Shown: positions 1 through 64,000 of the stretch, one piece after another
Numbering within the stretch: the stretch's first letter is position 1
Layout: the number at the start of each line of letters is the position of its first letter
Assembly: GCA_902614125.1 (NCBI GenBank)
Contig: CACMJW010000006.1
Coordinates: 1 to 64,000 of the forward strand
Direction: 5' to 3'
Origin: an uncultured Pelagibacteraceae bacterium
Lineage (GTDB): Bacteria; Pseudomonadota; Alphaproteobacteria; Pelagibacterales; Pelagibacteraceae
Length of the DNA: 64,000 nt
The notes under the pieces: model-generated
The model's input: the letters and a program-made list of their open reading frames with translations, nothing else
Told to the model about the DNA's origin: nothing
Databases searched by the model: none
Program-made: the position numbers and the translations under genes

Positions 1-365
1 ATTTAATTGTTTCAATTCCAGTAAATGAAAATTTAAAAAAAGAGAACTACATGTCAGACTCATTGAGATGTCGAAACATATTTAATTCTGTTAGAGATCA
101 TTTACTGAGAAATGAAAATATGAGTAATTATAGATTTACTATGGCGACAAGCTATTTAACAACTATCTTTTCTACTCCATCTAGTTGGCCAAAATGGCGT
201 TTTGATCAAAGCGTGCTTGAAGAATTGGTTAATTTGGTAAAACTAGAAGTTGTTTTAAGACCTACTCCAGATCTTGCTTTTAAGGATAATGTTAATCCAG
301 TCTCATGCAAAGGTGGTTTGGAAACCGAAAATAACGAGATTATTTTCTCAATGAAATACAACTAA
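1..365 (+). CDS. 3' end of an unidentified protein, cut by the window start
   Basis: The frame is open from the first bases of the window to a stop at 363-365, so the ATG at 51 need not be the start; residues upstream of it (LIVSIPVNENLKKENY) read like normal protein. The visible part is about 120 residues, mixed hydrophilic and aromatic, with no signal peptide, membrane segment or motif I recognise. It lies just upstream of the pstS promoter on the same strand. It does not look like the C-terminus of a PhoR histidine kinase (no ATP-binding G boxes). Coding status is likely from length and composition; function unknown. Confidence 0.55.
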   Translation, partial: LIVSIPVNENLKKENYMSDSLRCRNIFNSVRDHLLRNENMSNYRFTMATSYLTTIFSTPSSWPKWRFDQSVLEELVNLVKLEVVLRPTPDLAFKDNVNPVSCKGGLETENNEIIFSMKYN

Positions 366-375
366 AAGGTTATGT

Positions 376-404
376 TTTTAACAAAACTGTAACAATTCCG
401 TAAT
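376..404 (+). promoter_or_regulatory. PhoB box (three 11-bp repeats) upstream of pstS
   Basis: Three heptamers stand exactly 11 bp apart: TTTTAAC (376-382), CTGTAAC (387-393) and CCGTAAT (398-404), with AT-only 4-bp spacers. The last two match the known Pho box layout (CTGTCAT, four A/T, CTGTCAC). The position, 67 bp before the pstS start, and the gene it precedes make PhoB control very likely. The -10 is not clear; TAAGAT at 408-413 is one option. Confidence 0.75.
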
Positions 405-470
405 ATTTAAGATTCAATTAATTTATAGGAGTCTAAAATCTTTTAATAAACTATGAAAGGATTAAAGATA

Positions 471-1502
471 ATGAAAAAACTAACTATAATAATTGCTTCG
501 CTTGTTGCTTTAACGGTCGCTACAGTTGCTCAAGCAAGAGATCAAATTAAAATAGTTGGTTCATCTACAGTATTCCCTTACGCAACTGTTGTTGCTGAAA
601 GATTCGGTGGTTCAGGATTTAAAACTCCTGTAATCGAGTCTACTGGTACTGGTGGAGGAGCTAAACTATTCTGTGCTGGTGTTGGTGAGCAACATCCAGA
701 TATTACAAATGCATCAAGAGCCATGAAAGATAAAGAGAAAGCTCTATGTAAGAAAAACGGTGTAAATGAAATTGTTGAGATTGTGATTGGTAACGATGGT
801 ATTACACTAGCTTACAGCAAAGATGCAAAACCAGTAAATTTTACCAAAGAACAATTATATTTAGCATTAGCTGCTCATACAGTTGTTGATGGTAAATTAG
901 TTCCAAATATTTATAAAACTTGGGACCAAATTGACCCTAGCTTACCAAAACAAAAAATTTCAGTGATGATCCCGCCAGGAACATCAGGAACTAGAGATGC
1001 TTGGAATTCTTTAGTAATGAAAAAAGGTATGACTAAAGAAGCTAAAGCTCTTTATAAAGCTGGTTTTGAAGCTGGAAATAAAAAATATAAAAAACCTCAA
1101 AAACTTTACAGAGAAGATGGTGCTGCTATTGAAGTAGGAGAAAACGATAGTTTAATCATCCAAAAGTTAACTCAAGATAAAGATATGTTTGGTTTCTTTG
1201 GTTTTAGTTATTTCTTGGCTGCTAAAGATAAATTACAAGCTGCTAGCATAGATGGTGGACAACCCTCTCTTGCGAGTATTCAAGACTACAGTTATGCAGT
1301 TGCAAGACCATTATTTTTCTATGTGAAAAAAGCTCACGTTGGCGTTATTCCAGGATTACATGAGTTTGTGAAAGAATTCACAACAAAGAAAGCTATTGGA
1401 AAAGGTGGTTATCTAGCAGACATTGGTTTAGTGCCATTAGATAAAACGTTGTATAAAACAACCAGAACTAATGCCACCAAACTAGTTGCTATGGGAGATT
1501 AA
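471..1502 (+). CDS. pstS: Phosphate ABC transporter substrate-binding protein PstS
   Basis: Periplasmic high-affinity phosphate-binding protein that feeds PstCAB. Residues 1-22 form a Sec signal peptide ending in AQA. The phosphate-binding loop GSSTVFPY follows at about residue 30, and a second ligand loop, PGTSGTRDAW, near 170, both typical of PstS. The mature length (about 320) is normal. An in-frame ATG exists at 453, but the ATG at 471 has AAGGA nine bases upstream and gives a clean signal peptide, so I chose it. It is first in pstSCAB-phoU-phoB, has a PhoB box upstream and a terminator after it. Confidence 0.95.
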   Translation: MKKLTIIIASLVALTVATVAQARDQIKIVGSSTVFPYATVVAERFGGSGFKTPVIESTGTGGGAKLFCAGVGEQHPDITNASRAMKDKEKALCKKNGVNEIVEIVIGNDGITLAYSKDAKPVNFTKEQLYLALAAHTVVDGKLVPNIYKTWDQIDPSLPKQKISVMIPPGTSGTRDAWNSLVMKKGMTKEAKALYKAGFEAGNKKYKKPQKLYREDGAAIEVGENDSLIIQKLTQDKDMFGFFGFSYFLAAKDKLQAASIDGGQPSLASIQDYSYAVARPLFFYVKKAHVGVIPGLHEFVKEFTTKKAIGKGGYLADIGLVPLDKTLYKTTRTNATKLVAMGD

Positions 1503-1523
1503 TTATTTCTTTAATAACAAATG

Positions 1524-1557
1524 AAAAAAAAGGGGTCTTTTTAGGCCCCTTTTTTTT
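1524..1557 (+). terminator. Intrinsic terminator between pstS and pstC
   Basis: A-rich run, stem GGGGTC / GGCCCC (1532-1537 with 1544-1549, one G-T pair), 6-nt loop, then eight T. Its place inside the operon suggests partial termination, so that pstS mRNA exceeds pstCAB mRNA, as is usual for binding proteins. Confidence 0.85.
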
Positions 1558-1592
1558 ATAAACAGAGTAAAGTCTTTATTAGTGGAGATTCT

Positions 1593-2978
1593 TTGAACTT
1601 AATATTATTTACATTTATTGTTCTTCTTGGTTTCACAAGTTATTATTTTGGACGAAAAAAAGCATACACAATTCAATATACAAAAAAAAGATTAACTGCA
1701 TTACCTCAATTTTATGGTTATTATCTTGCGATTTGGTGTGCAATACCGGCTTTTATAATTTTTTCTTTATGGGCAATTTTTGAGCCTACAATTGTAAAAT
1801 TGCTTATCTTAAGTGATTATTCAAATCAAGGTTATCTTGATAATGAATTAAATTTAATTTATGAAAAAACAAAATCATTGTCTCGAGGTCAATTTACTGG
1901 AGAAATTACACCCTTCATTGAAGCTTCAGCTAAAAAATACATAAATCTTCGATCAATTGCCCAAAGTTCAAAAGTTGTTATAGTGTTATCAGCAATTATT
2001 GCGTCTGGGGCCTACGCTTATAAAAGAATTTCATCTAATTCTAGAACAAGAGAGCCAGTTGAAAAATTTTTGAAAGCAGTTTTATTTACAGCTTCTTTAG
2101 CTGCAATATTAACTACTGTTGGAATAATTTTCTCACTTATATTTCAAACTATAGATTTTTTTAAAGTAATACCATTATTTGATTTTGTCTTTGGAACTCA
2201 TTGGTATCCTGCAAAAGCTTTTGTTAGAGATTCATCTGAGGCTTTAGATCCGTCAATGTACTCCGATACTTTTGGAGCAGTCCCTATTTTTGCGGGAACT
2301 TTTTTTATTGCTTTCATAGCCATGTGTGTTGCTATTCCTATTGGATTAATGAGTGGAATTTATTTGGCTGAGTATGCATCAGTTAAAGTTAGACAATACG
2401 CAAAACCTTTAATTGAAATTTTAGCAGGTATACCAACAGTTGTTTATGGATTTTTTGCTGCTCTAACAGTTGGACCTTTTTTAAAGGAAATAGGTAATAG
2501 CATGGGTTTAGACGTTTCAGCTGAAAGCGCTTTAGCGGCAGGCGGAGTAATGGGCATTATGATTATACCATTCATTTCAAGTTTAAGTGACGATGTGATT
2601 ACAAGTGTACCTCAAAGTTTAAGAGATGGAAGTTATGCCATGGGAGCAACCAAATCAGAAACAATAAAAAAAGTTATTTTTCCTGCAGCATTACCAGGTA
2701 TTGTTGGTTCTATTTTATTAGGTGTTTCAAGAGCTATTGGAGAAACAATGATAGTTGTTATGGCCTCTGGTTTAGCTGCTAATTTAACTTTAAATCCATT
2801 AGAATCTACTTCAACAATTACAGCGCAAATTGTTGTAATATTAATTGGAGATCAAGCTTTTGGCGACCCAAAAACGCAAGCTGCATTTGCTTTAGGTATG
2901 TCATTATTTTTAGTAACGCTCTGTTTGAATATTGTGGCCTTACGAGTAGTTAAAAAATATAGAGAAAAATATGAATAA
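1593..2978 (+). CDS. pstC: Phosphate ABC transporter permease PstC
   Basis: Inner-membrane permease half of the Pst phosphate importer. The C-terminal 230 residues hold the ABC permease fold with the EAA-type loop AMGATKSETIKKVIFPAA at about residue 350. The N-terminal 200 residues carry extra membrane segments and a periplasmic stretch, making it much longer (461 aa) than the approximately 320-aa enterobacterial protein; long PstC forms are common in alphaproteobacteria. The start is a TTG with GGAG five bases upstream; no ATG fits. It overlaps pstA by 8 bp, so the two are translationally coupled. Confidence 0.93.
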   Translation: MNLILFTFIVLLGFTSYYFGRKKAYTIQYTKKRLTALPQFYGYYLAIWCAIPAFIIFSLWAIFEPTIVKLLILSDYSNQGYLDNELNLIYEKTKSLSRGQFTGEITPFIEASAKKYINLRSIAQSSKVVIVLSAIIASGAYAYKRISSNSRTREPVEKFLKAVLFTASLAAILTTVGIIFSLIFQTIDFFKVIPLFDFVFGTHWYPAKAFVRDSSEALDPSMYSDTFGAVPIFAGTFFIAFIAMCVAIPIGLMSGIYLAEYASVKVRQYAKPLIEILAGIPTVVYGFFAALTVGPFLKEIGNSMGLDVSAESALAAGGVMGIMIIPFISSLSDDVITSVPQSLRDGSYAMGATKSETIKKVIFPAALPGIVGSILLGVSRAIGETMIVVMASGLAANLTLNPLESTSTITAQIVVILIGDQAFGDPKTQAAFALGMSLFLVTLCLNIVALRVVKKYREKYE

Positions 2979-4239
2979 AAATAAAGTACAATTATTAAAT
3001 AAAAGATATAAAGCTGAAAAGAGATTTCGATTATACGGTCAAAGTGCAATTTTTATGGCACTTTTATTTTTAATAATCTTTATTTTTAAAATTTTTTCGA
3101 CAGGCTATTCAGCCTTTCAAAAAACTTGGCTTATTGTTCCAGTTACTTTTGATGCTGAATTAATGATGTTAGAGCAAAATCCTTCTAAAGAGGATTTAAA
3201 AGATGCTGATTATTACGATATAGCATTAAAATCAATGGCTGATTTAGATCCAAATGCTAATGAGAATCAAGAAAATGAGCTGAAGAGAATGGTTTCTTAC
3301 TTTTTCGAAAGAGAGATTAAAAGAGAACTTTTAAATGACCCTTCATTAATTGGAAAAACTAAAGATGTTTATTTAACTGCCTCAGATGATTTAGATCAAG
3401 TATTCAAAGGCAATTATCCAAGAGATTTACCTGAAGATCAAAGAAGAGTTACGGATTATCAATTAAAGATTTTCGATCAACTTGTAGAACTAGGAAAAGT
3501 TGAAAGTAAATTCAATTTAAGTTTTTTTACATATCCTGATTCAAGAGAAGCTGAATTAGCTGGTATAGCAAGCTCATTTATGGGATCAATATTTTCTATA
3601 CTTGTTTGTTTAATGATAGCGTTTCCTGTAGCAGTTCTAGCAGCTATTTATTTAGAGGAATTTGCTCCTAAAAACAGATTTACTGATTTTATTGAGGTAA
3701 ATATAAATAATTTAGCAGCAGTACCTTCAATTGTTTTTGGTCTTTTAGGACTGGGTATTTTACTTGCTGTATTTCAATTACCTAGGTCAACACCTTTAGT
3801 CGGTGGAATAACTTTATCGTTGATGACTTTACCAACAATTATTATTGCTTGTAGAGCATCTTTAAAAGCAGTTCCTCCAAGTATAAGAGAGGCAGCACTT
3901 GCAATGGGTGCTAGTAAAATGCAAACTACAATGCATCATACAGTTCCGTTATCTATGCCAGGGACTTTATCCGGTACAATAATTGGTTTGGCCCAAGCAT
4001 TAGGCGAAACGGCACCTTTGATATTGATTGGCATGGTGGCTTTTGTAAATACAATACCAGGATCTCCTTTAGATCCAGCTGCAAGTTTGCCAGTGCAAAT
4101 TTATATTTGGGCAGAGAGTGCTGAAAGAGGTTTTGTCGAGAAAGTTTCTGCCTGTATTATGGTTCTATTAGGATTTTTAATTATAATGAACTTATTTGCA
4201 CAAATAATTAGACATAAATTTGAAAAAAAATGGAGTTAA
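2971..4239 (+). CDS. pstA: Phosphate ABC transporter permease PstA
   Basis: Second permease subunit of Pst. One membrane segment near residue 30 is followed by a large acidic/charged periplasmic domain (about 50-190). The permease domain (about 200-415) has the EAA loop [20 protein letters not shown] and the motif [13 protein letters not shown] typical of PstA. The 422-aa length again exceeds enterobacterial PstA because of the periplasmic insertion. The start overlaps the pstC stop by 8 bp. Confidence 0.93.
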
Positions 4240-4240
4240 G

Positions 4241-4996
4241 ATGATAAAGATAAGTTCAAAAAATGTAGATGTTTTCTATGGAAAAAAACAAGCTCTATTT
4301 AATATAAATTTAGATATTGAAGAAAATCAAGTTACAGCACTAATTGGGCCTTCAGGTTGTGGTAAATCTACTTTTTTAAGATGTCTAAACCGAATGAATG
4401 ACGTAATTGATATATGTAGTGTAAAAGGGCAGATTATAATCAATGATTTTGATATCAATGACAAAAGTTGTGATGTTGTTAGATTAAGAGAAAAAATTGG
4501 GATGGTTTTTCAAAAACCAAATCCTTTTCCTAAAACTATTTATGAAAATATTTCTTATGGTCCAACAATTCATGGTATGGCTCAATCAAAGAATGAAATG
4601 GATGAAATAGTTGAAACTAGCTTAAAAAAGGCAGCATTATGGGAAGAGGTTCAAGATAGACTTCATGAGCCGGGCACAGGGTTATCAGGAGGTCAACAGC
4701 AAAGATTATGTATAGCAAGAGCTATTTCAGTTAAACCTGAAGTTATTCTCATGGATGAGCCTTGCTCTGCTTTAGATCCCATTGCTACAGCTCAAATTGA
4801 AGAATTAATTGATGAACTAAAAAAAGACCATACTATCATAATAGTCACTCACTCAATGGCACAAGCTGCAAGGGTCTCTCAAAATACTGGTTTTTTTCAC
4901 TTAGGAGAATTGATTGAACATGGCTCTACTGATAAAATATTTAAGAATCCTGAAAATAAAAAAACTCAGGATTATATCACTGGGAGGTTTGGATAA
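4241..4996 (+). CDS. pstB: Phosphate ABC transporter ATP-binding protein PstB
   Basis: ATPase of the Pst importer. Walker [10 protein letters not shown] near residue 36, signature LSGGQQQR, Walker B VILMDEP and the switch His in [13 protein letters not shown] are all intact; 251 aa is the normal length. A TTG at 4220 would extend it into pstA, but the ATG at 4241 lies one base after the pstA stop with GGAG five bases upstream, so I use it. Its stop overlaps the phoU start (TAATG). Confidence 0.96.
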
Positions 4997-5703
4997 TGAC
5001 CGAAGCACCGCATACTGTAAAGTCTTACGAAGAAGAGCTTAAAAATTTAAATAGCAATATAATTAAAATGGGTGGTTTTTGTGAAAAGTCTTTAGGGAAG
5101 GCTATTCAAGCTATTACCACTAGAAACAGTGATAATGCGGAAGCTGTTATAAAGGATGACGAAAAAATAGATAAGTTTGAAACTTTAATAGAGCAACAGG
5201 TAGTAAATCTTATTGCTTTAAGACAGCCAATGGCTATAGATCTTAGAGAAACAGTTACTGCTTTAAAAATATCTTCTGATCTTGAGAGAATAGGTGATTT
5301 AGCAAAAAATATTTCCAAAAGAACTCTTTTGTTAAATGAGAATTTACCAAAAAATTTAGTAGATGCTATCATAAGAGTCTCTTCTGATGTTCAAAAACAA
5401 TTAAAATCAATATTGGATGCATACCTAGAAAGATCTTCGGCTATGGCAATTAATGTATGGGAAAGTGATGAACAAATTGATGATTTAACCAATTTATGCA
5501 TGCAAGAAGTGATTAAATATTTAAAAGAAAATGAAAAAAACTTAAGTGATGGAACGCACCTATTATTTGTAACTAAAAATATAGAGAGGATAGGTGACCA
5601 TACAACTAACATTGCAGAGCAAGTATACTATTTAGTTAAGGGAGAATATCTTGAGGGTGATCGACCTAAAGGTACAGAACCTATTGTTACAGGAGAAAAG
5701 TAA
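4996..5703 (+). CDS. phoU: Phosphate-signalling protein PhoU
   Basis: Cytoplasmic helical-bundle regulator linking PstB to the PhoR-PhoB pathway and keeping the regulon off when phosphate is plentiful. The two PhoU repeats are seen around the metal-binding segments DLERIGDLAKNIS (about residue 95) and NIERIGDHTTNIAEQ (about 195). Length 235 aa is normal. The start overlaps the pstB stop by one base, and phoB follows after 3 bp. Confidence 0.95.
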   Translation: MTEAPHTVKSYEEELKNLNSNIIKMGGFCEKSLGKAIQAITTRNSDNAEAVIKDDEKIDKFETLIEQQVVNLIALRQPMAIDLRETVTALKISSDLERIGDLAKNISKRTLLLNENLPKNLVDAIIRVSSDVQKQLKSILDAYLERSSAMAINVWESDEQIDDLTNLCMQEVIKYLKENEKNLSDGTHLLFVTKNIERIGDHTTNIAEQVYYLVKGEYLEGDRPKGTEPIVTGEK

Positions 5704-5706
5704 AAT

Positions 5707-6390
5707 ATGCCGGCTCACATTTTTATAGCTGAGGACGAAACTTCGATAATAACCCTTCTAAAGTATAACCTTGAAAAAGAGAGTTACAAAGTAAGTTTCT
5801 GTGAAAATGGTGAACAAGCGCTTAAACAAATTAAAGATAAGCATCCTGACTTAATTTTAATGGATTGGATGTTGCCTGATTTATCGGGTGTTGAAGTATG
5901 TAAAAATTTAAAGAAAGACAATAAGTATAACGACATACCAATAATAATGTTGACAGCGAAAGGTGAGGAAGAGGACAAATTAAGAGCCTTTGACACAGGT
6001 GCTGATGATTATGTTACAAAGCCGTTTAGTCAAAAAGAACTTAATGCAAGAATTAAATCACTACTTAGAAGATCAAAACCATATTCTTCAGTTGATGTTG
6101 TTGAGTTTACAGATCTAAAAATAGATAGAATAACAAAAAGAGTTTATAGAAATAACGTTGAAATATCTTTGGGTCCTACAGAATTTAAATTATTAGATTT
6201 TTTTATCAAAAATCCAAAAAGGGTGTACTCACGAGAACAGCTTTTAAATAATGTTTGGGGTGAAAATATTTATGTAGAAACTAGAACCGTCGATGTACAT
6301 ATTAGAAGATTAAGACAGGCTATTAATATAGATAAAACTAAGCCTTTAATAAGAACCGTAAGATCAGCAGGTTATTCTTTAGAAACTTGA
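5707..6390 (+). CDS. phoB: Phosphate regulon response regulator PhoB (OmpR family)
   Basis: Two domains: an N-terminal receiver with acidic pocket EDE near residue 10, phospho-acceptor Asp in LILMDWMLPD (about 53) and Lys in TKPF (about 105); and a C-terminal winged helix ending in the OmpR/PhoB pattern TVDVHIRRLRQAI...RTVRSAGYSLE. As phosphorylated PhoB it should bind the 11-bp repeats upstream of pstS, phoX and the arsenate operon. The partner kinase PhoR is not in the window. The last 19 bp overlap the convergent sixA gene. Confidence 0.94.
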   Translation: MPAHIFIAEDETSIITLLKYNLEKESYKVSFCENGEQALKQIKDKHPDLILMDWMLPDLSGVEVCKNLKKDNKYNDIPIIMLTAKGEEEDKLRAFDTGADDYVTKPFSQKELNARIKSLLRRSKPYSSVDVVEFTDLKIDRITKRVYRNNVEISLGPTEFKLLDFFIKNPKRVYSREQLLNNVWGENIYVETRTVDVHIRRLRQAINIDKTKPLIRTVRSAGYSLET

Positions 6391-6896
6391 AGGTCTTTAG
6401 GTCTCATAAATTCCTTAATTAAACCATTTCCATCTATTTTATTCCATTCATTAAAATCAAAATAAATTTTTGCAAAAGCAGATGTTGGAAATTTGTAATT
6501 TAATAACTTAAAATAGTTGTTGTTATGATTTTTTGTCATTGATCGGACTAGATTTCTAACAGCAGGCTCGTGATTAATTAAAAGCACAGATTTAAATTTT
6601 TTAGGTATTTTTTTTATTATATCTATAATTTTATCTTCACTTGTTAAGTATAATTTTTTTGAGGAAATAATTTTTTTCGGTTTTTCAATTTTTTTTAATA
6701 AAATTTTTAATGTTTTCTTTGTTCTTTTTGATGATGAAAGTAATATATAATCAAACTTATATTTTTTTTTAACAAAAAATTCACAAATCTTTTTTGCATT
6801 TTTCTTGCCACGCTTACTTAAAGTTCTTTCATGATCGTCAAGATTTAGATGGTCCCAGCTAGATTTTGCATGACGCATAACGTATAATTTGAGCAT
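6372..6896 (-). CDS. sixA: SixA-like phosphohistidine phosphatase
   Basis: Short histidine-phosphatase superfamily protein (174 aa). The catalytic RH motif is in LYVMRHAKSSW at residue 4-14; the second catalytic His is in LLINHEPAVRNLV near 110. SixA removes phosphate from His-phosphorylated phosphotransfer domains; the substrate here is not evident. The frame extends to 6989, but that runs through ppk, and the ATG at 6896 (MLKLYVMRH) gives the family's normal N-terminus. It is convergent with phoB (19-bp overlap), and only 13 bp separate its start from that of ppk. Confidence 0.8.
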   Translation of the reverse strand: MLKLYVMRHAKSSWDHLNLDDHERTLSKRGKKNAKKICEFFVKKKYKFDYILLSSSKRTKKTLKILLKKIEKPKKIISSKKLYLTSEDKIIDIIKKIPKKFKSVLLINHEPAVRNLVRSMTKNHNNNYFKLLNYKFPTSAFAKIYFDFNEWNKIDGNGLIKEFMRPKDLQVSKE

Positions 6897-6909
6897 AAAG
6901 TTTAAATAT

Positions 6910-9060
6910 ATGACTGCATTAAAAAAACAAGATAAAGAAATACTTAAATCTAAATATATAAATAGAGAATTATCTTGGCTTAAATTCAATGACAGAGTTC
7001 TTCTAGAGGCTCAAAATATAGAAAATCCTCTTTACGAAAGAATTAAATTTTTATCTATAGCTGGATCAAATTTAGATGAATTTTTCATGGTACGTGTTGC
7101 AGGTTTATATAGTCAAATCAAGCAAGATGTAGACTCTCTTAGTTCTGATGGTCTTACTCCTGATGAACAAATGAATGAAGTTATTTTGGAAACAAACAAT
7201 CTTCTTAATAAACAAAATAAAATATATAAAGATTTAATTCTTCAATTAAAAAAAGCAAATATAAGTATAGTTAAACCTGAAAATTTAAGTAAATCGGATC
7301 AGAAAAAATTATTTAAAGTTTTTAACGAAGAAATTTACCCCTTACTAACACCATCAGCAATAGACCCAGCTCATCCATTTCCATTTATTGTCAATCAAGG
7401 AAGAGCGTTAGTTATGAGATTAATTAAGAAAAATAAAAAAAGAGTTTTAAATGCAATAATAGTAATTCCAAAAGCTTTATCAAGATTTATTGAAATAGAT
7501 GGAAACAAAAGTTTTAAAAAATTTTTAATAATTGATGATGTTATAAGTTTTTTTGCTTCTGAAATTTTTCCCGATCATGATTTAGATAAAAAAATGTTAT
7601 TTAGAGTTATAAGGGATAGTGACGTAGAAATACAAGAGGAAGCTGAAGATTTAGTAAGATCTTTTGAATTGGCATTAAAAAGAAGAAGAACAGGCGACAT
7701 AGTACGTTTAGAAATTTTAAAAAATAGTAATAATGACTTAATTAAGTTTATAACAAATAAGTTAAACGTAAATTCTGAATATATCTATGAAACCGAAGGT
7801 ATTGTTGGAATTCAAGATATCGATCAAGTTTGTAAAATTAAAAATTCTAAATTAAGATTTAAAAATTTTAATCCCAGGGAGGTTGAGAGATTAAAGGAAT
7901 TTAATAATAATTTTTTTGATACTATAAAAAAAAAAGATTTAATAGTTCATCATCCTTTTGAAACATTTGATGCTGTAATTGAGTTTTTAAATCAAGCTGC
8001 ATATGATAAAAAAGTTATAGCAATTAAACAAACTCTATACAGAACAACGTTAGACTCTCCAATTGTTAAAGCCTTAATAACAGCAGCTGAAAAAGGAAAG
8101 ACAGTGACTGCTTTAATAGAGATCAAAGCAAGATTTAATGAAGAAGCAAATATTCAACTTTCCAGAAGTTTAGAAAAGGCAGGAATTCAAATACTTTATG
8201 GTTTTGCAAAATATAAAACACATGCAAAATCATCTTTAATATTAAGAAAAGAGCAAGGAAAAATTCAAACCTATATACATCTGGGAACTGGAAATTATCA
8301 CCCAGTTAATGCAAAAATTTATACTGACTTATCTTTATTTAGCTCTGATAAAAAAATAGCAACTGATGTGGAAAAATTTTTTAATTATGTAACTGGTTAT
8401 TCAAAACCGCGAAACCTTAATAAAATATCTATATCACCAATAAATCTTAGGGAAACTTTAAACAAATGTATTGCTAATGAGATAGCAAATGTCAAAAAAG
8501 GAAAAAAGGGTGAAATATGGGCAAAAATGAATTCCCTAGTAGACCCAGTGATAATTGATAAATTTTATGAAGCTTCAAATGCTGGAGTGAAGATATTTTT
8601 ATTTGTAAGAGGTGTTTGTTGTTTAAGACCTGGAGTTAAAGATAAATCAGAAAATATAATAGTTAAAAGCATGATTGGAAGATTTTTGGAACACTCAAGA
8701 ATTTATTGTTTTGCAAATGGAAAAACAATGCCTAGTAGAGATGCAAAAGTTTTTATTTCATCAGCAGATTTAATGCCAAGAAATTTAAATCGAAGAGTAG
8801 AACTTCTAGTTCCAATTGAAAACCAAACAGTCCACGAACAAGTTCTTGATCAAATTATGTTAGCTAATTATTTAGATAAAAAACAAAGTTGGGAACTCGA
8901 TGCGAGTGGAAATTATAAAAAAATTAAATATATTGAAAATGATTCTTTTTCAGCTCACGATTATTTTATGAATAATCCAAGTTTATCTGGAAGAGGTAAA
9001 GCTAAATTAAAAATGAAACCAAAAAAATTAAACTTAAAATTAATTAAAAGTGGAAATTAA
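6910..9060 (+). CDS. ppk: Polyphosphate kinase 1
   Basis: Makes polyphosphate reversibly from ATP. N-terminal domain YINRELSWLKFNDRVL at about residue 18; catalytic domains with the HKD-like histidines in YKTHAKSSLIL (about 440; phosphoenzyme His) and in FLEHSRIYCF (about 590). At 716 aa it is full length. A TTG at 6889 could add seven residues, but that overlaps the sixA start, so the ATG at 6910 is preferred. The next gene, ppx, starts inside its 3' end, giving a synthesis/breakdown pair next to pst-pho. Confidence 0.95.
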   Translation: MTALKKQDKEILKSKYINRELSWLKFNDRVLLEAQNIENPLYERIKFLSIAGSNLDEFFMVRVAGLYSQIKQDVDSLSSDGLTPDEQMNEVILETNNLLNKQNKIYKDLILQLKKANISIVKPENLSKSDQKKLFKVFNEEIYPLLTPSAIDPAHPFPFIVNQGRALVMRLIKKNKKRVLNAIIVIPKALSRFIEIDGNKSFKKFLIIDDVISFFASEIFPDHDLDKKMLFRVIRDSDVEIQEEAEDLVRSFELALKRRRTGDIVRLEILKNSNNDLIKFITNKLNVNSEYIYETEGIVGIQDIDQVCKIKNSKLRFKNFNPREVERLKEFNNNFFDTIKKKDLIVHHPFETFDAVIEFLNQAAYDKKVIAIKQTLYRTTLDSPIVKALITAAEKGKTVTALIEIKARFNEEANIQLSRSLEKAGIQILYGFAKYKTHAKSSLILRKEQGKIQTYIHLGTGNYHPVNAKIYTDLSLFSSDKKIATDVEKFFNYVTGYSKPRNLNKISISPINLRETLNKCIANEIANVKKGKKGEIWAKMNSLVDPVIIDKFYEASNAGVKIFLFVRGVCCLRPGVKDKSENIIVKSMIGRFLEHSRIYCFANGKTMPSRDAKVFISSADLMPRNLNRRVELLVPIENQTVHEQVLDQIMLANYLDKKQSWELDASGNYKKIKYIENDSFSAHDYFMNNPSLSGRGKAKLKMKPKKLNLKLIKSGN

Positions 9061-10561
9061 AGTTTACAAAAATAAACAAAATTTAAAGTTAAAACCTGCT
9101 AAATTAGCAGTTATAGATATAGGATCTAATTCAATTAGGATGCTGATTTATGAAGATTTTAGCTCTTCACGTGTACCATTTTTTAATGAAAAAGCTGTTT
9201 GTGAACTTGGTAAAAATTTAGATAAATCAAGAAGGCTTAATAAGTCAGGCGTTGATTATGCTCAAAAAGTTTTAAAAAGATTTTCGGAGATTTTAAATGT
9301 TTCTAAAATTAATAATTTAAAAATAATAGCAACTGCTGTATTACGTGAGGCAACAGATGCAAAACCTTTTGTAGAGTATGTAGAGAGCCTTTTTAAAAAA
9401 AAAATTGAAATTTTAAGTGGTGAGGAAGAAGCAATTTGTTCAGCAGAAGGAGTAAAAATTGGATTTGATAATGTTGATGGGTTAGTTGCAGATCTCGGCG
9501 GAGGTAGTTTAGAATTATCTAGAGTTGAAAACGGTATGATCACCAATAAAACATCTCTACCCTTAGGTGTTTTAAGATTAATTAATAATCCAATTGTAAA
9601 AAAGAGAAACCTTTACAAATATGTAAAAAAACTTTTGAGAGAGGAGAAATGGTTATCTAAAAAAAAATTTGAAAATCTTTATTTAGTTGGCGGAACATGG
9701 CGAGCTTTATTTAAACTTCATCTTTTTCAAAACAAACACCCTGTCCACATAATCCATCAATATTCAGTAAATTATGAAGATTTATCATTATTTGTGGAAA
9801 AAATTTCTTCATTCAATAAAGCAAAATTAAAAACAGTTGAATATATATCTAAATCTAGAACTCCCTATCTACCTTATAGCTCCATTATTTTAAATGAGAT
9901 CATGACAGTAACAAATCCAAAAAACATAATATGCTCTATAAGTGGTATCAGAGAGGGGTCTCTCGCAAAAGATTACTTTAAAAATATTGATAACTCTCAA
10001 GTTTTTGAAAAATCATTAGAATACATTTCAAAAAAAAGAGGTGATTTGGGACTAACATACAAAAAATATCACGAATTTATCAAACCTGTTTTTGATGGTA
10101 ATGAACATTTTGATGAAAAATTGCTTAACTTGGCTTGTGTTTTAAGTCATATGGATTGGGGACTTGGTGCTTTTCAAAAGGCAGAATTAGTTTTTCAAGA
10201 AACATTAAATACTCCTTTATTGAGACTTTCACATAAAGAAAGAATTCAAATAGCTCTTTCATGTTATTGGAGGTATTGCAGCATTAAATACAATCCTAAA
10301 ATAGAATATTTGACTTTTTTAAATAATAATGAAATTTTTTCTAGCAAACAAGTTGGTGCAGCTTTAAGATTTGCTCACTCTCTAACATCTATTTCAACTA
10401 TTTTTTTAGAGGAATTTAAATTATATAAAAGAGGTAACTCTGTATTTTTAAAAATTCCATCACAACATCAAGAAATAATTTCTAAACAAGTTACAAAAAG
10501 ATTTAAAGCTCTTGCGCGAGAATTATTTTTAGAGCCGAGAGTAATTTACTCAAATAATTAA
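9050..10561 (+). CDS. ppx: Exopolyphosphatase (Ppx/GppA family)
   Basis: ASKHA-fold phosphatase that releases phosphate from polyphosphate ends (or pppGpp). The N-terminal phosphate-1 motif VIDIGSNSIRMLIYE (about residue 22), the catalytic Glu region TAVLREATDA (about 97) and the phosphate-2 motif DLGGGSLELS (about 148) are all present. The C-terminal 190 residues resemble the Ppx helical/HD-like part. Length 503 aa. The start is GTG, overlapping ppk by 11 bp; no later start precedes the first motif. Confidence 0.92.
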   Translation: MEIKVYKNKQNLKLKPAKLAVIDIGSNSIRMLIYEDFSSSRVPFFNEKAVCELGKNLDKSRRLNKSGVDYAQKVLKRFSEILNVSKINNLKIIATAVLREATDAKPFVEYVESLFKKKIEILSGEEEAICSAEGVKIGFDNVDGLVADLGGGSLELSRVENGMITNKTSLPLGVLRLINNPIVKKRNLYKYVKKLLREEKWLSKKKFENLYLVGGTWRALFKLHLFQNKHPVHIIHQYSVNYEDLSLFVEKISSFNKAKLKTVEYISKSRTPYLPYSSIILNEIMTVTNPKNIICSISGIREGSLAKDYFKNIDNSQVFEKSLEYISKKRGDLGLTYKKYHEFIKPVFDGNEHFDEKLLNLACVLSHMDWGLGAFQKAELVFQETLNTPLLRLSHKERIQIALSCYWRYCSIKYNPKIEYLTFLNNNEIFSSKQVGAALRFAHSLTSISTIFLEEFKLYKRGNSVFLKIPSQHQEIISKQVTKRFKALARELFLEPRVIYSNN

Positions 10562-10606
10562 AATTTAATTTAATCTATTACAACTTATTAGTTAGTGATT
10601 TTTCTT

Positions 10607-10657
10607 TTGTAATAAATTTTTAATTTTATTGAAATATATCATTAATTTAAATGTCAT
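10607..10657 (+). promoter_or_regulatory. Possible extended PhoB box upstream of phoX
   Basis: Five heptamers in exact 11-bp phase: TTGTAAT (10607), TTTTAAT (10618), TTGAAAT (10629), CATTAAT (10640) and ATGTCAT (10651), with AT-only spacers except where heptamers abut. The first and last are good half-sites, the middle ones weak. In such AT-rich DNA part of this could be chance, but phoX is a classical Pho regulon member and the layout matches the pstS box. Confidence 0.45.
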
Positions 10658-10692
10658 ATTTTTCTGCAATGTTTTTCTAAAGGAGATTTTTT

Positions 10693-12609
10693 ATGAAAAA
10701 TAATAAAACTAAAATACATAATTTATCAATTGATGAATATGATGAAATAAACAATCCACCACCAGAAGTGGTTGACTTTGACAATATACTTCAAAAGGCA
10801 ATGAGCAGAAGAAGCTTTATGAAAAATAGTGCTATGTATGGCGCATCAGCTTTTGTTCTTGGTTCTGGACTTAACATTTTAAGTTCTACAGATGTAGAAG
10901 CTGCATTTTCTGGTCTTGTAAATTTTAAACCAGTTAAAGCAGATACAAAAGATGATATTACAGTACCAGAGGGATATAATTGGGAAATCTTAGCTAAGTG
11001 GGGTGACCCATTATTTACTAAGGGTAAATGGTTTGATCATTACACAAGAGGGACTGGTGAGACGCAGGAACTTGCTTTTGGTGATAACAATGATGGTATG
11101 GATACTTTTTATACTAAAGATGGTAAAACAATCATTGCTGTTAATAATGAATATGTAAATAGATCAATTATTTACAACAACAGAGGCACCAAATTACCTG
11201 AAACAGCAGATGATGTTAGAAAAGGTAAAGCAGGTCATGGTGTTAGTATTTTTGAAATATCAAATAAAAATGGTAAATGGGAAATAGTTAAGGACTCTAA
11301 ATATAATAGAAGAATAACCGCAGATTCAAGAATGGAAATTACAGGTCCTGCAAGAGGGCATGATTTGTTAAAAACAATTTCTGATCCAACGGGAACATTA
11401 TCCTTAGGAACATGGAACAACTGTGGAAATGGTAAAACTCCATGGGGAACTTATCTTGCATGTGAGGAAAACTTTAACGGATATTTTTCTAATACTGACC
11501 CTAATGCCGATATTCCACCAGAATTTAAAAGATATGGTATTTCAACAAAGGATTGGGGTTATGCTTGGGGTAAATTTGATGATAGATTTAATTGGGATCT
11601 AGAACCAAATGAGCCAAATAGAGCTGGTTATGTTGTTGAAATCGATCCATTAAATCCTTCATCTACTCCAAAAAAAAGAACAGCTTTAGGAAGATTTAAG
11701 CACGAAAATGCTGAGGTAACACTTGGTAAAAATAATGAAGTTGTTGTTTATTTGGGAGATGATGAAAGAGGTGAGTATTTGTATAAATTTATTTCATCAA
11801 AAAAATATAATAAAAATGGTGATAACTCGAAAGTTTTAGAAGATGGAGATTTATTTGTTGCCAAGTTTGATGACAATGGAAAAGGCAAATGGCTACCTTT
11901 AACGCCTGAAACAACTGGAATGAAGTCTAAAGCCGAAATAGCTATTCACACAAGAATGGCAGCTTCTGCAGCAGGCGGGACTACAATGGATAGACCTGAA
12001 TGGGTTGCAGCAAATCCATTAAAAGCAGAAGCATATGTTGCTTTAACAAATAATAAGAACAGAGGAAAAAAACCAAATGCTGGTGGCGATGATACGTCTG
12101 TAAATGGACCTAACCCTAGAATAAATAATCAATATGGTCAAATTGTTAGATGGACAGCACATAGAGGTGATCATGCTTCATCTAATTTTAAATGGGATAT
12201 ATTTGCTTTAGTTGGAAATCCAGCTGTTCACAAAGGACCAAATGCTGGATCTAAAAACATAACTAAGGAAAATATGTTTAATGCTCCTGATGGAATTAAA
12301 TTTGATTCTAAAGGAGGATTATGGATACAAACAGATGGAAAATACTCTAATTCAGGAGACTTTGCTGGTATGGGTAATAATCAAATGTTGTATGGTGACC
12401 CAAAGACAGGTGAGATTAAAAGATTTCTTGTAGGTCCTAATGAGGCAGAGGTTACAGGATTGACCTGGAGTAAAGATTACAAAACTATGTTTGTTGGTAT
12501 TCAACATCCAGGTGAAAAAGGTAATTCTATATGGCCAGACGGACCTGGAACGGCTCCAAGATCTTCAATTATAGCTATTAGAAAAAATGATGGCTCTAGA
12601 ATTGGTTAA
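10693..12609 (+). CDS. phoX: PhoX-type alkaline phosphatase, Tat-exported (DUF839)
   Basis: Periplasmic or extracellular phosphatase that frees phosphate from organic esters; PhoX enzymes use calcium and iron. A twin-arginine signal SRRSFMKNSAMYGASAF lies at residues 37-53 after a hydrophilic lead, as in other PhoX. Family segments include TRGTGETQELAFGDNNDGMD (about 117), the carboxylate-rich ACEENFNGYF (about 256) and GDDERGEYLYKFIS (about 354). Length 638 aa is normal. SD AAGGAG precedes the ATG. The tatABC exporter is at 25.7-26.9 kb. A strong hairpin terminator follows. Confidence 0.92.
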   Translation: MKNNKTKIHNLSIDEYDEINNPPPEVVDFDNILQKAMSRRSFMKNSAMYGASAFVLGSGLNILSSTDVEAAFSGLVNFKPVKADTKDDITVPEGYNWEILAKWGDPLFTKGKWFDHYTRGTGETQELAFGDNNDGMDTFYTKDGKTIIAVNNEYVNRSIIYNNRGTKLPETADDVRKGKAGHGVSIFEISNKNGKWEIVKDSKYNRRITADSRMEITGPARGHDLLKTISDPTGTLSLGTWNNCGNGKTPWGTYLACEENFNGYFSNTDPNADIPPEFKRYGISTKDWGYAWGKFDDRFNWDLEPNEPNRAGYVVEIDPLNPSSTPKKRTALGRFKHENAEVTLGKNNEVVVYLGDDERGEYLYKFISSKKYNKNGDNSKVLEDGDLFVAKFDDNGKGKWLPLTPETTGMKSKAEIAIHTRMAASAAGGTTMDRPEWVAANPLKAEAYVALTNNKNRGKKPNAGGDDTSVNGPNPRINNQYGQIVRWTAHRGDHASSNFKWDIFALVGNPAVHKGPNAGSKNITKENMFNAPDGIKFDSKGGLWIQTDGKYSNSGDFAGMGNNQMLYGDPKTGEIKRFLVGPNEAEVTGLTWSKDYKTMFVGIQHPGEKGNSIWPDGPGTAPRSSIIAIRKNDGSRIG

Positions 12610-12626
12610 TTAACAATAGACCCCTG

Positions 12627-12665
12627 AAATACGCTCGATAAATTATCGAGCGTATTTTTTTTTAT
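12627..12665 (+). terminator. Strong intrinsic terminator after phoX
   Basis: Perfect 14-bp stem (12627-12640 with 12644-12657, core ACGCTCGATA / TATCGAGCGT), 3-nt loop, then a run of T. The stop codon of the convergent NUDIX gene (12643) lies inside the hairpin. On the minus strand only a short TTT follows, so it probably works best for phoX. Confidence 0.88.
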
Positions 12666-13131
12666 AAAATAAAAACATACCGATATGAGAAGCATTATTA
12701 AATTTGCCATTCTTAACTAATTTAATTATTTGTTGATCTGAAACTAAGTGTATTTTTATTCCTTTTTCAGGCTTTGAAATTTTAATAAGATCATTACAAA
12801 AAAAACCAGTAATTTTAGTGGTGAGTCGACCTGGTTCAGAATAAAACGAGGTAATTTTTCTCAATTTATTTCTTGATTTATATCCCGTTTCTTCAATTAA
12901 TTCTTTTTTAGCAGATATTAAGGCTGTTTCATGTTTTTCAACGATACCAGATGGAAACTCAAAATTAATTTGATTTATAGGAATTCTTTTTTGTGAAACC
13001 AAAATATACTTGTTTTTAATTTTAGGTATTACAATTGAAAGATTTGGAGTTTTAAAAAAATGATAAAATTCATTTTTTTTAAATTTTTTATTAATTAATT
13101 TAATATTGTTTGTTAGTCTTAAATTTTTCAA
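12643..13131 (-). CDS. NUDIX hydrolase
   Basis: 162-aa cytoplasmic hydrolase of the ADP-ribose pyrophosphatase type by size and layout. The NUDIX box starts at GIVEKHE and ends KELIEETGY (about residues 79-101); the usual Arg of the REUxEE core is Lys here. The frame stays open upstream to 13302, but that part is a shadow of the aquaporin gene. The TTG at 13131 overlaps the aquaporin stop as TTGA, giving tight coupling, so I chose it. Last gene of the overlapping minus-strand operon with arsC; substrate unknown. Confidence 0.75.
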   Translation of the reverse strand: MKNLRLTNNIKLINKKFKKNEFYHFFKTPNLSIVIPKIKNKYILVSQKRIPINQINFEFPSGIVEKHETALISAKKELIEETGYKSRNKLRKITSFYSEPGRLTTKITGFFCNDLIKISKPEKGIKIHLVSDQQIIKLVKNGKFNNASHIGMFLFYKKKYAR

Positions 13132-13787
13132 TTTTTTTCTAAGAATAATTTTTTTGCAATATAAACAGCAATTACCATACCACTTAGTTCTGCAACTATA
13201 TAAAAAGGAGTGTTTAAATAACTTATACCAGTAAAGGACTCTGTGAATGTTCTTGCTATTGCAACAGCAGGATTTGCAAAAGAAGTTGAAGAGGTAAACC
13301 AATAACCAGCTGTAATATATAACCCAACAGATGCAGCTACAGTAATTTTACCTGACTTCATAGATCCAAAAATAATGATTATTAGTCCTAATGTTGCAAC
13401 AATTTCTGATACAAAAATATAGATACCATCTCTTGATTTTGTCGATAATTCAAAAATCTGATGTTCAAAAAAGAAATTAGCTAATGCTACACCTAGTAAA
13501 CATCCAAGTATCTGAGCGGAAATATAAAAGGGTAGAAGTTTTTTTTTTAACTTTCCTGTAATTGTCATAGCAATACTTACAAATGGATTGAAATGAGCCC
13601 CGGATACATCAGCAAATACTGTTATTAGCACAAACAAACCAGCTCCAGTTGCTATAGTATTTGCAATTAGCATTACCGCTGTATCATTGGTCATATTTTC
13701 TGCCATTAAACCTGATCCAACTATGATCATTACGAGAAAGCAACTTCCAATAAATTCTGAAAGAAAATATTTATTTTTATTTTTCAT
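13128..13787 (-). CDS. Aquaporin (MIP family), AqpS-like, in an arsenate operon
   Basis: Six-helix channel of 219 aa. The two half-helix pore motifs are AHFNPFVS (NPA to NPF, about residue 64) and SFANPAVAIART (about 170). It overlaps arsC by 11 bp upstream and the NUDIX gene downstream. In Sinorhizobium meliloti an aquaglyceroporin (AqpS) beside arsC lets arsenite made by ArsC leave the cell; no ArsB or Acr3 pump is visible here, so the same role is a reasonable inference. The altered first NPA supports a solute channel rather than strict water selectivity. Confidence 0.82.
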   Translation of the reverse strand: MKNKNKYFLSEFIGSCFLVMIIVGSGLMAENMTNDTAVMLIANTIATGAGLFVLITVFADVSGAHFNPFVSIAMTITGKLKKKLLPFYISAQILGCLLGVALANFFFEHQIFELSTKSRDGIYIFVSEIVATLGLIIIIFGSMKSGKITVAASVGLYITAGYWFTSSTSFANPAVAIARTFTESFTGISYLNTPFYIVAELSGMVIAVYIAKKLFLEKN

Positions 13788-14208
13788 CTAGCCAATCTTT
13801 AATTTTATTACTTATAACATTGAAAGTGTTTCTAATGATTATTTGCTTTTCTTCATCATTTGCATTTTGAAGTTTAGCTACCGGATCTTCTATATCCCAG
13901 TGTATAATTTGATTTTTATCAGGCCAAATAGGACATACCTCATTATTTGCGTTGTTGCATACTGTTATTACATGATCCATTTTTAATTCTTTATTGATAA
14001 ATTCTTCAAAGTTTTTAGAACTATAATTAGTTAGATCATAACTTTTATTTTTCTCTAAAAAACTTTTAACATCTTCATTGATTTTTCCAGATGGATTACT
14101 ACCAGCACTGAAAGCATTAAATTTATTTGAGTATTCGTTATTAATAATACTCTCAGCAATAATGCTTCTCGCTGAATTTCCTGTGCATACAAATAAAATA
14201 TTTTTCAT
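13777..14208 (-). CDS. arsC: Arsenate reductase, low-molecular-weight phosphatase type
   Basis: 143-aa cytoplasmic enzyme reducing arsenate to arsenite. The P-loop CTGNSARS at residues 8-15 holds the first catalytic Cys; the other redox cysteines are probably in VITVCNNANNEVCPIW (about 81 and 89). The Asp of WDIEDP (about 107) is the general acid. It starts on the last base of the upstream small membrane gene (TAATG) and overlaps the aquaporin downstream. A plain protein-tyrosine phosphatase is the alternative, but the paired cysteines and aquaporin neighbour favour ArsC. Confidence 0.88.
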   Translation of the reverse strand: MKNILFVCTGNSARSIIAESIINNEYSNKFNAFSAGSNPSGKINEDVKSFLEKNKSYDLTNYSSKNFEEFINKELKMDHVITVCNNANNEVCPIWPDKNQIIHWDIEDPVAKLQNANDEEKQIIIRNTFNVISNKIKDWLDEK

Positions 14209-14429
14209 TAAAAAATAATTTTATAAATACCGATTACAAATAATGGAATTTGCAATCCAAAGTTGGTTAAAATAGCCTTATCTTTTGATAAAAATCCTGC
14301 GACAGTCCAACCGACAACTCCTAAACCATGAAAATATATATTTATCGGATAGATATTTAAATTAGTTAAGAATATTCCTGTTAAAACAAGAGCTGTACTA
14401 ATCCATTTTAGATATTTTTTTATAAACAT
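14208..14429 (-). CDS. Small membrane protein, first gene of the arsC operon
   Basis: 73 aa, almost entirely hydrophobic, with two or three membrane segments (about 10-24, 31-46, 53-72). I do not recognise the family. SD AAAGGA lies five bases before the ATG. Its stop shares a base with the arsC start, so the two are translationally coupled. PhoB-like repeats stand 22 bp upstream. The context suggests a link to phosphate/arsenate handling; nothing in the sequence shows a mechanism. Confidence 0.72.
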   Translation of the reverse strand: MFIKKYLKWISTALVLTGIFLTNLNIYPINIYFHGLGVVGWTVAGFLSKDKAILTNFGLQIPLFVIGIYKIIF

Positions 14430-14450
14430 AATTATCCTTTCTTAGTGTTT

Positions 14451-14479
14451 ATGACTTTTATGTTAAAGATTTGTTAAAT
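14451..14479 (-). promoter_or_regulatory. PhoB-like box upstream of the arsC operon
   Basis: Read on the minus strand: ATTTAAC, AAAT, CTTTAAC, ATAA, AAGTCAT; three heptamers at 11-bp spacing with A/T spacers, very similar to the TTTTAAC-CTGTAAC-CCGTAAT set before pstS. A -10-like CATAAA overlaps the third unit. It lies close to the start codon (22 bp), so the mRNA leader would be very short. Confidence 0.5.
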
Positions 14480-14488
14480 ATGTTGACT

Positions 14489-14827
14489 TTATAAGAAATT
14501 AGCTATGTATCTATGGATAAAATAACCACCGATTAGAAATATTAAACCTGCAATATAAATTATGAAAAAATTCATATTAAAGGATTTTGCAAAAAAGAAG
14601 GGTACAAAGAATAAATAACTTGCTGGTACTGCAATAAATATACTTTTCGTAAACATTACTGTTTTTTCTGTATCATTGTGCTCATAATACGAAAAAAGTA
14701 TCGCTATTAGTGATACCAAAGGTAATGCTATAATAAATCCAGCCAGCTTAGGATTTTGACCAGCCAACCAACTCGAAAAAGCAACAATTAAACCTGCTGC
14801 AATAACTTTTAAAAGAAAGAATAACAT
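14489..14827 (-). CDS. Small integral membrane protein, DUF3147-like
   Basis: 112 aa with four likely membrane helices. The pattern PKLAGFIIALPLVSLIAIL, then YYEHNDTEK, resembles the DUF3147 family of uncharacterised inner-membrane proteins as I remember it; not verified. It lies between zur and the arsenate operon on the same strand, 59 bp from the latter. No function can be given. Confidence 0.62.
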   Translation of the reverse strand: MLFFLLKVIAAGLIVAFSSWLAGQNPKLAGFIIALPLVSLIAILFSYYEHNDTEKTVMFTKSIFIAVPASYLFFVPFFFAKSFNMNFFIIYIAGLIFLIGGYFIHRYIANFL

Positions 14828-14856
14828 TTGTGAAAATATTTTTTGTAATATGCAAA

Positions 14857-15273
14857 TTATTTAATTGAACATTTTTTACAAAGTCCAAAAAATTCAAGGT
14901 TATATTTTTTAAATTTCATGCCAGCTTTATTTTGAAAACTTTTTAAATATTTGGATAATTTATTATCGCTTATTTCACTTACCTCTTCACAACTTTCACA
15001 TATGGAGAAGGCAGTTGCTTTTGATATTTGGCAATTAGAGTTTTTGCATGCAACGAAAGAATTTCTACTTTCAATTTTGTGAATTTTTCCAATTTCAACT
15101 AATTTATCTAAGGCTCTATAAACCTGTAAAGGCGCCTTAATTCCCTTTTTTTGTACATTGAATAGTATTGAATATGCTTTAATTGGCTCTTTTGCTTTTT
15201 CAATTATATCAAAAATGATTTGCTGATTTTTTGATAGCATTTGCTGTTTATCCATATTTTGTATTTTATTCAT
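14857..15273 (-). CDS. zur: Fur-family regulator, probably the zinc sensor Zur
   Basis: 138 aa. Winged-helix part at about 15-75 (SKNQQIIFDIIEKAKEPIKA; APLQVYRALDKLVEIGKIHK). The C-terminal part has CENC-like pairs ICESCEE (about 98-101) and LCKKC (near the end), the structural zinc site of Fur proteins, and few His. It is identified as Zur by its place directly after znuCB and by two Zur-type palindromes before znuC/znuA. ATG 15273 is taken; ATGs at 15255 and 15240 are possible. Confidence 0.82.
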   Translation of the reverse strand: MNKIQNMDKQQMLSKNQQIIFDIIEKAKEPIKAYSILFNVQKKGIKAPLQVYRALDKLVEIGKIHKIESRNSFVACKNSNCQISKATAFSICESCEEVSEISDNKLSKYLKSFQNKAGMKFKKYNLEFFGLCKKCSIK

Positions 15274-15279
15274 AGTTGA

Positions 15280-16083
15280 TCAGTTTTTCAATTGAACAGA
15301 TTGTTTAATTTTAAATAATGACAGTATAAATAATAATAAAGCTGCAGCTATTATTGATGGACCTGAAGAAGTATTAAATTCTAAAGAGGTAAATAATCCA
15401 ATTATTACTGACAACACTCCTCCAATAATTGAAAATATTACCATTTTAATTGGACTGTCCGAAATGTTTCTGGCCATAGCAGCTGGGATAATTAACATTC
15501 CTGTAATTAATAATAACCCAACCATTTTTATTGAGATAGCAATAATTGCAGCCATTAAAATTGTAAATATCGCTTTTGCTCTATCAGGATTAAGTCCTTC
15601 AGCTTCTGCAAGTTCATAATTTACTGTAGATGCAAATAACGGTTTCCAAATTAACTTTAAGATTAGTAAAATAAGAGCTCCGCCAAACCATATTATAATT
15701 ATATCATTTAATGTTACTGCTAATATATCACCAAAAAGTAATCCCATTATATCAAATCTAATAAATGTTAAAAATCCAATCACAACTAATCCAACAGCTA
15801 ATGATGAGTGCGCTAACAATCCTAATAAAGCATCTCCAGGTAAATTAGTTTTTTTTTGAAGTTGAATTAAAATTAAAGCAATTATAGAGGAGATGATAAA
15901 TACCGATAAAGCGATATTAAATTGAAAAGAGTAAGCCATTGTAACACCCAGTAGCGCAGAGTGTGCAAGAGTATCTCCGAAATAAGATAATCTTCTCCAA
16001 ACTACAAAACAACCAAGAGGCCCAGTAACGATAGCAACACCTAATCCTGCGACTAAAGCTCTTATAAAAAAATCATCAAACAT
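15280..16083 (-). CDS. znuB: Zinc ABC transporter permease ZnuB
   Basis: 267-aa, about eight-helix ABC-3 family permease. It opens MFDDFFIRALVAGLGVAIVTG, and the ABC-3 motifs WRRLSYFGDTLAHSALLGV (about residue 29) and GLLLITGMLIIPAAMARN (about 190) are clear. The ATG follows the znuC stop directly with no gap; zur follows after 6 bp. It imports zinc delivered by ZnuA. Confidence 0.93.
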   Translation of the reverse strand: MFDDFFIRALVAGLGVAIVTGPLGCFVVWRRLSYFGDTLAHSALLGVTMAYSFQFNIALSVFIISSIIALILIQLQKKTNLPGDALLGLLAHSSLAVGLVVIGFLTFIRFDIMGLLFGDILAVTLNDIIIIWFGGALILLILKLIWKPLFASTVNYELAEAEGLNPDRAKAIFTILMAAIIAISIKMVGLLLITGMLIIPAAMARNISDSPIKMVIFSIIGGVLSVIIGLFTSLEFNTSSGPSIIAAALLLFILSLFKIKQSVQLKN

Positions 16084-16824
16084 TTAATTTTTTTTTATTT
16101 CTCCATCGTTGGAGTGGGTATGATCATGTTTATGTTCATAAATAGCTAAAGTTTTAGAGGCCTGTTCACCAAACAACGCTTTATATTCATTGTTTCTTGC
16201 AACATCAATTGGAGAACCTGAACAACACACATGACCATTGAGACAAACTACATGATCAGTAGCACTCATAACTGTGTGAAGATCATGGGATATAAGTAAG
16301 ATACCACAATTTAATTCATCAGATATTTTTTTAATTAATTCGTAAAGGGCAATTTCACCTGTAAAATCTACTCCTTGAACAGGTTCATCTAAAACTAGCA
16401 ATTCAGGTTTTTTTGAGATTGCTCTTGCAAGTAAAACTCTTTGAAATTCTCCTCCTGATAGACTTCCTAAATTTTTATTTTTGAGATGGATAACACCAGT
16501 TAATGATAATGCTTCATCTATATCTTCATTTTTAATATTTTCAGTTAACACCATAAAATCACTTACTCTTAGAGGTAGGGTCCAATCAATTGAGATTTTT
16601 TGTGGTACATAGCCAACTTTATTAGTATATTTTTCAACTTCACCTTCAATTTTTTTGAAAATTCCCAATGCTATTTTAGCGGTTGTACTCTTTCCAGATC
16701 CATTAGGACCTATAAGTGTAACAATTTTACCTTTTTCAACTTGAAAGGACACACTTTGTACAAGCCACTTATTCTTTATTCGAAAACCTGCATTTTTTAA
16801 TTTAACTAAAATATTATCGTTCAT
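16084..16824 (-). CDS. znuC: Zinc ABC transporter ATP-binding protein ZnuC
   Basis: 246-aa ATPase: Walker A GPNGSGKST (about residue 38), Q-loop VGYVPQK, signature LSGGEFQR (about 125), Walker B LLVLDEPVQGVD, switch His LLISHDLH. The C-terminal tail is His-rich (EHKHDHTHSND), typical of ZnuC and possibly metal-binding. It is first in znuC-znuB-zur and divergent from znuA across a 75-bp gap with two Zur boxes. Confidence 0.95.
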   Translation of the reverse strand: MNDNILVKLKNAGFRIKNKWLVQSVSFQVEKGKIVTLIGPNGSGKSTTAKIALGIFKKIEGEVEKYTNKVGYVPQKISIDWTLPLRVSDFMVLTENIKNEDIDEALSLTGVIHLKNKNLGSLSGGEFQRVLLARAISKKPELLVLDEPVQGVDFTGEIALYELIKKISDELNCGILLISHDLHTVMSATDHVVCLNGHVCCSGSPIDVARNNEYKALFGEQASKTLAIYEHKHDHTHSNDGEIKKN

Positions 16825-16846
16825 ATATTTTCACTTGACTTCAGAA

Positions 16847-16861
16847 TGTTATATTATTACA
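16847..16861. promoter_or_regulatory. Zur box 1 (near-palindrome)
   Basis: TGTTATA-T-TATTACA: one mismatch from a perfect TGTTATA-N-TATAACA palindrome, the known alphaproteobacterial Zur operator core. It is closer to znuC, and its centre lies 18 bp from box 2. Confidence 0.75.
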
Positions 16862-16864
16862 TAA

Positions 16865-16879
16865 TGTTATAATATAACA
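16865..16879. promoter_or_regulatory. Zur box 2 (perfect palindrome)
   Basis: TGTTATA-A-TATAACA, a perfect 7-1-7 palindrome 20 bp before the znuA start, in the znuC/znuA divergent gap. It matches the alphaproteobacterial Zur consensus. Zur with zinc bound here would block both promoters. Confidence 0.85.
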
Positions 16880-16899
16880 ATAATTAAAAACCATAAAAC

Positions 16900-17991
16900 A
16901 TGAAATATCTCAAAAAAACACCTTTAATAATATCTTTTTTATCATTTATTACATTTATAACATCAGTTAATGCGGATGTTAAAGTAGTTGCATCTATAAA
17001 GCCTATACACTCTCTAGCTAGTTATTTAATGGATGGAGTAGGAAAACCCGATTTAATTGTAGATGGATATGCATCTCCACATGGATTTGCTATGAAACCT
17101 TCTCACGCAAAAATGCTACAAGAAGCTGATTTAATTTTTTGGGTCGGTGAAGACTTAGAAGCATTTCTTGAAAAGCCTTTAAAATCTATTGCAAAAAAAG
17201 CTGAAAAAATTGAATTAATGGCGACTAAAAATTTAAATGTATTAAAATTTAGAGAAAGAAATATTTTTGACGAACTTGATCACGATGATCATGGTCACGA
17301 CGATCATGCAAAGAAAAAAGATGATCATGATGATCATGATCATGATAAAAAAGCAAAAAAAGATGATGATCATGACCACGATCATGAAACGACTAAGAAA
17401 AAAGATGACCACGATCACGATCATGATAGCCATGCAAAAAAGGAAGATGGACATGATGATCACGATGATCATGATGGACACCATCATGGAGAATTTGATC
17501 CTCACATATGGCTAGATCCTATTAATGCAAAAGCTATTTTAAATGAAATGGTTGAGCATCTAATTGAAAATGATGCAGCAAATGCTTCAATTTATAAGAA
17601 AAATTTAGATAAAGCTTTAAATGAATTAGATAAGCTTACAATGAATGTAATGACTGATTTAAATAAAAGCACAGCATCAATTGTATTTCATGATGCATAT
17701 CAATATTTTGAGGAAAGATTTAATGTTAATGTATTAGGTGCTTTTACTGTGAATACAGATGTGATGCCTGGTGCTGAGCAATTAAAAGAAATTAGAGAAA
17801 TTATTGAGCATGATAATGTAAGCTGTGTATTCTCAGAACCTCAGTTCAATCCCGATATTATAAATGCTGTAGCTAAGGATATGAATATTAAAACCGGTGT
17901 TCTAGATCCTTTAGGAGCAACATTAAATCCAGGAAAAGGCTTATATTTTGATTTAATCAAGAATATGTCCAGCTCATTCAAAGGTTGTTAG
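16900..17991 (+). CDS. znuA: Zinc-binding periplasmic protein ZnuA with His-rich loop
   Basis: 363 aa. Signal peptide about 1-25 ending SVNA, then VKVVASIKPIHSLAS. Zinc-site histidines: ASPHGF (about 60), the His of DPHIW after the loop (about 201), and VFHDAYQYFEE (about 263). Residues about 124-199 are a low-complexity His/Asp/Lys loop, known in ZnuA as a zinc-gathering region. Two late cysteines (CVFSEPQF and the penultimate-region Cys) probably form the ZnuA disulfide. The ATG gives a normal signal peptide; no strong SD. Confidence 0.93.
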   Translation: MKYLKKTPLIISFLSFITFITSVNADVKVVASIKPIHSLASYLMDGVGKPDLIVDGYASPHGFAMKPSHAKMLQEADLIFWVGEDLEAFLEKPLKSIAKKAEKIELMATKNLNVLKFRERNIFDELDHDDHGHDDHAKKKDDHDDHDHDKKAKKDDDHDHDHETTKKKDDHDHDHDSHAKKEDGHDDHDDHDGHHHGEFDPHIWLDPINAKAILNEMVEHLIENDAANASIYKKNLDKALNELDKLTMNVMTDLNKSTASIVFHDAYQYFEERFNVNVLGAFTVNTDVMPGAEQLKEIREIIEHDNVSCVFSEPQFNPDIINAVAKDMNIKTGVLDPLGATLNPGKGLYFDLIKNMSSSFKGC

Positions 17992-18008
17992 ATAAAAATT
18001 GAATTTTT

Positions 18009-18039
18009 GCCATAAATAATATCTACTATTATTTATGGC
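18009..18039. repeat. Perfect 13-bp inverted repeat containing a start codon
   Basis: GCCATAAATAATA (18009-18021), loop TCTAC, TATTATTTATGGC (18027-18039). The ATG of the following dehydrogenase (18035) sits inside the right arm. No T-run follows, so it is not a standard terminator for znuA. It could be an operator or an mRNA hairpin hiding the start codon. Confidence 0.8.
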
Positions 18040-19033
18040 AACTGTATCTCTTTCACTTGATGAAATTTATAAATTAGCAAATAAGACTCTGTTAGCCAAT
18101 GGATGTGATCAAGAAACAGCTGATATTTTATCAGAACTAATTACCAATGCTGAAAGGGATGGTTCACTCTCACATGGCTTATTTCGTTTACCTGCATATG
18201 TTTCAGGTTTAAAAAGTGGAAAAATTAATGGCAAACAAAAACCAGATATAAAAAAATTAACACCTTCAGTAATTAAAGCTGATGGTAAAAATTGTTTAGC
18301 ACCAGTTGTGTTAAATAAATCGATACCAGAGTTAGTAAAAGCTGCTAAAGAAAATGGTGTAGCGGTTCTTGCTATAATTAATTCACACCACATGGCCGCT
18401 ATGTGGCCTGAAACTGAAAAAATAGCTGACGAAGGTTTGGTGGCATTTGCATGCACATCCTATAAACCTGCTGTTGCTCCTGCAGGGGCTATTAAACCAT
18501 TATTTGGCACAAACCCAATTTCTTTCGCTTGGCCAAGAAAAAATAATACACCAGTTGTTTATGATATGGCCACAGCTTCAATGGCTATGGGAGAAGTGCA
18601 AGTTGCAAAGCGAGAGGGACACAAAGTTCCATTAGGTAGTGGACTTACAAAAGATGGCAAAGATACAACCGATCCAGCAGAAATTGCTGATGGCGGAGTT
18701 TTATTACCTTTTGGAGGTTATAAGGGTTCAGGAATTGCAATGATGGTTGAGTTATTAGCAGGAGCTTTGGTTGGAGATAATTTTAGTTACGAAACAGCAG
18801 CTAAAGATAATAATGATGGCGGACCTCCAAGTGGTGGAGAATTCATATTAGCAATATCTCCAGATAAACTCTCAGACACTGATTGGGATAAACATGCAAA
18901 TGAATTTTTTGAAAAAATGAAATCAATGGGTGAGGTCAGATTACCTGGTGAGAGAAGACACAAAAATAGATTGGATAAAGGACCAAGAAATATAAACGAG
19001 GAACTTGTTAATAAAATTAGATCTTTAAGCTAA
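18035..19033 (+). CDS. Ldh family oxidoreductase (malate/L-lactate dehydrogenase-like)
   Basis: 332-aa NAD(P)-dependent oxidoreductase of the Ldh_2 fold (members: YlbC/AllD ureidoglycolate dehydrogenase, ComC, DpkA piperideine-carboxylate reductase). Family segments: DGSLSHGLFRLPAYV (about 46), NSHHMAAMWPETEKIA with the catalytic His (about 120), FGTNPISFAWPR (about 158), PFGGYKGSGIAMMVELL (about 229) and GEVRLPGERR (about 307). The substrate cannot be told from sequence. No SD is seen, and the ATG lies in an inverted repeat. It overlaps convergent xth by 9 bp. Confidence 0.85.
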   Translation: MATVSLSLDEIYKLANKTLLANGCDQETADILSELITNAERDGSLSHGLFRLPAYVSGLKSGKINGKQKPDIKKLTPSVIKADGKNCLAPVVLNKSIPELVKAAKENGVAVLAIINSHHMAAMWPETEKIADEGLVAFACTSYKPAVAPAGAIKPLFGTNPISFAWPRKNNTPVVYDMATASMAMGEVQVAKREGHKVPLGSGLTKDGKDTTDPAEIADGGVLLPFGGYKGSGIAMMVELLAGALVGDNFSYETAAKDNNDGGPPSGGEFILAISPDKLSDTDWDKHANEFFEKMKSMGEVRLPGERRHKNRLDKGPRNINEELVNKIRSLS

Positions 19034-19801
19034 TTCAATTTCTATAGGAGTGTGATCGGAAGGCTTTTCTCTTCCACGAGGATATTTATTAATTTTTACG
19101 TTTTTAACTAAATTGATAATTGAATTAGAAACTAAGAAATGATCAATTCTCATTCCATTATTTTTTTGCCAAGCACCACTTGTATAATCCCAAAATGTAT
19201 AACCTTCTTTATCAGGATATTTGTATCTATATGCATCATGGAAGCCTAAATTAATAATTTCTCTTAATCTTTTTCTAATTTCTAATCTGAACAAGGCGTC
19301 GTTTTCATAGCTTTTTGGATTATGAACATCTTCTGCTGCTGGTATTATATTAAAATCTCCACCAATAATTATATTTTCGTTTTTATTTAAATAAGATTTA
19401 AGTTTTTTGATTAAACTATCTAACCAATAAATCTTATAAGAATATTTATCTGTATCAACAGGATTACCATTTGGAGTGTAAATATTTATCAGCTTTATAG
19501 TTTTAGATTTATGTTTTATATTTGCAGTAATTATTCTTGATTGCTTATTTTTATCTTTAAAAATATCCTTCTCAATTTTTTCAATTTTTTTTTTTGAAAT
19601 AATAGCAACTCCATTATAACTTTTTTGACCGAATACATGACTTTCATATTTTAGCTTTGATATATCATCAAAAGGATATGTCTCCTCTTGTGTCTTTATT
19701 TCTTGCATCATTAATACATCAGGTGAGAATTTCTTTAGGTATTCTTGAATATTAATAATACGTGCTCTTACAGAATTTACATTCCATGAGCTAATTATCA
19801 T
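19025..19801 (-). CDS. xth: Exodeoxyribonuclease III
   Basis: 258-aa AP endonuclease / 3'-5' exonuclease for base-excision repair. It starts MIISSWNVNSVRAR; catalytic Glu in LMMQEIKTQE (about 33), GGDFNIIPAAEDVHNP (about 140), and the C-terminal RIDHFLVS...SDHTPIEIEL pair (Asp/His). The frame opens upstream to 19831, but the ATG at 19801 shares a base with the erpA-like stop (TAATG) and gives the family N-terminus. Confidence 0.92.
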   Translation of the reverse strand: MIISSWNVNSVRARIINIQEYLKKFSPDVLMMQEIKTQEETYPFDDISKLKYESHVFGQKSYNGVAIISKKKIEKIEKDIFKDKNKQSRIITANIKHKSKTIKLINIYTPNGNPVDTDKYSYKIYWLDSLIKKLKSYLNKNENIIIGGDFNIIPAAEDVHNPKSYENDALFRLEIRKRLREIINLGFHDAYRYKYPDKEGYTFWDYTSGAWQKNNGMRIDHFLVSNSIINLVKNVKINKYPRGREKPSDHTPIEIELA

Positions 19802-20118
19802 TAAAGTGAGAATGAGACGCCACAACCACACGAAGATTTGCTTTGTGGGTTGTTAATTTTAAATGAATCTCCGATTAATTCTTTAACAAAATCTACCTCA
19901 GAACCTTTTAGTAGGTCAGCTGAAGTTTTATCTATGAGTATATTTTCATGTCTTAAATCATCTTCATTTTGGGATTTATCAAAAGAAAAATCGTACTGAA
20001 AACCTGAGCAACCACCACCTTTAATTGCGATTCTAAAAAAAGAACCGTTATCTTTTGAGGATAGAAGGTGCTTTATTTGTTTTAAAGCATTTTCTGTAAA
20101 TTTAATTTCTTTAATCAT
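19801..20118 (-). CDS. erpA: A-type iron-sulfur carrier (ErpA/IscA family)
   Basis: 105-aa HesB/IscA domain protein that passes Fe-S clusters to target proteins. The three ligand cysteines are present: GGGCSGFQYDF (about 37) and SSCGCGVSF (about 98-100). N-terminal IKFTENALKQIKHLL is normal. No isc/suf genes nearby. The choice between ErpA and IscA is from general similarity only. Coupled to xth downstream and divergent from dgt. Confidence 0.85.
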   Translation of the reverse strand: MIKEIKFTENALKQIKHLLSSKDNGSFFRIAIKGGGCSGFQYDFSFDKSQNEDDLRHENILIDKTSADLLKGSEVDFVKELIGDSFKINNPQSKSSCGCGVSFSL

Positions 20119-20168
20119 GATTTAACACTGATAATACTAATATAATGACATTTTTCCAAATTTAAAGA

Positions 20169-21284
20169 ATGAAAAATTATTCAAATTTAGGACTGTTTAA
20201 ATCTAAAGGTAGACTGATTTTTGAGCCTAAGAATAAATACAGATCACCATTTCAAAGAGATAGAGATAGAATTATTCATTCAGCTTCATTTAGAAGGTTA
20301 AAGCACAAGACCCAGGTATTTGTTAATACAGAAGGGGATCATTATAGAACAAGAATTACACATTCTATTGAAGTTGCACAAATTGCACGATCTATTGCTA
20401 AGTACCTAAATGTAAATGACGATTTAGCAGAAACATTAAGTCTTGCTCATGATTTGGGACATACGCCATTTGGACATGCTGGTGAAATCGCATTAAACGA
20501 ATGTATGTCAAAATACGGTGGATTTGATCATAATTTACAAACTTTAAGAATTGTTATGTTTTTAGAGCATAAGTATTTAAAGTTTAAAGGATTAAATCTA
20601 TCTATTGAGACACTTGATGGATTAATTAAACATAACGGCCCCTATCATGAAATTTCCAAACTTAATAAAATTATTGGTAAAAAAAATTTTAAAGGCAAAC
20701 TTAATTTTAACAAAAATACATCGATAGAGGCACAGATATCAGCAATATCAGATGATATAGCTTATAATAATCATGATATACAAGATGGAATTAAAGCCAA
20801 CCTATTTAAATTAGAAGATTTAATTGAAATCCAATTTTTTAAAGAAATTTACAAATCCTATAAATCAAATATAAAAAAAAAGGAGAAAAACATAATAATT
20901 TATCAAATTATTAGAGACTCTATAAATCTTATGGTTGAGAATGTAATCAATAATACTTTATTAAATATAAGAGATAATAAAATCAAAAAGTATAGTGATA
21001 TTATTAATAATAAAAAACAAATAGTATCATTTTCAAATAAATTTAAATCAATTGAGCAAGAAATTAAATTATTTTTAAGGTTAAAAATGTACAACAATAG
21101 AAGTGTATTAAACAAAAATAATAATGGAAAAAAAATAATTACGAAATTATTTTCTGAGATTTCAAAAAAACCAAAAAAATATATAAATAATTATCAAAAA
21201 AAAGATCAATTTAGATCTATTTCTGATTATATATCAGGAATGACTGATCGATATGCTATTCAACTTCATAAATCATTAAAATGA
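20169..21284 (+). CDS. dgt: dGTPase-like HD-domain nucleotide triphosphohydrolase
   Basis: 371 aa. HD metal site: HRT-like RTRITHSIEVAQIARSI (about 58), LAHDLGHTPFGHAGE (about 97), DDIAYNNHDIQDGI (about 195). N-terminal RSPFQRDRDRIIHSASFRRL is the dGTPase hallmark. It hydrolyses dNTPs to nucleoside and triphosphate. The C-terminal third is Lys/Asn/Ile-rich and diverged. Its stop overlaps the argS start by 4 bp, an order common in alphaproteobacteria. Confidence 0.9.
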   Translation: MKNYSNLGLFKSKGRLIFEPKNKYRSPFQRDRDRIIHSASFRRLKHKTQVFVNTEGDHYRTRITHSIEVAQIARSIAKYLNVNDDLAETLSLAHDLGHTPFGHAGEIALNECMSKYGGFDHNLQTLRIVMFLEHKYLKFKGLNLSIETLDGLIKHNGPYHEISKLNKIIGKKNFKGKLNFNKNTSIEAQISAISDDIAYNNHDIQDGIKANLFKLEDLIEIQFFKEIYKSYKSNIKKKEKNIIIYQIIRDSINLMVENVINNTLLNIRDNKIKKYSDIINNKKQIVSFSNKFKSIEQEIKLFLRLKMYNNRSVLNKNNNGKKIITKLFSEISKKPKKYINNYQKKDQFRSISDYISGMTDRYAIQLHKSLK

Positions 21285-23005
21285 ACATTTTTTCAGATTA
21301 TCTAATCAAAATATTAAAATTAATTCAAAAAGCATCTAACGATAATCAATTTAAACTTCCAGAAAAATTATCTAGTATAAATGTTGATATACCACCAAAT
21401 AAATTTGATGGGGATTTATCAACAAATGTAGCAATGGTATTATCAAAACCCAACAATGCTCCTCCCATGGAAATTGCCAAAACAATTAGTAAGCTACTTA
21501 AAGAAAACGACGATAATATTGAGTCTATAGAAATAATTAAACCAGGATTTATAAATATAAAATTTAATCACAACTTTTGGGGTGAGTTTTTAAATAATAT
21601 AATTAATCAAAAAAATTATGGATCTACTAGCAAAGAAAATAAAAAATATTTAATTGAATTTGTGTCTGCCAACCCAACTGGGCCTTTACATGTAGGTCAC
21701 TGCAGAGGAGCAATACTAGGTGATGTTATCTCAAATTTATTAATATTTAATAATAACACTGTTACAAAGGAATATTATGTAAATGATCATGGAAACCAAA
21801 TATTATATTTTACAAAGTCAGTTTATTTTAGAATTCGTGAAATTTTATTTAAAGAAAATTTCCCATCTGATAATCCTGATCTTTATCCAGGTGAATATCT
21901 AATAGATATAGCAACAAATATTTTAAACCAAAAAAAAGATATCGATTTTGAAAATTATGAAAATATAAAAAGCGAATTAACAATTCTATCTGTCGATGAG
22001 TCTTTAAAGTTAATTAAGCAAAATCTTAAAAAACTCGGAATTAACCATGATAACTTTGCTAGTGAAAGAAATTTAGTTCAAGAAAAAGAAGTAGAAAAAG
22101 TTATTGAAAAGCTTAAATCAAAAAAATTTGTTTATACTGGAAAAATTAAAGCGCCAGAGGGGGAAGATACCAAAAATTGGGTAGAAAGGGATCAATTATT
22201 ATTTAAATCAACAGAATTTGGTGATGACAAAGACCGTGCTTTACAAAAATCTGACAACACATGGACGTATTTTGCAGGTGATGTTGCATACCACAATAAC
22301 AAGCTAAACAGAAATTATGATACTTTAGTAAATATTCTAGGAGCTGATCATGCAGGTTATATAAAAAGAATTACCTCAGTTGTGGAGGCATTATCAGGAG
22401 ATAAAAATAAATTAACTTGCAAAGTCAGCCAATTAGTAAAATTAATAAAAGATGGCAAACCTTTTAAAATGTCAAAACGTAAAGGTGATTATATAACTGT
22501 TGATGATTTGATCAGCGAAGTTGGAAAAGATGCTACTAGATTTATTATGCTTAATAGAAGTAGTGATGCAGAACTAGATTTCGATTTTACTAAAGTAAAA
22601 GAAAAATCAAAAGACAATCCACTTTATTATGTTCAATATTGTTATGCTCGGATTTCATCAGTATTTAGAAATATAAGTAAAAATTTAGAAGATGAAATTT
22701 TAATTAAAAATGAACTAAAATATTCTAAAGATGAAATTAAGATTTTTAGAAAAATATCTGAGTGGCCGAAATGTATAGAAATTGCAAGCAATAAATTAGA
22801 ACCTCATAGACTACCAGTCTATCTTTATGAATTATCATCTGAATTCCACTCGTATTGGAATATGGGAAGAGATGATAAAGATAAAAGATTTATAGAAGAA
22901 GATGGTACTATAAAAATTGAAAAATTGGTGTTTTTAAAATCTATCGCAAATGTAATTAAAACTGGAATGAATATTCTAGGGGTTGATACTCCACAAAAAA
23001 TGTAA
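21281..23005 (+). CDS. argS: Arginyl-tRNA synthetase
   Basis: 574-aa class I synthetase. HIGH motif in NPTGPLHVGHCRGA (about 125-138), KMSKS motif as FKMSKRKGD (about 405), C-terminal DALR anticodon-binding domain with YVQYCYARISSV (about 450). N-terminal Add-1 domain present. Overlaps dgt upstream by 4 bp and the next small gene by 1 bp. Confidence 0.96.
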   Translation: MNIFSDYLIKILKLIQKASNDNQFKLPEKLSSINVDIPPNKFDGDLSTNVAMVLSKPNNAPPMEIAKTISKLLKENDDNIESIEIIKPGFINIKFNHNFWGEFLNNIINQKNYGSTSKENKKYLIEFVSANPTGPLHVGHCRGAILGDVISNLLIFNNNTVTKEYYVNDHGNQILYFTKSVYFRIREILFKENFPSDNPDLYPGEYLIDIATNILNQKKDIDFENYENIKSELTILSVDESLKLIKQNLKKLGINHDNFASERNLVQEKEVEKVIEKLKSKKFVYTGKIKAPEGEDTKNWVERDQLLFKSTEFGDDKDRALQKSDNTWTYFAGDVAYHNNKLNRNYDTLVNILGADHAGYIKRITSVVEALSGDKNKLTCKVSQLVKLIKDGKPFKMSKRKGDYITVDDLISEVGKDATRFIMLNRSSDAELDFDFTKVKEKSKDNPLYYVQYCYARISSVFRNISKNLEDEILIKNELKYSKDEIKIFRKISEWPKCIEIASNKLEPHRLPVYLYELSSEFHSYWNMGRDDKDKRFIEEDGTIKIEKLVFLKSIANVIKTGMNILGVDTPQKM

Positions 23006-23265
23006 TGTTTAAGGAATTTAAGTATCTTTTATTTCTAATTGTTATTTTTTTCTTTATTTTTTTTACTGTGAGATATTACTTTTCAGATGAAAATAAAAAA
23101 AAGTCATATAGATCTTTCAATCAAATTGATAAAAAATTAGAAATTTCTAAAAAAGATTTAATTATATTAAAAAGTGATACTGAGAACATTATCGATTTTG
23201 TAGAATATAAAAACAATAAAAAAAAAGAAAAATATTCATTTTGGGAACTTCTCTATAATGATTAA
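23005..23265 (+). CDS. Small single-pass membrane protein between argS and nagZ
   Basis: 86 aa: one membrane helix at about 8-26, then a Lys/Asp-rich cytoplasmic or periplasmic tail. It overlaps both argS (1 bp) and nagZ (8 bp), so it is clearly a gene of this operon. In many alphaproteobacteria this slot holds a SPOR-domain protein with one N-terminal membrane helix; here the peptidoglycan-binding SPOR domain is absent. It may be a shortened relic of that protein. Confidence 0.7.
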   Translation: MFKEFKYLLFLIVIFFFIFFTVRYYFSDENKKKSYRSFNQIDKKLEISKKDLIILKSDTENIIDFVEYKNNKKKEKYSFWELLYND

Positions 23266-24211
23266 TAAGAATACTAGATCATTTATATGTGGCATTAAAG
23301 GTTACAAGCTATCTAAATCTGAAATAAAATTTTTACGTAAATATAAACCCTGGGGTATAATTCTTTTTTCAAGAAATATAAAAACTATAAAACAAACCCA
23401 ATTATTAACAAAGTCATTAAAAAATATTTTACAAAATCCTACACTTCCAATTTTAATTGATGAAGAGGGTGGTAGAGTTTCACGATTAAGAAAATTTATA
23501 GATAATTCTGTATTTACAAATAAATATTTTGGGGATCTTTATAAAAAAGATAAAAAAAAATTTAATTTGTATTTTGATGTCTATGTTAAACAAATTTCAT
23601 ATTTATTAAGACTTCTTGGTATTAATGTTAATACAGTTCCAGTTTTAGATATATGTAGAAAAAATTTACACCAAATTGTGGGTGATAGATCTTTTTCTTC
23701 AAATAAAAAAATTGTTTCAAAAATTGGTGATATTTGTATTGATAAATTTCATAAAAACAAAATTGCAACAATAACAAAGCATATACCTGGACACGGTCTA
23801 GCCAAGGTTGATAGTCATTTGAAACTGCCAATTATTGATAAAAATCAAGCTTATTTGCTTAAAAATGATTTTAGTGTGTTTTCTAAAAAGAAATCTAAAA
23901 TAACCATGACTGGTCATTTAATGTTTAAAAAATTGGATAGCAAAAACCCAGTAACACACTCCAAAAAGATAATTAGGATTATCAGAAACAAAATAAAATT
24001 TAATGAATTGATTATAACAGACGATATTTCGATGAAAGCATTAAACAAAAATATTGAAGATAATGTTATAAAATCATTCAGTGCAGGTTGTAATTTAGTT
24101 TTACATTGTAATGGAAAAATGAGTGAAATGCTTAAGGTAGCCAAAAATTCACCTAAAATTAATAACTTTGTAATTAAAAAAACATCACAAATAACTAATA
24201 TTATAAGCTAA
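23258..24211 (+). CDS. nagZ: Beta-N-acetylhexosaminidase NagZ (GH3)
   Basis: 317-aa cytoplasmic glycoside hydrolase that removes GlcNAc from anhydro-muropeptides. LIDEEGGRVSRLR (about 67), the catalytic-loop His in KHIPGHGLAKVDSHLKLP (about 173) and the nucleophile Asp in ITDDISMKAL (about 252) are all present. ATG overlaps the upstream small gene by 8 bp. Acts in cell-wall recycling, in keeping with other peptidoglycan genes at 45-47 kb. Confidence 0.92.
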   Translation: MINKNTRSFICGIKGYKLSKSEIKFLRKYKPWGIILFSRNIKTIKQTQLLTKSLKNILQNPTLPILIDEEGGRVSRLRKFIDNSVFTNKYFGDLYKKDKKKFNLYFDVYVKQISYLLRLLGINVNTVPVLDICRKNLHQIVGDRSFSSNKKIVSKIGDICIDKFHKNKIATITKHIPGHGLAKVDSHLKLPIIDKNQAYLLKNDFSVFSKKKSKITMTGHLMFKKLDSKNPVTHSKKIIRIIRNKIKFNELIITDDISMKALNKNIEDNVIKSFSAGCNLVLHCNGKMSEMLKVAKNSPKINNFVIKKTSQITNIIS

Positions 24212-24220
24212 ATTTATTTA

Positions 24221-24955
24221 ATGAATGATTCTTTAGAATTTAATGTTGAGTTAAATGCTTACAATGGTTCTCTAGAAGTATTGTTAGATCTAGCTAAATC
24301 TCAAAAAGTTGATTTAGAACAAATATCTATTACTAAACTTGCTGATCAATTTCATGAGTTCATTACCAACTCAAAGAATCTTAATCTTGAAATTGCTTCT
24401 GAATATTTATTGATGGCAACTTGGCTCACATATTTAAAATCAAAGTTACTCTTACCTGAAAGTGAAGAGGAAGAATTTAAAGCTTTAGAAGTTGCAGAAA
24501 AATTAAAATTACAATTAAAAAAACTAGAGTTAATAAGACTTCTCTCTTCACAGATGTTAAGCAGAAAAAGGCTTGGAAGAGATGTTTTTATGCGAGGTTC
24601 AAAAAGTGGTATTAAACCCATTTACGACTCTAAATATACTTTAACATTATTTGAGGTTTTAAAAACTTATGCAAATATAGTTATGACCAAAGATTTTCAA
24701 AGAATGAATATTCCAAGACTACCAGTTCTTACAACAGAAGAAGGTATTAAAAGAATAAAAGAATTTTTTGGCAAATTAACTGATTGGAAAGATATATCTG
24801 AATTAATTCCAAATAATTTTAAATCAACAAAAAATTTAAAACGAACTGGAAAAGCAGGAATTTTTGCTGGCTCTCTAGAGTTAGCTAAAGAGGGTAATAT
24901 TTCTATAAAGCAAAAAGAATTATTTGATAATATCTATATTAAAGAGAAAATATGA
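24221..24955 (+). CDS. scpA: Segregation and condensation protein A
   Basis: Kleisin subunit of the SMC-ScpAB condensin. 244 aa. N-terminal helical domain YNGSLEVLLDLAKSQKVDL (about 14-32) and SEYLLMATWLTYLKSKLLLP (about 60) that contact SMC are typical; a winged-helix C-terminus follows. Its stop overlaps the scpB start by 4 bp (ATGA). Confidence 0.93.
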   Translation: MNDSLEFNVELNAYNGSLEVLLDLAKSQKVDLEQISITKLADQFHEFITNSKNLNLEIASEYLLMATWLTYLKSKLLLPESEEEEFKALEVAEKLKLQLKKLELIRLLSSQMLSRKRLGRDVFMRGSKSGIKPIYDSKYTLTLFEVLKTYANIVMTKDFQRMNIPRLPVLTTEEGIKRIKEFFGKLTDWKDISELIPNNFKSTKNLKRTGKAGIFAGSLELAKEGNISIKQKELFDNIYIKEKI

Positions 24956-25644
24956 ATAAATTAAAAAAAGATAACGTTTTAAATTTTCCTTCAAAAATGA
25001 CTGAAATAGAAAGAGAAGTTGAAGCTATTGTTTTTGCAGCTGCAGAACCACTAAGTATAGAAACAATAGAAACTAAAATTTCAAAAAATACTGATGTTTT
25101 AAAAATATTACAAAAACTACAAACATTCTATACAAACAGAGGCATTAATTTAGTTTGTATTTCAAATAAGTGGTCTTTTAGAACGGCACAAAATTTATCA
25201 TCATTAATGTCTCAACAAAAAACCGTTGAGAAAAAGTTATCAAAAGCGGCTGTAGAAACATTAGCAATCATTGTTTATCACCAGCCGGTTACACGAGCGG
25301 AGATAGAGGAGATACGGGGTGTTGCCTTTGGCACTAATACTTTAGAAATCCTAATGGAATTAAATTGGGTTAAGCCACAAGGCAGAAAAGATATTCCAGG
25401 CAAACCTATCCAGTATGGAACTACAGATGACTTTTTAAGCCATTTTAATCTTCAAAAATTATCTGATCTTCCAACAGTGGATGAACTAGGGACTGCTGGA
25501 CTTATTGATACATCCTCTGTTGATGCATCGATCTTTGGTACTGGAAAGTTTTATAAGGAAAAGCAAGAAGACAAAAAGGAAAACATATATTCTGATATCG
25601 ATGAAATGTTAAATAGCACTCTCAAACCTGAAAGTGAGGAGTGA
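24952..25644 (+). CDS. scpB: Segregation and condensation protein B
   Basis: 230-aa winged-helix partner of ScpA. Typical segments EREVEAIVFAAAEPLSIETI (about 18) and AVETLAIIVYHQPVTRAEIE (about 95), followed by a region ending VDELGTAGLID. Acidic, probably unstructured tail. Coupled to scpA; tatA follows 44 bp downstream. Confidence 0.93.
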   Translation: MNKLKKDNVLNFPSKMTEIEREVEAIVFAAAEPLSIETIETKISKNTDVLKILQKLQTFYTNRGINLVCISNKWSFRTAQNLSSLMSQQKTVEKKLSKAAVETLAIIVYHQPVTRAEIEEIRGVAFGTNTLEILMELNWVKPQGRKDIPGKPIQYGTTDDFLSHFNLQKLSDLPTVDELGTAGLIDTSSVDASIFGTGKFYKEKQEDKKENIYSDIDEMLNSTLKPESEE

Positions 25645-25688
25645 AAAAGTTTCTTTAAAAAAACAACTATTAAGGGTATAAATAAAGT

Positions 25689-25901
25689 ATGAGTATAGGA
25701 TTTTGGCAGATAGCAATTGTAGTTATACTAGTAGTTTTACTGTTTGGGAGAGGTAAAATCTCTAGTTTGATGGGCGATGTCGCTAAAGGGATTAAAAGTT
25801 TTAAAAAAGGTATGGCAACTGACCCAACAGAAGATACACAACCAAAAAATATCACAGAAAACGAAGACTCAAATAATCAAGACTCCAATAACAAAGAGTA
25901 A
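25689..25901 (+). CDS. tatA: Sec-independent translocase subunit TatA
   Basis: 70 aa: one membrane helix (about 4-20), FG hinge in [12 protein letters not shown], amphipathic helix [14 protein letters not shown], then a polar tail. Forms the Tat pore. First gene of tatABC; the exporter is needed here for PhoX and probably for the M48 lipoprotein. Confidence 0.93.
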
Positions 25902-25904
25902 TAA

Positions 25905-26144
25905 ATGCCACAAATTGGCTGGTTAGAAATTTTAATAATAGTTTCTATAGCAATCATTGTTGTAGGACCTAAAGACTTTCCTTTTATGTTAAAAAAAATG
26001 GGATCTTGGATTGGATCAATTAAAAGATATTTAAGTGATGTGCAAAATCAAGTATCAGAAATTACAGACAACTCAATAGAAGATGAAAATAGTATAAAAA
26101 AATCATCTGAAAAAAATGAAAACATAAAAGATATAAATGGATAA
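25905..26144 (+). CDS. tatB: Sec-independent translocase subunit TatB
   Basis: 79 aa: short N-terminus MPQIGWLEIL, membrane helix about 6-21 with VVGPKDFP hinge, amphipathic helix MGSWIGSIKRYLSDV, acidic tail. Shorter than enterobacterial TatB. It forms the substrate receptor with TatC; its 3' end overlaps tatC by 8 bp. Confidence 0.88.
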   Translation: MPQIGWLEILIIVSIAIIVVGPKDFPFMLKKMGSWIGSIKRYLSDVQNQVSEITDNSIEDENSIKKSSEKNENIKDING

Positions 26145-26895
26145 AGAAACAGGATTCATTAGCCACTTAGCTGAACTTAGAAAAAGATTAATACATTCAT
26201 TAATATTTTTATCTGTATTGTTTGTAATTTGTTATTTTTTTTCAGAGTACATTTATGGGTTTTTAGTTAACCCATATGCTGAAGCAGTTAGAGATGATGG
26301 TATTGAAAGAAGATTAATATTTACAGCCTTACAGGAAACTTTTTTAACTTATTTAAAAGTGTCTTTTTTTGCAGCTTTTTTTATCACTAGTCCATTTATT
26401 TTGATACAGATTTGGAAGTTTATTGCACCTGGACTTTATACTCATGAAAAGAAAGCAATTATGCCTTATTTAATTATTACTCCAATTTTATTCCTTTTAG
26501 GGGGAATGCTTGTGTATTATTTAATAATGCCGCTTGCGATAAAGTTTTTTTTATCATTTGAAAGTTTAGGAGCAAGTACAAATTTACCTATTCAGCTTGA
26601 GGCAAAAGTTAATGAATATCTATCATTAGTAATGAAATTAATATTTGCTTTTGGTTTGAGTTTTCAATTACCTGTAGTTTTAAGTTTATTAGCAAGAATT
26701 GGAGTTATTAATTCAACTTTTTTAAAAGAGAGAAGAAAATATGTTGTAGTAATGATATTTGCAGCTGCAGCAATTTTAACTCCACCAGATCCAATTACAC
26801 AAATTGGTTTAGCTGTTCCGCTGCTTATTTTATATGAATTATCAATTTTTTCTGTAAATATAATTGAGAGAAAAGCAGAAGAAAAAAATGCATAA
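26137..26895 (+). CDS. tatC: Sec-independent translocase subunit TatC
   Basis: 252-aa six-helix receptor for twin-arginine signal peptides. N-terminal [16 protein letters not shown] with the conserved Glu (about 14), [25 protein letters not shown] (shown in two parts, [11 protein letters not shown] and [12 protein letters not shown]; about 70-95) and [20 protein letters not shown] near the end are diagnostic. Overlaps tatB and serS by 8 bp each. Confidence 0.95.
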
Positions 26896-28147
26896 TTTAA
26901 AACAAATAAGAGAAAATTTAGAATATTTTAAAAAATCCCTCAGTCATAGAAATTCTGAAGTTGATTATGATCAAATTTTAGATCTTGATAAAAAAAATCG
27001 ACAGTTAATTCAAGAAAAAGAAAAATTTGAAATGGAGAAAAAAAATATATCTAAATCAAAAGATGAATCTTTATTTGAAAAATCTAAAGAAATATCCAAG
27101 CAAATTGAAAATTTATCAAAAAAACAAAAAATTATAAAAAATGAACTTGATAATTTACTAAGTTCAATTCCTAATTTACCATTGGATGAAGTTCCTGTTG
27201 GTAAAGATGAAAATGATAATATTGAAGTTACTAAATCAGGTGAAATCAAAGATTTCAAATTTAAACCATTAAGTCATTATGAATTAGGTGAAAAACTAAA
27301 TATGCTAGATTTTGATTTAGCTACAAAAACTACTGGTTCTAGATTTGTATTTGTTAAAGATAAGTTAGCTGCTCTTGAAAGAGCAATTTCTAATTTTATG
27401 ATCGATACACATATTCAAAAAAATGGATATACAGAGATATCACCTCCTTTGATGGCAACTGATGAAACTATGTTTGGAACAGGACAATTACCAAAATTTG
27501 AAAATGACCAATTTGAAATTAAATTTGATGATAAAAATGATAGAAAATTTTTGATACCTACAGCCGAAGTAATATTAACAAATATGGTTAAAAACCAAAT
27601 TATTGATAAAAAAAAACTTCCTATGAGGTTAGTTGCATCAACACCTTGTTTTAGAAAAGAAGCCGGCAGTTATGGAAAAGATACAAAAGGAATGATTAGA
27701 CAACATCAATTTTATAAAGTTGAACTTGTAAGTATTGTCGAAAATAATCAATGCATGCAGGAACTTGAGAGAATGACGGAATGTGCAACTAAAATATTAG
27801 ATGATCTAAAATTACCTTATAGAAAAATTATTTTATGTACTGGTGACATGGGTTTTGGAGCTGAAAAAACATATGATTTAGAAGTTTGGCTACCTTCAGA
27901 AAACAAATACAGAGAAATTTCAAGCTGTTCTTCCTGTGGATCTTTCCAAGCCAGGCGAATGAAAGCTAGATATAAAAATAAAGATAATAATATCGAATTT
28001 GTAGGTACTCTTAATGGTAGTGGTTTAGCAGTAGGTAGAACCCTTATAGCCATTCTTGAAAATTATCAATTAGAGGACGGCTCAATTATAATTCCAGAAG
28101 TCCTAAAACCCTATATGGGAAATATTGATAAGATTTCGAACAATTAG
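26888..28147 (+). CDS. serS: Seryl-tRNA synthetase
   Basis: 419-aa class II synthetase. N-terminal coiled-coil arm (about 30-105) that grips the tRNA-Ser long arm; motif 2 [20 protein letters not shown] (about 250-269), motif 3 [20 protein letters not shown] (about 378). A TTG at 26864 would extend it into tatC; the ATG at 26888 ([10 protein letters not shown]) is the family start. Confidence 0.95.
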
Positions 28148-28150
28148 GAG

Positions 28151-28177
28151 TTGTCATTAAAAATTAGATAGTATAAA
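28151..28177 (+). promoter_or_regulatory. Possible promoter before yajC
   Basis: TTGTCA (28151-28156), 15-bp spacer, TATAAA (28172-28177), 24 bp before the yajC ATG, with AGAGGA as SD. The spacer is slightly short. Just after the serS stop. Confidence 0.45.
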
Positions 28178-28201
28178 TAATCTTAAACTTTAGAGGATCA
28201 T

Positions 28202-28486
28202 ATGGACAGTGGAATTGGACAATTTATACCGTTAATTTTAATTTTTGTTATTTTTTATTTCTTTTTAATTAGACCACAGCAAAAGAAAGTTAAAGAACAT
28301 AAGGCAATGGTTGAAAATTTAAAAAGAGGGGACAAAGTTGTAACTTCAGGTGGAATTGTTGGTACTGTTGAAAGAATAATTGATAATGACAAAGTTGAAG
28401 TACAAATCGCCGAAAATATTAATGTTGAGGTAGTTAGAGCTACTGGAATTCAAGGTTTAATAAATACTGCAGAGCCAAAAAAATAA
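28202..28486 (+). CDS. yajC: Preprotein translocase accessory subunit YajC
   Basis: 94 aa: one membrane helix (about 6-24), FLIRPQQKKVKEHK, then the YajC domain MVENLKRGDKVVTSGGIVG. Part of the SecDF-YajC complex that aids Sec export; followed by secD after 11 bp and secF. Confidence 0.94.
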   Translation: MDSGIGQFIPLILIFVIFYFFLIRPQQKKVKEHKAMVENLKRGDKVVTSGGIVGTVERIIDNDKVEVQIAENINVEVVRATGIQGLINTAEPKK

Positions 28487-28497
28487 CATTAATTTAA

Positions 28498-30051
28498 ATG
28501 TTATACTTTTCAAAATTAAGAATATTTAGTGTAATTATATTTACCTTAATTTTATCTTATTTTTCCCTCTCAAACTTTTTTAAGATAGATGATAATTTTT
28601 TTTCAAAAAATATAAAACTTGGATTAGATCTACAAGGTGGTTCATACTTACTACTCGAAATTGATAATAAGCCTGTAATTACTCAAAAACTCCAAAACAA
28701 AGTTATGGAGCTAAAAAATTTTTTTAAGGATAAAAATATTATTACAAGAAATTATACCGTAGATGATAATTCAATTATTTTTGATACTACCCCAGACAAG
28801 TCTGATGAATTAAACAATATTTTAGATGATGATGAAAGTGAAATTAATCCTTACTATCAACAGTATAAGTCACATGAATTTGATTTTGTAAAAAATCAAG
28901 ACTCTTTTAAATTAACCCTTTCTAAATACGGACTTGTTCTATTAAAGAATGCTTCTTTAGATCAAGCAATTGAAATTGTAAGAAGAAGAGTTGATGAGGT
29001 TGGAACCAATGAACCAAACATTTTAAAAAGAGGAAATGATAGAATTTTAGTAGAATTGCCAGGTTTAGATGATCCTGGCAGAATAAAATCTTTATTGGGA
29101 AAAACTGCTAATTTGACTTTTCAATTTATTACTCAAAATACTGAGGAGTCTTTTGGAACTGAAAAATTAGAATTTGAAGATGGCTCTGAGAACGCAATTG
29201 TTAGTAAGCGTATTATCTTAAGTGGTGACAACTTAGTAGATGCAAAACCTTCTATGAACTCACAAACTAATGAAACAGTTGTATCTTTTACTTTGGATAG
29301 AGTAGGTGCAAAAAAATTTGGAAAAGCTACTAGTACAGGAGTTGGAAAAAGACTAGCAATTATACTTGATGGTAAAATTATTAGCGCTCCATCAGTGAGA
29401 GAACCTATAATTGGTGGATCAGGTCAAATATCAGGAAATTTTACATTTCAATCAGCAACAGATTTAGCTTTATTATTAAGATCTGGAGCTTTACCCGCGC
29501 CTCTTAACATTATTGAGGAGAGAACAGTAGGACCTGATCTTGGACAAGACTCAATTGATGCTGGGATAATGTCGTTAATAATTGGTTTTATATTAGTCGT
29601 ACTATTCATGATTTATAAATATAGAGTTTTTGGTGTCATTGCGAATTTAGCATTAATTTCAAATTTATTTTTACTAGTTGGTGTATTAACGATATTCGAA
29701 GCTACTCTAACATTACCTGGTATAGCAGGAATAATCTTAACTGTTGGAATGGCAGTTGATGCAAATGTATTAATTTTTGAGAGAATAAAAGAAGAAATTA
29801 AATCTGAGCGAAATCCAATTATTGCTTTCGATTCTGGTTATACAAAATCAAGAACTACAATTTTAGATGCAAATATTACTACATTAATAGCAGCTGTAAT
29901 ATTATTTTTCATGGGATCTGGTCCAATCAAAGGATTTTCAATAACATTGGGTGTTGGAATTCTAACTACGCTATTCTCCGTATACTTCATAGCAAGACTT
30001 TTTACTGCATTTTATGTGATTAAAAACAAGGAAAAGGAGAGTTTAATTTAA
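28498..30051 (+). CDS. secD: Protein translocase subunit SecD
   Basis: 517-aa RND-family membrane protein using the proton gradient to help Sec export. First helix about 7-25, then the hallmark LGLDLQGGSYLLLEID (about 41), the large periplasmic domain, and five C-terminal helices beginning near residue 355 with GMAVDANVLIFERIKEE (about 417). Stop overlaps secF start by 1 bp. Confidence 0.95.
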   Translation: MLYFSKLRIFSVIIFTLILSYFSLSNFFKIDDNFFSKNIKLGLDLQGGSYLLLEIDNKPVITQKLQNKVMELKNFFKDKNIITRNYTVDDNSIIFDTTPDKSDELNNILDDDESEINPYYQQYKSHEFDFVKNQDSFKLTLSKYGLVLLKNASLDQAIEIVRRRVDEVGTNEPNILKRGNDRILVELPGLDDPGRIKSLLGKTANLTFQFITQNTEESFGTEKLEFEDGSENAIVSKRIILSGDNLVDAKPSMNSQTNETVVSFTLDRVGAKKFGKATSTGVGKRLAIILDGKIISAPSVREPIIGGSGQISGNFTFQSATDLALLLRSGALPAPLNIIEERTVGPDLGQDSIDAGIMSLIIGFILVVLFMIYKYRVFGVIANLALISNLFLLVGVLTIFEATLTLPGIAGIILTVGMAVDANVLIFERIKEEIKSERNPIIAFDSGYTKSRTTILDANITTLIAAVILFFMGSGPIKGFSITLGVGILTTLFSVYFIARLFTAFYVIKNKEKESLI

Positions 30052-30944
30052 TGAGAGAAATATCCTTTAATAAGTTTTACAAATCATTCAATATTCTTTC
30101 AATTTTTCTTATTATTACATCGCTAATTCTATTAGCATTTAAAGGGTTAAATTATGGTGTTGATTTTAAAGGAGGTACATTAATTGAATTAAGAACTGAC
30201 TTAAATTCTGCAAATATTAAAAAAATTAGAGACAGTTTTAATCAATTAAATCTTGGAGATGTGTCTGTTAAAAACTTTGGAAATGATACTGACTTTATTA
30301 TTAAATTCGAAAAACAAAATTCAAATGATCCAAAATTTATAGATAATATTAAAACTAAACTTTCAGGCTCAATTGGAACGGTAGACTTTAGAAGAGTTGA
30401 AAATGTTGGTCCAAAAGTAAGTGCTGAACTTTTGCAATCAGGTATTATAGCTATTGCTTTATCTTTAGCAGCTATGCTTTTATATATTTGGATAAGATTT
30501 GAGTGGCAATTTAGTTTAGGAGCAATTGTTGCACTTTTTCATGATGTAATAATTACACTTGGAGTTTTCTCCCTTTTTTCATTAGAAATAAATTTATCAA
30601 TTGTAGCAGCAGTGCTTACCATAGTTGGATACTCAATGAATGATACGGTTGTAATATTTGATAGGGTTAGAGAAAATTTGAGAAAATTTTCTGATATTAA
30701 AATTTTTGAATTAACAAATATTTCAATTAACCAAACACTATCTAGAACAATTATTACTTCTGCTACTACTCTTTTAGCACTTTTATCAATTTTTATTTTT
30801 GGAGGTGAAATTCTTAAAGGATTTTCATTGGCAATGATCTTGGGTGTTATATTTGGAACTTATTCTTCAATTTATATTGCAAACCCTATTTTAGTTATCT
30901 TAAAAGTATCGCAACGAACTATAGTAAAAGAAGATAAAGATTAA
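30051..30944 (+). CDS. secF: Protein translocase subunit SecF
   Basis: 297-aa partner of SecD, six helices. LNYGVDFKGGTLIEL (about 30), then SMNDTVVIFDRVRENLR (about 193), the RND/SecF signature. The last 4 bp overlap the convergent PuuD-like gene. Confidence 0.95.
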   Translation: MREISFNKFYKSFNILSIFLIITSLILLAFKGLNYGVDFKGGTLIELRTDLNSANIKKIRDSFNQLNLGDVSVKNFGNDTDFIIKFEKQNSNDPKFIDNIKTKLSGSIGTVDFRRVENVGPKVSAELLQSGIIAIALSLAAMLLYIWIRFEWQFSLGAIVALFHDVIITLGVFSLFSLEINLSIVAAVLTIVGYSMNDTVVIFDRVRENLRKFSDIKIFELTNISINQTLSRTIITSATTLLALLSIFIFGGEILKGFSLAMILGVIFGTYSSIYIANPILVILKVSQRTIVKEDKD

Positions 30945-31543
30945 TATAAATTTTGAGCAGCTACCATTGAAAGCAGCATTGGCAATGAGAGAAGGGTGTT
31001 TGTTCTAGAAAATAACATTGCAGTTTTTGCAGATTTTGCTTTTAGCTCAGGTTCACATTCAACTATGCCTAAGGCTCTTTTTTGATTAGGCCAAATGACA
31101 AACCATACATTAAATGCCATTATCAATCCTAACCACATACCAATACCTATTGCAGTATTTTTTCCACCACCAGAACCAATACCTAAAGTCATTGCTTGAT
31201 GAACATATCCATTTAAATATGCAAGAATTAAACCTGAAACTACTGTAACTAAAGCTGCCCATCTAAACCAGAATAAGGCAGATGGGGCTATTACTTTTCC
31301 AATAGCAGGTTTTTGTTCATCTGGTATTTTTGGCATATTAGGTATTTGAACAAAATTGAAATACCACAATAATCCAATCCACATAGTTGCTACAATCACA
31401 TGAATATATCTAAATACCCAGCTCCAGAATAAAACATCAATATCAAATCCTCCATTTGCAAAGTACAAACCTAAAAAAAGAATTACAGATATTCCTAAAG
31501 ATAAATGAACTGTTTTTGATAATGATTGTAGAATCGAAGTCAT
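30941..31543 (-). CDS. PuuD-like (urate hydroxylase-type) membrane protein without cytochrome domain
   Basis: 200 aa, about five membrane helices, His-containing segments RYIHVIVATMWIGLLWYFNF (about 40-59) and KVIAPSALFWFRWAALV. This matches the N-terminal membrane domain of PuuD (DUF989), which in rhizobia is fused to a C-terminal cytochrome c; no CxxCH occurs here. Conserved histidines suggest heme binding. Function unproven; urate oxidation is not implied by any neighbour. Confidence 0.68.
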   Translation of the reverse strand: MTSILQSLSKTVHLSLGISVILFLGLYFANGGFDIDVLFWSWVFRYIHVIVATMWIGLLWYFNFVQIPNMPKIPDEQKPAIGKVIAPSALFWFRWAALVTVVSGLILAYLNGYVHQAMTLGIGSGGGKNTAIGIGMWLGLIMAFNVWFVIWPNQKRALGIVECEPELKAKSAKTAMLFSRTNTLLSLPMLLSMVAAQNLY

Positions 31544-31576
31544 AAGAATTAATTATACAATGTTTTTTTTACAATA

Positions 31577-34453
31577 TTAAGCAGTTTTTTTAAATTTTGT
31601 GTTTAAAAGAGGTTTAAGGAATTTTCCTGTGTAACTACCGTCAACTTTTGCCACATCTTCAGGTTTCCCCTCAGCAATAATATTTCCTCCCTTAACACCT
31701 CCCTCTGGACCCATATCAATAATATAGTCAGCAGTTTTAATTACATCTAGATTATGTTCAATTACAACTACACTATTTCCAGTAGCAACAAATGTATGCA
31801 GAATTTCTAATAATTTCTTAATATCATGTTGATGTAAACCAGTTGTAGGTTCATCTAAAATATACATTGTTCTTCCAGTTGATCTCTTTGATAGTTCTTT
31901 TGCTAATTTAATTCTTTGTGCTTCCCCACCTGATAGAGTAGTTGCTTGTTGTCCAATTTTTATATACCCAAGTCCAACTTTCTTAAGTGTTAGAAGTTTT
32001 GTTTTAATATTTGATATATTCTCAAAATACTCACAACCTTCATCAACTGTCATATTCAACACATCAGCAATACTCTTATCTTTAAATTTAATTTCTAAGG
32101 TTTCTCTATTATATCTTGTTCCCTTACAATCATCACAAGTAATATATACGTCAGGTAAAAAATGCATCTCATATGTGATTACTCCATCACCTTCACAAGC
32201 CTCACACCTTCCACCTTTAACGTTAAAAGAGAAACGACCTGGTTTGTAACCACGACTTTTAGACTCTGGTAAGTTTGTGAACCAGTCTCTTATTGGCCCA
32301 AATGCACCAGTATATGTTGCAGGATTTGACCTTGGTGTTCGTCCAATTGGAGATTGATCAATATCTATAACTTTATCAATTAACTCAATACCTTTAAAAC
32401 CTCTAAAAGGTTGAGGAATTTTTCTAGACTTATTATTATTTAGTGTAAGGTTTAAAGCGTTGTAAAGAGTTTGAAGAACTAAAGTTGATTTACCACTTCC
32501 TGACACCCCTGTAACACAAGTAAAACTACCTAATGGAATTTTAAGATTAACATTATTTAAGTTATTACCACTTGCACCATTGATTTCTAAAAATCTTCCA
32601 TTTTTTGCAAGTCTTCTATTTTTTGGAATTGGAATAAAGCTTTTATTTGATAAATATCTTCCAGTAATACTATCGTTATTTTTTAAAATTTCTTCATAAC
32701 AACCTTGTGCAACTACTTGTCCACCTTTATTCCCAGCTTCTGGCCCAAGATCAATTATATGGTCTGCGTTTTCCATTGTTTCAGTATCGTGTTCAACAAC
32801 AATCACAGTGTTACCAAGATCTCTTAATCTTTTTAAAGCATCAATTAATTTAACGTTGTCTTTTTGGTGCAATCCAATTGATGGTTCATCTAAAACATAT
32901 AAAACCCCTGTAAGTCCTGAACCAATTTGAGATGCTAGTCTAATTCTTTGAGCTTCACCACCTGATAGAGTTCCAGACTCTCTTGAAAGTGTTAAATAAT
33001 CAAGACCAACGTTTAATAAAAAATCTAACCTTTCATTTATTTCTTTTAATATGTGTTGTGCAATTTTTAATTGTCTTTTATCTAGATTGTTATTTAAAGA
33101 TCTAAACCAATCTTTTGCATCGTAAATTGATTTTTCTGTTACTTCGCTAATGTTAAGTTCGTTAATTTTGACACATAAAGCCTCATCTTTTAACCGCTGG
33201 CCATTGCATCTTTCACATTTTGTGTCAGATTGATATTGAGCTATTTCCTCTCTTTTCCAATCACTATCAGTCTCTAAATATCTTCTCTCTAAATTATTAA
33301 CAACACCTTCAAAAGTTTTCTTGTGAGAATATTTTTCATAACCATCATCATAAGTAAATTTTATCTCCTCATCATCAGATCCAAAAAGGATTACATCTTT
33401 TATTTTTTTTGAAAGTTTTGACCATTTTTCATCAAGTGAAAATCCATAATGTTTTGCTAAAGATGCTAAAGTTTGCGCGTAATACATAGATGAAGATTTT
33501 GACCAAGGTTCAATTGCTCCGTCTGCTATACTTTTTTTTTCATTAGGAACCACTAATTTTGGATCTACATTAAGTTTTACACCAATACCTTCACACTCTT
33601 CACAAGCACCGTAGGGACTATTAAATGAAAAAAGTCTAGGCTCAATTTCTTCAATGGTAAATCCACTTTCTGGACAAGCGAATTTTGTAGAAAAAATTAG
33701 TTTTTCTACTTTTCGGTATTTTTTTGGTAATGTTTCGTTTTCATATTCAACAAACAATAAACCATTTGCTAAATTAACTGCAGTTTCTACACTTTCAGCT
33801 AATCGATTTCCAAGTGATGAATTAATAACAATTCTATCTACTAGTATAGATATATCATGTTTAACTTTTTTATTTAATTCTGGTACATTGTCAATTTCAT
33901 AAAGCTGGTCGTCTATTTTAATTTTTCTAAAACCTCTTTTTTTATAATTTAAAATATCTTTTTTATACTCACCCTTACGACCTCTAACGACTGGTGCATA
34001 TAAGAAGATTGTAGATTTTTTTGGCAGTTCTTTAATTTTATCAACAATTTGGCTTATAGTTTGAGATGTAATTGGTTTACCAGTAAATGGTGAATAGGGC
34101 ACGCCAGCTCTTGCATAAAGCACTCTCATATAATCATAAATCTCAGTTACAGTAGCAACGGTTGATCGTGGATTTTTTGATGTATTTTTTTGTTCAATTG
34201 AAATTGCTGGACTTAATCCTTCTATCAAGTCGACATTTGGTTTTTTCATTTTATCTAAAAACTGTCTTGCATATGCAGATAAACTTTCTACATACCTTCT
34301 TTGACCTTCGGCATATATAGTATCGAATGCTAGAGATGATTTTCCAGAACCAGACAGACCAGTAATAACAACAAATTTATCTTTTGGAATCTCTAGTGAG
34401 ATGTTCTTTAAATTGTGCTCTTTTGCACCCTTAATAACTATCTTTTTAAGCAT
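31577..34453 (-). CDS. uvrA: Excinuclease ABC subunit A
   Basis: 958-aa DNA-damage recognition ATPase. Two ABC modules: Walker [15 protein letters not shown] (about 32) and [14 protein letters not shown] (about 640), signatures LSGGEAQRI twice. Zinc-finger cysteines intact: CPESGF...CEECEG (about 255-280), CERCNGQR and CEACEGDG...CDDCKGTR (about 740). Divergent from ssb; I see no LexA-type box in the 80-bp gap. Confidence 0.97.
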
Positions 34454-34533
34454 AATTTTTGTTGCTTTAGATTAATAAAATTAATATTCAACTTAATAAG
34501 TGATATAAATAAACATATCAGATATAAAATATT

Positions 34534-34980
34534 ATGGCAGGTAGTTTAAATAAAGTACTTTTAATCGGTCGATTAGGCGCAGATCCAGAAGTAAAACAAA
34601 TGGTAAATGGCAAAAGTGTTGCAAGATTAAGCCTAGCAACTAGTCAATCCTGGAAAGATAAAAATACAGGAGAAAAAAAAGAGAAAACAGAATGGCATAG
34701 AGTGGTTGTATTTAACGAGGGACTAGTTAATGTCGTTCAGCAGTATCTCAAAAAAGGCGCACAAGTATACGTTGAAGGACAACTTTCAACAAGAAAATGG
34801 AAAGATGAACAGTCTGGTCAAGATAAGTATTCGACAGAAATTTTAATACAAGGTTATAACTCTTCTTTGACAATGTTAGGTGGTGGAAATCAAAATTCAA
34901 TACCTTCTCAAGATAATAAACAAAATTTTGATGACAATAGCATTGCTCAAAATGATATGGACGATGATATTCCATTCTAG
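34534..34980 (+). CDS. ssb: Single-stranded DNA-binding protein
   Basis: 148 aa: OB-fold ([17 protein letters not shown] ... ATSQSWKDK ... EWHRVVVF, to about 110), a short Gln/Asn linker, and the acidic tip DMDDDIPF that binds partner proteins. Divergent from uvrA, the usual pairing; gyrA follows after 5 bp. Confidence 0.96.
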
Positions 34981-34985
34981 TTTTT

Positions 34986-37562
34986 ATGCAAAAAAACGAG
35001 GCACCTAAAGATTTAAATATCAAACCAATTTCAATGTATGATGAAATGAGTTCGTCATACCTGTCTTACGCAATGAGCGTTATAATAAGTAGAGCTCTAC
35101 CTGATGTAAGAGATGGTTTAAAACCAGTACACAGAAGAATTTTGTATGCAATGCATAAGGGAGGTTTTGATTGGTCAAAACAATTTAGAAAATCTGCAAG
35201 AATAGTAGGAGATGTAATTGGTAAATATCATCCACATGGTGATCAAGCAGTATATGACGCTTTAGTTAGAATGGTTCAAGATTTTTCAATGAGCCTTCCA
35301 TTAATTGATGGCCAAGGAAACTTTGGTTCTATTGATGGTGATCCACCAGCTGCTATGAGATATACAGAAACAAGATTAGCAAAAATAGCTCAATTTTTAT
35401 TAGACGATATAGAAAAAGATACAGTTTCATTCAAAAGTAATTATGATGAAACCGAACAAGAACCAGATGTCCTTCCCGCACAGTATCCAAATTTATTAGT
35501 TAATGGAGCAGGAGGAATTGCTGTTGGTATGGCAACAAGTATACCTCCTCATAATTTAGGTGAAGTTGTAGATGCTACTTTAGCTTTAATCAAAAATAAG
35601 GACATAAAATTAGGTGAATTGATGAAACATGTCCCTGGTCCAGATTTTCCAACTGGTGGTATTATTATTGGCAAAGATATTATTAAACAAGGTTATAAAT
35701 CTGGCCGAGGTTCTTTTAAAATCAGAGGCGATATTAAAATTGAGCAAGCTAAAGGGGGTAGAGAAAGATTAGTAATAACCTCCATACCTTATCAAGTAAA
35801 CAAATCTGTTTTAAATGAGAGAATAGCTGAATTAGTAAGAGAAAAAAAAATTGAAGGAATTAGAGATATAAGAGATGAGTCTAATAGAGAAGGAATTAGA
35901 GTTGCAATTGATTTAAGATCAAGTGTTGAACCAGAAACAATTAAAAGACAATTATATAAATATACATCCATTGAAAGTTCATTTGGTTTCAATACTTTAG
36001 CTATTGTAGATAACAAACCAAAGACTTGTAATTTAAAAGATTTTTTAGAAAATTTTTTAAAATTTAGAGAAGATGTAGTAATAAAAAAAACTAAATATGA
36101 TCTAAAAAAAGCAGAAGATCGTGTTCATATTTTAATCGGATTATCTGTCAGTGTTGAAAATATAGATAAAGTAATAAAAATAATAAGACAATCCAAAAAT
36201 CCTGAAGAGGCTAAGAATTCTCTATTAAAAACAAAGTGGAAGATAAACAAGTCAGCAAAATTGATTAAATTAGTTGATAATAAAAATTATAAAGGAACTT
36301 ATAGTTTATCTAATGAGCAAGTTGTATCTATTCTTGAGTTAAGATTACAGAAACTTACTGCTTTAGGAATAAACGAAATTGAAGCGGAAATAAAAAAATT
36401 AGCTGAATTAATAACTCAATATAAAAAAATTATTAATTCTAAAGCAGAGTTACTAAAAGTTATTAGTGCTGACTTGCAACAAATCAAAGATAAATTTTCT
36501 GAACCAAGAAGAACACAAATAATTGATGCTGTATTAAATTATGATATTGAAGAAACTATTCAAAAAGAGGCTGTAATCATTACAATTACGTTACAAGGAT
36601 ATATTAAACGTGGTGCATTAAGTAATGTAAAACAACAAAAAAGAGGTGGAAAAGGAAAAACAGGTATTAAAACTAGAGATGAAGACTCAGTAGTTCAAAC
36701 CTTATCAGTCAATACACATACTTCAGTTCTATTTTTCTCTACAGAGGGATTGGCATATAAAATTAAAGCTTGGAAGATACCTGAAGGTTCTGCATCATCA
36801 AAAGGTAAATCTTTATTCAACATTCTACCACTTAAAAATCACCAATCTATTAGCTCAATTATGCCTTTTCCAGATGAAAATGTTGATACAAAAGGAATGC
36901 ATATTATTTTTGCTACAGCCAAAGGAAAAATTAGAAAAAATAATTTAGAGGATTTTAGTTCTATTAATCAATCAGGTAAAATTGCTATGAAATTAGATAG
37001 TGATGACAAAATTATTGGTGTAAAAATTTGTAAAGATGATCAAGACATTATTCTAAGTACAAAGTTTGGAAAATGCATCAGATTTGAATCTAAAAAATTA
37101 AGAGTATTTAAAGGTAGATCATCTAAAGGCATTAAAGGTATAAATTTATCTGACAAAGATGCAATCGTATCATTATCTATAATTGATCATGATCAAAAAA
37201 TTCCAAAAAAATCTTCAAAAGAGGGATCATCTGAGGTAAAGGCTAAAGAAAAATTTATACTCTCAATTACAGAGAATGGTTATGGAAAAAGAACTTCCCA
37301 TTATGATTTTCGAGTAACTAATAGAGGTGGAAAAGGTATAATTGGTATTGTCAACTCATCAAGAAATGGAAATGTATCATCATCTTTTCCAGTTTTTGAG
37401 GGTGATCAAATATTAATATCAACTGACAAAGGTAGAGTTATCAGAACTGCTGTTAAAGAGATAAGAGTAGCAGGAAGAAACACTCAAGGAGTTAGAATTA
37501 TTAAACTTTCTGGAGATGAAAAAGTAGTTTCGGCTATTAAATTAGATGATAATTTAATTTAA
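34986..37562 (+). CDS. gyrA: DNA gyrase subunit A
   Basis: 858 aa. N-terminal [20 protein letters not shown]; catalytic Tyr in PPAAMRYTE (about 123) after [12 protein letters not shown]; breakage-reunion domain, then C-terminal six-blade wrapping domain with a GyrA box, [12 protein letters not shown] (about 550). A Lys/Ser-rich insertion lies near 740. Stop overlaps coaD start by 1 bp. Confidence 0.96.
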
Positions 37563-38056
37563 TGAAAAATATTGCAATATATCCTGGTACTTTTGATCCT
37601 ATAACCTTTGGTCATATAGACGTAATTAAAAAAGCTTTAAAATTTGTAGACAAAGTGGTTGTAGCAATTTCAGATGGAAACCAAAAAAATTTTTTATTTT
37701 CAATCGATGAGAGAGTAGATATCGTTAAGAAAGCTCTGTTCTCTGATCTTAAATTTACCAAAAAAAATATCGATGTTATTACATTTAACTCATTAACAAC
37801 AGATTTATGCAAAAAATATAAATCAAATATTATTTTAAGAGGTCTTAGAGCTGTTTCTGATTTTGAATATGAGTTTCAATTAGCTGGGATGAATAGAAAA
37901 CTTTACAATAAAATAGAAACAATATTTTTAATGTCTGATGTTGAAAATCAAATTATTTCCTCAAGATTTGTAAAAGAAATTGCTCAACATAATGGAGATT
38001 TAAAAAAATTTACAACTAAGAGTACAATCAAATCTTTAAAGGAGAGATATGCTTAA
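37562..38056 (+). CDS. coaD: Phosphopantetheine adenylyltransferase
   Basis: 164 aa, penultimate step of CoA synthesis. YPGTFDPITFGHIDVIKKA holds the nucleotidyltransferase HxGH equivalent (TFGH, about 17-20); LRGLRAVSDFEYEFQLAGMN (about 90) and ISSRFVKEIA are typical. Overlaps gyrA by 1 bp and the cyclophilin gene by 8 bp. Confidence 0.95.
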   Translation: MKNIAIYPGTFDPITFGHIDVIKKALKFVDKVVVAISDGNQKNFLFSIDERVDIVKKALFSDLKFTKKNIDVITFNSLTTDLCKKYKSNIILRGLRAVSDFEYEFQLAGMNRKLYNKIETIFLMSDVENQIISSRFVKEIAQHNGDLKKFTTKSTIKSLKERYA

Positions 38057-38606
38057 ATATATAAATATATTATTTTTTATTTTATTAACTTTAACTTCAA
38101 AACTAAATGCAAAGGAGAATATAATGATTTTAAAATTAAAAGATGGAGATGTTAAAATAGAAATGTTTCCAGATGTTGCCCCTAATCATGTAAAAAGAAT
38201 TACTGAGTTAGCTAACAGTGGTAAATATGATAATGTAGTATTTCATAGAGTTATTGATGGCTTTATGGCTCAAACAGGAGATGTAAAATTTGGAAATTCC
38301 TCCTCATCCGATTTTAATCTGCAAAGAGCAGGAATGGGTGGATCTGACTTACCTGATTTAAAACAAGAATTTAATGATTTACCCCATGAACGTGGCACTG
38401 TATCTATGGCAAGATCTTCTGATCCAAACAGCGCTAATAGTCAATTTTTTATTTGTTTTGAGTCAGCGTCTTATTTAGATAGAAATTATACAGTCTTTGG
38501 TAAAGTTATTGAAGGAATGGAGTTTGTAGATAAAATTAAAAAAGGTGATGGTCCTAATGGATCAGTTTCTGAACCAGATAAAATAATTAGTTTTAAGTCT
38601 GAATAA
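38049..38606 (+). CDS. ppiA: Peptidyl-prolyl cis-trans isomerase, cyclophilin type, exported
   Basis: 185 aa. N-terminal signal peptide about 1-21 (…KLNA), then a compact cyclophilin domain: FHRVIDGFMAQTGD (about 72), GTVSMARSSDPNSANSQFFI (about 118), YTVFGKVIEGM. The signal points to the periplasm, hence PpiA rather than PpiB. A cytoplasmic form could start at the internal ATG 38124 (MILKLKDG), which has AAAGGAG upstream. Confidence 0.88.
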   Translation: MLKYINILFFILLTLTSKLNAKENIMILKLKDGDVKIEMFPDVAPNHVKRITELANSGKYDNVVFHRVIDGFMAQTGDVKFGNSSSSDFNLQRAGMGGSDLPDLKQEFNDLPHERGTVSMARSSDPNSANSQFFICFESASYLDRNYTVFGKVIEGMEFVDKIKKGDGPNGSVSEPDKIISFKSE

Positions 38607-38612
38607 AAATGA

Positions 38613-39725
38613 ATGGCATTAAAAAAATTTAATTTTAATGTTAATCATACTGAAAACCATTCACGAGTAGGAGTTATTGAAACTCATAGAGGTAATATTA
38701 ATACACCTGCTTTTATGCCTGTTGGTACACAGGCGACTGTAAAAGGCGCATTCATAAAAGATGTAGTTCAGACCGGAAGCGAAATAATACTGGGAAACAC
38801 CTATCACCTAATGTTAAGACCAGGTGTTGATAGAATTTCAAGTGTTGGAGGTTTGCATGAATTTATGAATTGCAACCTTCCTATACTAACTGACTCTGGT
38901 GGATTTCAAGTAATGTCATTATCAAAATTTAATAAAATCGACAGAGAGAAGGGTGCTATTTTTCAATCTCACATTGATGGTAATAAGTTTATTTTAAGTC
39001 CTGAGGAGAGTATTAGGGTTCAAAAGGGCCTCAACTCAGACATAGTAATGGTAATGGATGAATGTCCAAAAAAAACTGATGATTTTGAGAAAATTAAAAA
39101 ATCAATGGATTTATCTATGTATTGGGCAAAAAGATCAAAAAATGCATTTGGAGACAATCCTCACAAAGGTTTATTTGGAATAGTTCAAGGCGGTCTGTTT
39201 AATGACTTAAGATTAAAATCACTAGAGCAACTTATAGATATTGATTTTGATGGTTATGCGATGGGTGGTTTGGCGGTTGGAGAAACCCAGAAAGAAATGT
39301 TTGACGTATTGGATGGAGTTAAAGATTATTTACCAAAAGATAAACCTAGATATCTTATGGGCGTTGGCACTCCCTCAGACATTATTGGCGCAGTTAAAAG
39401 AGGTATTGATATGTTTGATTGTGTATTACCAACACGATCTGGCAGAACTGGTTTGGCATTTACATGGAATGGGAGAGTACAAATAAGAAATGCAAAATAT
39501 CAAAACGATAATTCGCCTTTAGATTTAAATGTTTCTAAATTTGACTTAAATAAATACTCAAAAAATTATTTGAATCACTTATTTAATACTAATGAAATGT
39601 TAGCATCTATGCTGTTAACTTTAAATAATATTAACTTTTATCAGGAGTTGATGACTGAGATAAGAAAAAATATTAAAAATGGAACTTTTGAAGAATTTCA
39701 CGATAAGTATATTAACATTCTGTAA
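38613..39725 (+). CDS. tgt: Queuine tRNA-ribosyltransferase, lacking the zinc cysteines
   Basis: 370-aa enzyme inserting preQ1 into tRNA position 34. TIM barrel with TDSGGFQVMSL (catalytic Asp about 93), QGGLFNDLR, GGLAVGE and the nucleophile Asp in DCVLPTRSGRTG (about 270). In other Tgt proteins a CxCxxC...H zinc site follows the barrel; here the aligned residues read DLNVSKFDLNKYSKNYLNHL, with Val, Lys and Leu in place of the cysteines. The catalytic parts look intact. Starts 6 bp after the cyclophilin stop. Confidence 0.92.
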   Translation: MALKKFNFNVNHTENHSRVGVIETHRGNINTPAFMPVGTQATVKGAFIKDVVQTGSEIILGNTYHLMLRPGVDRISSVGGLHEFMNCNLPILTDSGGFQVMSLSKFNKIDREKGAIFQSHIDGNKFILSPEESIRVQKGLNSDIVMVMDECPKKTDDFEKIKKSMDLSMYWAKRSKNAFGDNPHKGLFGIVQGGLFNDLRLKSLEQLIDIDFDGYAMGGLAVGETQKEMFDVLDGVKDYLPKDKPRYLMGVGTPSDIIGAVKRGIDMFDCVLPTRSGRTGLAFTWNGRVQIRNAKYQNDNSPLDLNVSKFDLNKYSKNYLNHLFNTNEMLASMLLTLNNINFYQELMTEIRKNIKNGTFEEFHDKYINIL

Positions 39726-39730
39726 AAATT

Positions 39731-39748
39731 ATCCATTGATAAATGGAT
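39731..39748 (-). terminator. Hairpin between tgt and tRNA-Lys, T-run on the minus strand
   Basis: ATCCATT / AATGGAT, loop GATA. On the plus strand A-rich DNA follows, but on the minus strand it is followed by AATTTTT, so it could end transcripts coming from the M48 gene after they pass antisense through tRNA-Lys. It also overlaps the -35 of the tRNA promoter. Confidence 0.45.
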
Positions 39749-39763
39749 AAAAATCAATATAAG
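39736..39763 (+). promoter_or_regulatory. Promoter of tRNA-Lys
   Basis: TTGATA (39736-39741), 16-bp spacer, TATAAG (39758-39763), then a GC-rich discriminator GGACCCCC and the tRNA at 39774. GC-rich discriminators mark stable-RNA promoters under stringent control. Confidence 0.65.
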
Positions 39764-39773
39764 GACCCCCGTT

Positions 39774-39849
<76 letters not shown>

Positions 39850-39852
39850 ATT

Positions 39853-40674
39853 TTAAGAAATTGGTGGATATTCTAAAGTTACCTCATTTATCCAAGAGGT
39901 GATGTTATTAATTCTATTGGTTGAGGAAGGATGCGTACTCATGAATTCCGGTGGTTCCTTACCTTTATTAGCTTCTCGCATTCTCTCCCAAATTTTTACT
40001 GTCTCTCTTATGTCATAGCCAGATAATGACGCAAATATTAAACCTAAGTAATCAGCTTCACTCTCTTGTTTTCTATTAAAAGGATTCATAATTCCAATTT
40101 GAGATAACAAACCAACTGTATCCATTCCAGTTGTTCTATTTACATTAGATACAGCACCTTTAGTTGCAATATCTAAAATTTTTGTGCCCACATTTAATAA
40201 CGTTCCTCTACTTGCTCGTTCAATTGAGTGTTTTGCTACAGCATGAGCTATTTCATGACCCATTACAGCAGCTAATCCATTATCATTTTTTGTAATATCA
40301 AGCATGCCTGTATAAACTGCAATTTTTCCACCAGGCATACACCATGCGTTTTTTACTTTTTTGTTTTCTATTAAAATATACTCCCATCTAAAATTAGCTG
40401 TTGGATCCGGTTGATTACTTCTTGCAAAATATTCGGTTATAGAATTTTCAATTTTGGAGCCAATATTTTTTATTTTATTTAAAGTTGTAATATCTTTGCT
40501 AAGCTTTTCTTTTTCTTTCACTTTTTCGTATAATTGTTCTGCTTGAGCATTAAGTTTTGCTTCTGGTATAAGTCTTAGCTGTTTTCTTTCTGTTATTGGA
40601 ACACTTGTACAGGCCTGAAGACCAAAAGATGCACATCCACACCCCATTAAATATATGAAATTTCTTCTATTCAC
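39853..40674 (-). CDS. M48 family metalloprotease, putative Tat-exported lipoprotein
   Basis: 273 aa. Zinc-protease motif HEIAH (about 141-145) with third ligand Glu in ESEADYLG (about 207). N-terminal MNRRNFIYLMGCGCASFGLQAC combines a twin-Arg (RRNF), a hydrophobic stretch and a lipobox LQAC, suggesting a Tat-exported lipoprotein. Resembles the BepA/LoiP/YggG outer-membrane quality-control group. Stands alone on the minus strand; its 3' end nearly touches tRNA-Lys. Confidence 0.85.
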   Translation of the reverse strand: MNRRNFIYLMGCGCASFGLQACTSVPITERKQLRLIPEAKLNAQAEQLYEKVKEKEKLSKDITTLNKIKNIGSKIENSITEYFARSNQPDPTANFRWEYILIENKKVKNAWCMPGGKIAVYTGMLDITKNDNGLAAVMGHEIAHAVAKHSIERASRGTLLNVGTKILDIATKGAVSNVNRTTGMDTVGLLSQIGIMNPFNRKQESEADYLGLIFASLSGYDIRETVKIWERMREANKGKEPPEFMSTHPSSTNRINNITSWINEVTLEYPPIS

Positions 40675-40716
40675 TTTTACTCACAATTATATTACATGTT
40701 ACTAATAAACAACTAT

Positions 40717-40794
40717 ATGATTTTAAATAACAAGATTTTAGTTTTCTTATTTGTTCTTGCAGTATCATTTGTAATTTATTCAAGTTATAATTAA
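40717..40794 (+). CDS. 25-residue single-helix membrane peptide (small ORF)
   Basis: ATG at 40717 to TAA at 40792-40794 encodes MILNNKILVFLFVLAVSFVI plus five polar residues (YSSYN): one membrane helix with a charged start. It ends 3 bp before the DUF502 start on the same strand, in the gap divergent from the M48 gene. No clear SD. Could be a real small membrane protein or a leader peptide; chance ORFs this size are common in AT-rich DNA. Confidence 0.35.
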   Translation: MILNNKILVFLFVLAVSFVIYSSYN

Positions 40795-40797
40795 AAT

Positions 40798-41421
40798 ATG
40801 GCAAAATTTAAAAGAAAAAGCATATCTTTATTTGCTAAATTACGAAATTATTTTATCACAGGAATAGTCGTATTAATTCCAATTGGGATTACACTTTATT
40901 TAACAAAATTTTTTATATCTATTTCTTCTAAACTAATACCTTATGAGCTAAACCCAAATACATATTTGCCATTTGCTATCCCAGGTCTTGAAATAGTTCT
41001 TGCAATTATTTTTATAACCTTAGTTGGAAGTTTATCTTTATCATTTATAGGAAAAAAAATTTTACAATTCGTAAACGATTTATTTAAAAGAATTCCTATT
41101 CTTCGAACTATTTATTCAGCAATAGGACAGATGACAGAGACGTTAGCTCCTAAAAAGGGAGATAGAAAAAGTGTAGTTTTAATTGAGTATCCTAGAAAAG
41201 GAAGCTGGGCAGTTGGATTTGCAACTAAAGATAATGAAGGAGAAATCTCAAAAAAAACAAATAAAAAACTTGTTAATGTATTTGTTCCAACAACACCAAA
41301 TCCAACCAGTGGATTTTTACTAATGTTTCCAAAAGAAGAGATTCTATATTTAGATATGAGTTTTGAGGAAGCGTCTAAGTTTATTGTATCTGCAGGTACT
41401 TCAAACCCTCAAGCTAAATAA
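40798..41421 (+). CDS. DUF502 family membrane protein
   Basis: 207 aa. Two membrane helices (about 17-38 and 62-84) and a conserved soluble part: IPILRTIYSAIGQMTETL (about 99), RKGSWAVGFAT (about 138), FVPTTPNPTSGFLLMFPKEE (about 162-181), diagnostic for DUF502. Function unknown. Frequently near recG in alphaproteobacteria; here it converges with recG, overlapping by 8 bp. Confidence 0.85.
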   Translation: MAKFKRKSISLFAKLRNYFITGIVVLIPIGITLYLTKFFISISSKLIPYELNPNTYLPFAIPGLEIVLAIIFITLVGSLSLSFIGKKILQFVNDLFKRIPILRTIYSAIGQMTETLAPKKGDRKSVVLIEYPRKGSWAVGFATKDNEGEISKKTNKKLVNVFVPTTPNPTSGFLLMFPKEEILYLDMSFEEASKFIVSAGTSNPQAK

Positions 41422-43456
41422 TATCATTTAAGATTGAGGCGCGGTCATAAAGTTTAAGTAATTTATAATACTCACCAATCTGTTTATCTTTTAACTCAAT
41501 TTTTTTAACCTCTTTTTCAGCCAATATAAAAAGATCTTTGTGTAAAATAGGATCTGCTAATTTAAATTTTTTTAAACCACTCTGTTTAAACCCCAAGACA
41601 TCTCCATAACCTCTTAAAACCATATCCTGTTCTGAAATTTCAAAACCATCATTTGAGCTTTTTAAAATATTTATTCTTTTTTTTGCATTTTCACTTAAAT
41701 TTGACTTAAACATTAAAATACATGTACTTTGTTTGTTACCTCTTCCAACTCTGCCTCTGAGTTGATGCAACTGTGATAACCCATATTTATTTGCATTTTC
41801 AATGATGATTACATTTGCATTTGGGAAATCAATTCCTACTTCAATAACAGTTGTTGACACCAACACATCAATTTTTTTATTTAAAAAATCATCAAGAACT
41901 TTATTTTTTTCATCTTTTTCCATTGATCCATGAATTAGGCCAATTTTGTTTTTAAAATATTTTTCTAAAAATTCACTCTTTTCAACAGCAGACTGATGAT
42001 CAAGTTTCTGTGATTTTTCAATAAGTGGGCAAACCCAAAATATCTGATTACCAGAGGAAATTTCTTTTTTACAAAATTTTATAATTTCATCTACTTTTGT
42101 TTCTAATTTACTATAAGTGGTTATTGCTTTTCTATTTTTTGGTTTTTCTTTAATTAAAGTAACATCCATATCTCCATAGATTGTCATTATCATAGTACGA
42201 GGTATTGGGGTTGCAGACATGACAAGTACATCGCAATTATTGCCACCTTTGTCGGACAATTCTTTTCTTTGTCTTACACCAAATTTATGTTGTTCATCGA
42301 TAATAATTAAACCAAGATTTTTATAATCTACCTTTTTTTGAAAAAGGGCATGTGTGCCAATGATCAATTTTATTTTATTTTGTTTTATATTTTCTAATGT
42401 ACTTTTTTTTTGTTTATATTCCGTTTTTCCTGTTAATAGTTCTATTGATATATCTTTTCCAAATAAATCTGATGCAAAATTATAGTGTTGTTTAGCTAGT
42501 ATTTCAGTAGGAACCATCAATGCTACTTGAAAACCTGATTTTATAACATTCAACGCAGCAATTAGTGCAATTATTGTTTTCCCCGATCCTACATCACCTT
42601 GAAGTAACCTAAACATTCTTTGTTTTGATTTGAGGTCATTATTTATTTCTTTCATTGCTTTTATTTGATCATTTGTAAGTATAAATTTGAATTTTTTTAA
42701 ATATTTTTGACAAATATTTGGATCAAAAATCTTTTCTTTTTTTTTTATCTTCTTAATTTTTTTTCTTATTTCAGATGAGATTAAAAAGTTTGAGATAATT
42801 TCATCAAAAATTAATCTTCTTAGGTAATCTGAATTCTGAAGATTTTCAATTTCCTCACTATGAATCTTTCTAATGGATTGATCCCAACTTACATTATTGA
42901 AATAGTTTAAAATTTCTGCGTTATGCCATTCTTTAAGTACAGGCATATTTTTAAATATGATTTCAATAGTTCTATTATATTTTGAAGCTGTGAGTCCTTC
43001 CGTCAGACTATAAGTATTTATATCTTTTATATTTCCATCCTCTGTCTCTGACACTAATTTTGGATTAGTTATTTGATATTTACCCTTATAAAAACCTACT
43101 TTTCCATAAATAATTATTTCTTGGTCCAGAGGAAGTATTTTTTTTATATAGCCTTCATAACTATTAAAGAAAATACAATCTATTTTCTTTTCAGAAGATA
43201 AACAGTTAACCCTATTGGGCAAATTTCTAATTCTAGGAAAATTATACTTTTTTGGGACTAGTTGTATTGATTGTGTTTTGCCAATTTGTAATTGATCAAT
43301 GTTAACTGTTTTTGAAGTTTCTATCTTTGAAATAGGTGCATGCCATAATAGATCAAAAATATTTAATATCTTTTTTTTTAAAAATAATTGTGTAGTTTTT
43401 TTACCTATTCCTCTAATGCTACTAATTTTTGATAAAAAATATTCATAATCCTGCAT
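41414..43456 (-). CDS. recG: ATP-dependent DNA helicase RecG
   Basis: 680-aa fork-remodelling helicase. N-terminal wedge/OB domain; Walker A LLQGDVGSGKTIIAL (about 286), DEQH box IIIDEQHKFGVRQR (about 380), motif SATPIPRTM, motif VI LSQLHQLRGRVGRG (about 565). Divergent from sdhE (24 bp), a usual alphaproteobacterial arrangement. Confidence 0.95.
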   Translation of the reverse strand: MQDYEYFLSKISSIRGIGKKTTQLFLKKKILNIFDLLWHAPISKIETSKTVNIDQLQIGKTQSIQLVPKKYNFPRIRNLPNRVNCLSSEKKIDCIFFNSYEGYIKKILPLDQEIIIYGKVGFYKGKYQITNPKLVSETEDGNIKDINTYSLTEGLTASKYNRTIEIIFKNMPVLKEWHNAEILNYFNNVSWDQSIRKIHSEEIENLQNSDYLRRLIFDEIISNFLISSEIRKKIKKIKKKEKIFDPNICQKYLKKFKFILTNDQIKAMKEINNDLKSKQRMFRLLQGDVGSGKTIIALIAALNVIKSGFQVALMVPTEILAKQHYNFASDLFGKDISIELLTGKTEYKQKKSTLENIKQNKIKLIIGTHALFQKKVDYKNLGLIIIDEQHKFGVRQRKELSDKGGNNCDVLVMSATPIPRTMIMTIYGDMDVTLIKEKPKNRKAITTYSKLETKVDEIIKFCKKEISSGNQIFWVCPLIEKSQKLDHQSAVEKSEFLEKYFKNKIGLIHGSMEKDEKNKVLDDFLNKKIDVLVSTTVIEVGIDFPNANVIIIENANKYGLSQLHQLRGRVGRGNKQSTCILMFKSNLSENAKKRINILKSSNDGFEISEQDMVLRGYGDVLGFKQSGLKKFKLADPILHKDLFILAEKEVKKIELKDKQIGEYYKLLKLYDRASILNDII

Positions 43457-43480
43457 AAAGTATATATAAATCTATATTAT

Positions 43481-43735
43481 ATGGATTCAAACAGGCAAAA
43501 TCTTATTAATAAAATAAAATATAGAGCTCAGTATAGAGGCACTAAAGAAATGGACCTATTTGTTTATAAGTTCGTAAATGAAATTGTTGAAAATTTAAAT
43601 TTAGAAGAATTAGAAGATTTGAATAAATTAATTAATCTTGGTGATGAAGAATTAATTAAAATTTCTGAGTCAAAAGATAACCAAAATTTATCCAAAGTCA
43701 TAATAAAATTGCGAGAATTTAAAGAAAAATATTAA
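43481..43735 (+). CDS. sdhE: Succinate dehydrogenase assembly factor SdhE
   Basis: 84-aa small helical protein that attaches FAD to the SdhA subunit. The signature RAQYRGTKEMDLFVYKFV (about 14-31) includes the conserved RG and acidic residues of the SdhE/Sdh5 (DUF339) family. Ends one base before the 3' end of tRNA-Ser on the opposite strand. Confidence 0.88.
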   Translation: MDSNRQNLINKIKYRAQYRGTKEMDLFVYKFVNEIVENLNLEELEDLNKLINLGDEELIKISESKDNQNLSKVIIKLREFKEKY

Positions 43736-43825
43736 TGGCGGAGAGACTGGGATTCGAACCCAGGAAAGAGTTGCCCCTTTGCCGGTTTTCAAGACCGGTG
43801 CTTTCAACCGCTCAGCCATCTCTCC
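43736..43825 (-). tRNA. tRNA-Ser (anticodon TGA)
   Basis: 90 nt with encoded CCA. Acceptor GGAGAGA / TCTCTCC, anticodon stem CCGGT / ACCGG with loop CTTGAAA, long variable arm (AAAGGGGCAACTCTTT region), T arm GGGTTCGAATCCC. Confidence 0.96.
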
Positions 43826-43836
43826 GTGAGCTAGGT

Positions 43837-43865
43837 TTTATAAGTATTAATATATATTTCAACAA
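43837..43865 (-). promoter_or_regulatory. Possible promoter of tRNA-Ser
   Basis: On the minus strand: TTGTTG, 17-bp spacer, TATAAA, then 11 bp to the tRNA. A second candidate -35 TTGAAA lies 3 bp further in, with a short spacer. Confidence 0.42.
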
Positions 43866-43913
43866 TAAAATAGATAAGATATTAATCAAAATCTTTTTAA
43901 TAATAATTTCATT

Positions 43914-44795
43914 ATGGATAAAAAAAGTTTTAACCAAGGTTTACTCTTAAGTGCAGTTGGATCTTTCTGGTGGGGCTTTTTTGGTGTTTTATATTTTAAG
44001 TATATTTCATTTGCAGGTCATATAGAAGTTGTTGTGCATAGAAGTTTGTGGACTGCAGCTACACTTTTAGTAACAACAATTATTTTTTCAAAATGGAAGA
44101 TTTTTAAGGAAATTATATCTAATAAAAAACAATTATTTATTCTATTTTTATCTGGGGTATTAATATTTTTAAATTGGGCAGTTTGGATTTATGCAGTTTC
44201 ATCCAATCAAGTTATAAATGCAAGTTTTGGATATTTTATCATGCCGATATTAAGTGTTTTTTTAGGATATTTCTTTTTTAAAGAAAAATTAAATAAGAAA
44301 AGATTTGTTTCTATTTCGTTAGTTTTAGTTTCAATAGTTTATATCTTTCTGATTGACTTTAAATCTATACCATGGGTTGGAATATCAGTTGCTTTAAGTT
44401 GGAGTTTTTACAATTTACTCAGAAAGAAAATATCAGTGTCTACAGATATCGGTTTATTTATAGAAAGTCTATTTATCTTGCCTTTTATACTAATTGTTTT
44501 TTATTTTATTACTCAAAATGGTGTTAATGACTTCTCACTATCAAATCCTATTTTGATGTTAATTCTAATGATGGCAGGTCCAATGACGGTGATTCCATTA
44601 TTCTTTTATGTAAGAGGTGTAGAATTGTGTGGTCTTGGACCTACGGGTATGATTTTTTATATTACACCTACATTACAATTTATTTTAGGGTATTTTTTGT
44701 TCAATGAGCCGTTCAATTTTAATCAGTTAGTTAGTTTTATTTTAATATGGATTGCTGTATTTATTTATCTTAGAGATTTATATGAAAATAATTAA
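43914..44795 (+). CDS. rarD: RarD family DMT transporter
   Basis: 293 aa, ten membrane helices, EamA superfamily. GLLLSAVGSFWWGFFGVLYF at the N-terminus, then VVVHRSLWTAATLL (about 39) and NWAVWIYAVSSNQVINASFG (about 89) are characteristic of RarD. Substrate unknown. It overlaps the lytic transglycosylase gene by 14 bp. Confidence 0.87.
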   Translation: MDKKSFNQGLLLSAVGSFWWGFFGVLYFKYISFAGHIEVVVHRSLWTAATLLVTTIIFSKWKIFKEIISNKKQLFILFLSGVLIFLNWAVWIYAVSSNQVINASFGYFIMPILSVFLGYFFFKEKLNKKRFVSISLVLVSIVYIFLIDFKSIPWVGISVALSWSFYNLLRKKISVSTDIGLFIESLFILPFILIVFYFITQNGVNDFSLSNPILMLILMMAGPMTVIPLFFYVRGVELCGLGPTGMIFYITPTLQFILGYFLFNEPFNFNQLVSFILIWIAVFIYLRDLYENN

Positions 44796-45780
44796 AATAT
44801 TTATAATAAATATAATCTTCTTTTTATTTAGCTTTAAATTTTTATCTGCCTCGGATTTTGAAAATTGGAAAATTGACTTTAAAAAAAGGGCCCTAAATGA
44901 AGGAATTAGCATAGAAACACTAAATAGAGTAATAGATAATTCGAGATTTCTTCCTGATGTAATTAAATATGATAGATATCAACCTGAATTTTACGAGGAT
45001 ACTTATACTTACATATCAAAGCGAACATCTCAAAAGAAAGTTACTAAGGGCAGAAATCTTTATAATTCAAATCAAAAATTAATTGAAATTGTATCTAACG
45101 AGTTTCTAGTTGATAAAAATCTATTATTAGCATTGATGGGAATAGAAACTAATTTTGGCACATATCTTGGAAAAATGGACATAGTTTCATCATTAGCCAC
45201 ACTAAGTTTTGATAAAAGAAGAAGCAAATTTTTTACATCTGAGCTAATAACTTTATTAAAATTAGTAGATGCGAATATAATTGACCCTGATACTTTATTT
45301 GGGTCCTGGGCTGGAGCTTTTGGTAACTTTCAATTTATGCCATCAACAATTACCAATCACGCAATTGATTATAACAATGATAAAAAAATTGATTTAAAAA
45401 ATATTGAAGATTCATTTGCATCAGCTGCTAATTACATAAAAAATTTAGGATGGGATAATAATATTCCATGTTTTTATAAAATAAACCTTAAAGATGATAT
45501 ACCACTAGAGTTTTTAAATACTTCAGCAAAAAAATTAAATAATAAAAGAAAAGTAAAATATTTTTCAAAGTACATAGAAAATAGTGATTATTTAAAACAA
45601 TTTAATAATCTTAATTCAGCAATTATTACACCTGATGTTGATATTGTTGAAAATGCAAAAAAGTTTTCACCTGCTTTTATAGTTTTTGATAATTATGATT
45701 TAATATTAAAATGGAACAGATCATTAAGATTTGCATTAGCTGTTTGTACCCTAAGAGATAAATTCAAAAATGAATTATAA
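44782..45780 (+). CDS. Lytic murein transglycosylase, MltB type
   Basis: 332 aa. Signal peptide about 1-22 (…FLSA). Catalytic Glu in LLALMGIETNFGTYLG (about 120); SWAGAFGNFQFMPSTI (about 174) is the SLT_2/MltB substrate-cleft motif. No lipobox, so a soluble MltB-like enzyme. The frame opens upstream to 44752; the ATG at 44782 begins the signal peptide and is chosen. It cleaves glycan strands; followed by the RlpA-like gene (11-bp overlap). Confidence 0.9.
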   Translation: MKIIKIFIINIIFFLFSFKFLSASDFENWKIDFKKRALNEGISIETLNRVIDNSRFLPDVIKYDRYQPEFYEDTYTYISKRTSQKKVTKGRNLYNSNQKLIEIVSNEFLVDKNLLLALMGIETNFGTYLGKMDIVSSLATLSFDKRRSKFFTSELITLLKLVDANIIDPDTLFGSWAGAFGNFQFMPSTITNHAIDYNNDKKIDLKNIEDSFASAANYIKNLGWDNNIPCFYKINLKDDIPLEFLNTSAKKLNNKRKVKYFSKYIENSDYLKQFNNLNSAIITPDVDIVENAKKFSPAFIVFDNYDLILKWNRSLRFALAVCTLRDKFKNEL

Positions 45781-46531
45781 AATCGCTCTCATATTTTTTT
45801 TAACTTTTTTATTTTCATGCGAACAAAAATATACTAATTTAGAGTACAATAGTAATTTTGAAAACTTTTCAAATAAAGGGTTTGCTCTAATTTATGATGA
45901 GCGACTTTATAAAAATAAAATTGTTAATAAAAAACTAGACGAAAGATCTCTTATAATTTTTAATAATAAATTAAAATATGATACTCCGGTAAAAGTAACA
46001 AATTTGTTAAATGGAAAATATATTTTAGCTAAAATAGGTAAAAAATCTAAATATCCTTTTTTTTATAACGCTGTTATTTCTAAAAGAATAGCAGAAGAAT
46101 TAGAAATTGATCTTTTAGAACCTTATATTGCCGTTCAAACAATAAATACCAGTGGTGCATTTGTTGCCAAGAAAGCTAAAACATTTAAAGAAGAGAAAAA
46201 AGTAGCAGACAAAGCTCCCGTAGATGGAATTACTATTGAAAATTTGGGTGATGAAACAAAAAAAATTAAAAAAAAAAATAAATCAAAAATAAAAAAGAAA
46301 GAGTTTAATTACATAATTAAATTTGCAGACTTATATTTTGAAGATTCGGCTTTAATGCTTAAAAAAAGATTAGTTGATGAGTACAACTTAAGTAATATTT
46401 CAATAGATAAGATAAATAATAATGTTTATAGGGTTTATAAAGGACCTTTTAATAATATAAAGTCTATTAAAATTGAGTTTGATAAAATAAATCTAATGGA
46501 TTTTGATAATATAGATATAATCAAATTATAA
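45770..46531 (+). CDS. Degenerate RlpA-like lipoprotein with SPOR-like C-terminus
   Basis: 253 aa. Signal with lipobox LFSC (Cys about 17). Residues about 35-125 follow the RlpA double-psi barrel (TPVKVTNLLNGKYILAKIG, then ISKRIAEELEID), but the catalytic stretch (VRINDRGPF and its Asp/His) is not recognisable. After a Lys-rich linker, residues about 178-250 (FNYIIKFADLYFEDSALMLK ... VYRVYKGPFNN) read as a SPOR peptidoglycan-binding domain. The slot between mltB and dac is where alphaproteobacteria carry rlpA. Probably still binds denuded glycan but lacks transglycosylase activity. Confidence 0.72.
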   Translation: MNYKIALIFFLTFLFSCEQKYTNLEYNSNFENFSNKGFALIYDERLYKNKIVNKKLDERSLIIFNNKLKYDTPVKVTNLLNGKYILAKIGKKSKYPFFYNAVISKRIAEELEIDLLEPYIAVQTINTSGAFVAKKAKTFKEEKKVADKAPVDGITIENLGDETKKIKKKNKSKIKKKEFNYIIKFADLYFEDSALMLKKRLVDEYNLSNISIDKINNNVYRVYKGPFNNIKSIKIEFDKINLMDFDNIDIIKL

Positions 46532-46532
46532 A

Positions 46533-47690
46533 ATGCAAAATTCTATAAAACTTATTTTAATTTTATTTTCTTTAATTTTATTTTCATCAAAATCAAATGC
46601 AATAATTAGCGTAAATGCTAAAACTGCAATACTACAAGATTATTTATCTGGTGAAATTCTTTATGAAAAGGATGCAGACATTTCTATATATCCTGCATCT
46701 ATGACAAAAATTATGACTTCAATTATTGCTTTTGATTTAATTAAAAAGGGAGAACTTACATTAGATGAAAAATTTATAGTATCTGAAAATGCATGGAGAC
46801 TATCTACAGCAGGATATTCGTCTATGTTTATAATGGTTGGAGATGAAGTATCAGTTGAAAATCTTTTAAGAGGTATAATAGTTGCATCAGGTAATGATGC
46901 CTGCATTGCATTGGCAGAGGGTATTGCAGGTACAGAGGAGGAATTCGCTGTATTAATGACTGAAAAGGCGCTTGAGATAGGGATGGAAAATACTAATTTT
47001 TCAAATTCATCAGGTATCAATGACCCAAATAATTACTCTACAGTTCGAGATATTTTAATAATGTCTAATTACTTAATCAAAAATTATCCAGAATATTATC
47101 ATTACTACAAAGAAAAAGAATTTACATGGGATAGAACCGGTGGTGATCCTATTACTCAAGGAAATAGAAATCCTTTATTGTATAAAAATATGGGAGCTGA
47201 TGGAATTAAAACTGGTTATCTTGCAGTTGAAAAATATTCATTAGCATCCTCAATAAAAAAAAAGAACAGAAGATTAATTGCTGTTGGAAGTGGCTTTAAT
47301 TCAAAAAATGATAGATCTAGGCAATCCGCAAAGTTGTTGACTTGGGGATTAACAAAATTTGATACAATTTTAATTGGCAAAAAAAACGATGTTATATCAG
47401 AGCTAGATGTATGGCAAGGCAAACAGAAAAAAGTTAAAGCATATATTTCATCGGACATTTATAAAACAATTCCTAAGGCAAAAAAAAAATATCTAAAAGT
47501 AACAATTAATTATGAAGGACCTCTGGAGGCACCGATAGAAAAAAATGATGTCATTGGAAAAATGAAGATTACTTATAAAGATGAGGTAGTTGGCAACTAT
47601 GATTTATTTGCATCGGAAAGTGTTCAAAAACAGAATATAATTTCACGTATCTTAAGCTCAATAAATTTTTTAATATGGGGCGATGTATAA
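46533..47690 (+). CDS. dacC: D-alanyl-D-alanine carboxypeptidase (PBP5/6 family)
   Basis: 385 aa. Signal peptide about 1-24. Serine-peptidase triads: SMTK (about 56-59), SGNDAC (SxN, about 117) and KTGY (about 227). C-terminal domain about 270-365 and a hydrophobic end (about 370-385) typical of membrane-tethered PBP5. Trims peptidoglycan pentapeptides. Overlaps tmk by 8 bp. Confidence 0.93.
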   Translation: MQNSIKLILILFSLILFSSKSNAIISVNAKTAILQDYLSGEILYEKDADISIYPASMTKIMTSIIAFDLIKKGELTLDEKFIVSENAWRLSTAGYSSMFIMVGDEVSVENLLRGIIVASGNDACIALAEGIAGTEEEFAVLMTEKALEIGMENTNFSNSSGINDPNNYSTVRDILIMSNYLIKNYPEYYHYYKEKEFTWDRTGGDPITQGNRNPLLYKNMGADGIKTGYLAVEKYSLASSIKKKNRRLIAVGSGFNSKNDRSRQSAKLLTWGLTKFDTILIGKKNDVISELDVWQGKQKKVKAYISSDIYKTIPKAKKKYLKVTINYEGPLEAPIEKNDVIGKMKITYKDEVVGNYDLFASESVQKQNIISRILSSINFLIWGDV

Positions 47691-48306
47691 AAAAAAATAC
47701 CCTGTAATTATTTTTGAAGGAATAGAAGCCTCAGGAAAATCAACAAATATTAATAATTTTTCAAAATTTTTAAAAAAAAATAAATATCAATTTATAAAAA
47801 TAAGAGAGCCCGGGGGTACAAAATTTTCAGAAAAATTAAGAAAAATAATGTTATCAAAGAGCAATAAATTAGATAAAAAAACTGATTTATTGTTAATACT
47901 AGCTTCAAGATCTGAAAACGTTTCAAAAATTATTTACAAAAATTACCAAAAAAAAATAATCTTAATAGATAGGTTTTCAGATTCTACCATAGCTTACCAG
48001 CATTACGGTATGGGTTTAAATTTGAATATAATAAAAAATTTAAATTCCTATATTATTGGTAAATTTAAACCAGATCTTACCTTTTTATGTACTGTAAATA
48101 ACAAGAATATGAATAAGAGACTAAAAATTAGATTAAATAACAATAGATATGATAATTTTAAAATTAGCTTTTATAATAAAGTTCAAAAAGGTTTTCTTAA
48201 ATTATCAAAAAATAAAAAAAAATATGTTTTATTAGATTCGAATAATTCGACACCTGCTGAAAATTTAAATAGAATTATCAAAGAATTTAAAAAAATAGCA
48301 AAATAA
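47683..48306 (+). CDS. tmk: Thymidylate kinase
   Basis: 207 aa. P-loop FEGIEASGKSTNI (about 11-22); the DR(Y/F) motif as LIDRFSDSTIAYQHYGMG (about 91); REPGGTKFSEKLR (about 44). Makes dTDP from dTMP. Lys/Asn-rich surface as in AT-rich genomes. Followed by holB after 4 bp. Confidence 0.93.
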   Translation: MYKKKYPVIIFEGIEASGKSTNINNFSKFLKKNKYQFIKIREPGGTKFSEKLRKIMLSKSNKLDKKTDLLLILASRSENVSKIIYKNYQKKIILIDRFSDSTIAYQHYGMGLNLNIIKNLNSYIIGKFKPDLTFLCTVNNKNMNKRLKIRLNNNRYDNFKISFYNKVQKGFLKLSKNKKKYVLLDSNNSTPAENLNRIIKEFKKIAK

Positions 48307-48310
48307 TTAA

Positions 48311-49219
48311 ATGTCAAATACACTAATAGGCTTAGGCGATGTTTTGAATGATTTAATTAACTTACATAATTCCAATAGACTTCCAAATAAATTATTATTA
48401 AGTGGGACACAAGGAATAGGGAAAGGAGTATTATCCAAACACCTTCTAAATTATATTCTGTCTAAAAACGAGCAGTTTAAATATGATCTAAAAAAACTCC
48501 AAATTAATCCTAGTAATAAATCTTTTAAATTATTTGAAAGTAATGCACATCCCAATGTTTTTAAAATTCATAAAAAAATGGATAAAAAAAATATTGATAT
48601 AGGTCAGATAAGAGAAATGATTAAATTTCAAAATAGTTCATCATTTAATAATAAAACACGATTTGTATTGATTGAGGATGCAGATCTGCTTAATGTAAAT
48701 TCTATTAATGCATTATTAAAATCTATTGAAGAGCCAAATAATAATTTTTCTTTTATTTTAACTCATAATTCAAATAAAACCGTCTTAGAAACTTTAAAAT
48801 CAAGATGTATTGAATTCAAAGTAAATTTAAAAAATGAATTTGTAGAAAATATTGTTAACTCTTACTTTTCTGAAAATGTATATGATCAAATTTCTTTAGA
48901 TTTTAAAAATTATTATCATAATCCAGTTTTTTTAATTAATTTGTCAATTTATTTCAATGAAAATAACTTAGATATTCAAAATTTTAGCATCGAAGATTTA
49001 TTATATGAAATCACAATAAACCCATCTCATTTAAAAGATGAATTTATATTATTAAATCTTAATCTTTTTATTGAATTATATTTTTATAAAAATATAAATG
49101 CTCAAAAAAAAAATATTTTTAAAGCAAAAGAATATTTTCTAAAAAAATTATCAAACGTCAAAAAATATAATCTTGATATCGAGACTTTTTTTTTAGAATT
49201 TAAAGATTTATTAAAATGA
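48311..49219 (+). CDS. holB: DNA polymerase III delta-prime subunit, without zinc module
   Basis: 302-aa AAA+ clamp-loader subunit. P-loop-like LLLSGTQGIGKGVLSKHLL (about 27-45), sensor-type NALLKSIEEPNNNFSFIL (about 134), SRC motif LKSRCIEFKV (about 162). The usual four-cysteine zinc module after the P-loop is absent: the segment before HPNVF (about 75) has no Cys. Overlaps metG by 4 bp. Confidence 0.88.
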   Translation: MSNTLIGLGDVLNDLINLHNSNRLPNKLLLSGTQGIGKGVLSKHLLNYILSKNEQFKYDLKKLQINPSNKSFKLFESNAHPNVFKIHKKMDKKNIDIGQIREMIKFQNSSSFNNKTRFVLIEDADLLNVNSINALLKSIEEPNNNFSFILTHNSNKTVLETLKSRCIEFKVNLKNEFVENIVNSYFSENVYDQISLDFKNYYHNPVFLINLSIYFNENNLDIQNFSIEDLLYEITINPSHLKDEFILLNLNLFIELYFYKNINAQKKNIFKAKEYFLKKLSNVKKYNLDIETFFLEFKDLLK

Positions 49220-50745
49220 GTAAAAATTTCTATATAACTACACCTATTTATTACCCTTCAGCAAAACCACATATGGGACATGCTTATTCTAGTATTGTTT
49301 CTGATTTTTTTGCAAGGTTTAAAAGAAATGATGGCTTTTCAGTTCAATTTTTAACCGGTACCGATGAACATGGTTTAAAAATTCAAAGATCTGCAGAAAA
49401 AATTAATATGAAGCCAAAAGATTTTTGTGATCAAATATCTAAAACTTTTGAAAATTTGTCTAAGACACTAAATTTATCAAATACTGATTTCATCAGAACT
49501 ACCGAACAAAGGCATATTAAATCTGTTCAACATTTATGGAAAATTCTAGAAGATCAAAATCAAATTTATATGTCTAAATATGAGGGCTGGTATTCTGTTT
49601 CTGATGAAGCATTTTATCAACCTGATGAAATAGGAAGTAAAGATAATAAACATTTTGTAATAAGTTCGGGTTCCCCAGTAGAGTGGGTAGAAGAGGAGTC
49701 CTTTTTTTTTAAATTATCTGAATGGGAAAAACCATTACTAAAGTTTTATGATGAAAATCCAAAATTTATCTTACCAGAGGGAAGAAGGAATGAGGTAATT
49801 AGTTTTGTTAAAAATGGTTTAAAAGATTTGTCTGTTAGTAGAAAAACATTTTCCTGGGGTATTAAAATTCCTTCAAATAATGACCATATTATTTATGTAT
49901 GGCTAGATGCACTTACCAATTATTTAAGTGCTTTAAATTATCCAAATACTAAAGACGAATTATATAAAAATTTTTGGCCTGCTGATGTTCATATAATTGG
50001 AAAAGATATATTAAGATTTCATGCTATTTATTGGCCAGCTTTTTTAATGGCAGCTAAATTACCTTTGCCTAAAAGAGTTTATGGTCATGGTTGGATATTA
50101 TCTGGTGATGAAAAAATGTCTAAATCAAAGGGGAACATACTCGATCCATTAGAAATTATAGATGTATATGGGCTTGATACACTTAGATATTATCTTTTAA
50201 AAGAGGTTTCCTTTGGCAATGACGGAAATATTTCTCAAGAAAAGCTTGAAAGTTGTATAAATAGTGATTTAGCAAATAATTATGGAAATTTATGTCAAAG
50301 AGTTTTGACCTTTTGCGAAAAAAATTGTGATTCGAAAATCCCAACTAGTGATTTTATAAATGATGATTTTGAGATTTTAAAAAATTTCGAAAATTTAGCA
50401 TATTTGAGAGATTTAATAGACAATCAAAACATCAATGATTATATGAAATTTATTATAGATATGCTTTTTTCATCAAATAAATATTTTAATGATCAAGAAC
50501 CTTGGAAGAAAAAAAATGATAAAAATAGATTGAATACAATTGTTTATACTGCTTTAGATCTAATTAGAAAAATTTCTATACTATTAAATCCAGTAATACC
50601 TGATACAACTTTAATGGTTCTAAAAATATTTGACATTAATGATGATAAACTAAAATTTGAAGATATAAATAATCATAAATTTCTGGAAAGTGGAAAAAAT
50701 ATTGGAAAATTAAATATACTATTTAAAAAGATAGAAAATGATTGA
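49216..50745 (+). CDS. metG: Methionyl-tRNA synthetase
   Basis: 509-aa class I synthetase. HIGH-type TTPIYYPSAKPHMGHAYSSI (about 8-27), KMSKS in GDEKMSKSKGNILDP (about 297). The connective domain (YEGWYSVSDEAFYQPDE) has no zinc knuckle cysteines, the MetG2-like form usual in alphaproteobacteria, and the C-terminal tRNA-binding domain is absent. Coupled to tatD (8-bp overlap). Confidence 0.95.
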   Translation: MSKNFYITTPIYYPSAKPHMGHAYSSIVSDFFARFKRNDGFSVQFLTGTDEHGLKIQRSAEKINMKPKDFCDQISKTFENLSKTLNLSNTDFIRTTEQRHIKSVQHLWKILEDQNQIYMSKYEGWYSVSDEAFYQPDEIGSKDNKHFVISSGSPVEWVEEESFFFKLSEWEKPLLKFYDENPKFILPEGRRNEVISFVKNGLKDLSVSRKTFSWGIKIPSNNDHIIYVWLDALTNYLSALNYPNTKDELYKNFWPADVHIIGKDILRFHAIYWPAFLMAAKLPLPKRVYGHGWILSGDEKMSKSKGNILDPLEIIDVYGLDTLRYYLLKEVSFGNDGNISQEKLESCINSDLANNYGNLCQRVLTFCEKNCDSKIPTSDFINDDFEILKNFENLAYLRDLIDNQNINDYMKFIIDMLFSSNKYFNDQEPWKKKNDKNRLNTIVYTALDLIRKISILLNPVIPDTTLMVLKIFDINDDKLKFEDINNHKFLESGKNIGKLNILFKKIEND

Positions 50746-51508
50746 TTCACATTGTCACTTAGACCACGAACCTTTAATAGATAATCTAAACGATGTTTTA
50801 GAAAGATCCAAAAAGGTTGGAATAGATAAGCTTTTAACTATTTCAACTAATATTAACAGTTATAAAAATATCTTAAATTTAATAAACCAAGATCCTATGA
50901 TTTATGGATCAATTGGAATTCATCCACACGAAGTTCAAACTTCAACTTTTGAGAAAAACTATATTGTGCAGGAGTTTAAAAAATATCAAAAAATAATTGG
51001 AGTAGGGGAGACGGGATTAGATTATTATTATGAAAATAGTCCAAAAGAAACTCAAATAGAAAGTTTTAAAATTCATATAGAGGCTTCAATTGAATGCAAT
51101 TGTCCACTAATAGTTCATTCTAGGGATGCAGAAAATGAAACTTTTTCAATTTTAAATGATTATAAAAATAGCAATCCTAAAATACTTATGCATTGTTTTA
51201 CCGGGTCAAAAGAGTTTGCAAAAAAACTTCTAGATCTTAATGCATATTTTTCAGCAAGTGGGATTATTACTTTTAAAAATAGTGTTGAATTACAGGATAC
51301 ATTTAAGTTTTTACCAAATGATAAAATATTAATAGAAACTGATAGTCCTTTTTTAGCACCTATTCCTATGAGAGGAAAAAAAAATGAGCCAAGTTTTATT
51401 CAATATACCCTTCAACACCTATCCAACCTAAAGGACATTGATAAATCTAAAATGGATCATATCACCACTCAGAATTTTCAAACACTATTTTTCAATAATG
51501 AAAACTAG
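50738..51508 (+). CDS. tatD: TatD family metal-dependent deoxyribonuclease
   Basis: 256 aa. Metal ligands: DSHCHLD (3-9), GETGLDYY (about 93), SRDAENET His region IVHSRDAE (about 129), MHCFTGS (about 151), IETDSPFLAP (about 202). 3'-5' exonuclease family. The gene after metG in alphaproteobacteria; the next gene starts 11 bp before its stop. Confidence 0.93.
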   Translation: MIDSHCHLDHEPLIDNLNDVLERSKKVGIDKLLTISTNINSYKNILNLINQDPMIYGSIGIHPHEVQTSTFEKNYIVQEFKKYQKIIGVGETGLDYYYENSPKETQIESFKIHIEASIECNCPLIVHSRDAENETFSILNDYKNSNPKILMHCFTGSKEFAKKLLDLNAYFSASGIITFKNSVELQDTFKFLPNDKILIETDSPFLAPIPMRGKKNEPSFIQYTLQHLSNLKDIDKSKMDHITTQNFQTLFFNNEN

Positions 51509-52271
51509 ATTTACAATATTAGGGTCTGGTAGTTCTGTGGGTATACCTAGAATTGATGGTTATTTTGGTAAATGCAACCCAAAAATAAAGCAAAATTTAA
51601 GATCAAGATGTTCTGCTTTAGTTACTCATGGTAATTTTAATATATTAATTGATACTTCCCCCGATTTAAAAAACCAATTATTAAAAAATAAAATTAAAAA
51701 TATAGATAAAGTTTTCTATACACATTTACATGGTGATCAAACGCATGGTATTAATGAGCTAAGAGGATTTTACCTAAAAACTAGGCAAAAATTAGATGTT
51801 TTTGCAGATAAAATGACTTCTAATTATTTATTAAAATCTTTTAGTTACTGTTTCAAAAATAATCATGGTTATCCAGCAATTTTCAATCTTAACAAGTTAA
51901 AAAAAAAACATACTTTCAATGTTAAAAAATCGAAGGTTCAAATCGAGTCATTTCGTGTCAAGCATGGAAAAATTAATAGTATATTGTATAAAATTAATAA
52001 TACATGTGCTTATGCTAGTGATGTAAGCAAAATTAGTGAAAAAGACTACTCAAAACTTAAAAAATTAAATTACTTTATAGTCGATTGTTTAAGATACGAT
52101 CCACATCCATCTCATTTTAATTTAGATCAAGTTTTAAATTTAGTTAAAATTATCAAACCAAAAAAAACAATTTTAACTAATATGAACAACGAAATTGATT
52201 ATGTGAAGATACAGAAACATCTGCCTAAATTTGTTGTTCCTGCCTATGATGGTATGAGCTTTTCAATATAA
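51498..52271 (+). CDS. MBL-fold metal-dependent hydrolase (PhnP-like)
   Basis: 257 aa. Begins MKTRFTILGSGSSVGIPR; the metallo-beta-lactamase motif THLHGDQTHGINELRGF (about 75) and the His of VKHGKINSILY; C-terminal PHPSHFNLDQVL (about 203). Resembles the PhnP/RNase Z-like phosphodiesterases found after tatD in alphaproteobacteria. No phn operon here, so a phosphonate role is not supported. ATG 51498 chosen over an upstream ATG inside tatD. Confidence 0.85.
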   Translation: MKTRFTILGSGSSVGIPRIDGYFGKCNPKIKQNLRSRCSALVTHGNFNILIDTSPDLKNQLLKNKIKNIDKVFYTHLHGDQTHGINELRGFYLKTRQKLDVFADKMTSNYLLKSFSYCFKNNHGYPAIFNLNKLKKKHTFNVKKSKVQIESFRVKHGKINSILYKINNTCAYASDVSKISEKDYSKLKKLNYFIVDCLRYDPHPSHFNLDQVLNLVKIIKPKKTILTNMNNEIDYVKIQKHLPKFVVPAYDGMSFSI

Positions 52272-53176
52272 TGGAAATATACTTAAAACTTTTTGAAGTA
52301 GTATTTCCTGTGTTTTTTATAGTTGGTATTGGCTACTATTTAGGTAAAAAAGATAAAAAATTTGATACTACTTTTATTACAAATTTCGCATCTAATGTAG
52401 GTACACCTGCAATGGTAATATATGCTATTACCTCAACTGGAATAAATTTTCAAATTTTTAAAGACTATTTTTTTTATTATCTTCTAGCAATTATAGGTTT
52501 TATTATACTTGGAATTATCATCTTATTTATCCTTAATACCAAGGATATAATAAGAGAACTTCCACCTTTAATTTTACCTAACACCGGCAATATGGGTATA
52601 CCTATATGTTTATTTGCTTATGGTGCAAAAGGACTTGGAGTTGCAGCTGCAATATCATCTTTAATTGTATTACTCCATTTTACACTTGGAATTTTTTTAG
52701 CCGATAGAAGATTTAACTTTACAGTGTTGATTAAAAGTCCGCCATTTTATGCAATTCTTATATCAGTGCTATTTTTGTATTTTGAAATTAATATGCCACA
52801 AGTAGTAATTAATTTGACTGAGTTATTAACATTTGCAACAATTTTTTTAATTCTTATGTCCTTAGGAATTGCTTTAACGAAATTAAAAGTTTTTTCTTTA
52901 AAAACTGCAATATTTGCATCAATAGGAAGAGTTATTTTAGGTCCATTAATAGGTTTTTTAATTATTATTTATTTTGATTTATCTGGTTTTGCAGCTGGAG
53001 TACTCCTAATTCAAGCATCAATGCCTAGTGCTGTCTTAAATTATCTTATAGCTGCTATTTATTCTCCAAAAACCATAACGGATAGTGTTGCAAGTACAAT
53101 AGTTGTCTCAACAATAATGTCATTTATAACTTTACCTATTGTTATTTTTATATCGTTAAAATATTTTCCTCTATGA
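52271..53176 (+). CDS. AEC family transporter (auxin efflux carrier type)
   Basis: 301 aa, about ten membrane helices. N-terminal VFPVFFIVGIGYYLGKKDKK, mid-region LPNTGNMGIPICLFAYG (about 102; the NTGNMG motif of AEC carriers), late QASMPSAVLNYLIA (about 252). Bacterial members move dicarboxylates or amino acids; substrate unknown. Start overlaps the MBL stop by 1 bp. Confidence 0.85.
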   Translation: MEIYLKLFEVVFPVFFIVGIGYYLGKKDKKFDTTFITNFASNVGTPAMVIYAITSTGINFQIFKDYFFYYLLAIIGFIILGIIILFILNTKDIIRELPPLILPNTGNMGIPICLFAYGAKGLGVAAAISSLIVLLHFTLGIFLADRRFNFTVLIKSPPFYAILISVLFLYFEINMPQVVINLTELLTFATIFLILMSLGIALTKLKVFSLKTAIFASIGRVILGPLIGFLIIIYFDLSGFAAGVLLIQASMPSAVLNYLIAAIYSPKTITDSVASTIVVSTIMSFITLPIVIFISLKYFPL

Positions 53177-54018
53177 GGGGAGCAGTAATAAATCTTTCAG
53201 CTTGGCTAATTCTGCCGTTTATGGATGCCATTGCAAAATACCTTTCTTATTCTTTACCTGTATTGCAAGTAACGTGGTTTAGATTTTTTTTTAGTACTCT
53301 AATCACTTTGTTATTTATTTTTATTTTTTCTAGAAATTCTTTAGTTTCTTCTAAAAATTTGAAGTCTCAAATTATAAGAGGATTGCTACTATTAACTTCA
53401 AGTGTATTATTTTTTTATTCAATATCGATAATCTCTTTAGCTAAAGCATTAACAATAGCTTTTATTTGTCCATTAATGGTCACTGCTTTATCACCTTATT
53501 TTCTAAAAGAGAGGGTAGGGCCAAGAAGATGGACAGCTGTTATAATAGGTTTTATAGGAGTTTTGATTGTAATTAGACCAGGAATTATAGAATTTAATTG
53601 GGCTAGTTTTGCAGCGTTAGGTACTGGTTTTTGTTACGCTTTATATTTAATTGTAACTAGAAAATTAAAAAACACAGATAATGGTTTTTTAACATTACTA
53701 ATCACAAGCACTGTAGGAACCCTAATTTTAAGTTTATATTTACCCTTTATTTGGGTTAAACCAACTTTTTCTGAGTATTTATTTGCTATAAATATGGGAT
53801 TAATAGCTGCCTTAGCTCATGGCATGATTATCTTTTCCTACAATTATTCAGATGCAAGCAAACTGGCACCTTTGGGTTATTTTGAGATAATTACTAACAT
53901 TTTAATTGGCTATATTTGGTTCTCTGATATTCCAGATAAGTACACTTTTATCGGACTTTTAATTATCATTTTTTCAGGTCTTTATGTTTTTCGAAGAGAG
54001 CAATCTAATAAAACGTAA
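53173..54018 (+). CDS. EamA/DMT family transporter
   Basis: 281 aa, ten membrane helices in two EamA repeats: LPVLQVTWFRFFFSTLITLL (about 29), SLAKALTIAFICPLMVTALS (about 93) with LKERVGPRRWTAVIIGFIGV, and KLAPLGYFEIITNILIGYIW near the end. Substrate unknown. Last gene of the long plus-strand run; overlaps the AEC gene by 4 bp. Confidence 0.85.
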   Translation: MRGAVINLSAWLILPFMDAIAKYLSYSLPVLQVTWFRFFFSTLITLLFIFIFSRNSLVSSKNLKSQIIRGLLLLTSSVLFFYSISIISLAKALTIAFICPLMVTALSPYFLKERVGPRRWTAVIIGFIGVLIVIRPGIIEFNWASFAALGTGFCYALYLIVTRKLKNTDNGFLTLLITSTVGTLILSLYLPFIWVKPTFSEYLFAINMGLIAALAHGMIIFSYNYSDASKLAPLGYFEIITNILIGYIWFSDIPDKYTFIGLLIIIFSGLYVFRREQSNKT

Positions 54019-54502
54019 AGTATACCTTTATATGAAGTAAATTATTAACACATAATGTTAAACTACTGTAATTATTATTTTTTTTATATTACTTAAAGTA
54101 AAATATAATATAGTAATACATCTAACCTATCATCTAATCATTAAAATTTTAATTTATATTTGGAGATTTCATCCGAATAAATCACATAACTAAATTAAAA
54201 TCCTTAATAATCAAGATAAATTAAACAAAGTAATCCAACAATCTAATAAATTAATGGTATTAATTTTAGAAAGGTGAGAGTACACAAATCGAAAAAATTA
54301 AATTTGTCTCAAATATTTAAATAAATAATAGATGAAAACTTGTAATTTCTATTAGTATTGCATTTATCGAATATAGCATTTAATGAGCCATAGAGGGGTC
54401 AATTTTAATGATTTATTGATATATAATGCAACTTATAGGTGTAATATAAATATAACAACTATATATGGGTAAAAATTAAAAAAATGTTGATTTTGCTTAC
54501 TT
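54019..54502. other. 484-bp gap with no recognisable gene
   Basis: Very AT-rich. I find no ORF of note on either strand, no tRNA and no clear terminator after the DMT transporter. One isolated Pho-like heptamer (CTGTAAT at 54066) has no partner. By far the longest empty stretch in an otherwise packed window, at the edge of the accessory patch. Confidence 0.6.
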
Positions 54503-54778
54503 TTAAACGAAAATTCCCTCTTTTTTCAAGAGTTTTTTCTTGGTTTTAATGCCTCCATGACCCGAATATCCACCTAGGGACCCGTCAGATCTGATAACTC
54601 TATGACAAGGTATTTTAGGTGCATTTGGGTTTTTTCCAACCGCATTTGCTACAGCTCGAGCAGCTTTTGGCTTATTTATGGCTTTTGCGACATCTAAATA
54701 GGTTCTAACTTGTCCTTTTGGGATAGTTTTTAGATAATTCCACACTTTCAACTGAAATTTAGTACCTTTTAGGATCAT
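54503..54778 (-). CDS. ogt: Minimal methylated-DNA-protein cysteine methyltransferase domain
   Basis: 91 aa, only the C-terminal Ada/Ogt catalytic domain: GTKFQLKVWNYLKTIPKGQV (4-23), helix-turn-helix AARAVANAVGKNPNAP, active site IPCHRVIRSDGSLGGYSG (about 55). The Cys is present (alkyltransferase-like proteins have Trp instead), so it should repair O6-alkylguanine. The N-terminal domain of Ogt (about 80 aa) is missing. A TTG at 54820 is possible, but that stretch forms a hairpin; ATG 54778 is preferred. Confidence 0.83.
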   Translation of the reverse strand: MILKGTKFQLKVWNYLKTIPKGQVRTYLDVAKAINKPKAARAVANAVGKNPNAPKIPCHRVIRSDGSLGGYSGHGGIKTKKKLLKKEGIFV

Positions 54779-54800
54779 TTTAAAGAAAAACCCTGTTACC

Positions 54801-54967
54801 TTGTACCTTTTTAGGCACAAAGAACAGTAGTTTTTGGCACGTCGTTGTATGCGCTACCGCCATGCCTTCCACCTCGCTATTTTAGCGCTACTCAGCGAAG
54901 TTTTCTGCCCTCTAGGCTTGAATCTCTCGATTTTTCCCTAGATGGTCAGTTAAGAGTTGCCTCTTAA
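54801..54967 (-). ncRNA. Candidate structured RNA, unidentified, with two GNRA tetraloops
   Basis: A stretch of about 50% GC (54836-54967, counted by eye) in very AT-rich surroundings. On the minus strand in order: hairpin TTAAGAG-GCAA-CTCTTAA (54967-54950); long helix 54949-54905 (CTGACC..TCTAGG with CCTAGA..GGCAG) capped by AATC-GAGA-GATT; CGCTA-AAA-TAGCG (54887-54875); GGCA/TGCC pairing (54866-54836); TTGTGCC/GGTACAA (54820-54801). GCAA and GAGA loops and a G-U pair exist only on the minus strand, which sets the orientation. It does not match tmRNA, SRP RNA, RNase P or riboswitches I know. It lies upstream of ogt and could be its leader. Confidence 0.55.
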
Positions 54968-55059
54968 TTCGTTAATAATTTAACATAAGTGCAATTTTAA
55001 AGGTATCACTTTATCGTTGAATTTAATGGTTTTTTAACACCTGTGAATAGCGTTAATAA

Positions 55060-55242
55060 CTAACTTGGCTTAACAATTATTAATATAAAATATGAAAAAT
55101 AAAACAGAACAGTCATAATACCTAAGAAGTAAACCTCTATAGATTTGCCATTTTTCTTAAACACCAAATAAGTAAGCAATGTTAATCCAAAAGAAATTAT
55201 CAAAAAATATATAGGCTCAATTGAGCCATCCATAGAGACCAT
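55060..55242 (-). CDS. Small membrane protein next to the recombinase
   Basis: About 60 aa from ATG 55242 (a GTG at 55278 would add 12 residues; ATG 55233 is also possible). Two membrane helices (about 10-26 and 36-56) split by KKNGKSIE. No known family. Divergent from the recombinase. Plausible but weakly supported as a gene. Confidence 0.42.
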   Translation of the reverse strand: MVSMDGSIEPIYFLIISFGLTLLTYLVFKKNGKSIEVYFLGIMTVLFYFSYFILIIVKPS

Positions 55243-55285
55243 AATATTAGATTTTAAACTATTGACATTTAAAATCACTTAATAT

Positions 55286-55320
55286 ATTACTAGTGATAAT
55301 TAATTGTTATCAATAGTAAT
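55286..55320. repeat. loxP-like 14-7-14 inverted repeat before the recombinase gene
   Basis: ATTACTAGTGATAA (55286-55299), spacer TTAATTG, TTATCAATAGTAAT (55307-55320); the arms are complementary with one mismatch. It ends 3 bp before the recombinase ATG. Arm and spacer sizes are those of a tyrosine-recombinase core site (loxP is 13-8-13). It may instead, or also, be an operator for autoregulation. Confidence 0.6.
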
Positions 55321-55323
55321 AGC

Positions 55324-56277
55324 ATGAATGAACTAACTTCAGACTTAAAATTGCTTCATGAAGCAACTTTAAATAACTTAAAAAATTCCAAAGCAAGTAA
55401 TACTCTGAGAGCATATAAATCTGACTTTAAAGACTTTGGATCCTTTTGTGCAAAAAATGGATTAAATTCATTACCAACAGAACCAAAAATAGTCTCTATA
55501 TACCTCACTCATCTCTCTAAAAATTCAAAAATAAGCACTTTAAGACGAAGATTGGTATCAATTAGCATGATTCATAAAATGAAAGGGCATTATTTGGATA
55601 CCAAACATCCAATTATAGTTGAAAATTTAATGGGGATAAGAAGGGTTAAAGGAAGCATTCAAAAAGGAAAAAAACCAATACTAATCAAACATTTAAAATT
55701 AATTATTAATACAATAAATGAACAAAAAACGCAGGAAATAAAAAAATTTAGGGACAAATCATTAATATTAATTGGCTTTGGTGGTGGTTTTAGACGAACA
55801 GAGCTAATTTCAATTGATCATGAGGATTTAGAATTTGTACCTGAGGGTCTAAAAATTACGATTAAAAAATCAAAAACTGATCAATTTGGGGAGGGAATGA
55901 TTAAAGGACTGCCCTACTTCAGTAATGAAATTTACTGCCCTGTTAAAAATTTAAGAAAATGGCTTGAAATATCTAAGATCAAGTCTGGACCGATTTTTAG
56001 AAGATTTTCTAAAGGCTTAACATTAACAGATAAAAGACTTACTGACCAATCTGTTGTTTTATTAATGAAAAATTATTTAAATTTAGCAGGTATTGAGAAT
56101 AAAAATTTTGCAGGCCATAGTTTAAGATCAGGTTTTGCAACAGTTGCGGCGGAGTCAGGAGCAGACGAAAGAAGTATTATGGCTATGACGGGACATAAAA
56201 CTACTCAAATGGTAAGAAGATATATAAGAGAAGCAAACATTTTCAAAAATAATGCATTAAGTAAAATTAAAGTTTAA
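55324..56277 (+). CDS. Tyrosine recombinase / phage-type integrase
   Basis: 317 aa. N-terminal SAM-like core-binding domain (about 15-95: SNTLRAYKSDFKDFGSFCAK). Catalytic residues all present: Arg in GGGFRRTELISI (about 160), Lys in KKSKTDQFG (about 188), HSLRSGF (His-x-x-Arg, about 263), GHKTTQ (His, about 288) and nucleophile Tyr in RRYIREA (about 299). Shorter and simpler than phage integrases with arm-binding domains. No XerC/D housekeeping context. An inverted repeat precedes the ATG; the 3' end overlaps GT9 by 11 bp. Confidence 0.93.
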   Translation: MNELTSDLKLLHEATLNNLKNSKASNTLRAYKSDFKDFGSFCAKNGLNSLPTEPKIVSIYLTHLSKNSKISTLRRRLVSISMIHKMKGHYLDTKHPIIVENLMGIRRVKGSIQKGKKPILIKHLKLIINTINEQKTQEIKKFRDKSLILIGFGGGFRRTELISIDHEDLEFVPEGLKITIKKSKTDQFGEGMIKGLPYFSNEIYCPVKNLRKWLEISKIKSGPIFRRFSKGLTLTDKRLTDQSVVLLMKNYLNLAGIENKNFAGHSLRSGFATVAAESGADERSIMAMTGHKTTQMVRRYIREANIFKNNALSKIKV

Positions 56278-57265
56278 TTTTACTAATTTGTTTCATAACA
56301 TTTTTTATTGGTGAACGGTAAATACGATTTATATTATTCATATGTCCAGTCCAAAAAAGTGCAGTTTGTTTTCTATTTTTTTGAATTAATATAATTGAAG
56401 GAATATCCAGGGAATTTGAAACGTGGCTTATAGCGCCTTCACAGGCAATTAGAATTTTACTTTTTCTCACAATTATTTCCAAATCTCTAAAATCTAAATT
56501 TTTTAAAAAAATTATGTTTGATTTATATAATTTGTGATGAAAAGCATTTTTTTGTTTTTTAAAAGAAGAATTTATAATTTCATCTAGAATAGGTGTTTTT
56601 TTAAAGCCAGAAGTAATAATAATTTTTTTTTTAAATTTTTGTATTAAAAAAGACAGAAAATAATTTATATTTTTATTATTTAAACCCATATAATCAAAGT
56701 CGTTATAGTGATATCCTTCAAACCATTTTTCATCTAAATGCAAGTGTAAAAAATTATTATAATTTAGCGATTTATTTATTTTAAATTTGTAATCTTTATA
56801 GTAATTAAATTGTGAAACAGGATTAATTTTGATTATTTTTAACAATTTCTTAAAGTTATTGAATTGGAAAGTTTTTTCTGAATTAAAATAATTATAATAC
56901 GAAAACATTTTTGCAACTAAAAGAGAAATATTTTGTTTCTTAAATAATAATATTTTAAATTTAGACTTTATAAAAAAAGAAAATAGCAGTGATCTTCGTT
57001 TCCCATCTAAAACAATCAAGTAATCATAATTTAAGTTTCTTAATAATTTAATATTTTTTAAATATTTTAAAAAATTTCTTTTTTCTAAAACAAATAAATT
57101 ATTTACCGAATTGTAATGACTTATATATTTTTTATTGTATTTAGAACAAACAATATCGATTATATTATTTTTATTTTGTTTTTTTATTGATTCTAAAATT
57201 ATTTTTGATGCAATAAAATCACCTATTCTATCAGTTCTAAAAATCAAAAACTTTCTCATTTTCAA
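56267..57265 (-). CDS. Glycosyltransferase family 9 (heptosyltransferase-like)
   Basis: 332 aa. N-terminal FLIFRTDRIGDFIASKIILE (6-25) and late ILIACEGAISHVSNSLDIPS (about 268) are the two GT9 landmarks, nucleotide-sugar site included. Acts in LPS core or other surface glycan synthesis; sugar unknown. The middle is Lys/Asn/Phe-rich and diverged. Starts within the GIY-YIG 3' end (29-bp overlap; ATG 57259 also possible). Converges with the recombinase. Confidence 0.8.
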   Translation of the reverse strand: MKMRKFLIFRTDRIGDFIASKIILESIKKQNKNNIIDIVCSKYNKKYISHYNSVNNLFVLEKRNFLKYLKNIKLLRNLNYDYLIVLDGKRRSLLFSFFIKSKFKILLFKKQNISLLVAKMFSYYNYFNSEKTFQFNNFKKLLKIIKINPVSQFNYYKDYKFKINKSLNYNNFLHLHLDEKWFEGYHYNDFDYMGLNNKNINYFLSFLIQKFKKKIIITSGFKKTPILDEIINSSFKKQKNAFHHKLYKSNIIFLKNLDFRDLEIIVRKSKILIACEGAISHVSNSLDIPSIILIQKNRKQTALFWTGHMNNINRIYRSPIKNVMKQISKIKL

Positions 57266-57515
57266 GATACTTTTTTAAAAATTTATTTCTTAAATTATAA
57301 TTTTTTTTAAGTTTATATTCCTCTTTTAATGCAATAGATTTTGACTTGTAATTTTTTTTACAAATTAAAAACCACCTTCTTCCCTTAGTAAATTTCGCAC
57401 CTTTAGATTTATTATGTAAATTTAGTCTTTTTTCTAAATTAGTTGTATATCCTACATAGGTAATAAATTTATAATTAGATTTAGATCCTATTAAGTATAC
57501 AAAATATCTAGTCAA
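57237..57515 (-). CDS. GIY-YIG nuclease domain protein (UPF0213 / YhbQ-like)
   Basis: 92 aa. Single GIY-YIG domain: RYFVYLIGSKSN (4-15), TYVGYTTNLEKRLNLHNKSK (about 19-38), GAKFTKGRRW, and Glu in LKEEYKLKK (about 65). Role of this family is unsettled (DNA repair or exchange suggested). The only start is TTG at 57515, directly next to the CCA of tRNA-Glu on the same strand, so no SD is possible outside the tRNA. Confidence 0.85.
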   Translation of the reverse strand: MTRYFVYLIGSKSNYKFITYVGYTTNLEKRLNLHNKSKGAKFTKGRRWFLICKKNYKSKSIALKEEYKLKKNYNLRNKFLKKYLENEKVFDF

Positions 57516-57590
57516 TGGCGGTCCCTAGGGGAATCGAACCCCTCTTTCATGGATGAAAACCATGTGTCCTAACCGATAGACGAAGGGACC
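57516..57590 (-). tRNA. tRNA-Glu (anticodon TTC)
   Basis: 75 nt with encoded CCA. Acceptor GGTCCCT / AGGGACC, anticodon stem CATGG / CCATG with loop TTTTCAT, T arm GGGGTTCGATTCCCC. Between glpX (35 bp upstream) and the GIY-YIG gene (0 bp downstream), probably one transcript. Confidence 0.96.
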
Positions 57591-57625
57591 AAAAAAAAGT
57601 TTTTTAGTTGAATTAACATTTATAA

Positions 57626-58579
57626 TCAAGCTGATAATCTTTCCATATTTTTTTTAATTATTTCAAATGTATTGCTACTTTTATGTGTTATTAACGTTTC
57701 TGAGGAATAAGTATCTTCATGTTGATCTATTCCTTTCAATATATCACCATCAGTAATACCAGTAGCTGAAAAAATTGTATCACCAGAAATTATCTCATTT
57801 AGATTGTATTTTCTGTGTAGGTCGTAAATTCCCATTGATTTTGCCCTTTTTATTTCATTTTCACTTTTGAAAATAAATCTTCCTTGAAAAAAACATTTAG
57901 CTGAATCTAACGCAGATGCTGCGAGGACACCTTCGGGTCCTCCTCCAATTCCAATGAACATATCTACATTAAACTTGTCATCTGTCACATATAAAGCTCC
58001 CGCAACATCTCCATCGGAAATTAATTTTTTATTAACCTTAAGTCTATCTAATGTATCAATAATTTTCTTATGTCTGTCTCTGTCCAATAAACAAACAGTT
58101 AAATTATTTAATTGTTTGTTTTTTGCATCAGCTAAATTTTTTAAATTTTTTTCTAATGAATAATCCAAATCTACAGTTCCTTTTTCAATATCTTTTCCTA
58201 TCGCTATTTTCTCCATATAAGTTTCTGGTGCACTAAATAGATTGTTTTTTTCTGCTATGGCTAAAACAGATATACCTCCTGAGAGATTTTTAGCGACAAA
58301 ATTTGTGCCTTCAACAGGGTCCACTGCAATATCAATTTCTATACCTTTTTTTGTTCCTAATTTTTCTCCTATAAAAAGCATTGGAGCCTCATCCATTTCA
58401 CCCTCCCCAATTACTACACGTCCATCAATATCAATATTATTAAGCTCATTTCTCATTACATCAACAGCTGCCTTATCAGCACCAATTTTATCATTCAAAC
58501 CTTTCAATTTTGATGCTGCTATAGCTGCTTTTGTTGTAACTTTTCTCATTTTTTCAATAAGTGATTTTTCTAATGCCAT
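57626..58579 (-). CDS. glpX: Fructose-1,6-bisphosphatase class II GlpX
   Basis: 317 aa. Metal and substrate motifs: AAVDVMRNEL (about 35), VIGEGEMDEAPML (about 57), the DPVEGTN motif in IDIAVDPVEGTNFVAKN (about 82), and GIGGGPEGVLAASAL (about 212). Gluconeogenic step. Start overlaps the sbmA/bacA-like stop by 1 bp. Confidence 0.94.
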   Translation of the reverse strand: MALEKSLIEKMRKVTTKAAIAASKLKGLNDKIGADKAAVDVMRNELNNIDIDGRVVIGEGEMDEAPMLFIGEKLGTKKGIEIDIAVDPVEGTNFVAKNLSGGISVLAIAEKNNLFSAPETYMEKIAIGKDIEKGTVDLDYSLEKNLKNLADAKNKQLNNLTVCLLDRDRHKKIIDTLDRLKVNKKLISDGDVAGALYVTDDKFNVDMFIGIGGGPEGVLAASALDSAKCFFQGRFIFKSENEIKRAKSMGIYDLHRKYNLNEIISGDTIFSATGITDGDILKGIDQHEDTYSSETLITHKSSNTFEIIKKNMERLSA

Positions 58580-59571
58580 TAGGATTTTATAAAAATTTTC
58601 TCACTTGTTTCTATTTTTTTTTCAAATTCCCTCAATCTTTTATAAACACTTGCAAGCTCAATAATTGTTGGCCACGCTTTTAATATGTATTGCATTGATC
58701 CTTCTACTCTACCAAAGGCTCTTATTATTTGTTGCATTACTCCAAGTGTTACCACACCTGCAACTATAGCAGGTGCTAGAAAAACATACGCAGATAAAAC
58801 ATTTGCCTGTAAATAGGCTATTCTTCCAATATTAAAATATAAATATCTTATATAGCTTAGATAATGAATACTTCTCACGTCATCAAATAATTCCTCTATA
58901 GTTTTTGGTCTCACGGTCCCATCGTCTTCTGCAATTACAAGTATTTTTCTATAAGCCGCTTCCTTCTTTTGAAGATCATATTCAACTCCAACTAATCTTA
59001 AAATCAAACCAAGTAAAATTAAAAAAATTGTTCCTCCAATAGACCATATCAATGCACCTACGATTAAGCCATAATCCCAATCTCCAAAAAAAAATATAGG
59101 TATACCAATACTTAATCCAAACAAAATAGGTGTGAATTGAACTAAAACCATAATTGCTTCAATAAGACTGGTACCTAAAGTTTCCATTATTCTTGTAAAC
59201 TTAATAGTATCTTCCTGAACACGTTGTGATGCCCCTTCTATTAATCGAGCTCTCTCATATACACTATGGTACCATTCAACCATGGCTGTTCTCCATCTAA
59301 ATAAATAATGGGCTGTAAAAAAACTTATTATGACACCAAGAGACACAGCCATTGCAGCTAATTTAATAAATGATAACAAGCTAATCCAATATTCATTCAT
59401 TGTAATTGAATTTGGAGCAGCTAAGGCTTTTTGGATCATGTCATAAAATTCTCCAAACCACTCATTAATTTTTACATCAAGTTTTACTTGAACCCAAAGT
59501 GAAGATAAAATAATAACCGATCCTACCCACGACCAAATAAACCAAATCTTTTGTGTAAAGAATCTGAACAT
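58579..59571 (-). CDS. SbmA/BacA-like peptide transporter
   Basis: 330 aa, multi-pass. Family landmarks: FFTAHYLFRWRTAMVEWYHS (about 84-103), IEGASQRVQEDTIKFTRIME (about 111-130), FGRVEGSMQYILKAWPTIIE near residue 290. SbmA/BacA proteins import peptides and peptide antibiotics with a proton; it is shorter than E. coli SbmA (406 aa) at the N-terminus. Between NDUFS4 and glpX in a tight operon. Confidence 0.86.
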   Translation of the reverse strand: MFRFFTQKIWFIWSWVGSVIILSSLWVQVKLDVKINEWFGEFYDMIQKALAAPNSITMNEYWISLLSFIKLAAMAVSLGVIISFFTAHYLFRWRTAMVEWYHSVYERARLIEGASQRVQEDTIKFTRIMETLGTSLIEAIMVLVQFTPILFGLSIGIPIFFFGDWDYGLIVGALIWSIGGTIFLILLGLILRLVGVEYDLQKKEAAYRKILVIAEDDGTVRPKTIEELFDDVRSIHYLSYIRYLYFNIGRIAYLQANVLSAYVFLAPAIVAGVVTLGVMQQIIRAFGRVEGSMQYILKAWPTIIELASVYKRLREFEKKIETSEKIFIKS

Positions 59572-59575
59572 TTAA

Positions 59576-59857
59576 TTATTTAGTAAAATTATCAGCATAA
59601 GATTTTTTTATTATTTTTCTAATCTTTGGCTCTATAAGTTCAAAATTAATCTTATTTTTTTTAGCATATTCTATTGCTAATTCTTTAGATGAAAATTCTA
59701 GTTTTAATTCTGAGTTAGTGTCAGTTGAACTTTCCCAACCCATGAGTGGATTTATACTAGGTTTTTCTGTGATAAATTCAATAATCCATTTATCAAATTT
59801 TTTGATGCCAGACTGCATTGCTGTTTTTGAGGGTTTATATATCTTAGCTTTTTTCAT
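59576..59857 (-). CDS. NDUFS4-type complex I accessory subunit
   Basis: 93 aa. KIYKPSKTAMQSG (5-17), WIIEF, INPLMGWESSTDTNSELKL (about 35-53), LAIEYAKKNKI: the pattern of the 18-kDa NADH dehydrogenase Fe-S protein 4 (ETC complex I subunit conserved region), common in alphaproteobacteria and mitochondria. Accessory assembly/stability part of respiratory complex I. ATG is 5 bp after the CCA of tRNA-Pro. Confidence 0.88.
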   Translation of the reverse strand: MKKAKIYKPSKTAMQSGIKKFDKWIIEFITEKPSINPLMGWESSTDTNSELKLEFSSKELAIEYAKKNKINFELIEPKIRKIIKKSYADNFTK

Positions 59858-59862
59858 AATGA

Positions 59863-59939
<77 letters not shown>

Positions 59940-59948
59940 AATGCAGTA

Positions 59949-59976
59949 CTAATACAGTAGAATAATTAAATTTCAA
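59949..59976 (-). promoter_or_regulatory. Possible promoter of the tRNA-Pro operon
   Basis: Minus strand: TTGAAA, 16-bp spacer, TATTAG, 9 bp to the tRNA 5' end. Divergent from the zinc-ribbon gene at 60035. Confidence 0.45.
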
Positions 59977-60034
59977 AGTATATTAATGTCGATTATTAAT
60001 AAAAAACTATTTATTTATTGTATATTTTAACTTT

Positions 60035-60532
60035 ATGATAATTAGCTGCCCAGAATGCAATAAAAGATTTAACATTGATCAAAAACTTATTCCCGATGGA
60101 GGAAGATTATTACAATGTAGTAATTGTATGCACAAATGGCATTTCAAGATAAAAAAAAATGAAAATATTATTGAAAAACCATTAGAACAAATAGAAGTAA
60201 TTAAAGATAATAAAAATCAAGAAAAAAAAATTAATCTATTAAAAAAGTTTACATCAATTGAAGATAACAGTATTAAAAAAGAGTTAAAAAAAAATCAAAA
60301 AGTAATTAATAAAGTTAAAAAAAAAGCCCAAAAACAAAAAAAAAAAGACAAATCAATAAACTCATTAAATATGATAATTGTTATAATTATATCTTTTGCA
60401 GCATTAGTAATTATTATAGATTCTTTTAGAATTGAATTATCTAAATACATCCCTTTTTTAAACCCTATACTTAATAGCTTATATGAGATAATTGCTGATA
60501 TGAGTTCATTTATAAAAGATTTGATAAGATAA
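60035..60532 (+). CDS. MJ0042-type zinc-ribbon membrane protein
   Basis: 165 aa. N-terminal zinc ribbon ISCPECNKRFNIDQKLIP...LQCSNCMHKWHF (Cys pairs at 5/8 and 29/32), typical of the MJ0042 family, then a Lys-rich, probably coiled stretch (about 45-110) and one membrane helix (about 112-132). Function unknown; such proteins are common in alphaproteobacteria. Coupled to nhaA by a 1-bp overlap. Confidence 0.82.
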   Translation: MIISCPECNKRFNIDQKLIPDGGRLLQCSNCMHKWHFKIKKNENIIEKPLEQIEVIKDNKNQEKKINLLKKFTSIEDNSIKKELKKNQKVINKVKKKAQKQKKKDKSINSLNMIIVIIISFAALVIIIDSFRIELSKYIPFLNPILNSLYEIIADMSSFIKDLIR

Positions 60533-61707
60533 TGATCCAAAACATAACAAAACCTTTTAGATGGTTTTTTAAATTAGAGGCTGCAAGTGGCTTAGTTTTA
60601 CTATTTAGCGCAATAATTGCTTTAATAATTAGTAATTCTGAAATTTCAAATTTATATTTCAGTACTTTAGAAAAATATTTATTTATTGGTATTAATAACT
60701 TTGGAATAAAACTTTCTGTTTTGCATTGGATAAATGATGCTTTGATGGCAATATTTTTCTTCTTTGTAACTTTAGAAATTAAGAGAGAATTTCTTCAGGG
60801 TGAACTTTCAAACATTAAACAAGCTATGTTACCTATCATTGGCGCTGTTGGAGGAATGTTAGTTCCTGCTTTATTTTACATATTTATTAATTATGGTAAT
60901 TCAGAAACAATAGTTGGATGGGCAATACCATCCGCTACAGATATTGCATTTTCACTTGGTGTTTTATCATTATTAGGCTCTAGGGTACCAATATCTTTGA
61001 AAGTTTTTTTAACAGCTCTTGCAATAATTGATGACTTAGGTGCAATTGTAATAATTGCATTGTTCTATTCTGGAGATTTAAGCATAAAATATTTATCTTT
61101 AATGCTTATAGCATTCATTATCTTGTTAATTTTAAACAAATTTAATGTTAAAAAATTTTTACCCTACTTAATTGTAGGTTTGTTTCTTTGGGAGTTTACT
61201 CATCAATCTGGAATTCATGCTACTATTGCTGGTGTTTTATTAGCTTGTGCAATTCCACATAGAAAAAAAGAGAAAGATTTTTCACTTTTGATCAAATTAG
61301 AACACTCAATTAGTCCATATGTTGCTTTTGGTATTATGCCACTTTTTGCATTCGCAAATGCAGGAGTTTCACTTGAAGGTTTAACATTTGCATCACTTTT
61401 AAATAAAGTTCCTCTTGGTATATTATTAGGATTATTTGTAGGAAAACAATTAGGTGTTTTTGTATTTTCTTATATTTCAATAAAACTAAAATTTGCACAA
61501 ATGCCTACTAATTCTAATTGGATTAATTTTTATGCAGTTGGAGTGTTAACTGGTATAGGTTTTACTATGAGTTTATTTGTTGGGAATTTAGCTTTTGTGA
61601 ATAGTATTCAATATATGGATGGAGTTAAAATTGGCGTTCTATCAGGTTCTTTGTTATCAACAGTTTTTGGATATTTATTACTGCTTATTTTTTCAAAAAA
61701 TAAATGA
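60532..61707 (+). CDS. nhaA: Na+/H+ antiporter NhaA
   Basis: 391 aa, twelve helices. GWAIPSATDIAFSLGVLSLL (about 124-143) and the paired Asp in LTALAIIDDLGAIVIIALFY (about 160-179), the ion-binding DD of NhaA; GIMPLFAFANAGVSL (about 269). Expels sodium in exchange for protons, fitting a marine cell. Overlaps the gpx start by 4 bp. Confidence 0.95.
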   Translation: MIQNITKPFRWFFKLEAASGLVLLFSAIIALIISNSEISNLYFSTLEKYLFIGINNFGIKLSVLHWINDALMAIFFFFVTLEIKREFLQGELSNIKQAMLPIIGAVGGMLVPALFYIFINYGNSETIVGWAIPSATDIAFSLGVLSLLGSRVPISLKVFLTALAIIDDLGAIVIIALFYSGDLSIKYLSLMLIAFIILLILNKFNVKKFLPYLIVGLFLWEFTHQSGIHATIAGVLLACAIPHRKKEKDFSLLIKLEHSISPYVAFGIMPLFAFANAGVSLEGLTFASLLNKVPLGILLGLFVGKQLGVFVFSYISIKLKFAQMPTNSNWINFYAVGVLTGIGFTMSLFVGNLAFVNSIQYMDGVKIGVLSGSLLSTVFGYLLLLIFSKNK

Positions 61708-62267
61708 AAAAAATAGTAAATTTAAAGTTATTATTTATAATAATATTAATCGGTATGTTAGATTTAAAAAGTGTGTTTGCAAATTATGATAAATTATTTT
61801 TTGACTTTAAATTAAAGTCAATTTCAGGTGATGAAATCAATTTATCTGAATATAAAGGCAAAACTGTTCTTTTAGTAAACGTAGCTAGTCGATGCGGTTT
61901 TACTAAACAATATGATGATTTACAAAAAATTTGGGATACCTATAAAAATAGAGATTTTGTTGTTATAGGAATGCCCTCCAATCAATTTGGTTCTCAAGAG
62001 CCTGGCACAAATGAGGAAATCAAAGAATTTTGTGAGGTTAATTTTAATATAACTTTTCCAATGACTACAAAAACTAATGTAAAAGGAGATAATGCACATG
62101 AAATATATAAATGGGCATTTAAAAATCATGGAAAATCAACTATCCCTAAATGGAATTTTCATAAAATACTAATAAATCCAAACGGTAAAATCGAAGATAC
62201 TTTTATGTCATTTACAAAACCAACATCAAAAAAAATAATAAATAGTATTGAGAAATTGCTTAATTAA
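61704..62267 (+). CDS. gpx: Exported glutathione peroxidase-like protein
   Basis: 187 aa. Signal peptide about 1-26 (…SVFA), so probably periplasmic. Catalytic set: Cys in NVASRCGFTKQY (about 59), Gln in GMPSNQFGSQEP (about 94), Trp/Asn in PKWNFHKILI (about 149). Cys rather than selenocysteine; many such enzymes use thioredoxin. Converges with hom, 4-bp overlap. Confidence 0.93.
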   Translation: MKKIVNLKLLFIIILIGMLDLKSVFANYDKLFFDFKLKSISGDEINLSEYKGKTVLLVNVASRCGFTKQYDDLQKIWDTYKNRDFVVIGMPSNQFGSQEPGTNEEIKEFCEVNFNITFPMTTKTNVKGDNAHEIYKWAFKNHGKSTIPKWNFHKILINPNGKIEDTFMSFTKPTSKKIINSIEKLLN

Positions 62268-63550
62268 AAAAGCCTTATTAAATTAGGTTCTTGAATTATG
62301 TTTGAGTCTTTCTTTAACATATTAATGCATTTGCTAGAATTAATCTCTTTACATTTGTAAGTAATAATAATGATCGAAGCAGTTCTTTTCTTATTATCAG
62401 GAATTTGTATTAATCTTTGCACAGAAATATTATTTTTAGCCAATATATTTGTAATAGATGAAAGAACACCTGGTTTGTCTTTTACTTCAACTCTTAAATA
62501 CAGAGAATTTTCATATGAGCTATAATTATAATTCTTAAGAATATTCCTTTTATTATTTGATATACCAAATGGAAACTTAATATTCCCTCTAAGTATGGAT
62601 AATAAATCTGACATTAAAGCTGAAGTAGTCGGTCCAGGTCCTGCCCCTTCTCCTTGCATTACACTTTCACCCACAGGTTTACCTTCGATAATCACAGCAT
62701 TCATTACATCAGTTACGTTTCCAATATAAGAGTCTTTTGAAACTAAACATGGATGTACACGTTCAAAAATCTTATTATTAATCATCTCTGTAATACCTAA
62801 TAATTTAATTCTTAAATTTAATTTTTCAGCAACATCAAAATCAGTAGCTTCAATCTTTTCAATTCCTTCCATTAGACTTTGTGATTTTGAAATTTTACAG
62901 TTAAAAGCTAAAGCTGATAAAATTTTTACTTTTGCTAATGCATCATATCCATTCAGGTCTAGTTTTGGATTTCCTGGTTCAGCGTAACCTAATTTTTGAG
63001 CATTTTTTAAAACATTTTTAAAACTATCTTTTGTCTTCTCCATTTTTGAAAGAATATAGTTACACGTACCATTTAAGATTCCATATATCCTAGTGATTTT
63101 ATTTGTTGCTAACCCCTCTTTAATAGTTCTGACAATTGGTATTCCACCAGCCACAGCAGCCTCAAATTCTAGATTAACTTTATTTTTCTCGGCCAAAAGA
63201 GATAAATAATCACCATGTTTAGATATGAGTGCCTTATTAGGTGTTATGACATGTATCTTATTTTTTAAAGCATTTTCTACTACTTTTTTTGATAATCCAT
63301 CAGACAAACCTATTGCCTCAATTAAAATATCAACCTCTTTATTTTTAATAATATCTAACGGATTTTTATAAAAAATTTTTTTATTTATTTTAAATTTACG
63401 TTTTTTATTTTTATTCTTAGCAGATATTGCAACAATTTTTATTTTTTTACCTGTTTTAATTTCTATGTCTTTTTTTTTTGATATAAGCTCATTGTAAAGA
63501 TAGTTGCCAATTTGTCCTAAACCAACAATTGCAATATTAAATTTTTTCAT
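62264..63550 (-). CDS. hom: Homoserine dehydrogenase
   Basis: 428 aa. NAD(P) site VGLGQIGNYLY (9-19), catalytic domain YGILNGTCNYILSKME (about 157) and GYAEPGNPKLDLNGYDALAK (about 189-208), C-terminal ACT domain (about 345-425: LRVEVKDKPGVLSSITNILA) that allows threonine feedback. Needed for Thr/Met synthesis. Follows the small lipoprotein after 4 bp. Confidence 0.95.
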   Translation of the reverse strand: MKKFNIAIVGLGQIGNYLYNELISKKKDIEIKTGKKIKIVAISAKNKNKKRKFKINKKIFYKNPLDIIKNKEVDILIEAIGLSDGLSKKVVENALKNKIHVITPNKALISKHGDYLSLLAEKNKVNLEFEAAVAGGIPIVRTIKEGLATNKITRIYGILNGTCNYILSKMEKTKDSFKNVLKNAQKLGYAEPGNPKLDLNGYDALAKVKILSALAFNCKISKSQSLMEGIEKIEATDFDVAEKLNLRIKLLGITEMINNKIFERVHPCLVSKDSYIGNVTDVMNAVIIEGKPVGESVMQGEGAGPGPTTSALMSDLLSILRGNIKFPFGISNNKRNILKNYNYSSYENSLYLRVEVKDKPGVLSSITNILAKNNISVQRLIQIPDNKKRTASIIIITYKCKEINSSKCINMLKKDSNIIQEPNLIRLF

Positions 63551-63554
63551 AATT

Positions 63555-63767
63555 TTATTCCATTATTTTAGGGTATTGGCTTTTTTTACCGTATATAATT
63601 GCATTATTTTTAAATTCATTAAATGATAAATTTTCATCAAAGCTCAATGATGATAACTCTGTGTCTGTTGATATCTCTTTTTTGTTATCCCAAATACCTG
63701 TTTTTGTATCAATAGAACAGCTAGTAATAAATGTGAATATAAGAATTAAACTTAATAATCTAAACAT
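63555..63767 (-). CDS. Small lipoprotein of unknown function
   Basis: 70 aa. Signal peptide with lipobox ITSC (Cys 17), then SIDTKTGIWDNKKEIS and an acidic/polar tail. The segment after the Cys reminds me of the start of alphaproteobacterial BamB-type lipoproteins, but no beta-propeller follows, so it may be a relic or only a look-alike. Overlaps the argC stop by 8 bp and sits 4 bp before hom. Confidence 0.6.
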   Translation of the reverse strand: MFRLLSLILIFTFITSCSIDTKTGIWDNKKEISTDTELSSLSFDENLSFNEFKNNAIIYGKKSQYPKIME

Positions 63768-64000
63768 TCAAACCTTCGTTTTCTTTAAAACCATAATAAA
63801 TATTCATACTTTGTACAGCCTGACCCCCGCCGCCTTTTATTAAATTATCTATTGCAGATAATATTATTAATTTATTCTTATTCTTGCTGCTGCAAATAGA
63901 TATTAAACAATTGTTTGTATTTATAACCTCATTTGTACTTAACAAAGAATTAATTTTTTTAATTTTTACAAATTTACTTTTTTGGTAAAATTTACTTAAA
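63760..64000 (-). CDS. argC: N-acetyl-gamma-glutamyl-phosphate reductase, 3' end (partial)
   Basis: The frame is open to the window end and continues beyond it; about 79 C-terminal residues are seen. LSKFYQKSKFVKI, then INTNNCLIS, IILSAIDNLIKGGGGQAVQS and MNIYYGFKENEGL match the C-terminus of ArgC (arginine synthesis, third step). The TTG at 63945 is internal, not a start. Confidence 0.85.
   Translation of the reverse strand, partial: LSKFYQKSKFVKIKKINSLLSTNEVINTNNCLISICSSKNKNKLIILSAIDNLIKGGGGQAVQSMNIYYGFKENEGLNV

Follow-up and report, generated by a model that had tools for sequence, protein, structure and literature searches.

The GC-rich island in the window (the whole 64,000-nucleotide stretch of DNA analysed, from an uncultured Pelagibacteraceae bacterium) is, by its match in sequence and structure, a copy of IMES-2 (RF02035), a known RNA family whose function is unexplained. 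It is probably the full-length SAR11 gene for a free-standing, trans-acting non-coding RNA with its own promoter and terminator, a fold containing a loop-loop kissing contact and a likely capacity to bind protein. An Rfam search of both strands placed the RNA core on the minus strand at positions 54974-54834 (161.5 bits, E 9.5e-44; the gathering score of the IMES-2 entry, from Rfam 15, is 54.7 bits). This cmscan match spans positions 1-141 of the 141-position model, is untruncated, includes all family hairpins and was recovered again in an Rfam search over the whole window. The remaining five rows from the scan of the locus were all under their respective family cut-offs. The initial annotation had taken the island for an unidentified RNA and possibly a new family, unless an Rfam check of both strands gave a significant match to a known one; that check gave a match far above the gathering score, and the claim of novelty falls. 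Its description of a GC island in AT-rich DNA was correct, with 47.5% GC over the 141 bases vs 28.4% across the window, a level attained by 0.06% of all 141-bp windows sampled at 20-bp steps, the island's own among them. A conserved open frame was sought in six frames of 96 distinct homologues, and each frame was open in only 0 to 2 of the 96. The locus is thus not a decayed protein gene, in agreement with the earlier view that no coding frame fits.

The IMES RNAs took their name in work on marine environmental sequence and are reportedly abundant in ocean RNA, and the original reports are said to have found IMES-2 transcribed in marine samples. To our knowledge, its naming came without a host or a job. 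We found no paper on the IMES-2 RNA in the open PMC literature, where the sole match to the word IMES-2 was a squid genome paper, and the accessible portions of PMC2864571, PMC5069720, PMC3840354 and PMC6429828 do not treat it. IMES-2 is also unnamed in the accessible portions of a survey of HTCC1062 that covers tmRNA, SRP RNA, RNase P RNA, riboswitches and other candidate RNAs (PMC2704228). Those portions describe the SAR11_0636 element of Candidatus Pelagibacter ubique as a structured RNA that is probably an ncRNA transcribed on its own and whose neighbours vary; by that description, it is a three-stem junction and so differs from the four serial hairpins of IMES-2 (PMC2704228). Nothing sets the window copy apart from the RF02035 family, and the Rfam match itself does not reveal the kissing helix, the terminator, the upstream elements or the empty sites described below. 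With IMES-2 tied to SAR11 genomes, and with its unit borders, its natural empty sites, the conservation upstream of it and a loop-loop contact that lends itself to testing, this orphan RNA of highly abundant marine bacteria is now open to pull-down, probing and comparison of related strains that carry or lack it.

For the interval 54780-54974, the minus-strand fold has an energy of −69.4 kcal/mol and z = −6.64, and none of 200 shuffles did as well; on the plus strand z is −3.45, and 1 of 200 did as well. Together with the RF02035 match, the minus-strand fold bears out the earlier proposal of a structured RNA on that strand. Among 90 distinct homologous sequences (set A1), the family structure with the kissing helix is paired in 94.4% of 4049 cells and shows double changes at 26 of 45 pairs, with 0 of 500 shuffles as good, and slid versions of the structure pair in just 31.8-41.3% of cells. 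The covariation check on homologues suggested in the initial annotation thus came out positive for the family pairs. Hairpin 1 (54950-54967, minus strand, as are all features of the RNA) is the perfect 7-bp stem of that annotation; its loop is GCAA in all 90 A1 sequences, 100% of its cells are paired and 3 of its 7 pairs show double changes. Hairpin 2 (54905-54949) has an A-rich internal loop and a cap that is GAGA in 88 of the 90 sequences (GCAA and AAGA in one each), with double changes at 9 of 15 pairs; the cap region departs in the diverged genus g2. The two GNRA loops noticed earlier, in the GCAA stem at 54967-54950 and in the GAGA helix within 54949-54905, therefore both stand. Hairpin 3 (54871-54901), with an 8-bp stem and a 15-nt loop, shows double changes at all 8 pairs and is paired in 96.1% of cells. 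Hairpin 4 (54836-54866) has a stem of nine positions, one of which is standard in 0 of 90 sequences (here G opposite A), and a 13-nt loop, with double changes at 3 of 9 pairs. The unpaired invariant positions are mostly A, which would suit tertiary contacts more than a seed.

Comparison of homologues shows that loops 3 and 4 kiss, on the evidence of compensatory changes at 3 of 6 pairs. The segment GCGCUA in loop 3 (54883-54888) is complementary to UAGCGC in loop 4 (54856-54851), and the resulting 6-bp helix is paired in 96.7% of 540 cells of the 90 sequences. It contains seven double-changed cells vs 0.7 in shuffled data (0 of 500 shuffles as good), although 56 of 500 shuffles equal the native count of further pair types. 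Two of the six pairs are invariant, and non-standard pairs occur in A1 at 87-125 in 17 of 90 sequences and at 88-124 in one. A second set of 28 sequences that includes genus g2, picked to be diverse and fitted to a model lacking the kissing pairs, is paired in 94.0% of kissing cells and has 13 double-changed cells vs 3.5 in shuffled data (0 of 500); in this set the number of kissing pairs with double changes exceeds shuffles weakly (33 of 500) and further pair types do not exceed them (235 of 500). When the 25 loop combinations found among 96 sequences were re-dealt, the native total of loop matching was attained in 1 of 1000 pairings. In one combination, that of locus L129, the match shrinks to 4 bp. 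Purine riboswitches likewise hold two neighbouring hairpins side by side through loop-loop pairing. IMES-2 shares this kissing of adjacent hairpins but differs in having no enclosing three-way junction and in not being cis-acting.

The loops might instead kiss between molecules, making the RNA a homodimer or multimer, since the covariation fits pairing within and between molecules alike. The common form of loop 3 is self-complementary over 8 bases, and because of this palindrome the match sum over the 25 combinations is slightly higher for loop 3 with itself (155) than for loop 3 with loop 4 (150). However, the self-match of loop 3 drops to 3-4 bp in 7 of the 25 combinations, whereas loops 3 and 4 keep a match of at least 5 in 24; the contact that is conserved is therefore not a dimer through loop 3. 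Hairpins 3 and 4 also adjoin through a linker of 4-5 nt, which would favour an internal contact. We therefore infer that the kissing occurs within one molecule, and we give pairing between molecules a low, though appreciable, probability.

The RNA core forms part of a unit of about 281 bp (54779-55059, minus strand), delimited by comparison with related genomes in which all of it is missing. Comparison across loci also shows the strand, the single copy, a terminator hairpin and conserved upstream elements. The intrinsic-terminator-like feature (54786-54827) consists of a hairpin at 54827-54793 and a T-run at 54790-54786. A hairpin 3' of the Rfam core has z < −2 in 110 of 110 loci (mean −6.2) and is followed by a run of at least four Ts in 87; the 23 loci lacking the run include L036 of genus g5. 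The sequence of this hairpin varies between genera, while the RNA core is conserved. A third stem noted earlier at 54801-54820 does exist; it is the inner part of this terminator-like hairpin, however, and lies outside the RNA core.

Three conserved elements precede the core. An extended -10-like element, TGTTAAATT (54977-54985), carries the pattern TG[ATG]TA, whose spacing to the -35 element (RGTGAT in g1) is constant in 76 of 80 loci of genus g1; it is found at that place in 1 of 7 loci of g6, 0 of 20 of g5 and 0 of 6 of g2, and its role in a promoter is presumptive. The conserved AAGTGATA (55004-55011) lies in the -35 region with TCAAC just before it, and 109 of 110 loci have RGYGAT at -33 to -36, vs 1.9% of shuffled upstream sequences (within -60 to -25). 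Farther upstream, TTATTAACGCTATTCACAGG (55040-55059) resembles a DnaA box, and binding by DnaA is one way it might be read; TTWTNCACA with at most one mismatch is present in 106 of 110 loci (18 exact) vs about 22% of shuffles. The 110 loci are related, and these counts are thus not independent of one another. Roughly 53 bp of g2 upstream sequence still match a g6 genome at 80%, directly 5' of the IMES-2 copy in that genome. From this layout, promoter activity and the transcript ends can be predicted. A conserved and probably activator-controlled promoter would drive IMES-2, giving a transcript of about 185 nt that includes its own intrinsic terminator.

A promoter regulon shared with other genes was considered and rejected. 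The strict pattern CAAYNANNAAGTGATA, searched in 10 genomes, matched the IMES-2 upstream region in 3 of 5 carriers (G000, G015 and G164, and not G001 or G038). It otherwise matched at two chance-like sites elsewhere (in G001 and G020), and the pattern is too strict to be exhaustive.

IMES-2 is, judging from its neighbours, a stand-alone gene unit found in three unrelated contexts. In genus g1 the RNA lies between a divergent tyrosine recombinase gene and a downstream ogt; in the window the latter (MGMT DNA-binding domain; PF01035 E 5.1e-34, TIGR00589) is an ORF at 54503-54778 on the minus strand, outside the unit, its start at 54778 being our choice in a frame that is open to 54820. In genera g5 and g6 (eight loci with long flanks), the RNA lies between mnmA and an opposite-strand gene; at L039, MnmA was identified and the second gene had no family match. 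In g2 (two loci, L031 among them), it lies between an SNase-domain gene and an opposite-strand SRAP gene. All 10 long-flank loci outside g1 thus have their next gene on the opposite strand.

These contexts bear on the suggestion in the initial annotation that the RNA is an ogt leader. As a cis-regulatory leader or riboswitch, it would comprise an aptamer followed by a terminator hairpin opened by a ligand, and an aptamer with a terminator is indeed the layout of a transcriptional riboswitch; in g1 both lie immediately 5' of ogt on the same strand. In the eight g5/g6 loci and the two g2 loci, however, the RNA and its own hairpin are followed by a gene on the other strand, and since this holds in two of the three contexts, IMES-2 is not an ogt leader as a family. 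The terminator-like hairpin between RNA and ogt also differs in sequence among genera while the RNA core is conserved, and ogt stays in place in 18 genomes that lack the RNA. We consider regulation of ogt in cis extremely unlikely and retain the reading of IMES-2 as a free-standing gene.

Two minor features of the flanks may be mentioned. In L039, the mnmA frame (3811-4950) outruns its profile match, which stops at residue 365 of 379, and reaches into the IMES-2 upstream region, from which it apparently takes its stop codon; the mnmA frame of the remaining flanked g5/g6 loci likewise stops 52-64 bases 5' of the RNA. In the window, a 484-bp AT-rich stretch (54019-54502, mostly 15-25% GC) separates the EamA gene from the end of ogt; it holds no ORF of at least 50 aa and is long for a compact genome.

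Natural empty sites support the borders of the unit. Of the 157 IMES-2-negative genomes, 20 were tried, all from genus g1. The recombinase was kept in 18 of these 20, with ogt beside it in 18 of 18. The interval between the two genes is 258-300 bp in 10 of the 18, compared with 545 bp in the window. In L152, L154, L163 and L165, this interval consists of a short membrane-type ORF alone, with its stop abutting the ogt match; in the window the IMES-2 unit comes after an ORF that, by eye, looks similar. The other eight negatives have longer intervals, seven of them (719-1251 bp) with an ORF of 139-164 codons and one (L158, 525 bp) with an ORF of 72 codons. Comparison at this one locus thus shows presence and absence of the unit. 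Because recombinase and ogt are kept without it, what is accessory here is the RNA unit. The earlier idea of an RNA carried by an accessory patch is therefore half right.

IMES-2 presence is patchy on a tree of 58 recombinase proteins (40 from positive and 18 from negative genomes), which requires 11 parsimony changes for it, compared with 15.6 for shuffled labels, of which 3 of 500 were as low as 11. Well-supported branches force 2 of the 11 changes, and the tree fits gain and loss alike. The membrane-type ORF of the window (55060-55278, minus strand) has no Pfam match and, by eye, has counterparts in IMES-2-negative genomes.

Of 297 genomes in the order to which the window belongs, 140 have one IMES-2 match each; this count includes G230, in which a piece of IMES-2 lies at a contig end, and the search used stricter filters by which some weak matches may be lost. 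Among genomes at least 90% complete and at most 5% contaminated, 75 of 150 carry it, which argues against an essential role. In genus g5 it is present in 46 of 61 genomes, many of them incomplete, and in g2 in 6 of 8 as strongly diverged copies (62-80 bits). A DNA search with a g2 sequence matched 18 of the 297 genomes, strongly only in G001 and G007; the other 16 matches are short, and the one in G217 falls in the IMES-2 upstream region. The pattern of hairpin 1 and early hairpin 2 matched at least 120 stretches in named genomes, and among the matches listed 80 of 80 loci were titled Pelagibacteraceae, Pelagibacterales or Candidatus Pelagibacter, a kinship that would place the window in SAR11 as well. 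Model R1 run over 385 genomes of the class matched only in G000, the genome of the window; it missed the known positives G001 and G007, so the class-wide negative is weak. Two exact patterns intended to reveal phage carriage each matched 0 viral contigs, and since both require g1-like letters, diverged copies would escape them.

The SAR11 toolkit for RNA-based regulation seems to be without several usual parts. In profile searches run behind a first-look filter, Hfq, ProQ and CsrA were each matched in 0 of 15 SAR11 genomes, compared with 5, 1 and 3 of 14 control genomes, respectively; 6S RNA (RF00013) was matched in 0 of 24 SAR11 genomes and in 5 of 14 controls, including Caulobacter. Two candidate roles were rejected on these counts: a CsrA decoy of the CsrB/RsmY type (CsrA in 0 of 15 genomes) and an sRNA dependent on Hfq or ProQ (each in 0 of 15).

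An antisense-type sRNA, with an exposed seed for pairing to mRNAs, would also be a free-standing gene with promoter-like elements and a terminator-like hairpin, as trans-acting sRNAs are. The two GC-rich loops that could serve as seeds, however, covary with each other, the majority of the remaining positions are paired, and Hfq and ProQ have no match in all 15 genomes. We judge this reading unlikely. Much less probable still is that IMES-2 replaces 6S RNA as a polymerase-binding regulator. Such a replacement would suit a clade in which RF00013 has no recognisable match in 24 genomes while 5 of 14 controls have one. Canonical 6S RNA is a stand-alone bacterial ncRNA that forms one long hairpin with an open-promoter-like bubble. 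Its model of 187 positions is similar in length to IMES-2, but the architecture differs from four serial hairpins with a kissing contact. Furthermore, 12 of the 24 6S-negative genomes also have no IMES-2 match, and at the IMES-2 locus itself no 6S match appeared up to an E-value of 10.

The reading we prefer is binding to a dedicated partner. Four hairpins with A-rich internal loops and GNRA caps would be drawn by the 6-bp kiss between loops 3 and 4 into a compact tertiary fold. The conserved A-rich loops and linkers, the GNRA caps and the mutually paired GC-rich loops have the look of a protein-binding or ribonucleoprotein RNA. Since the usual partners of trans-acting RNAs were not found in the SAR11 genomes searched, this look leads us, with moderate confidence, to a model in which the structured RNA would bind one specific protein or ribonucleoprotein as a scaffold, decoy or cofactor and would not act as an antisense RNA. 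A bolder and doubtful extension is that IMES-2 is the prototype of a class of trans-acting RNAs independent of Hfq, ProQ, CsrA and 6S, locked by kissing, with its own protein, an activator at the -35 region and possibly DnaA, and carried on a unit that is mobile or lost among SAR11.

The DnaA-like boxes prompted us to consider siting of the RNA at oriC or the terminus, using GC-skew profiles of G015 and G001 built from 20 sampled stretches each. This siting was rejected, as the RNA of G001 lies at 303 kb and at no skew extreme. The neighbouring tyrosine recombinase (55324-56277 in the window), which has one match per genome, scores far under the XerD and XerC cut-offs (71 and 61 bits vs 330 and 335 bits); it might serve as a recombinase of the chromosome terminus. 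A cumulative GC-skew maximum and converging genes, a terminus-like arrangement, are found close to the locus both in the window and in G015.
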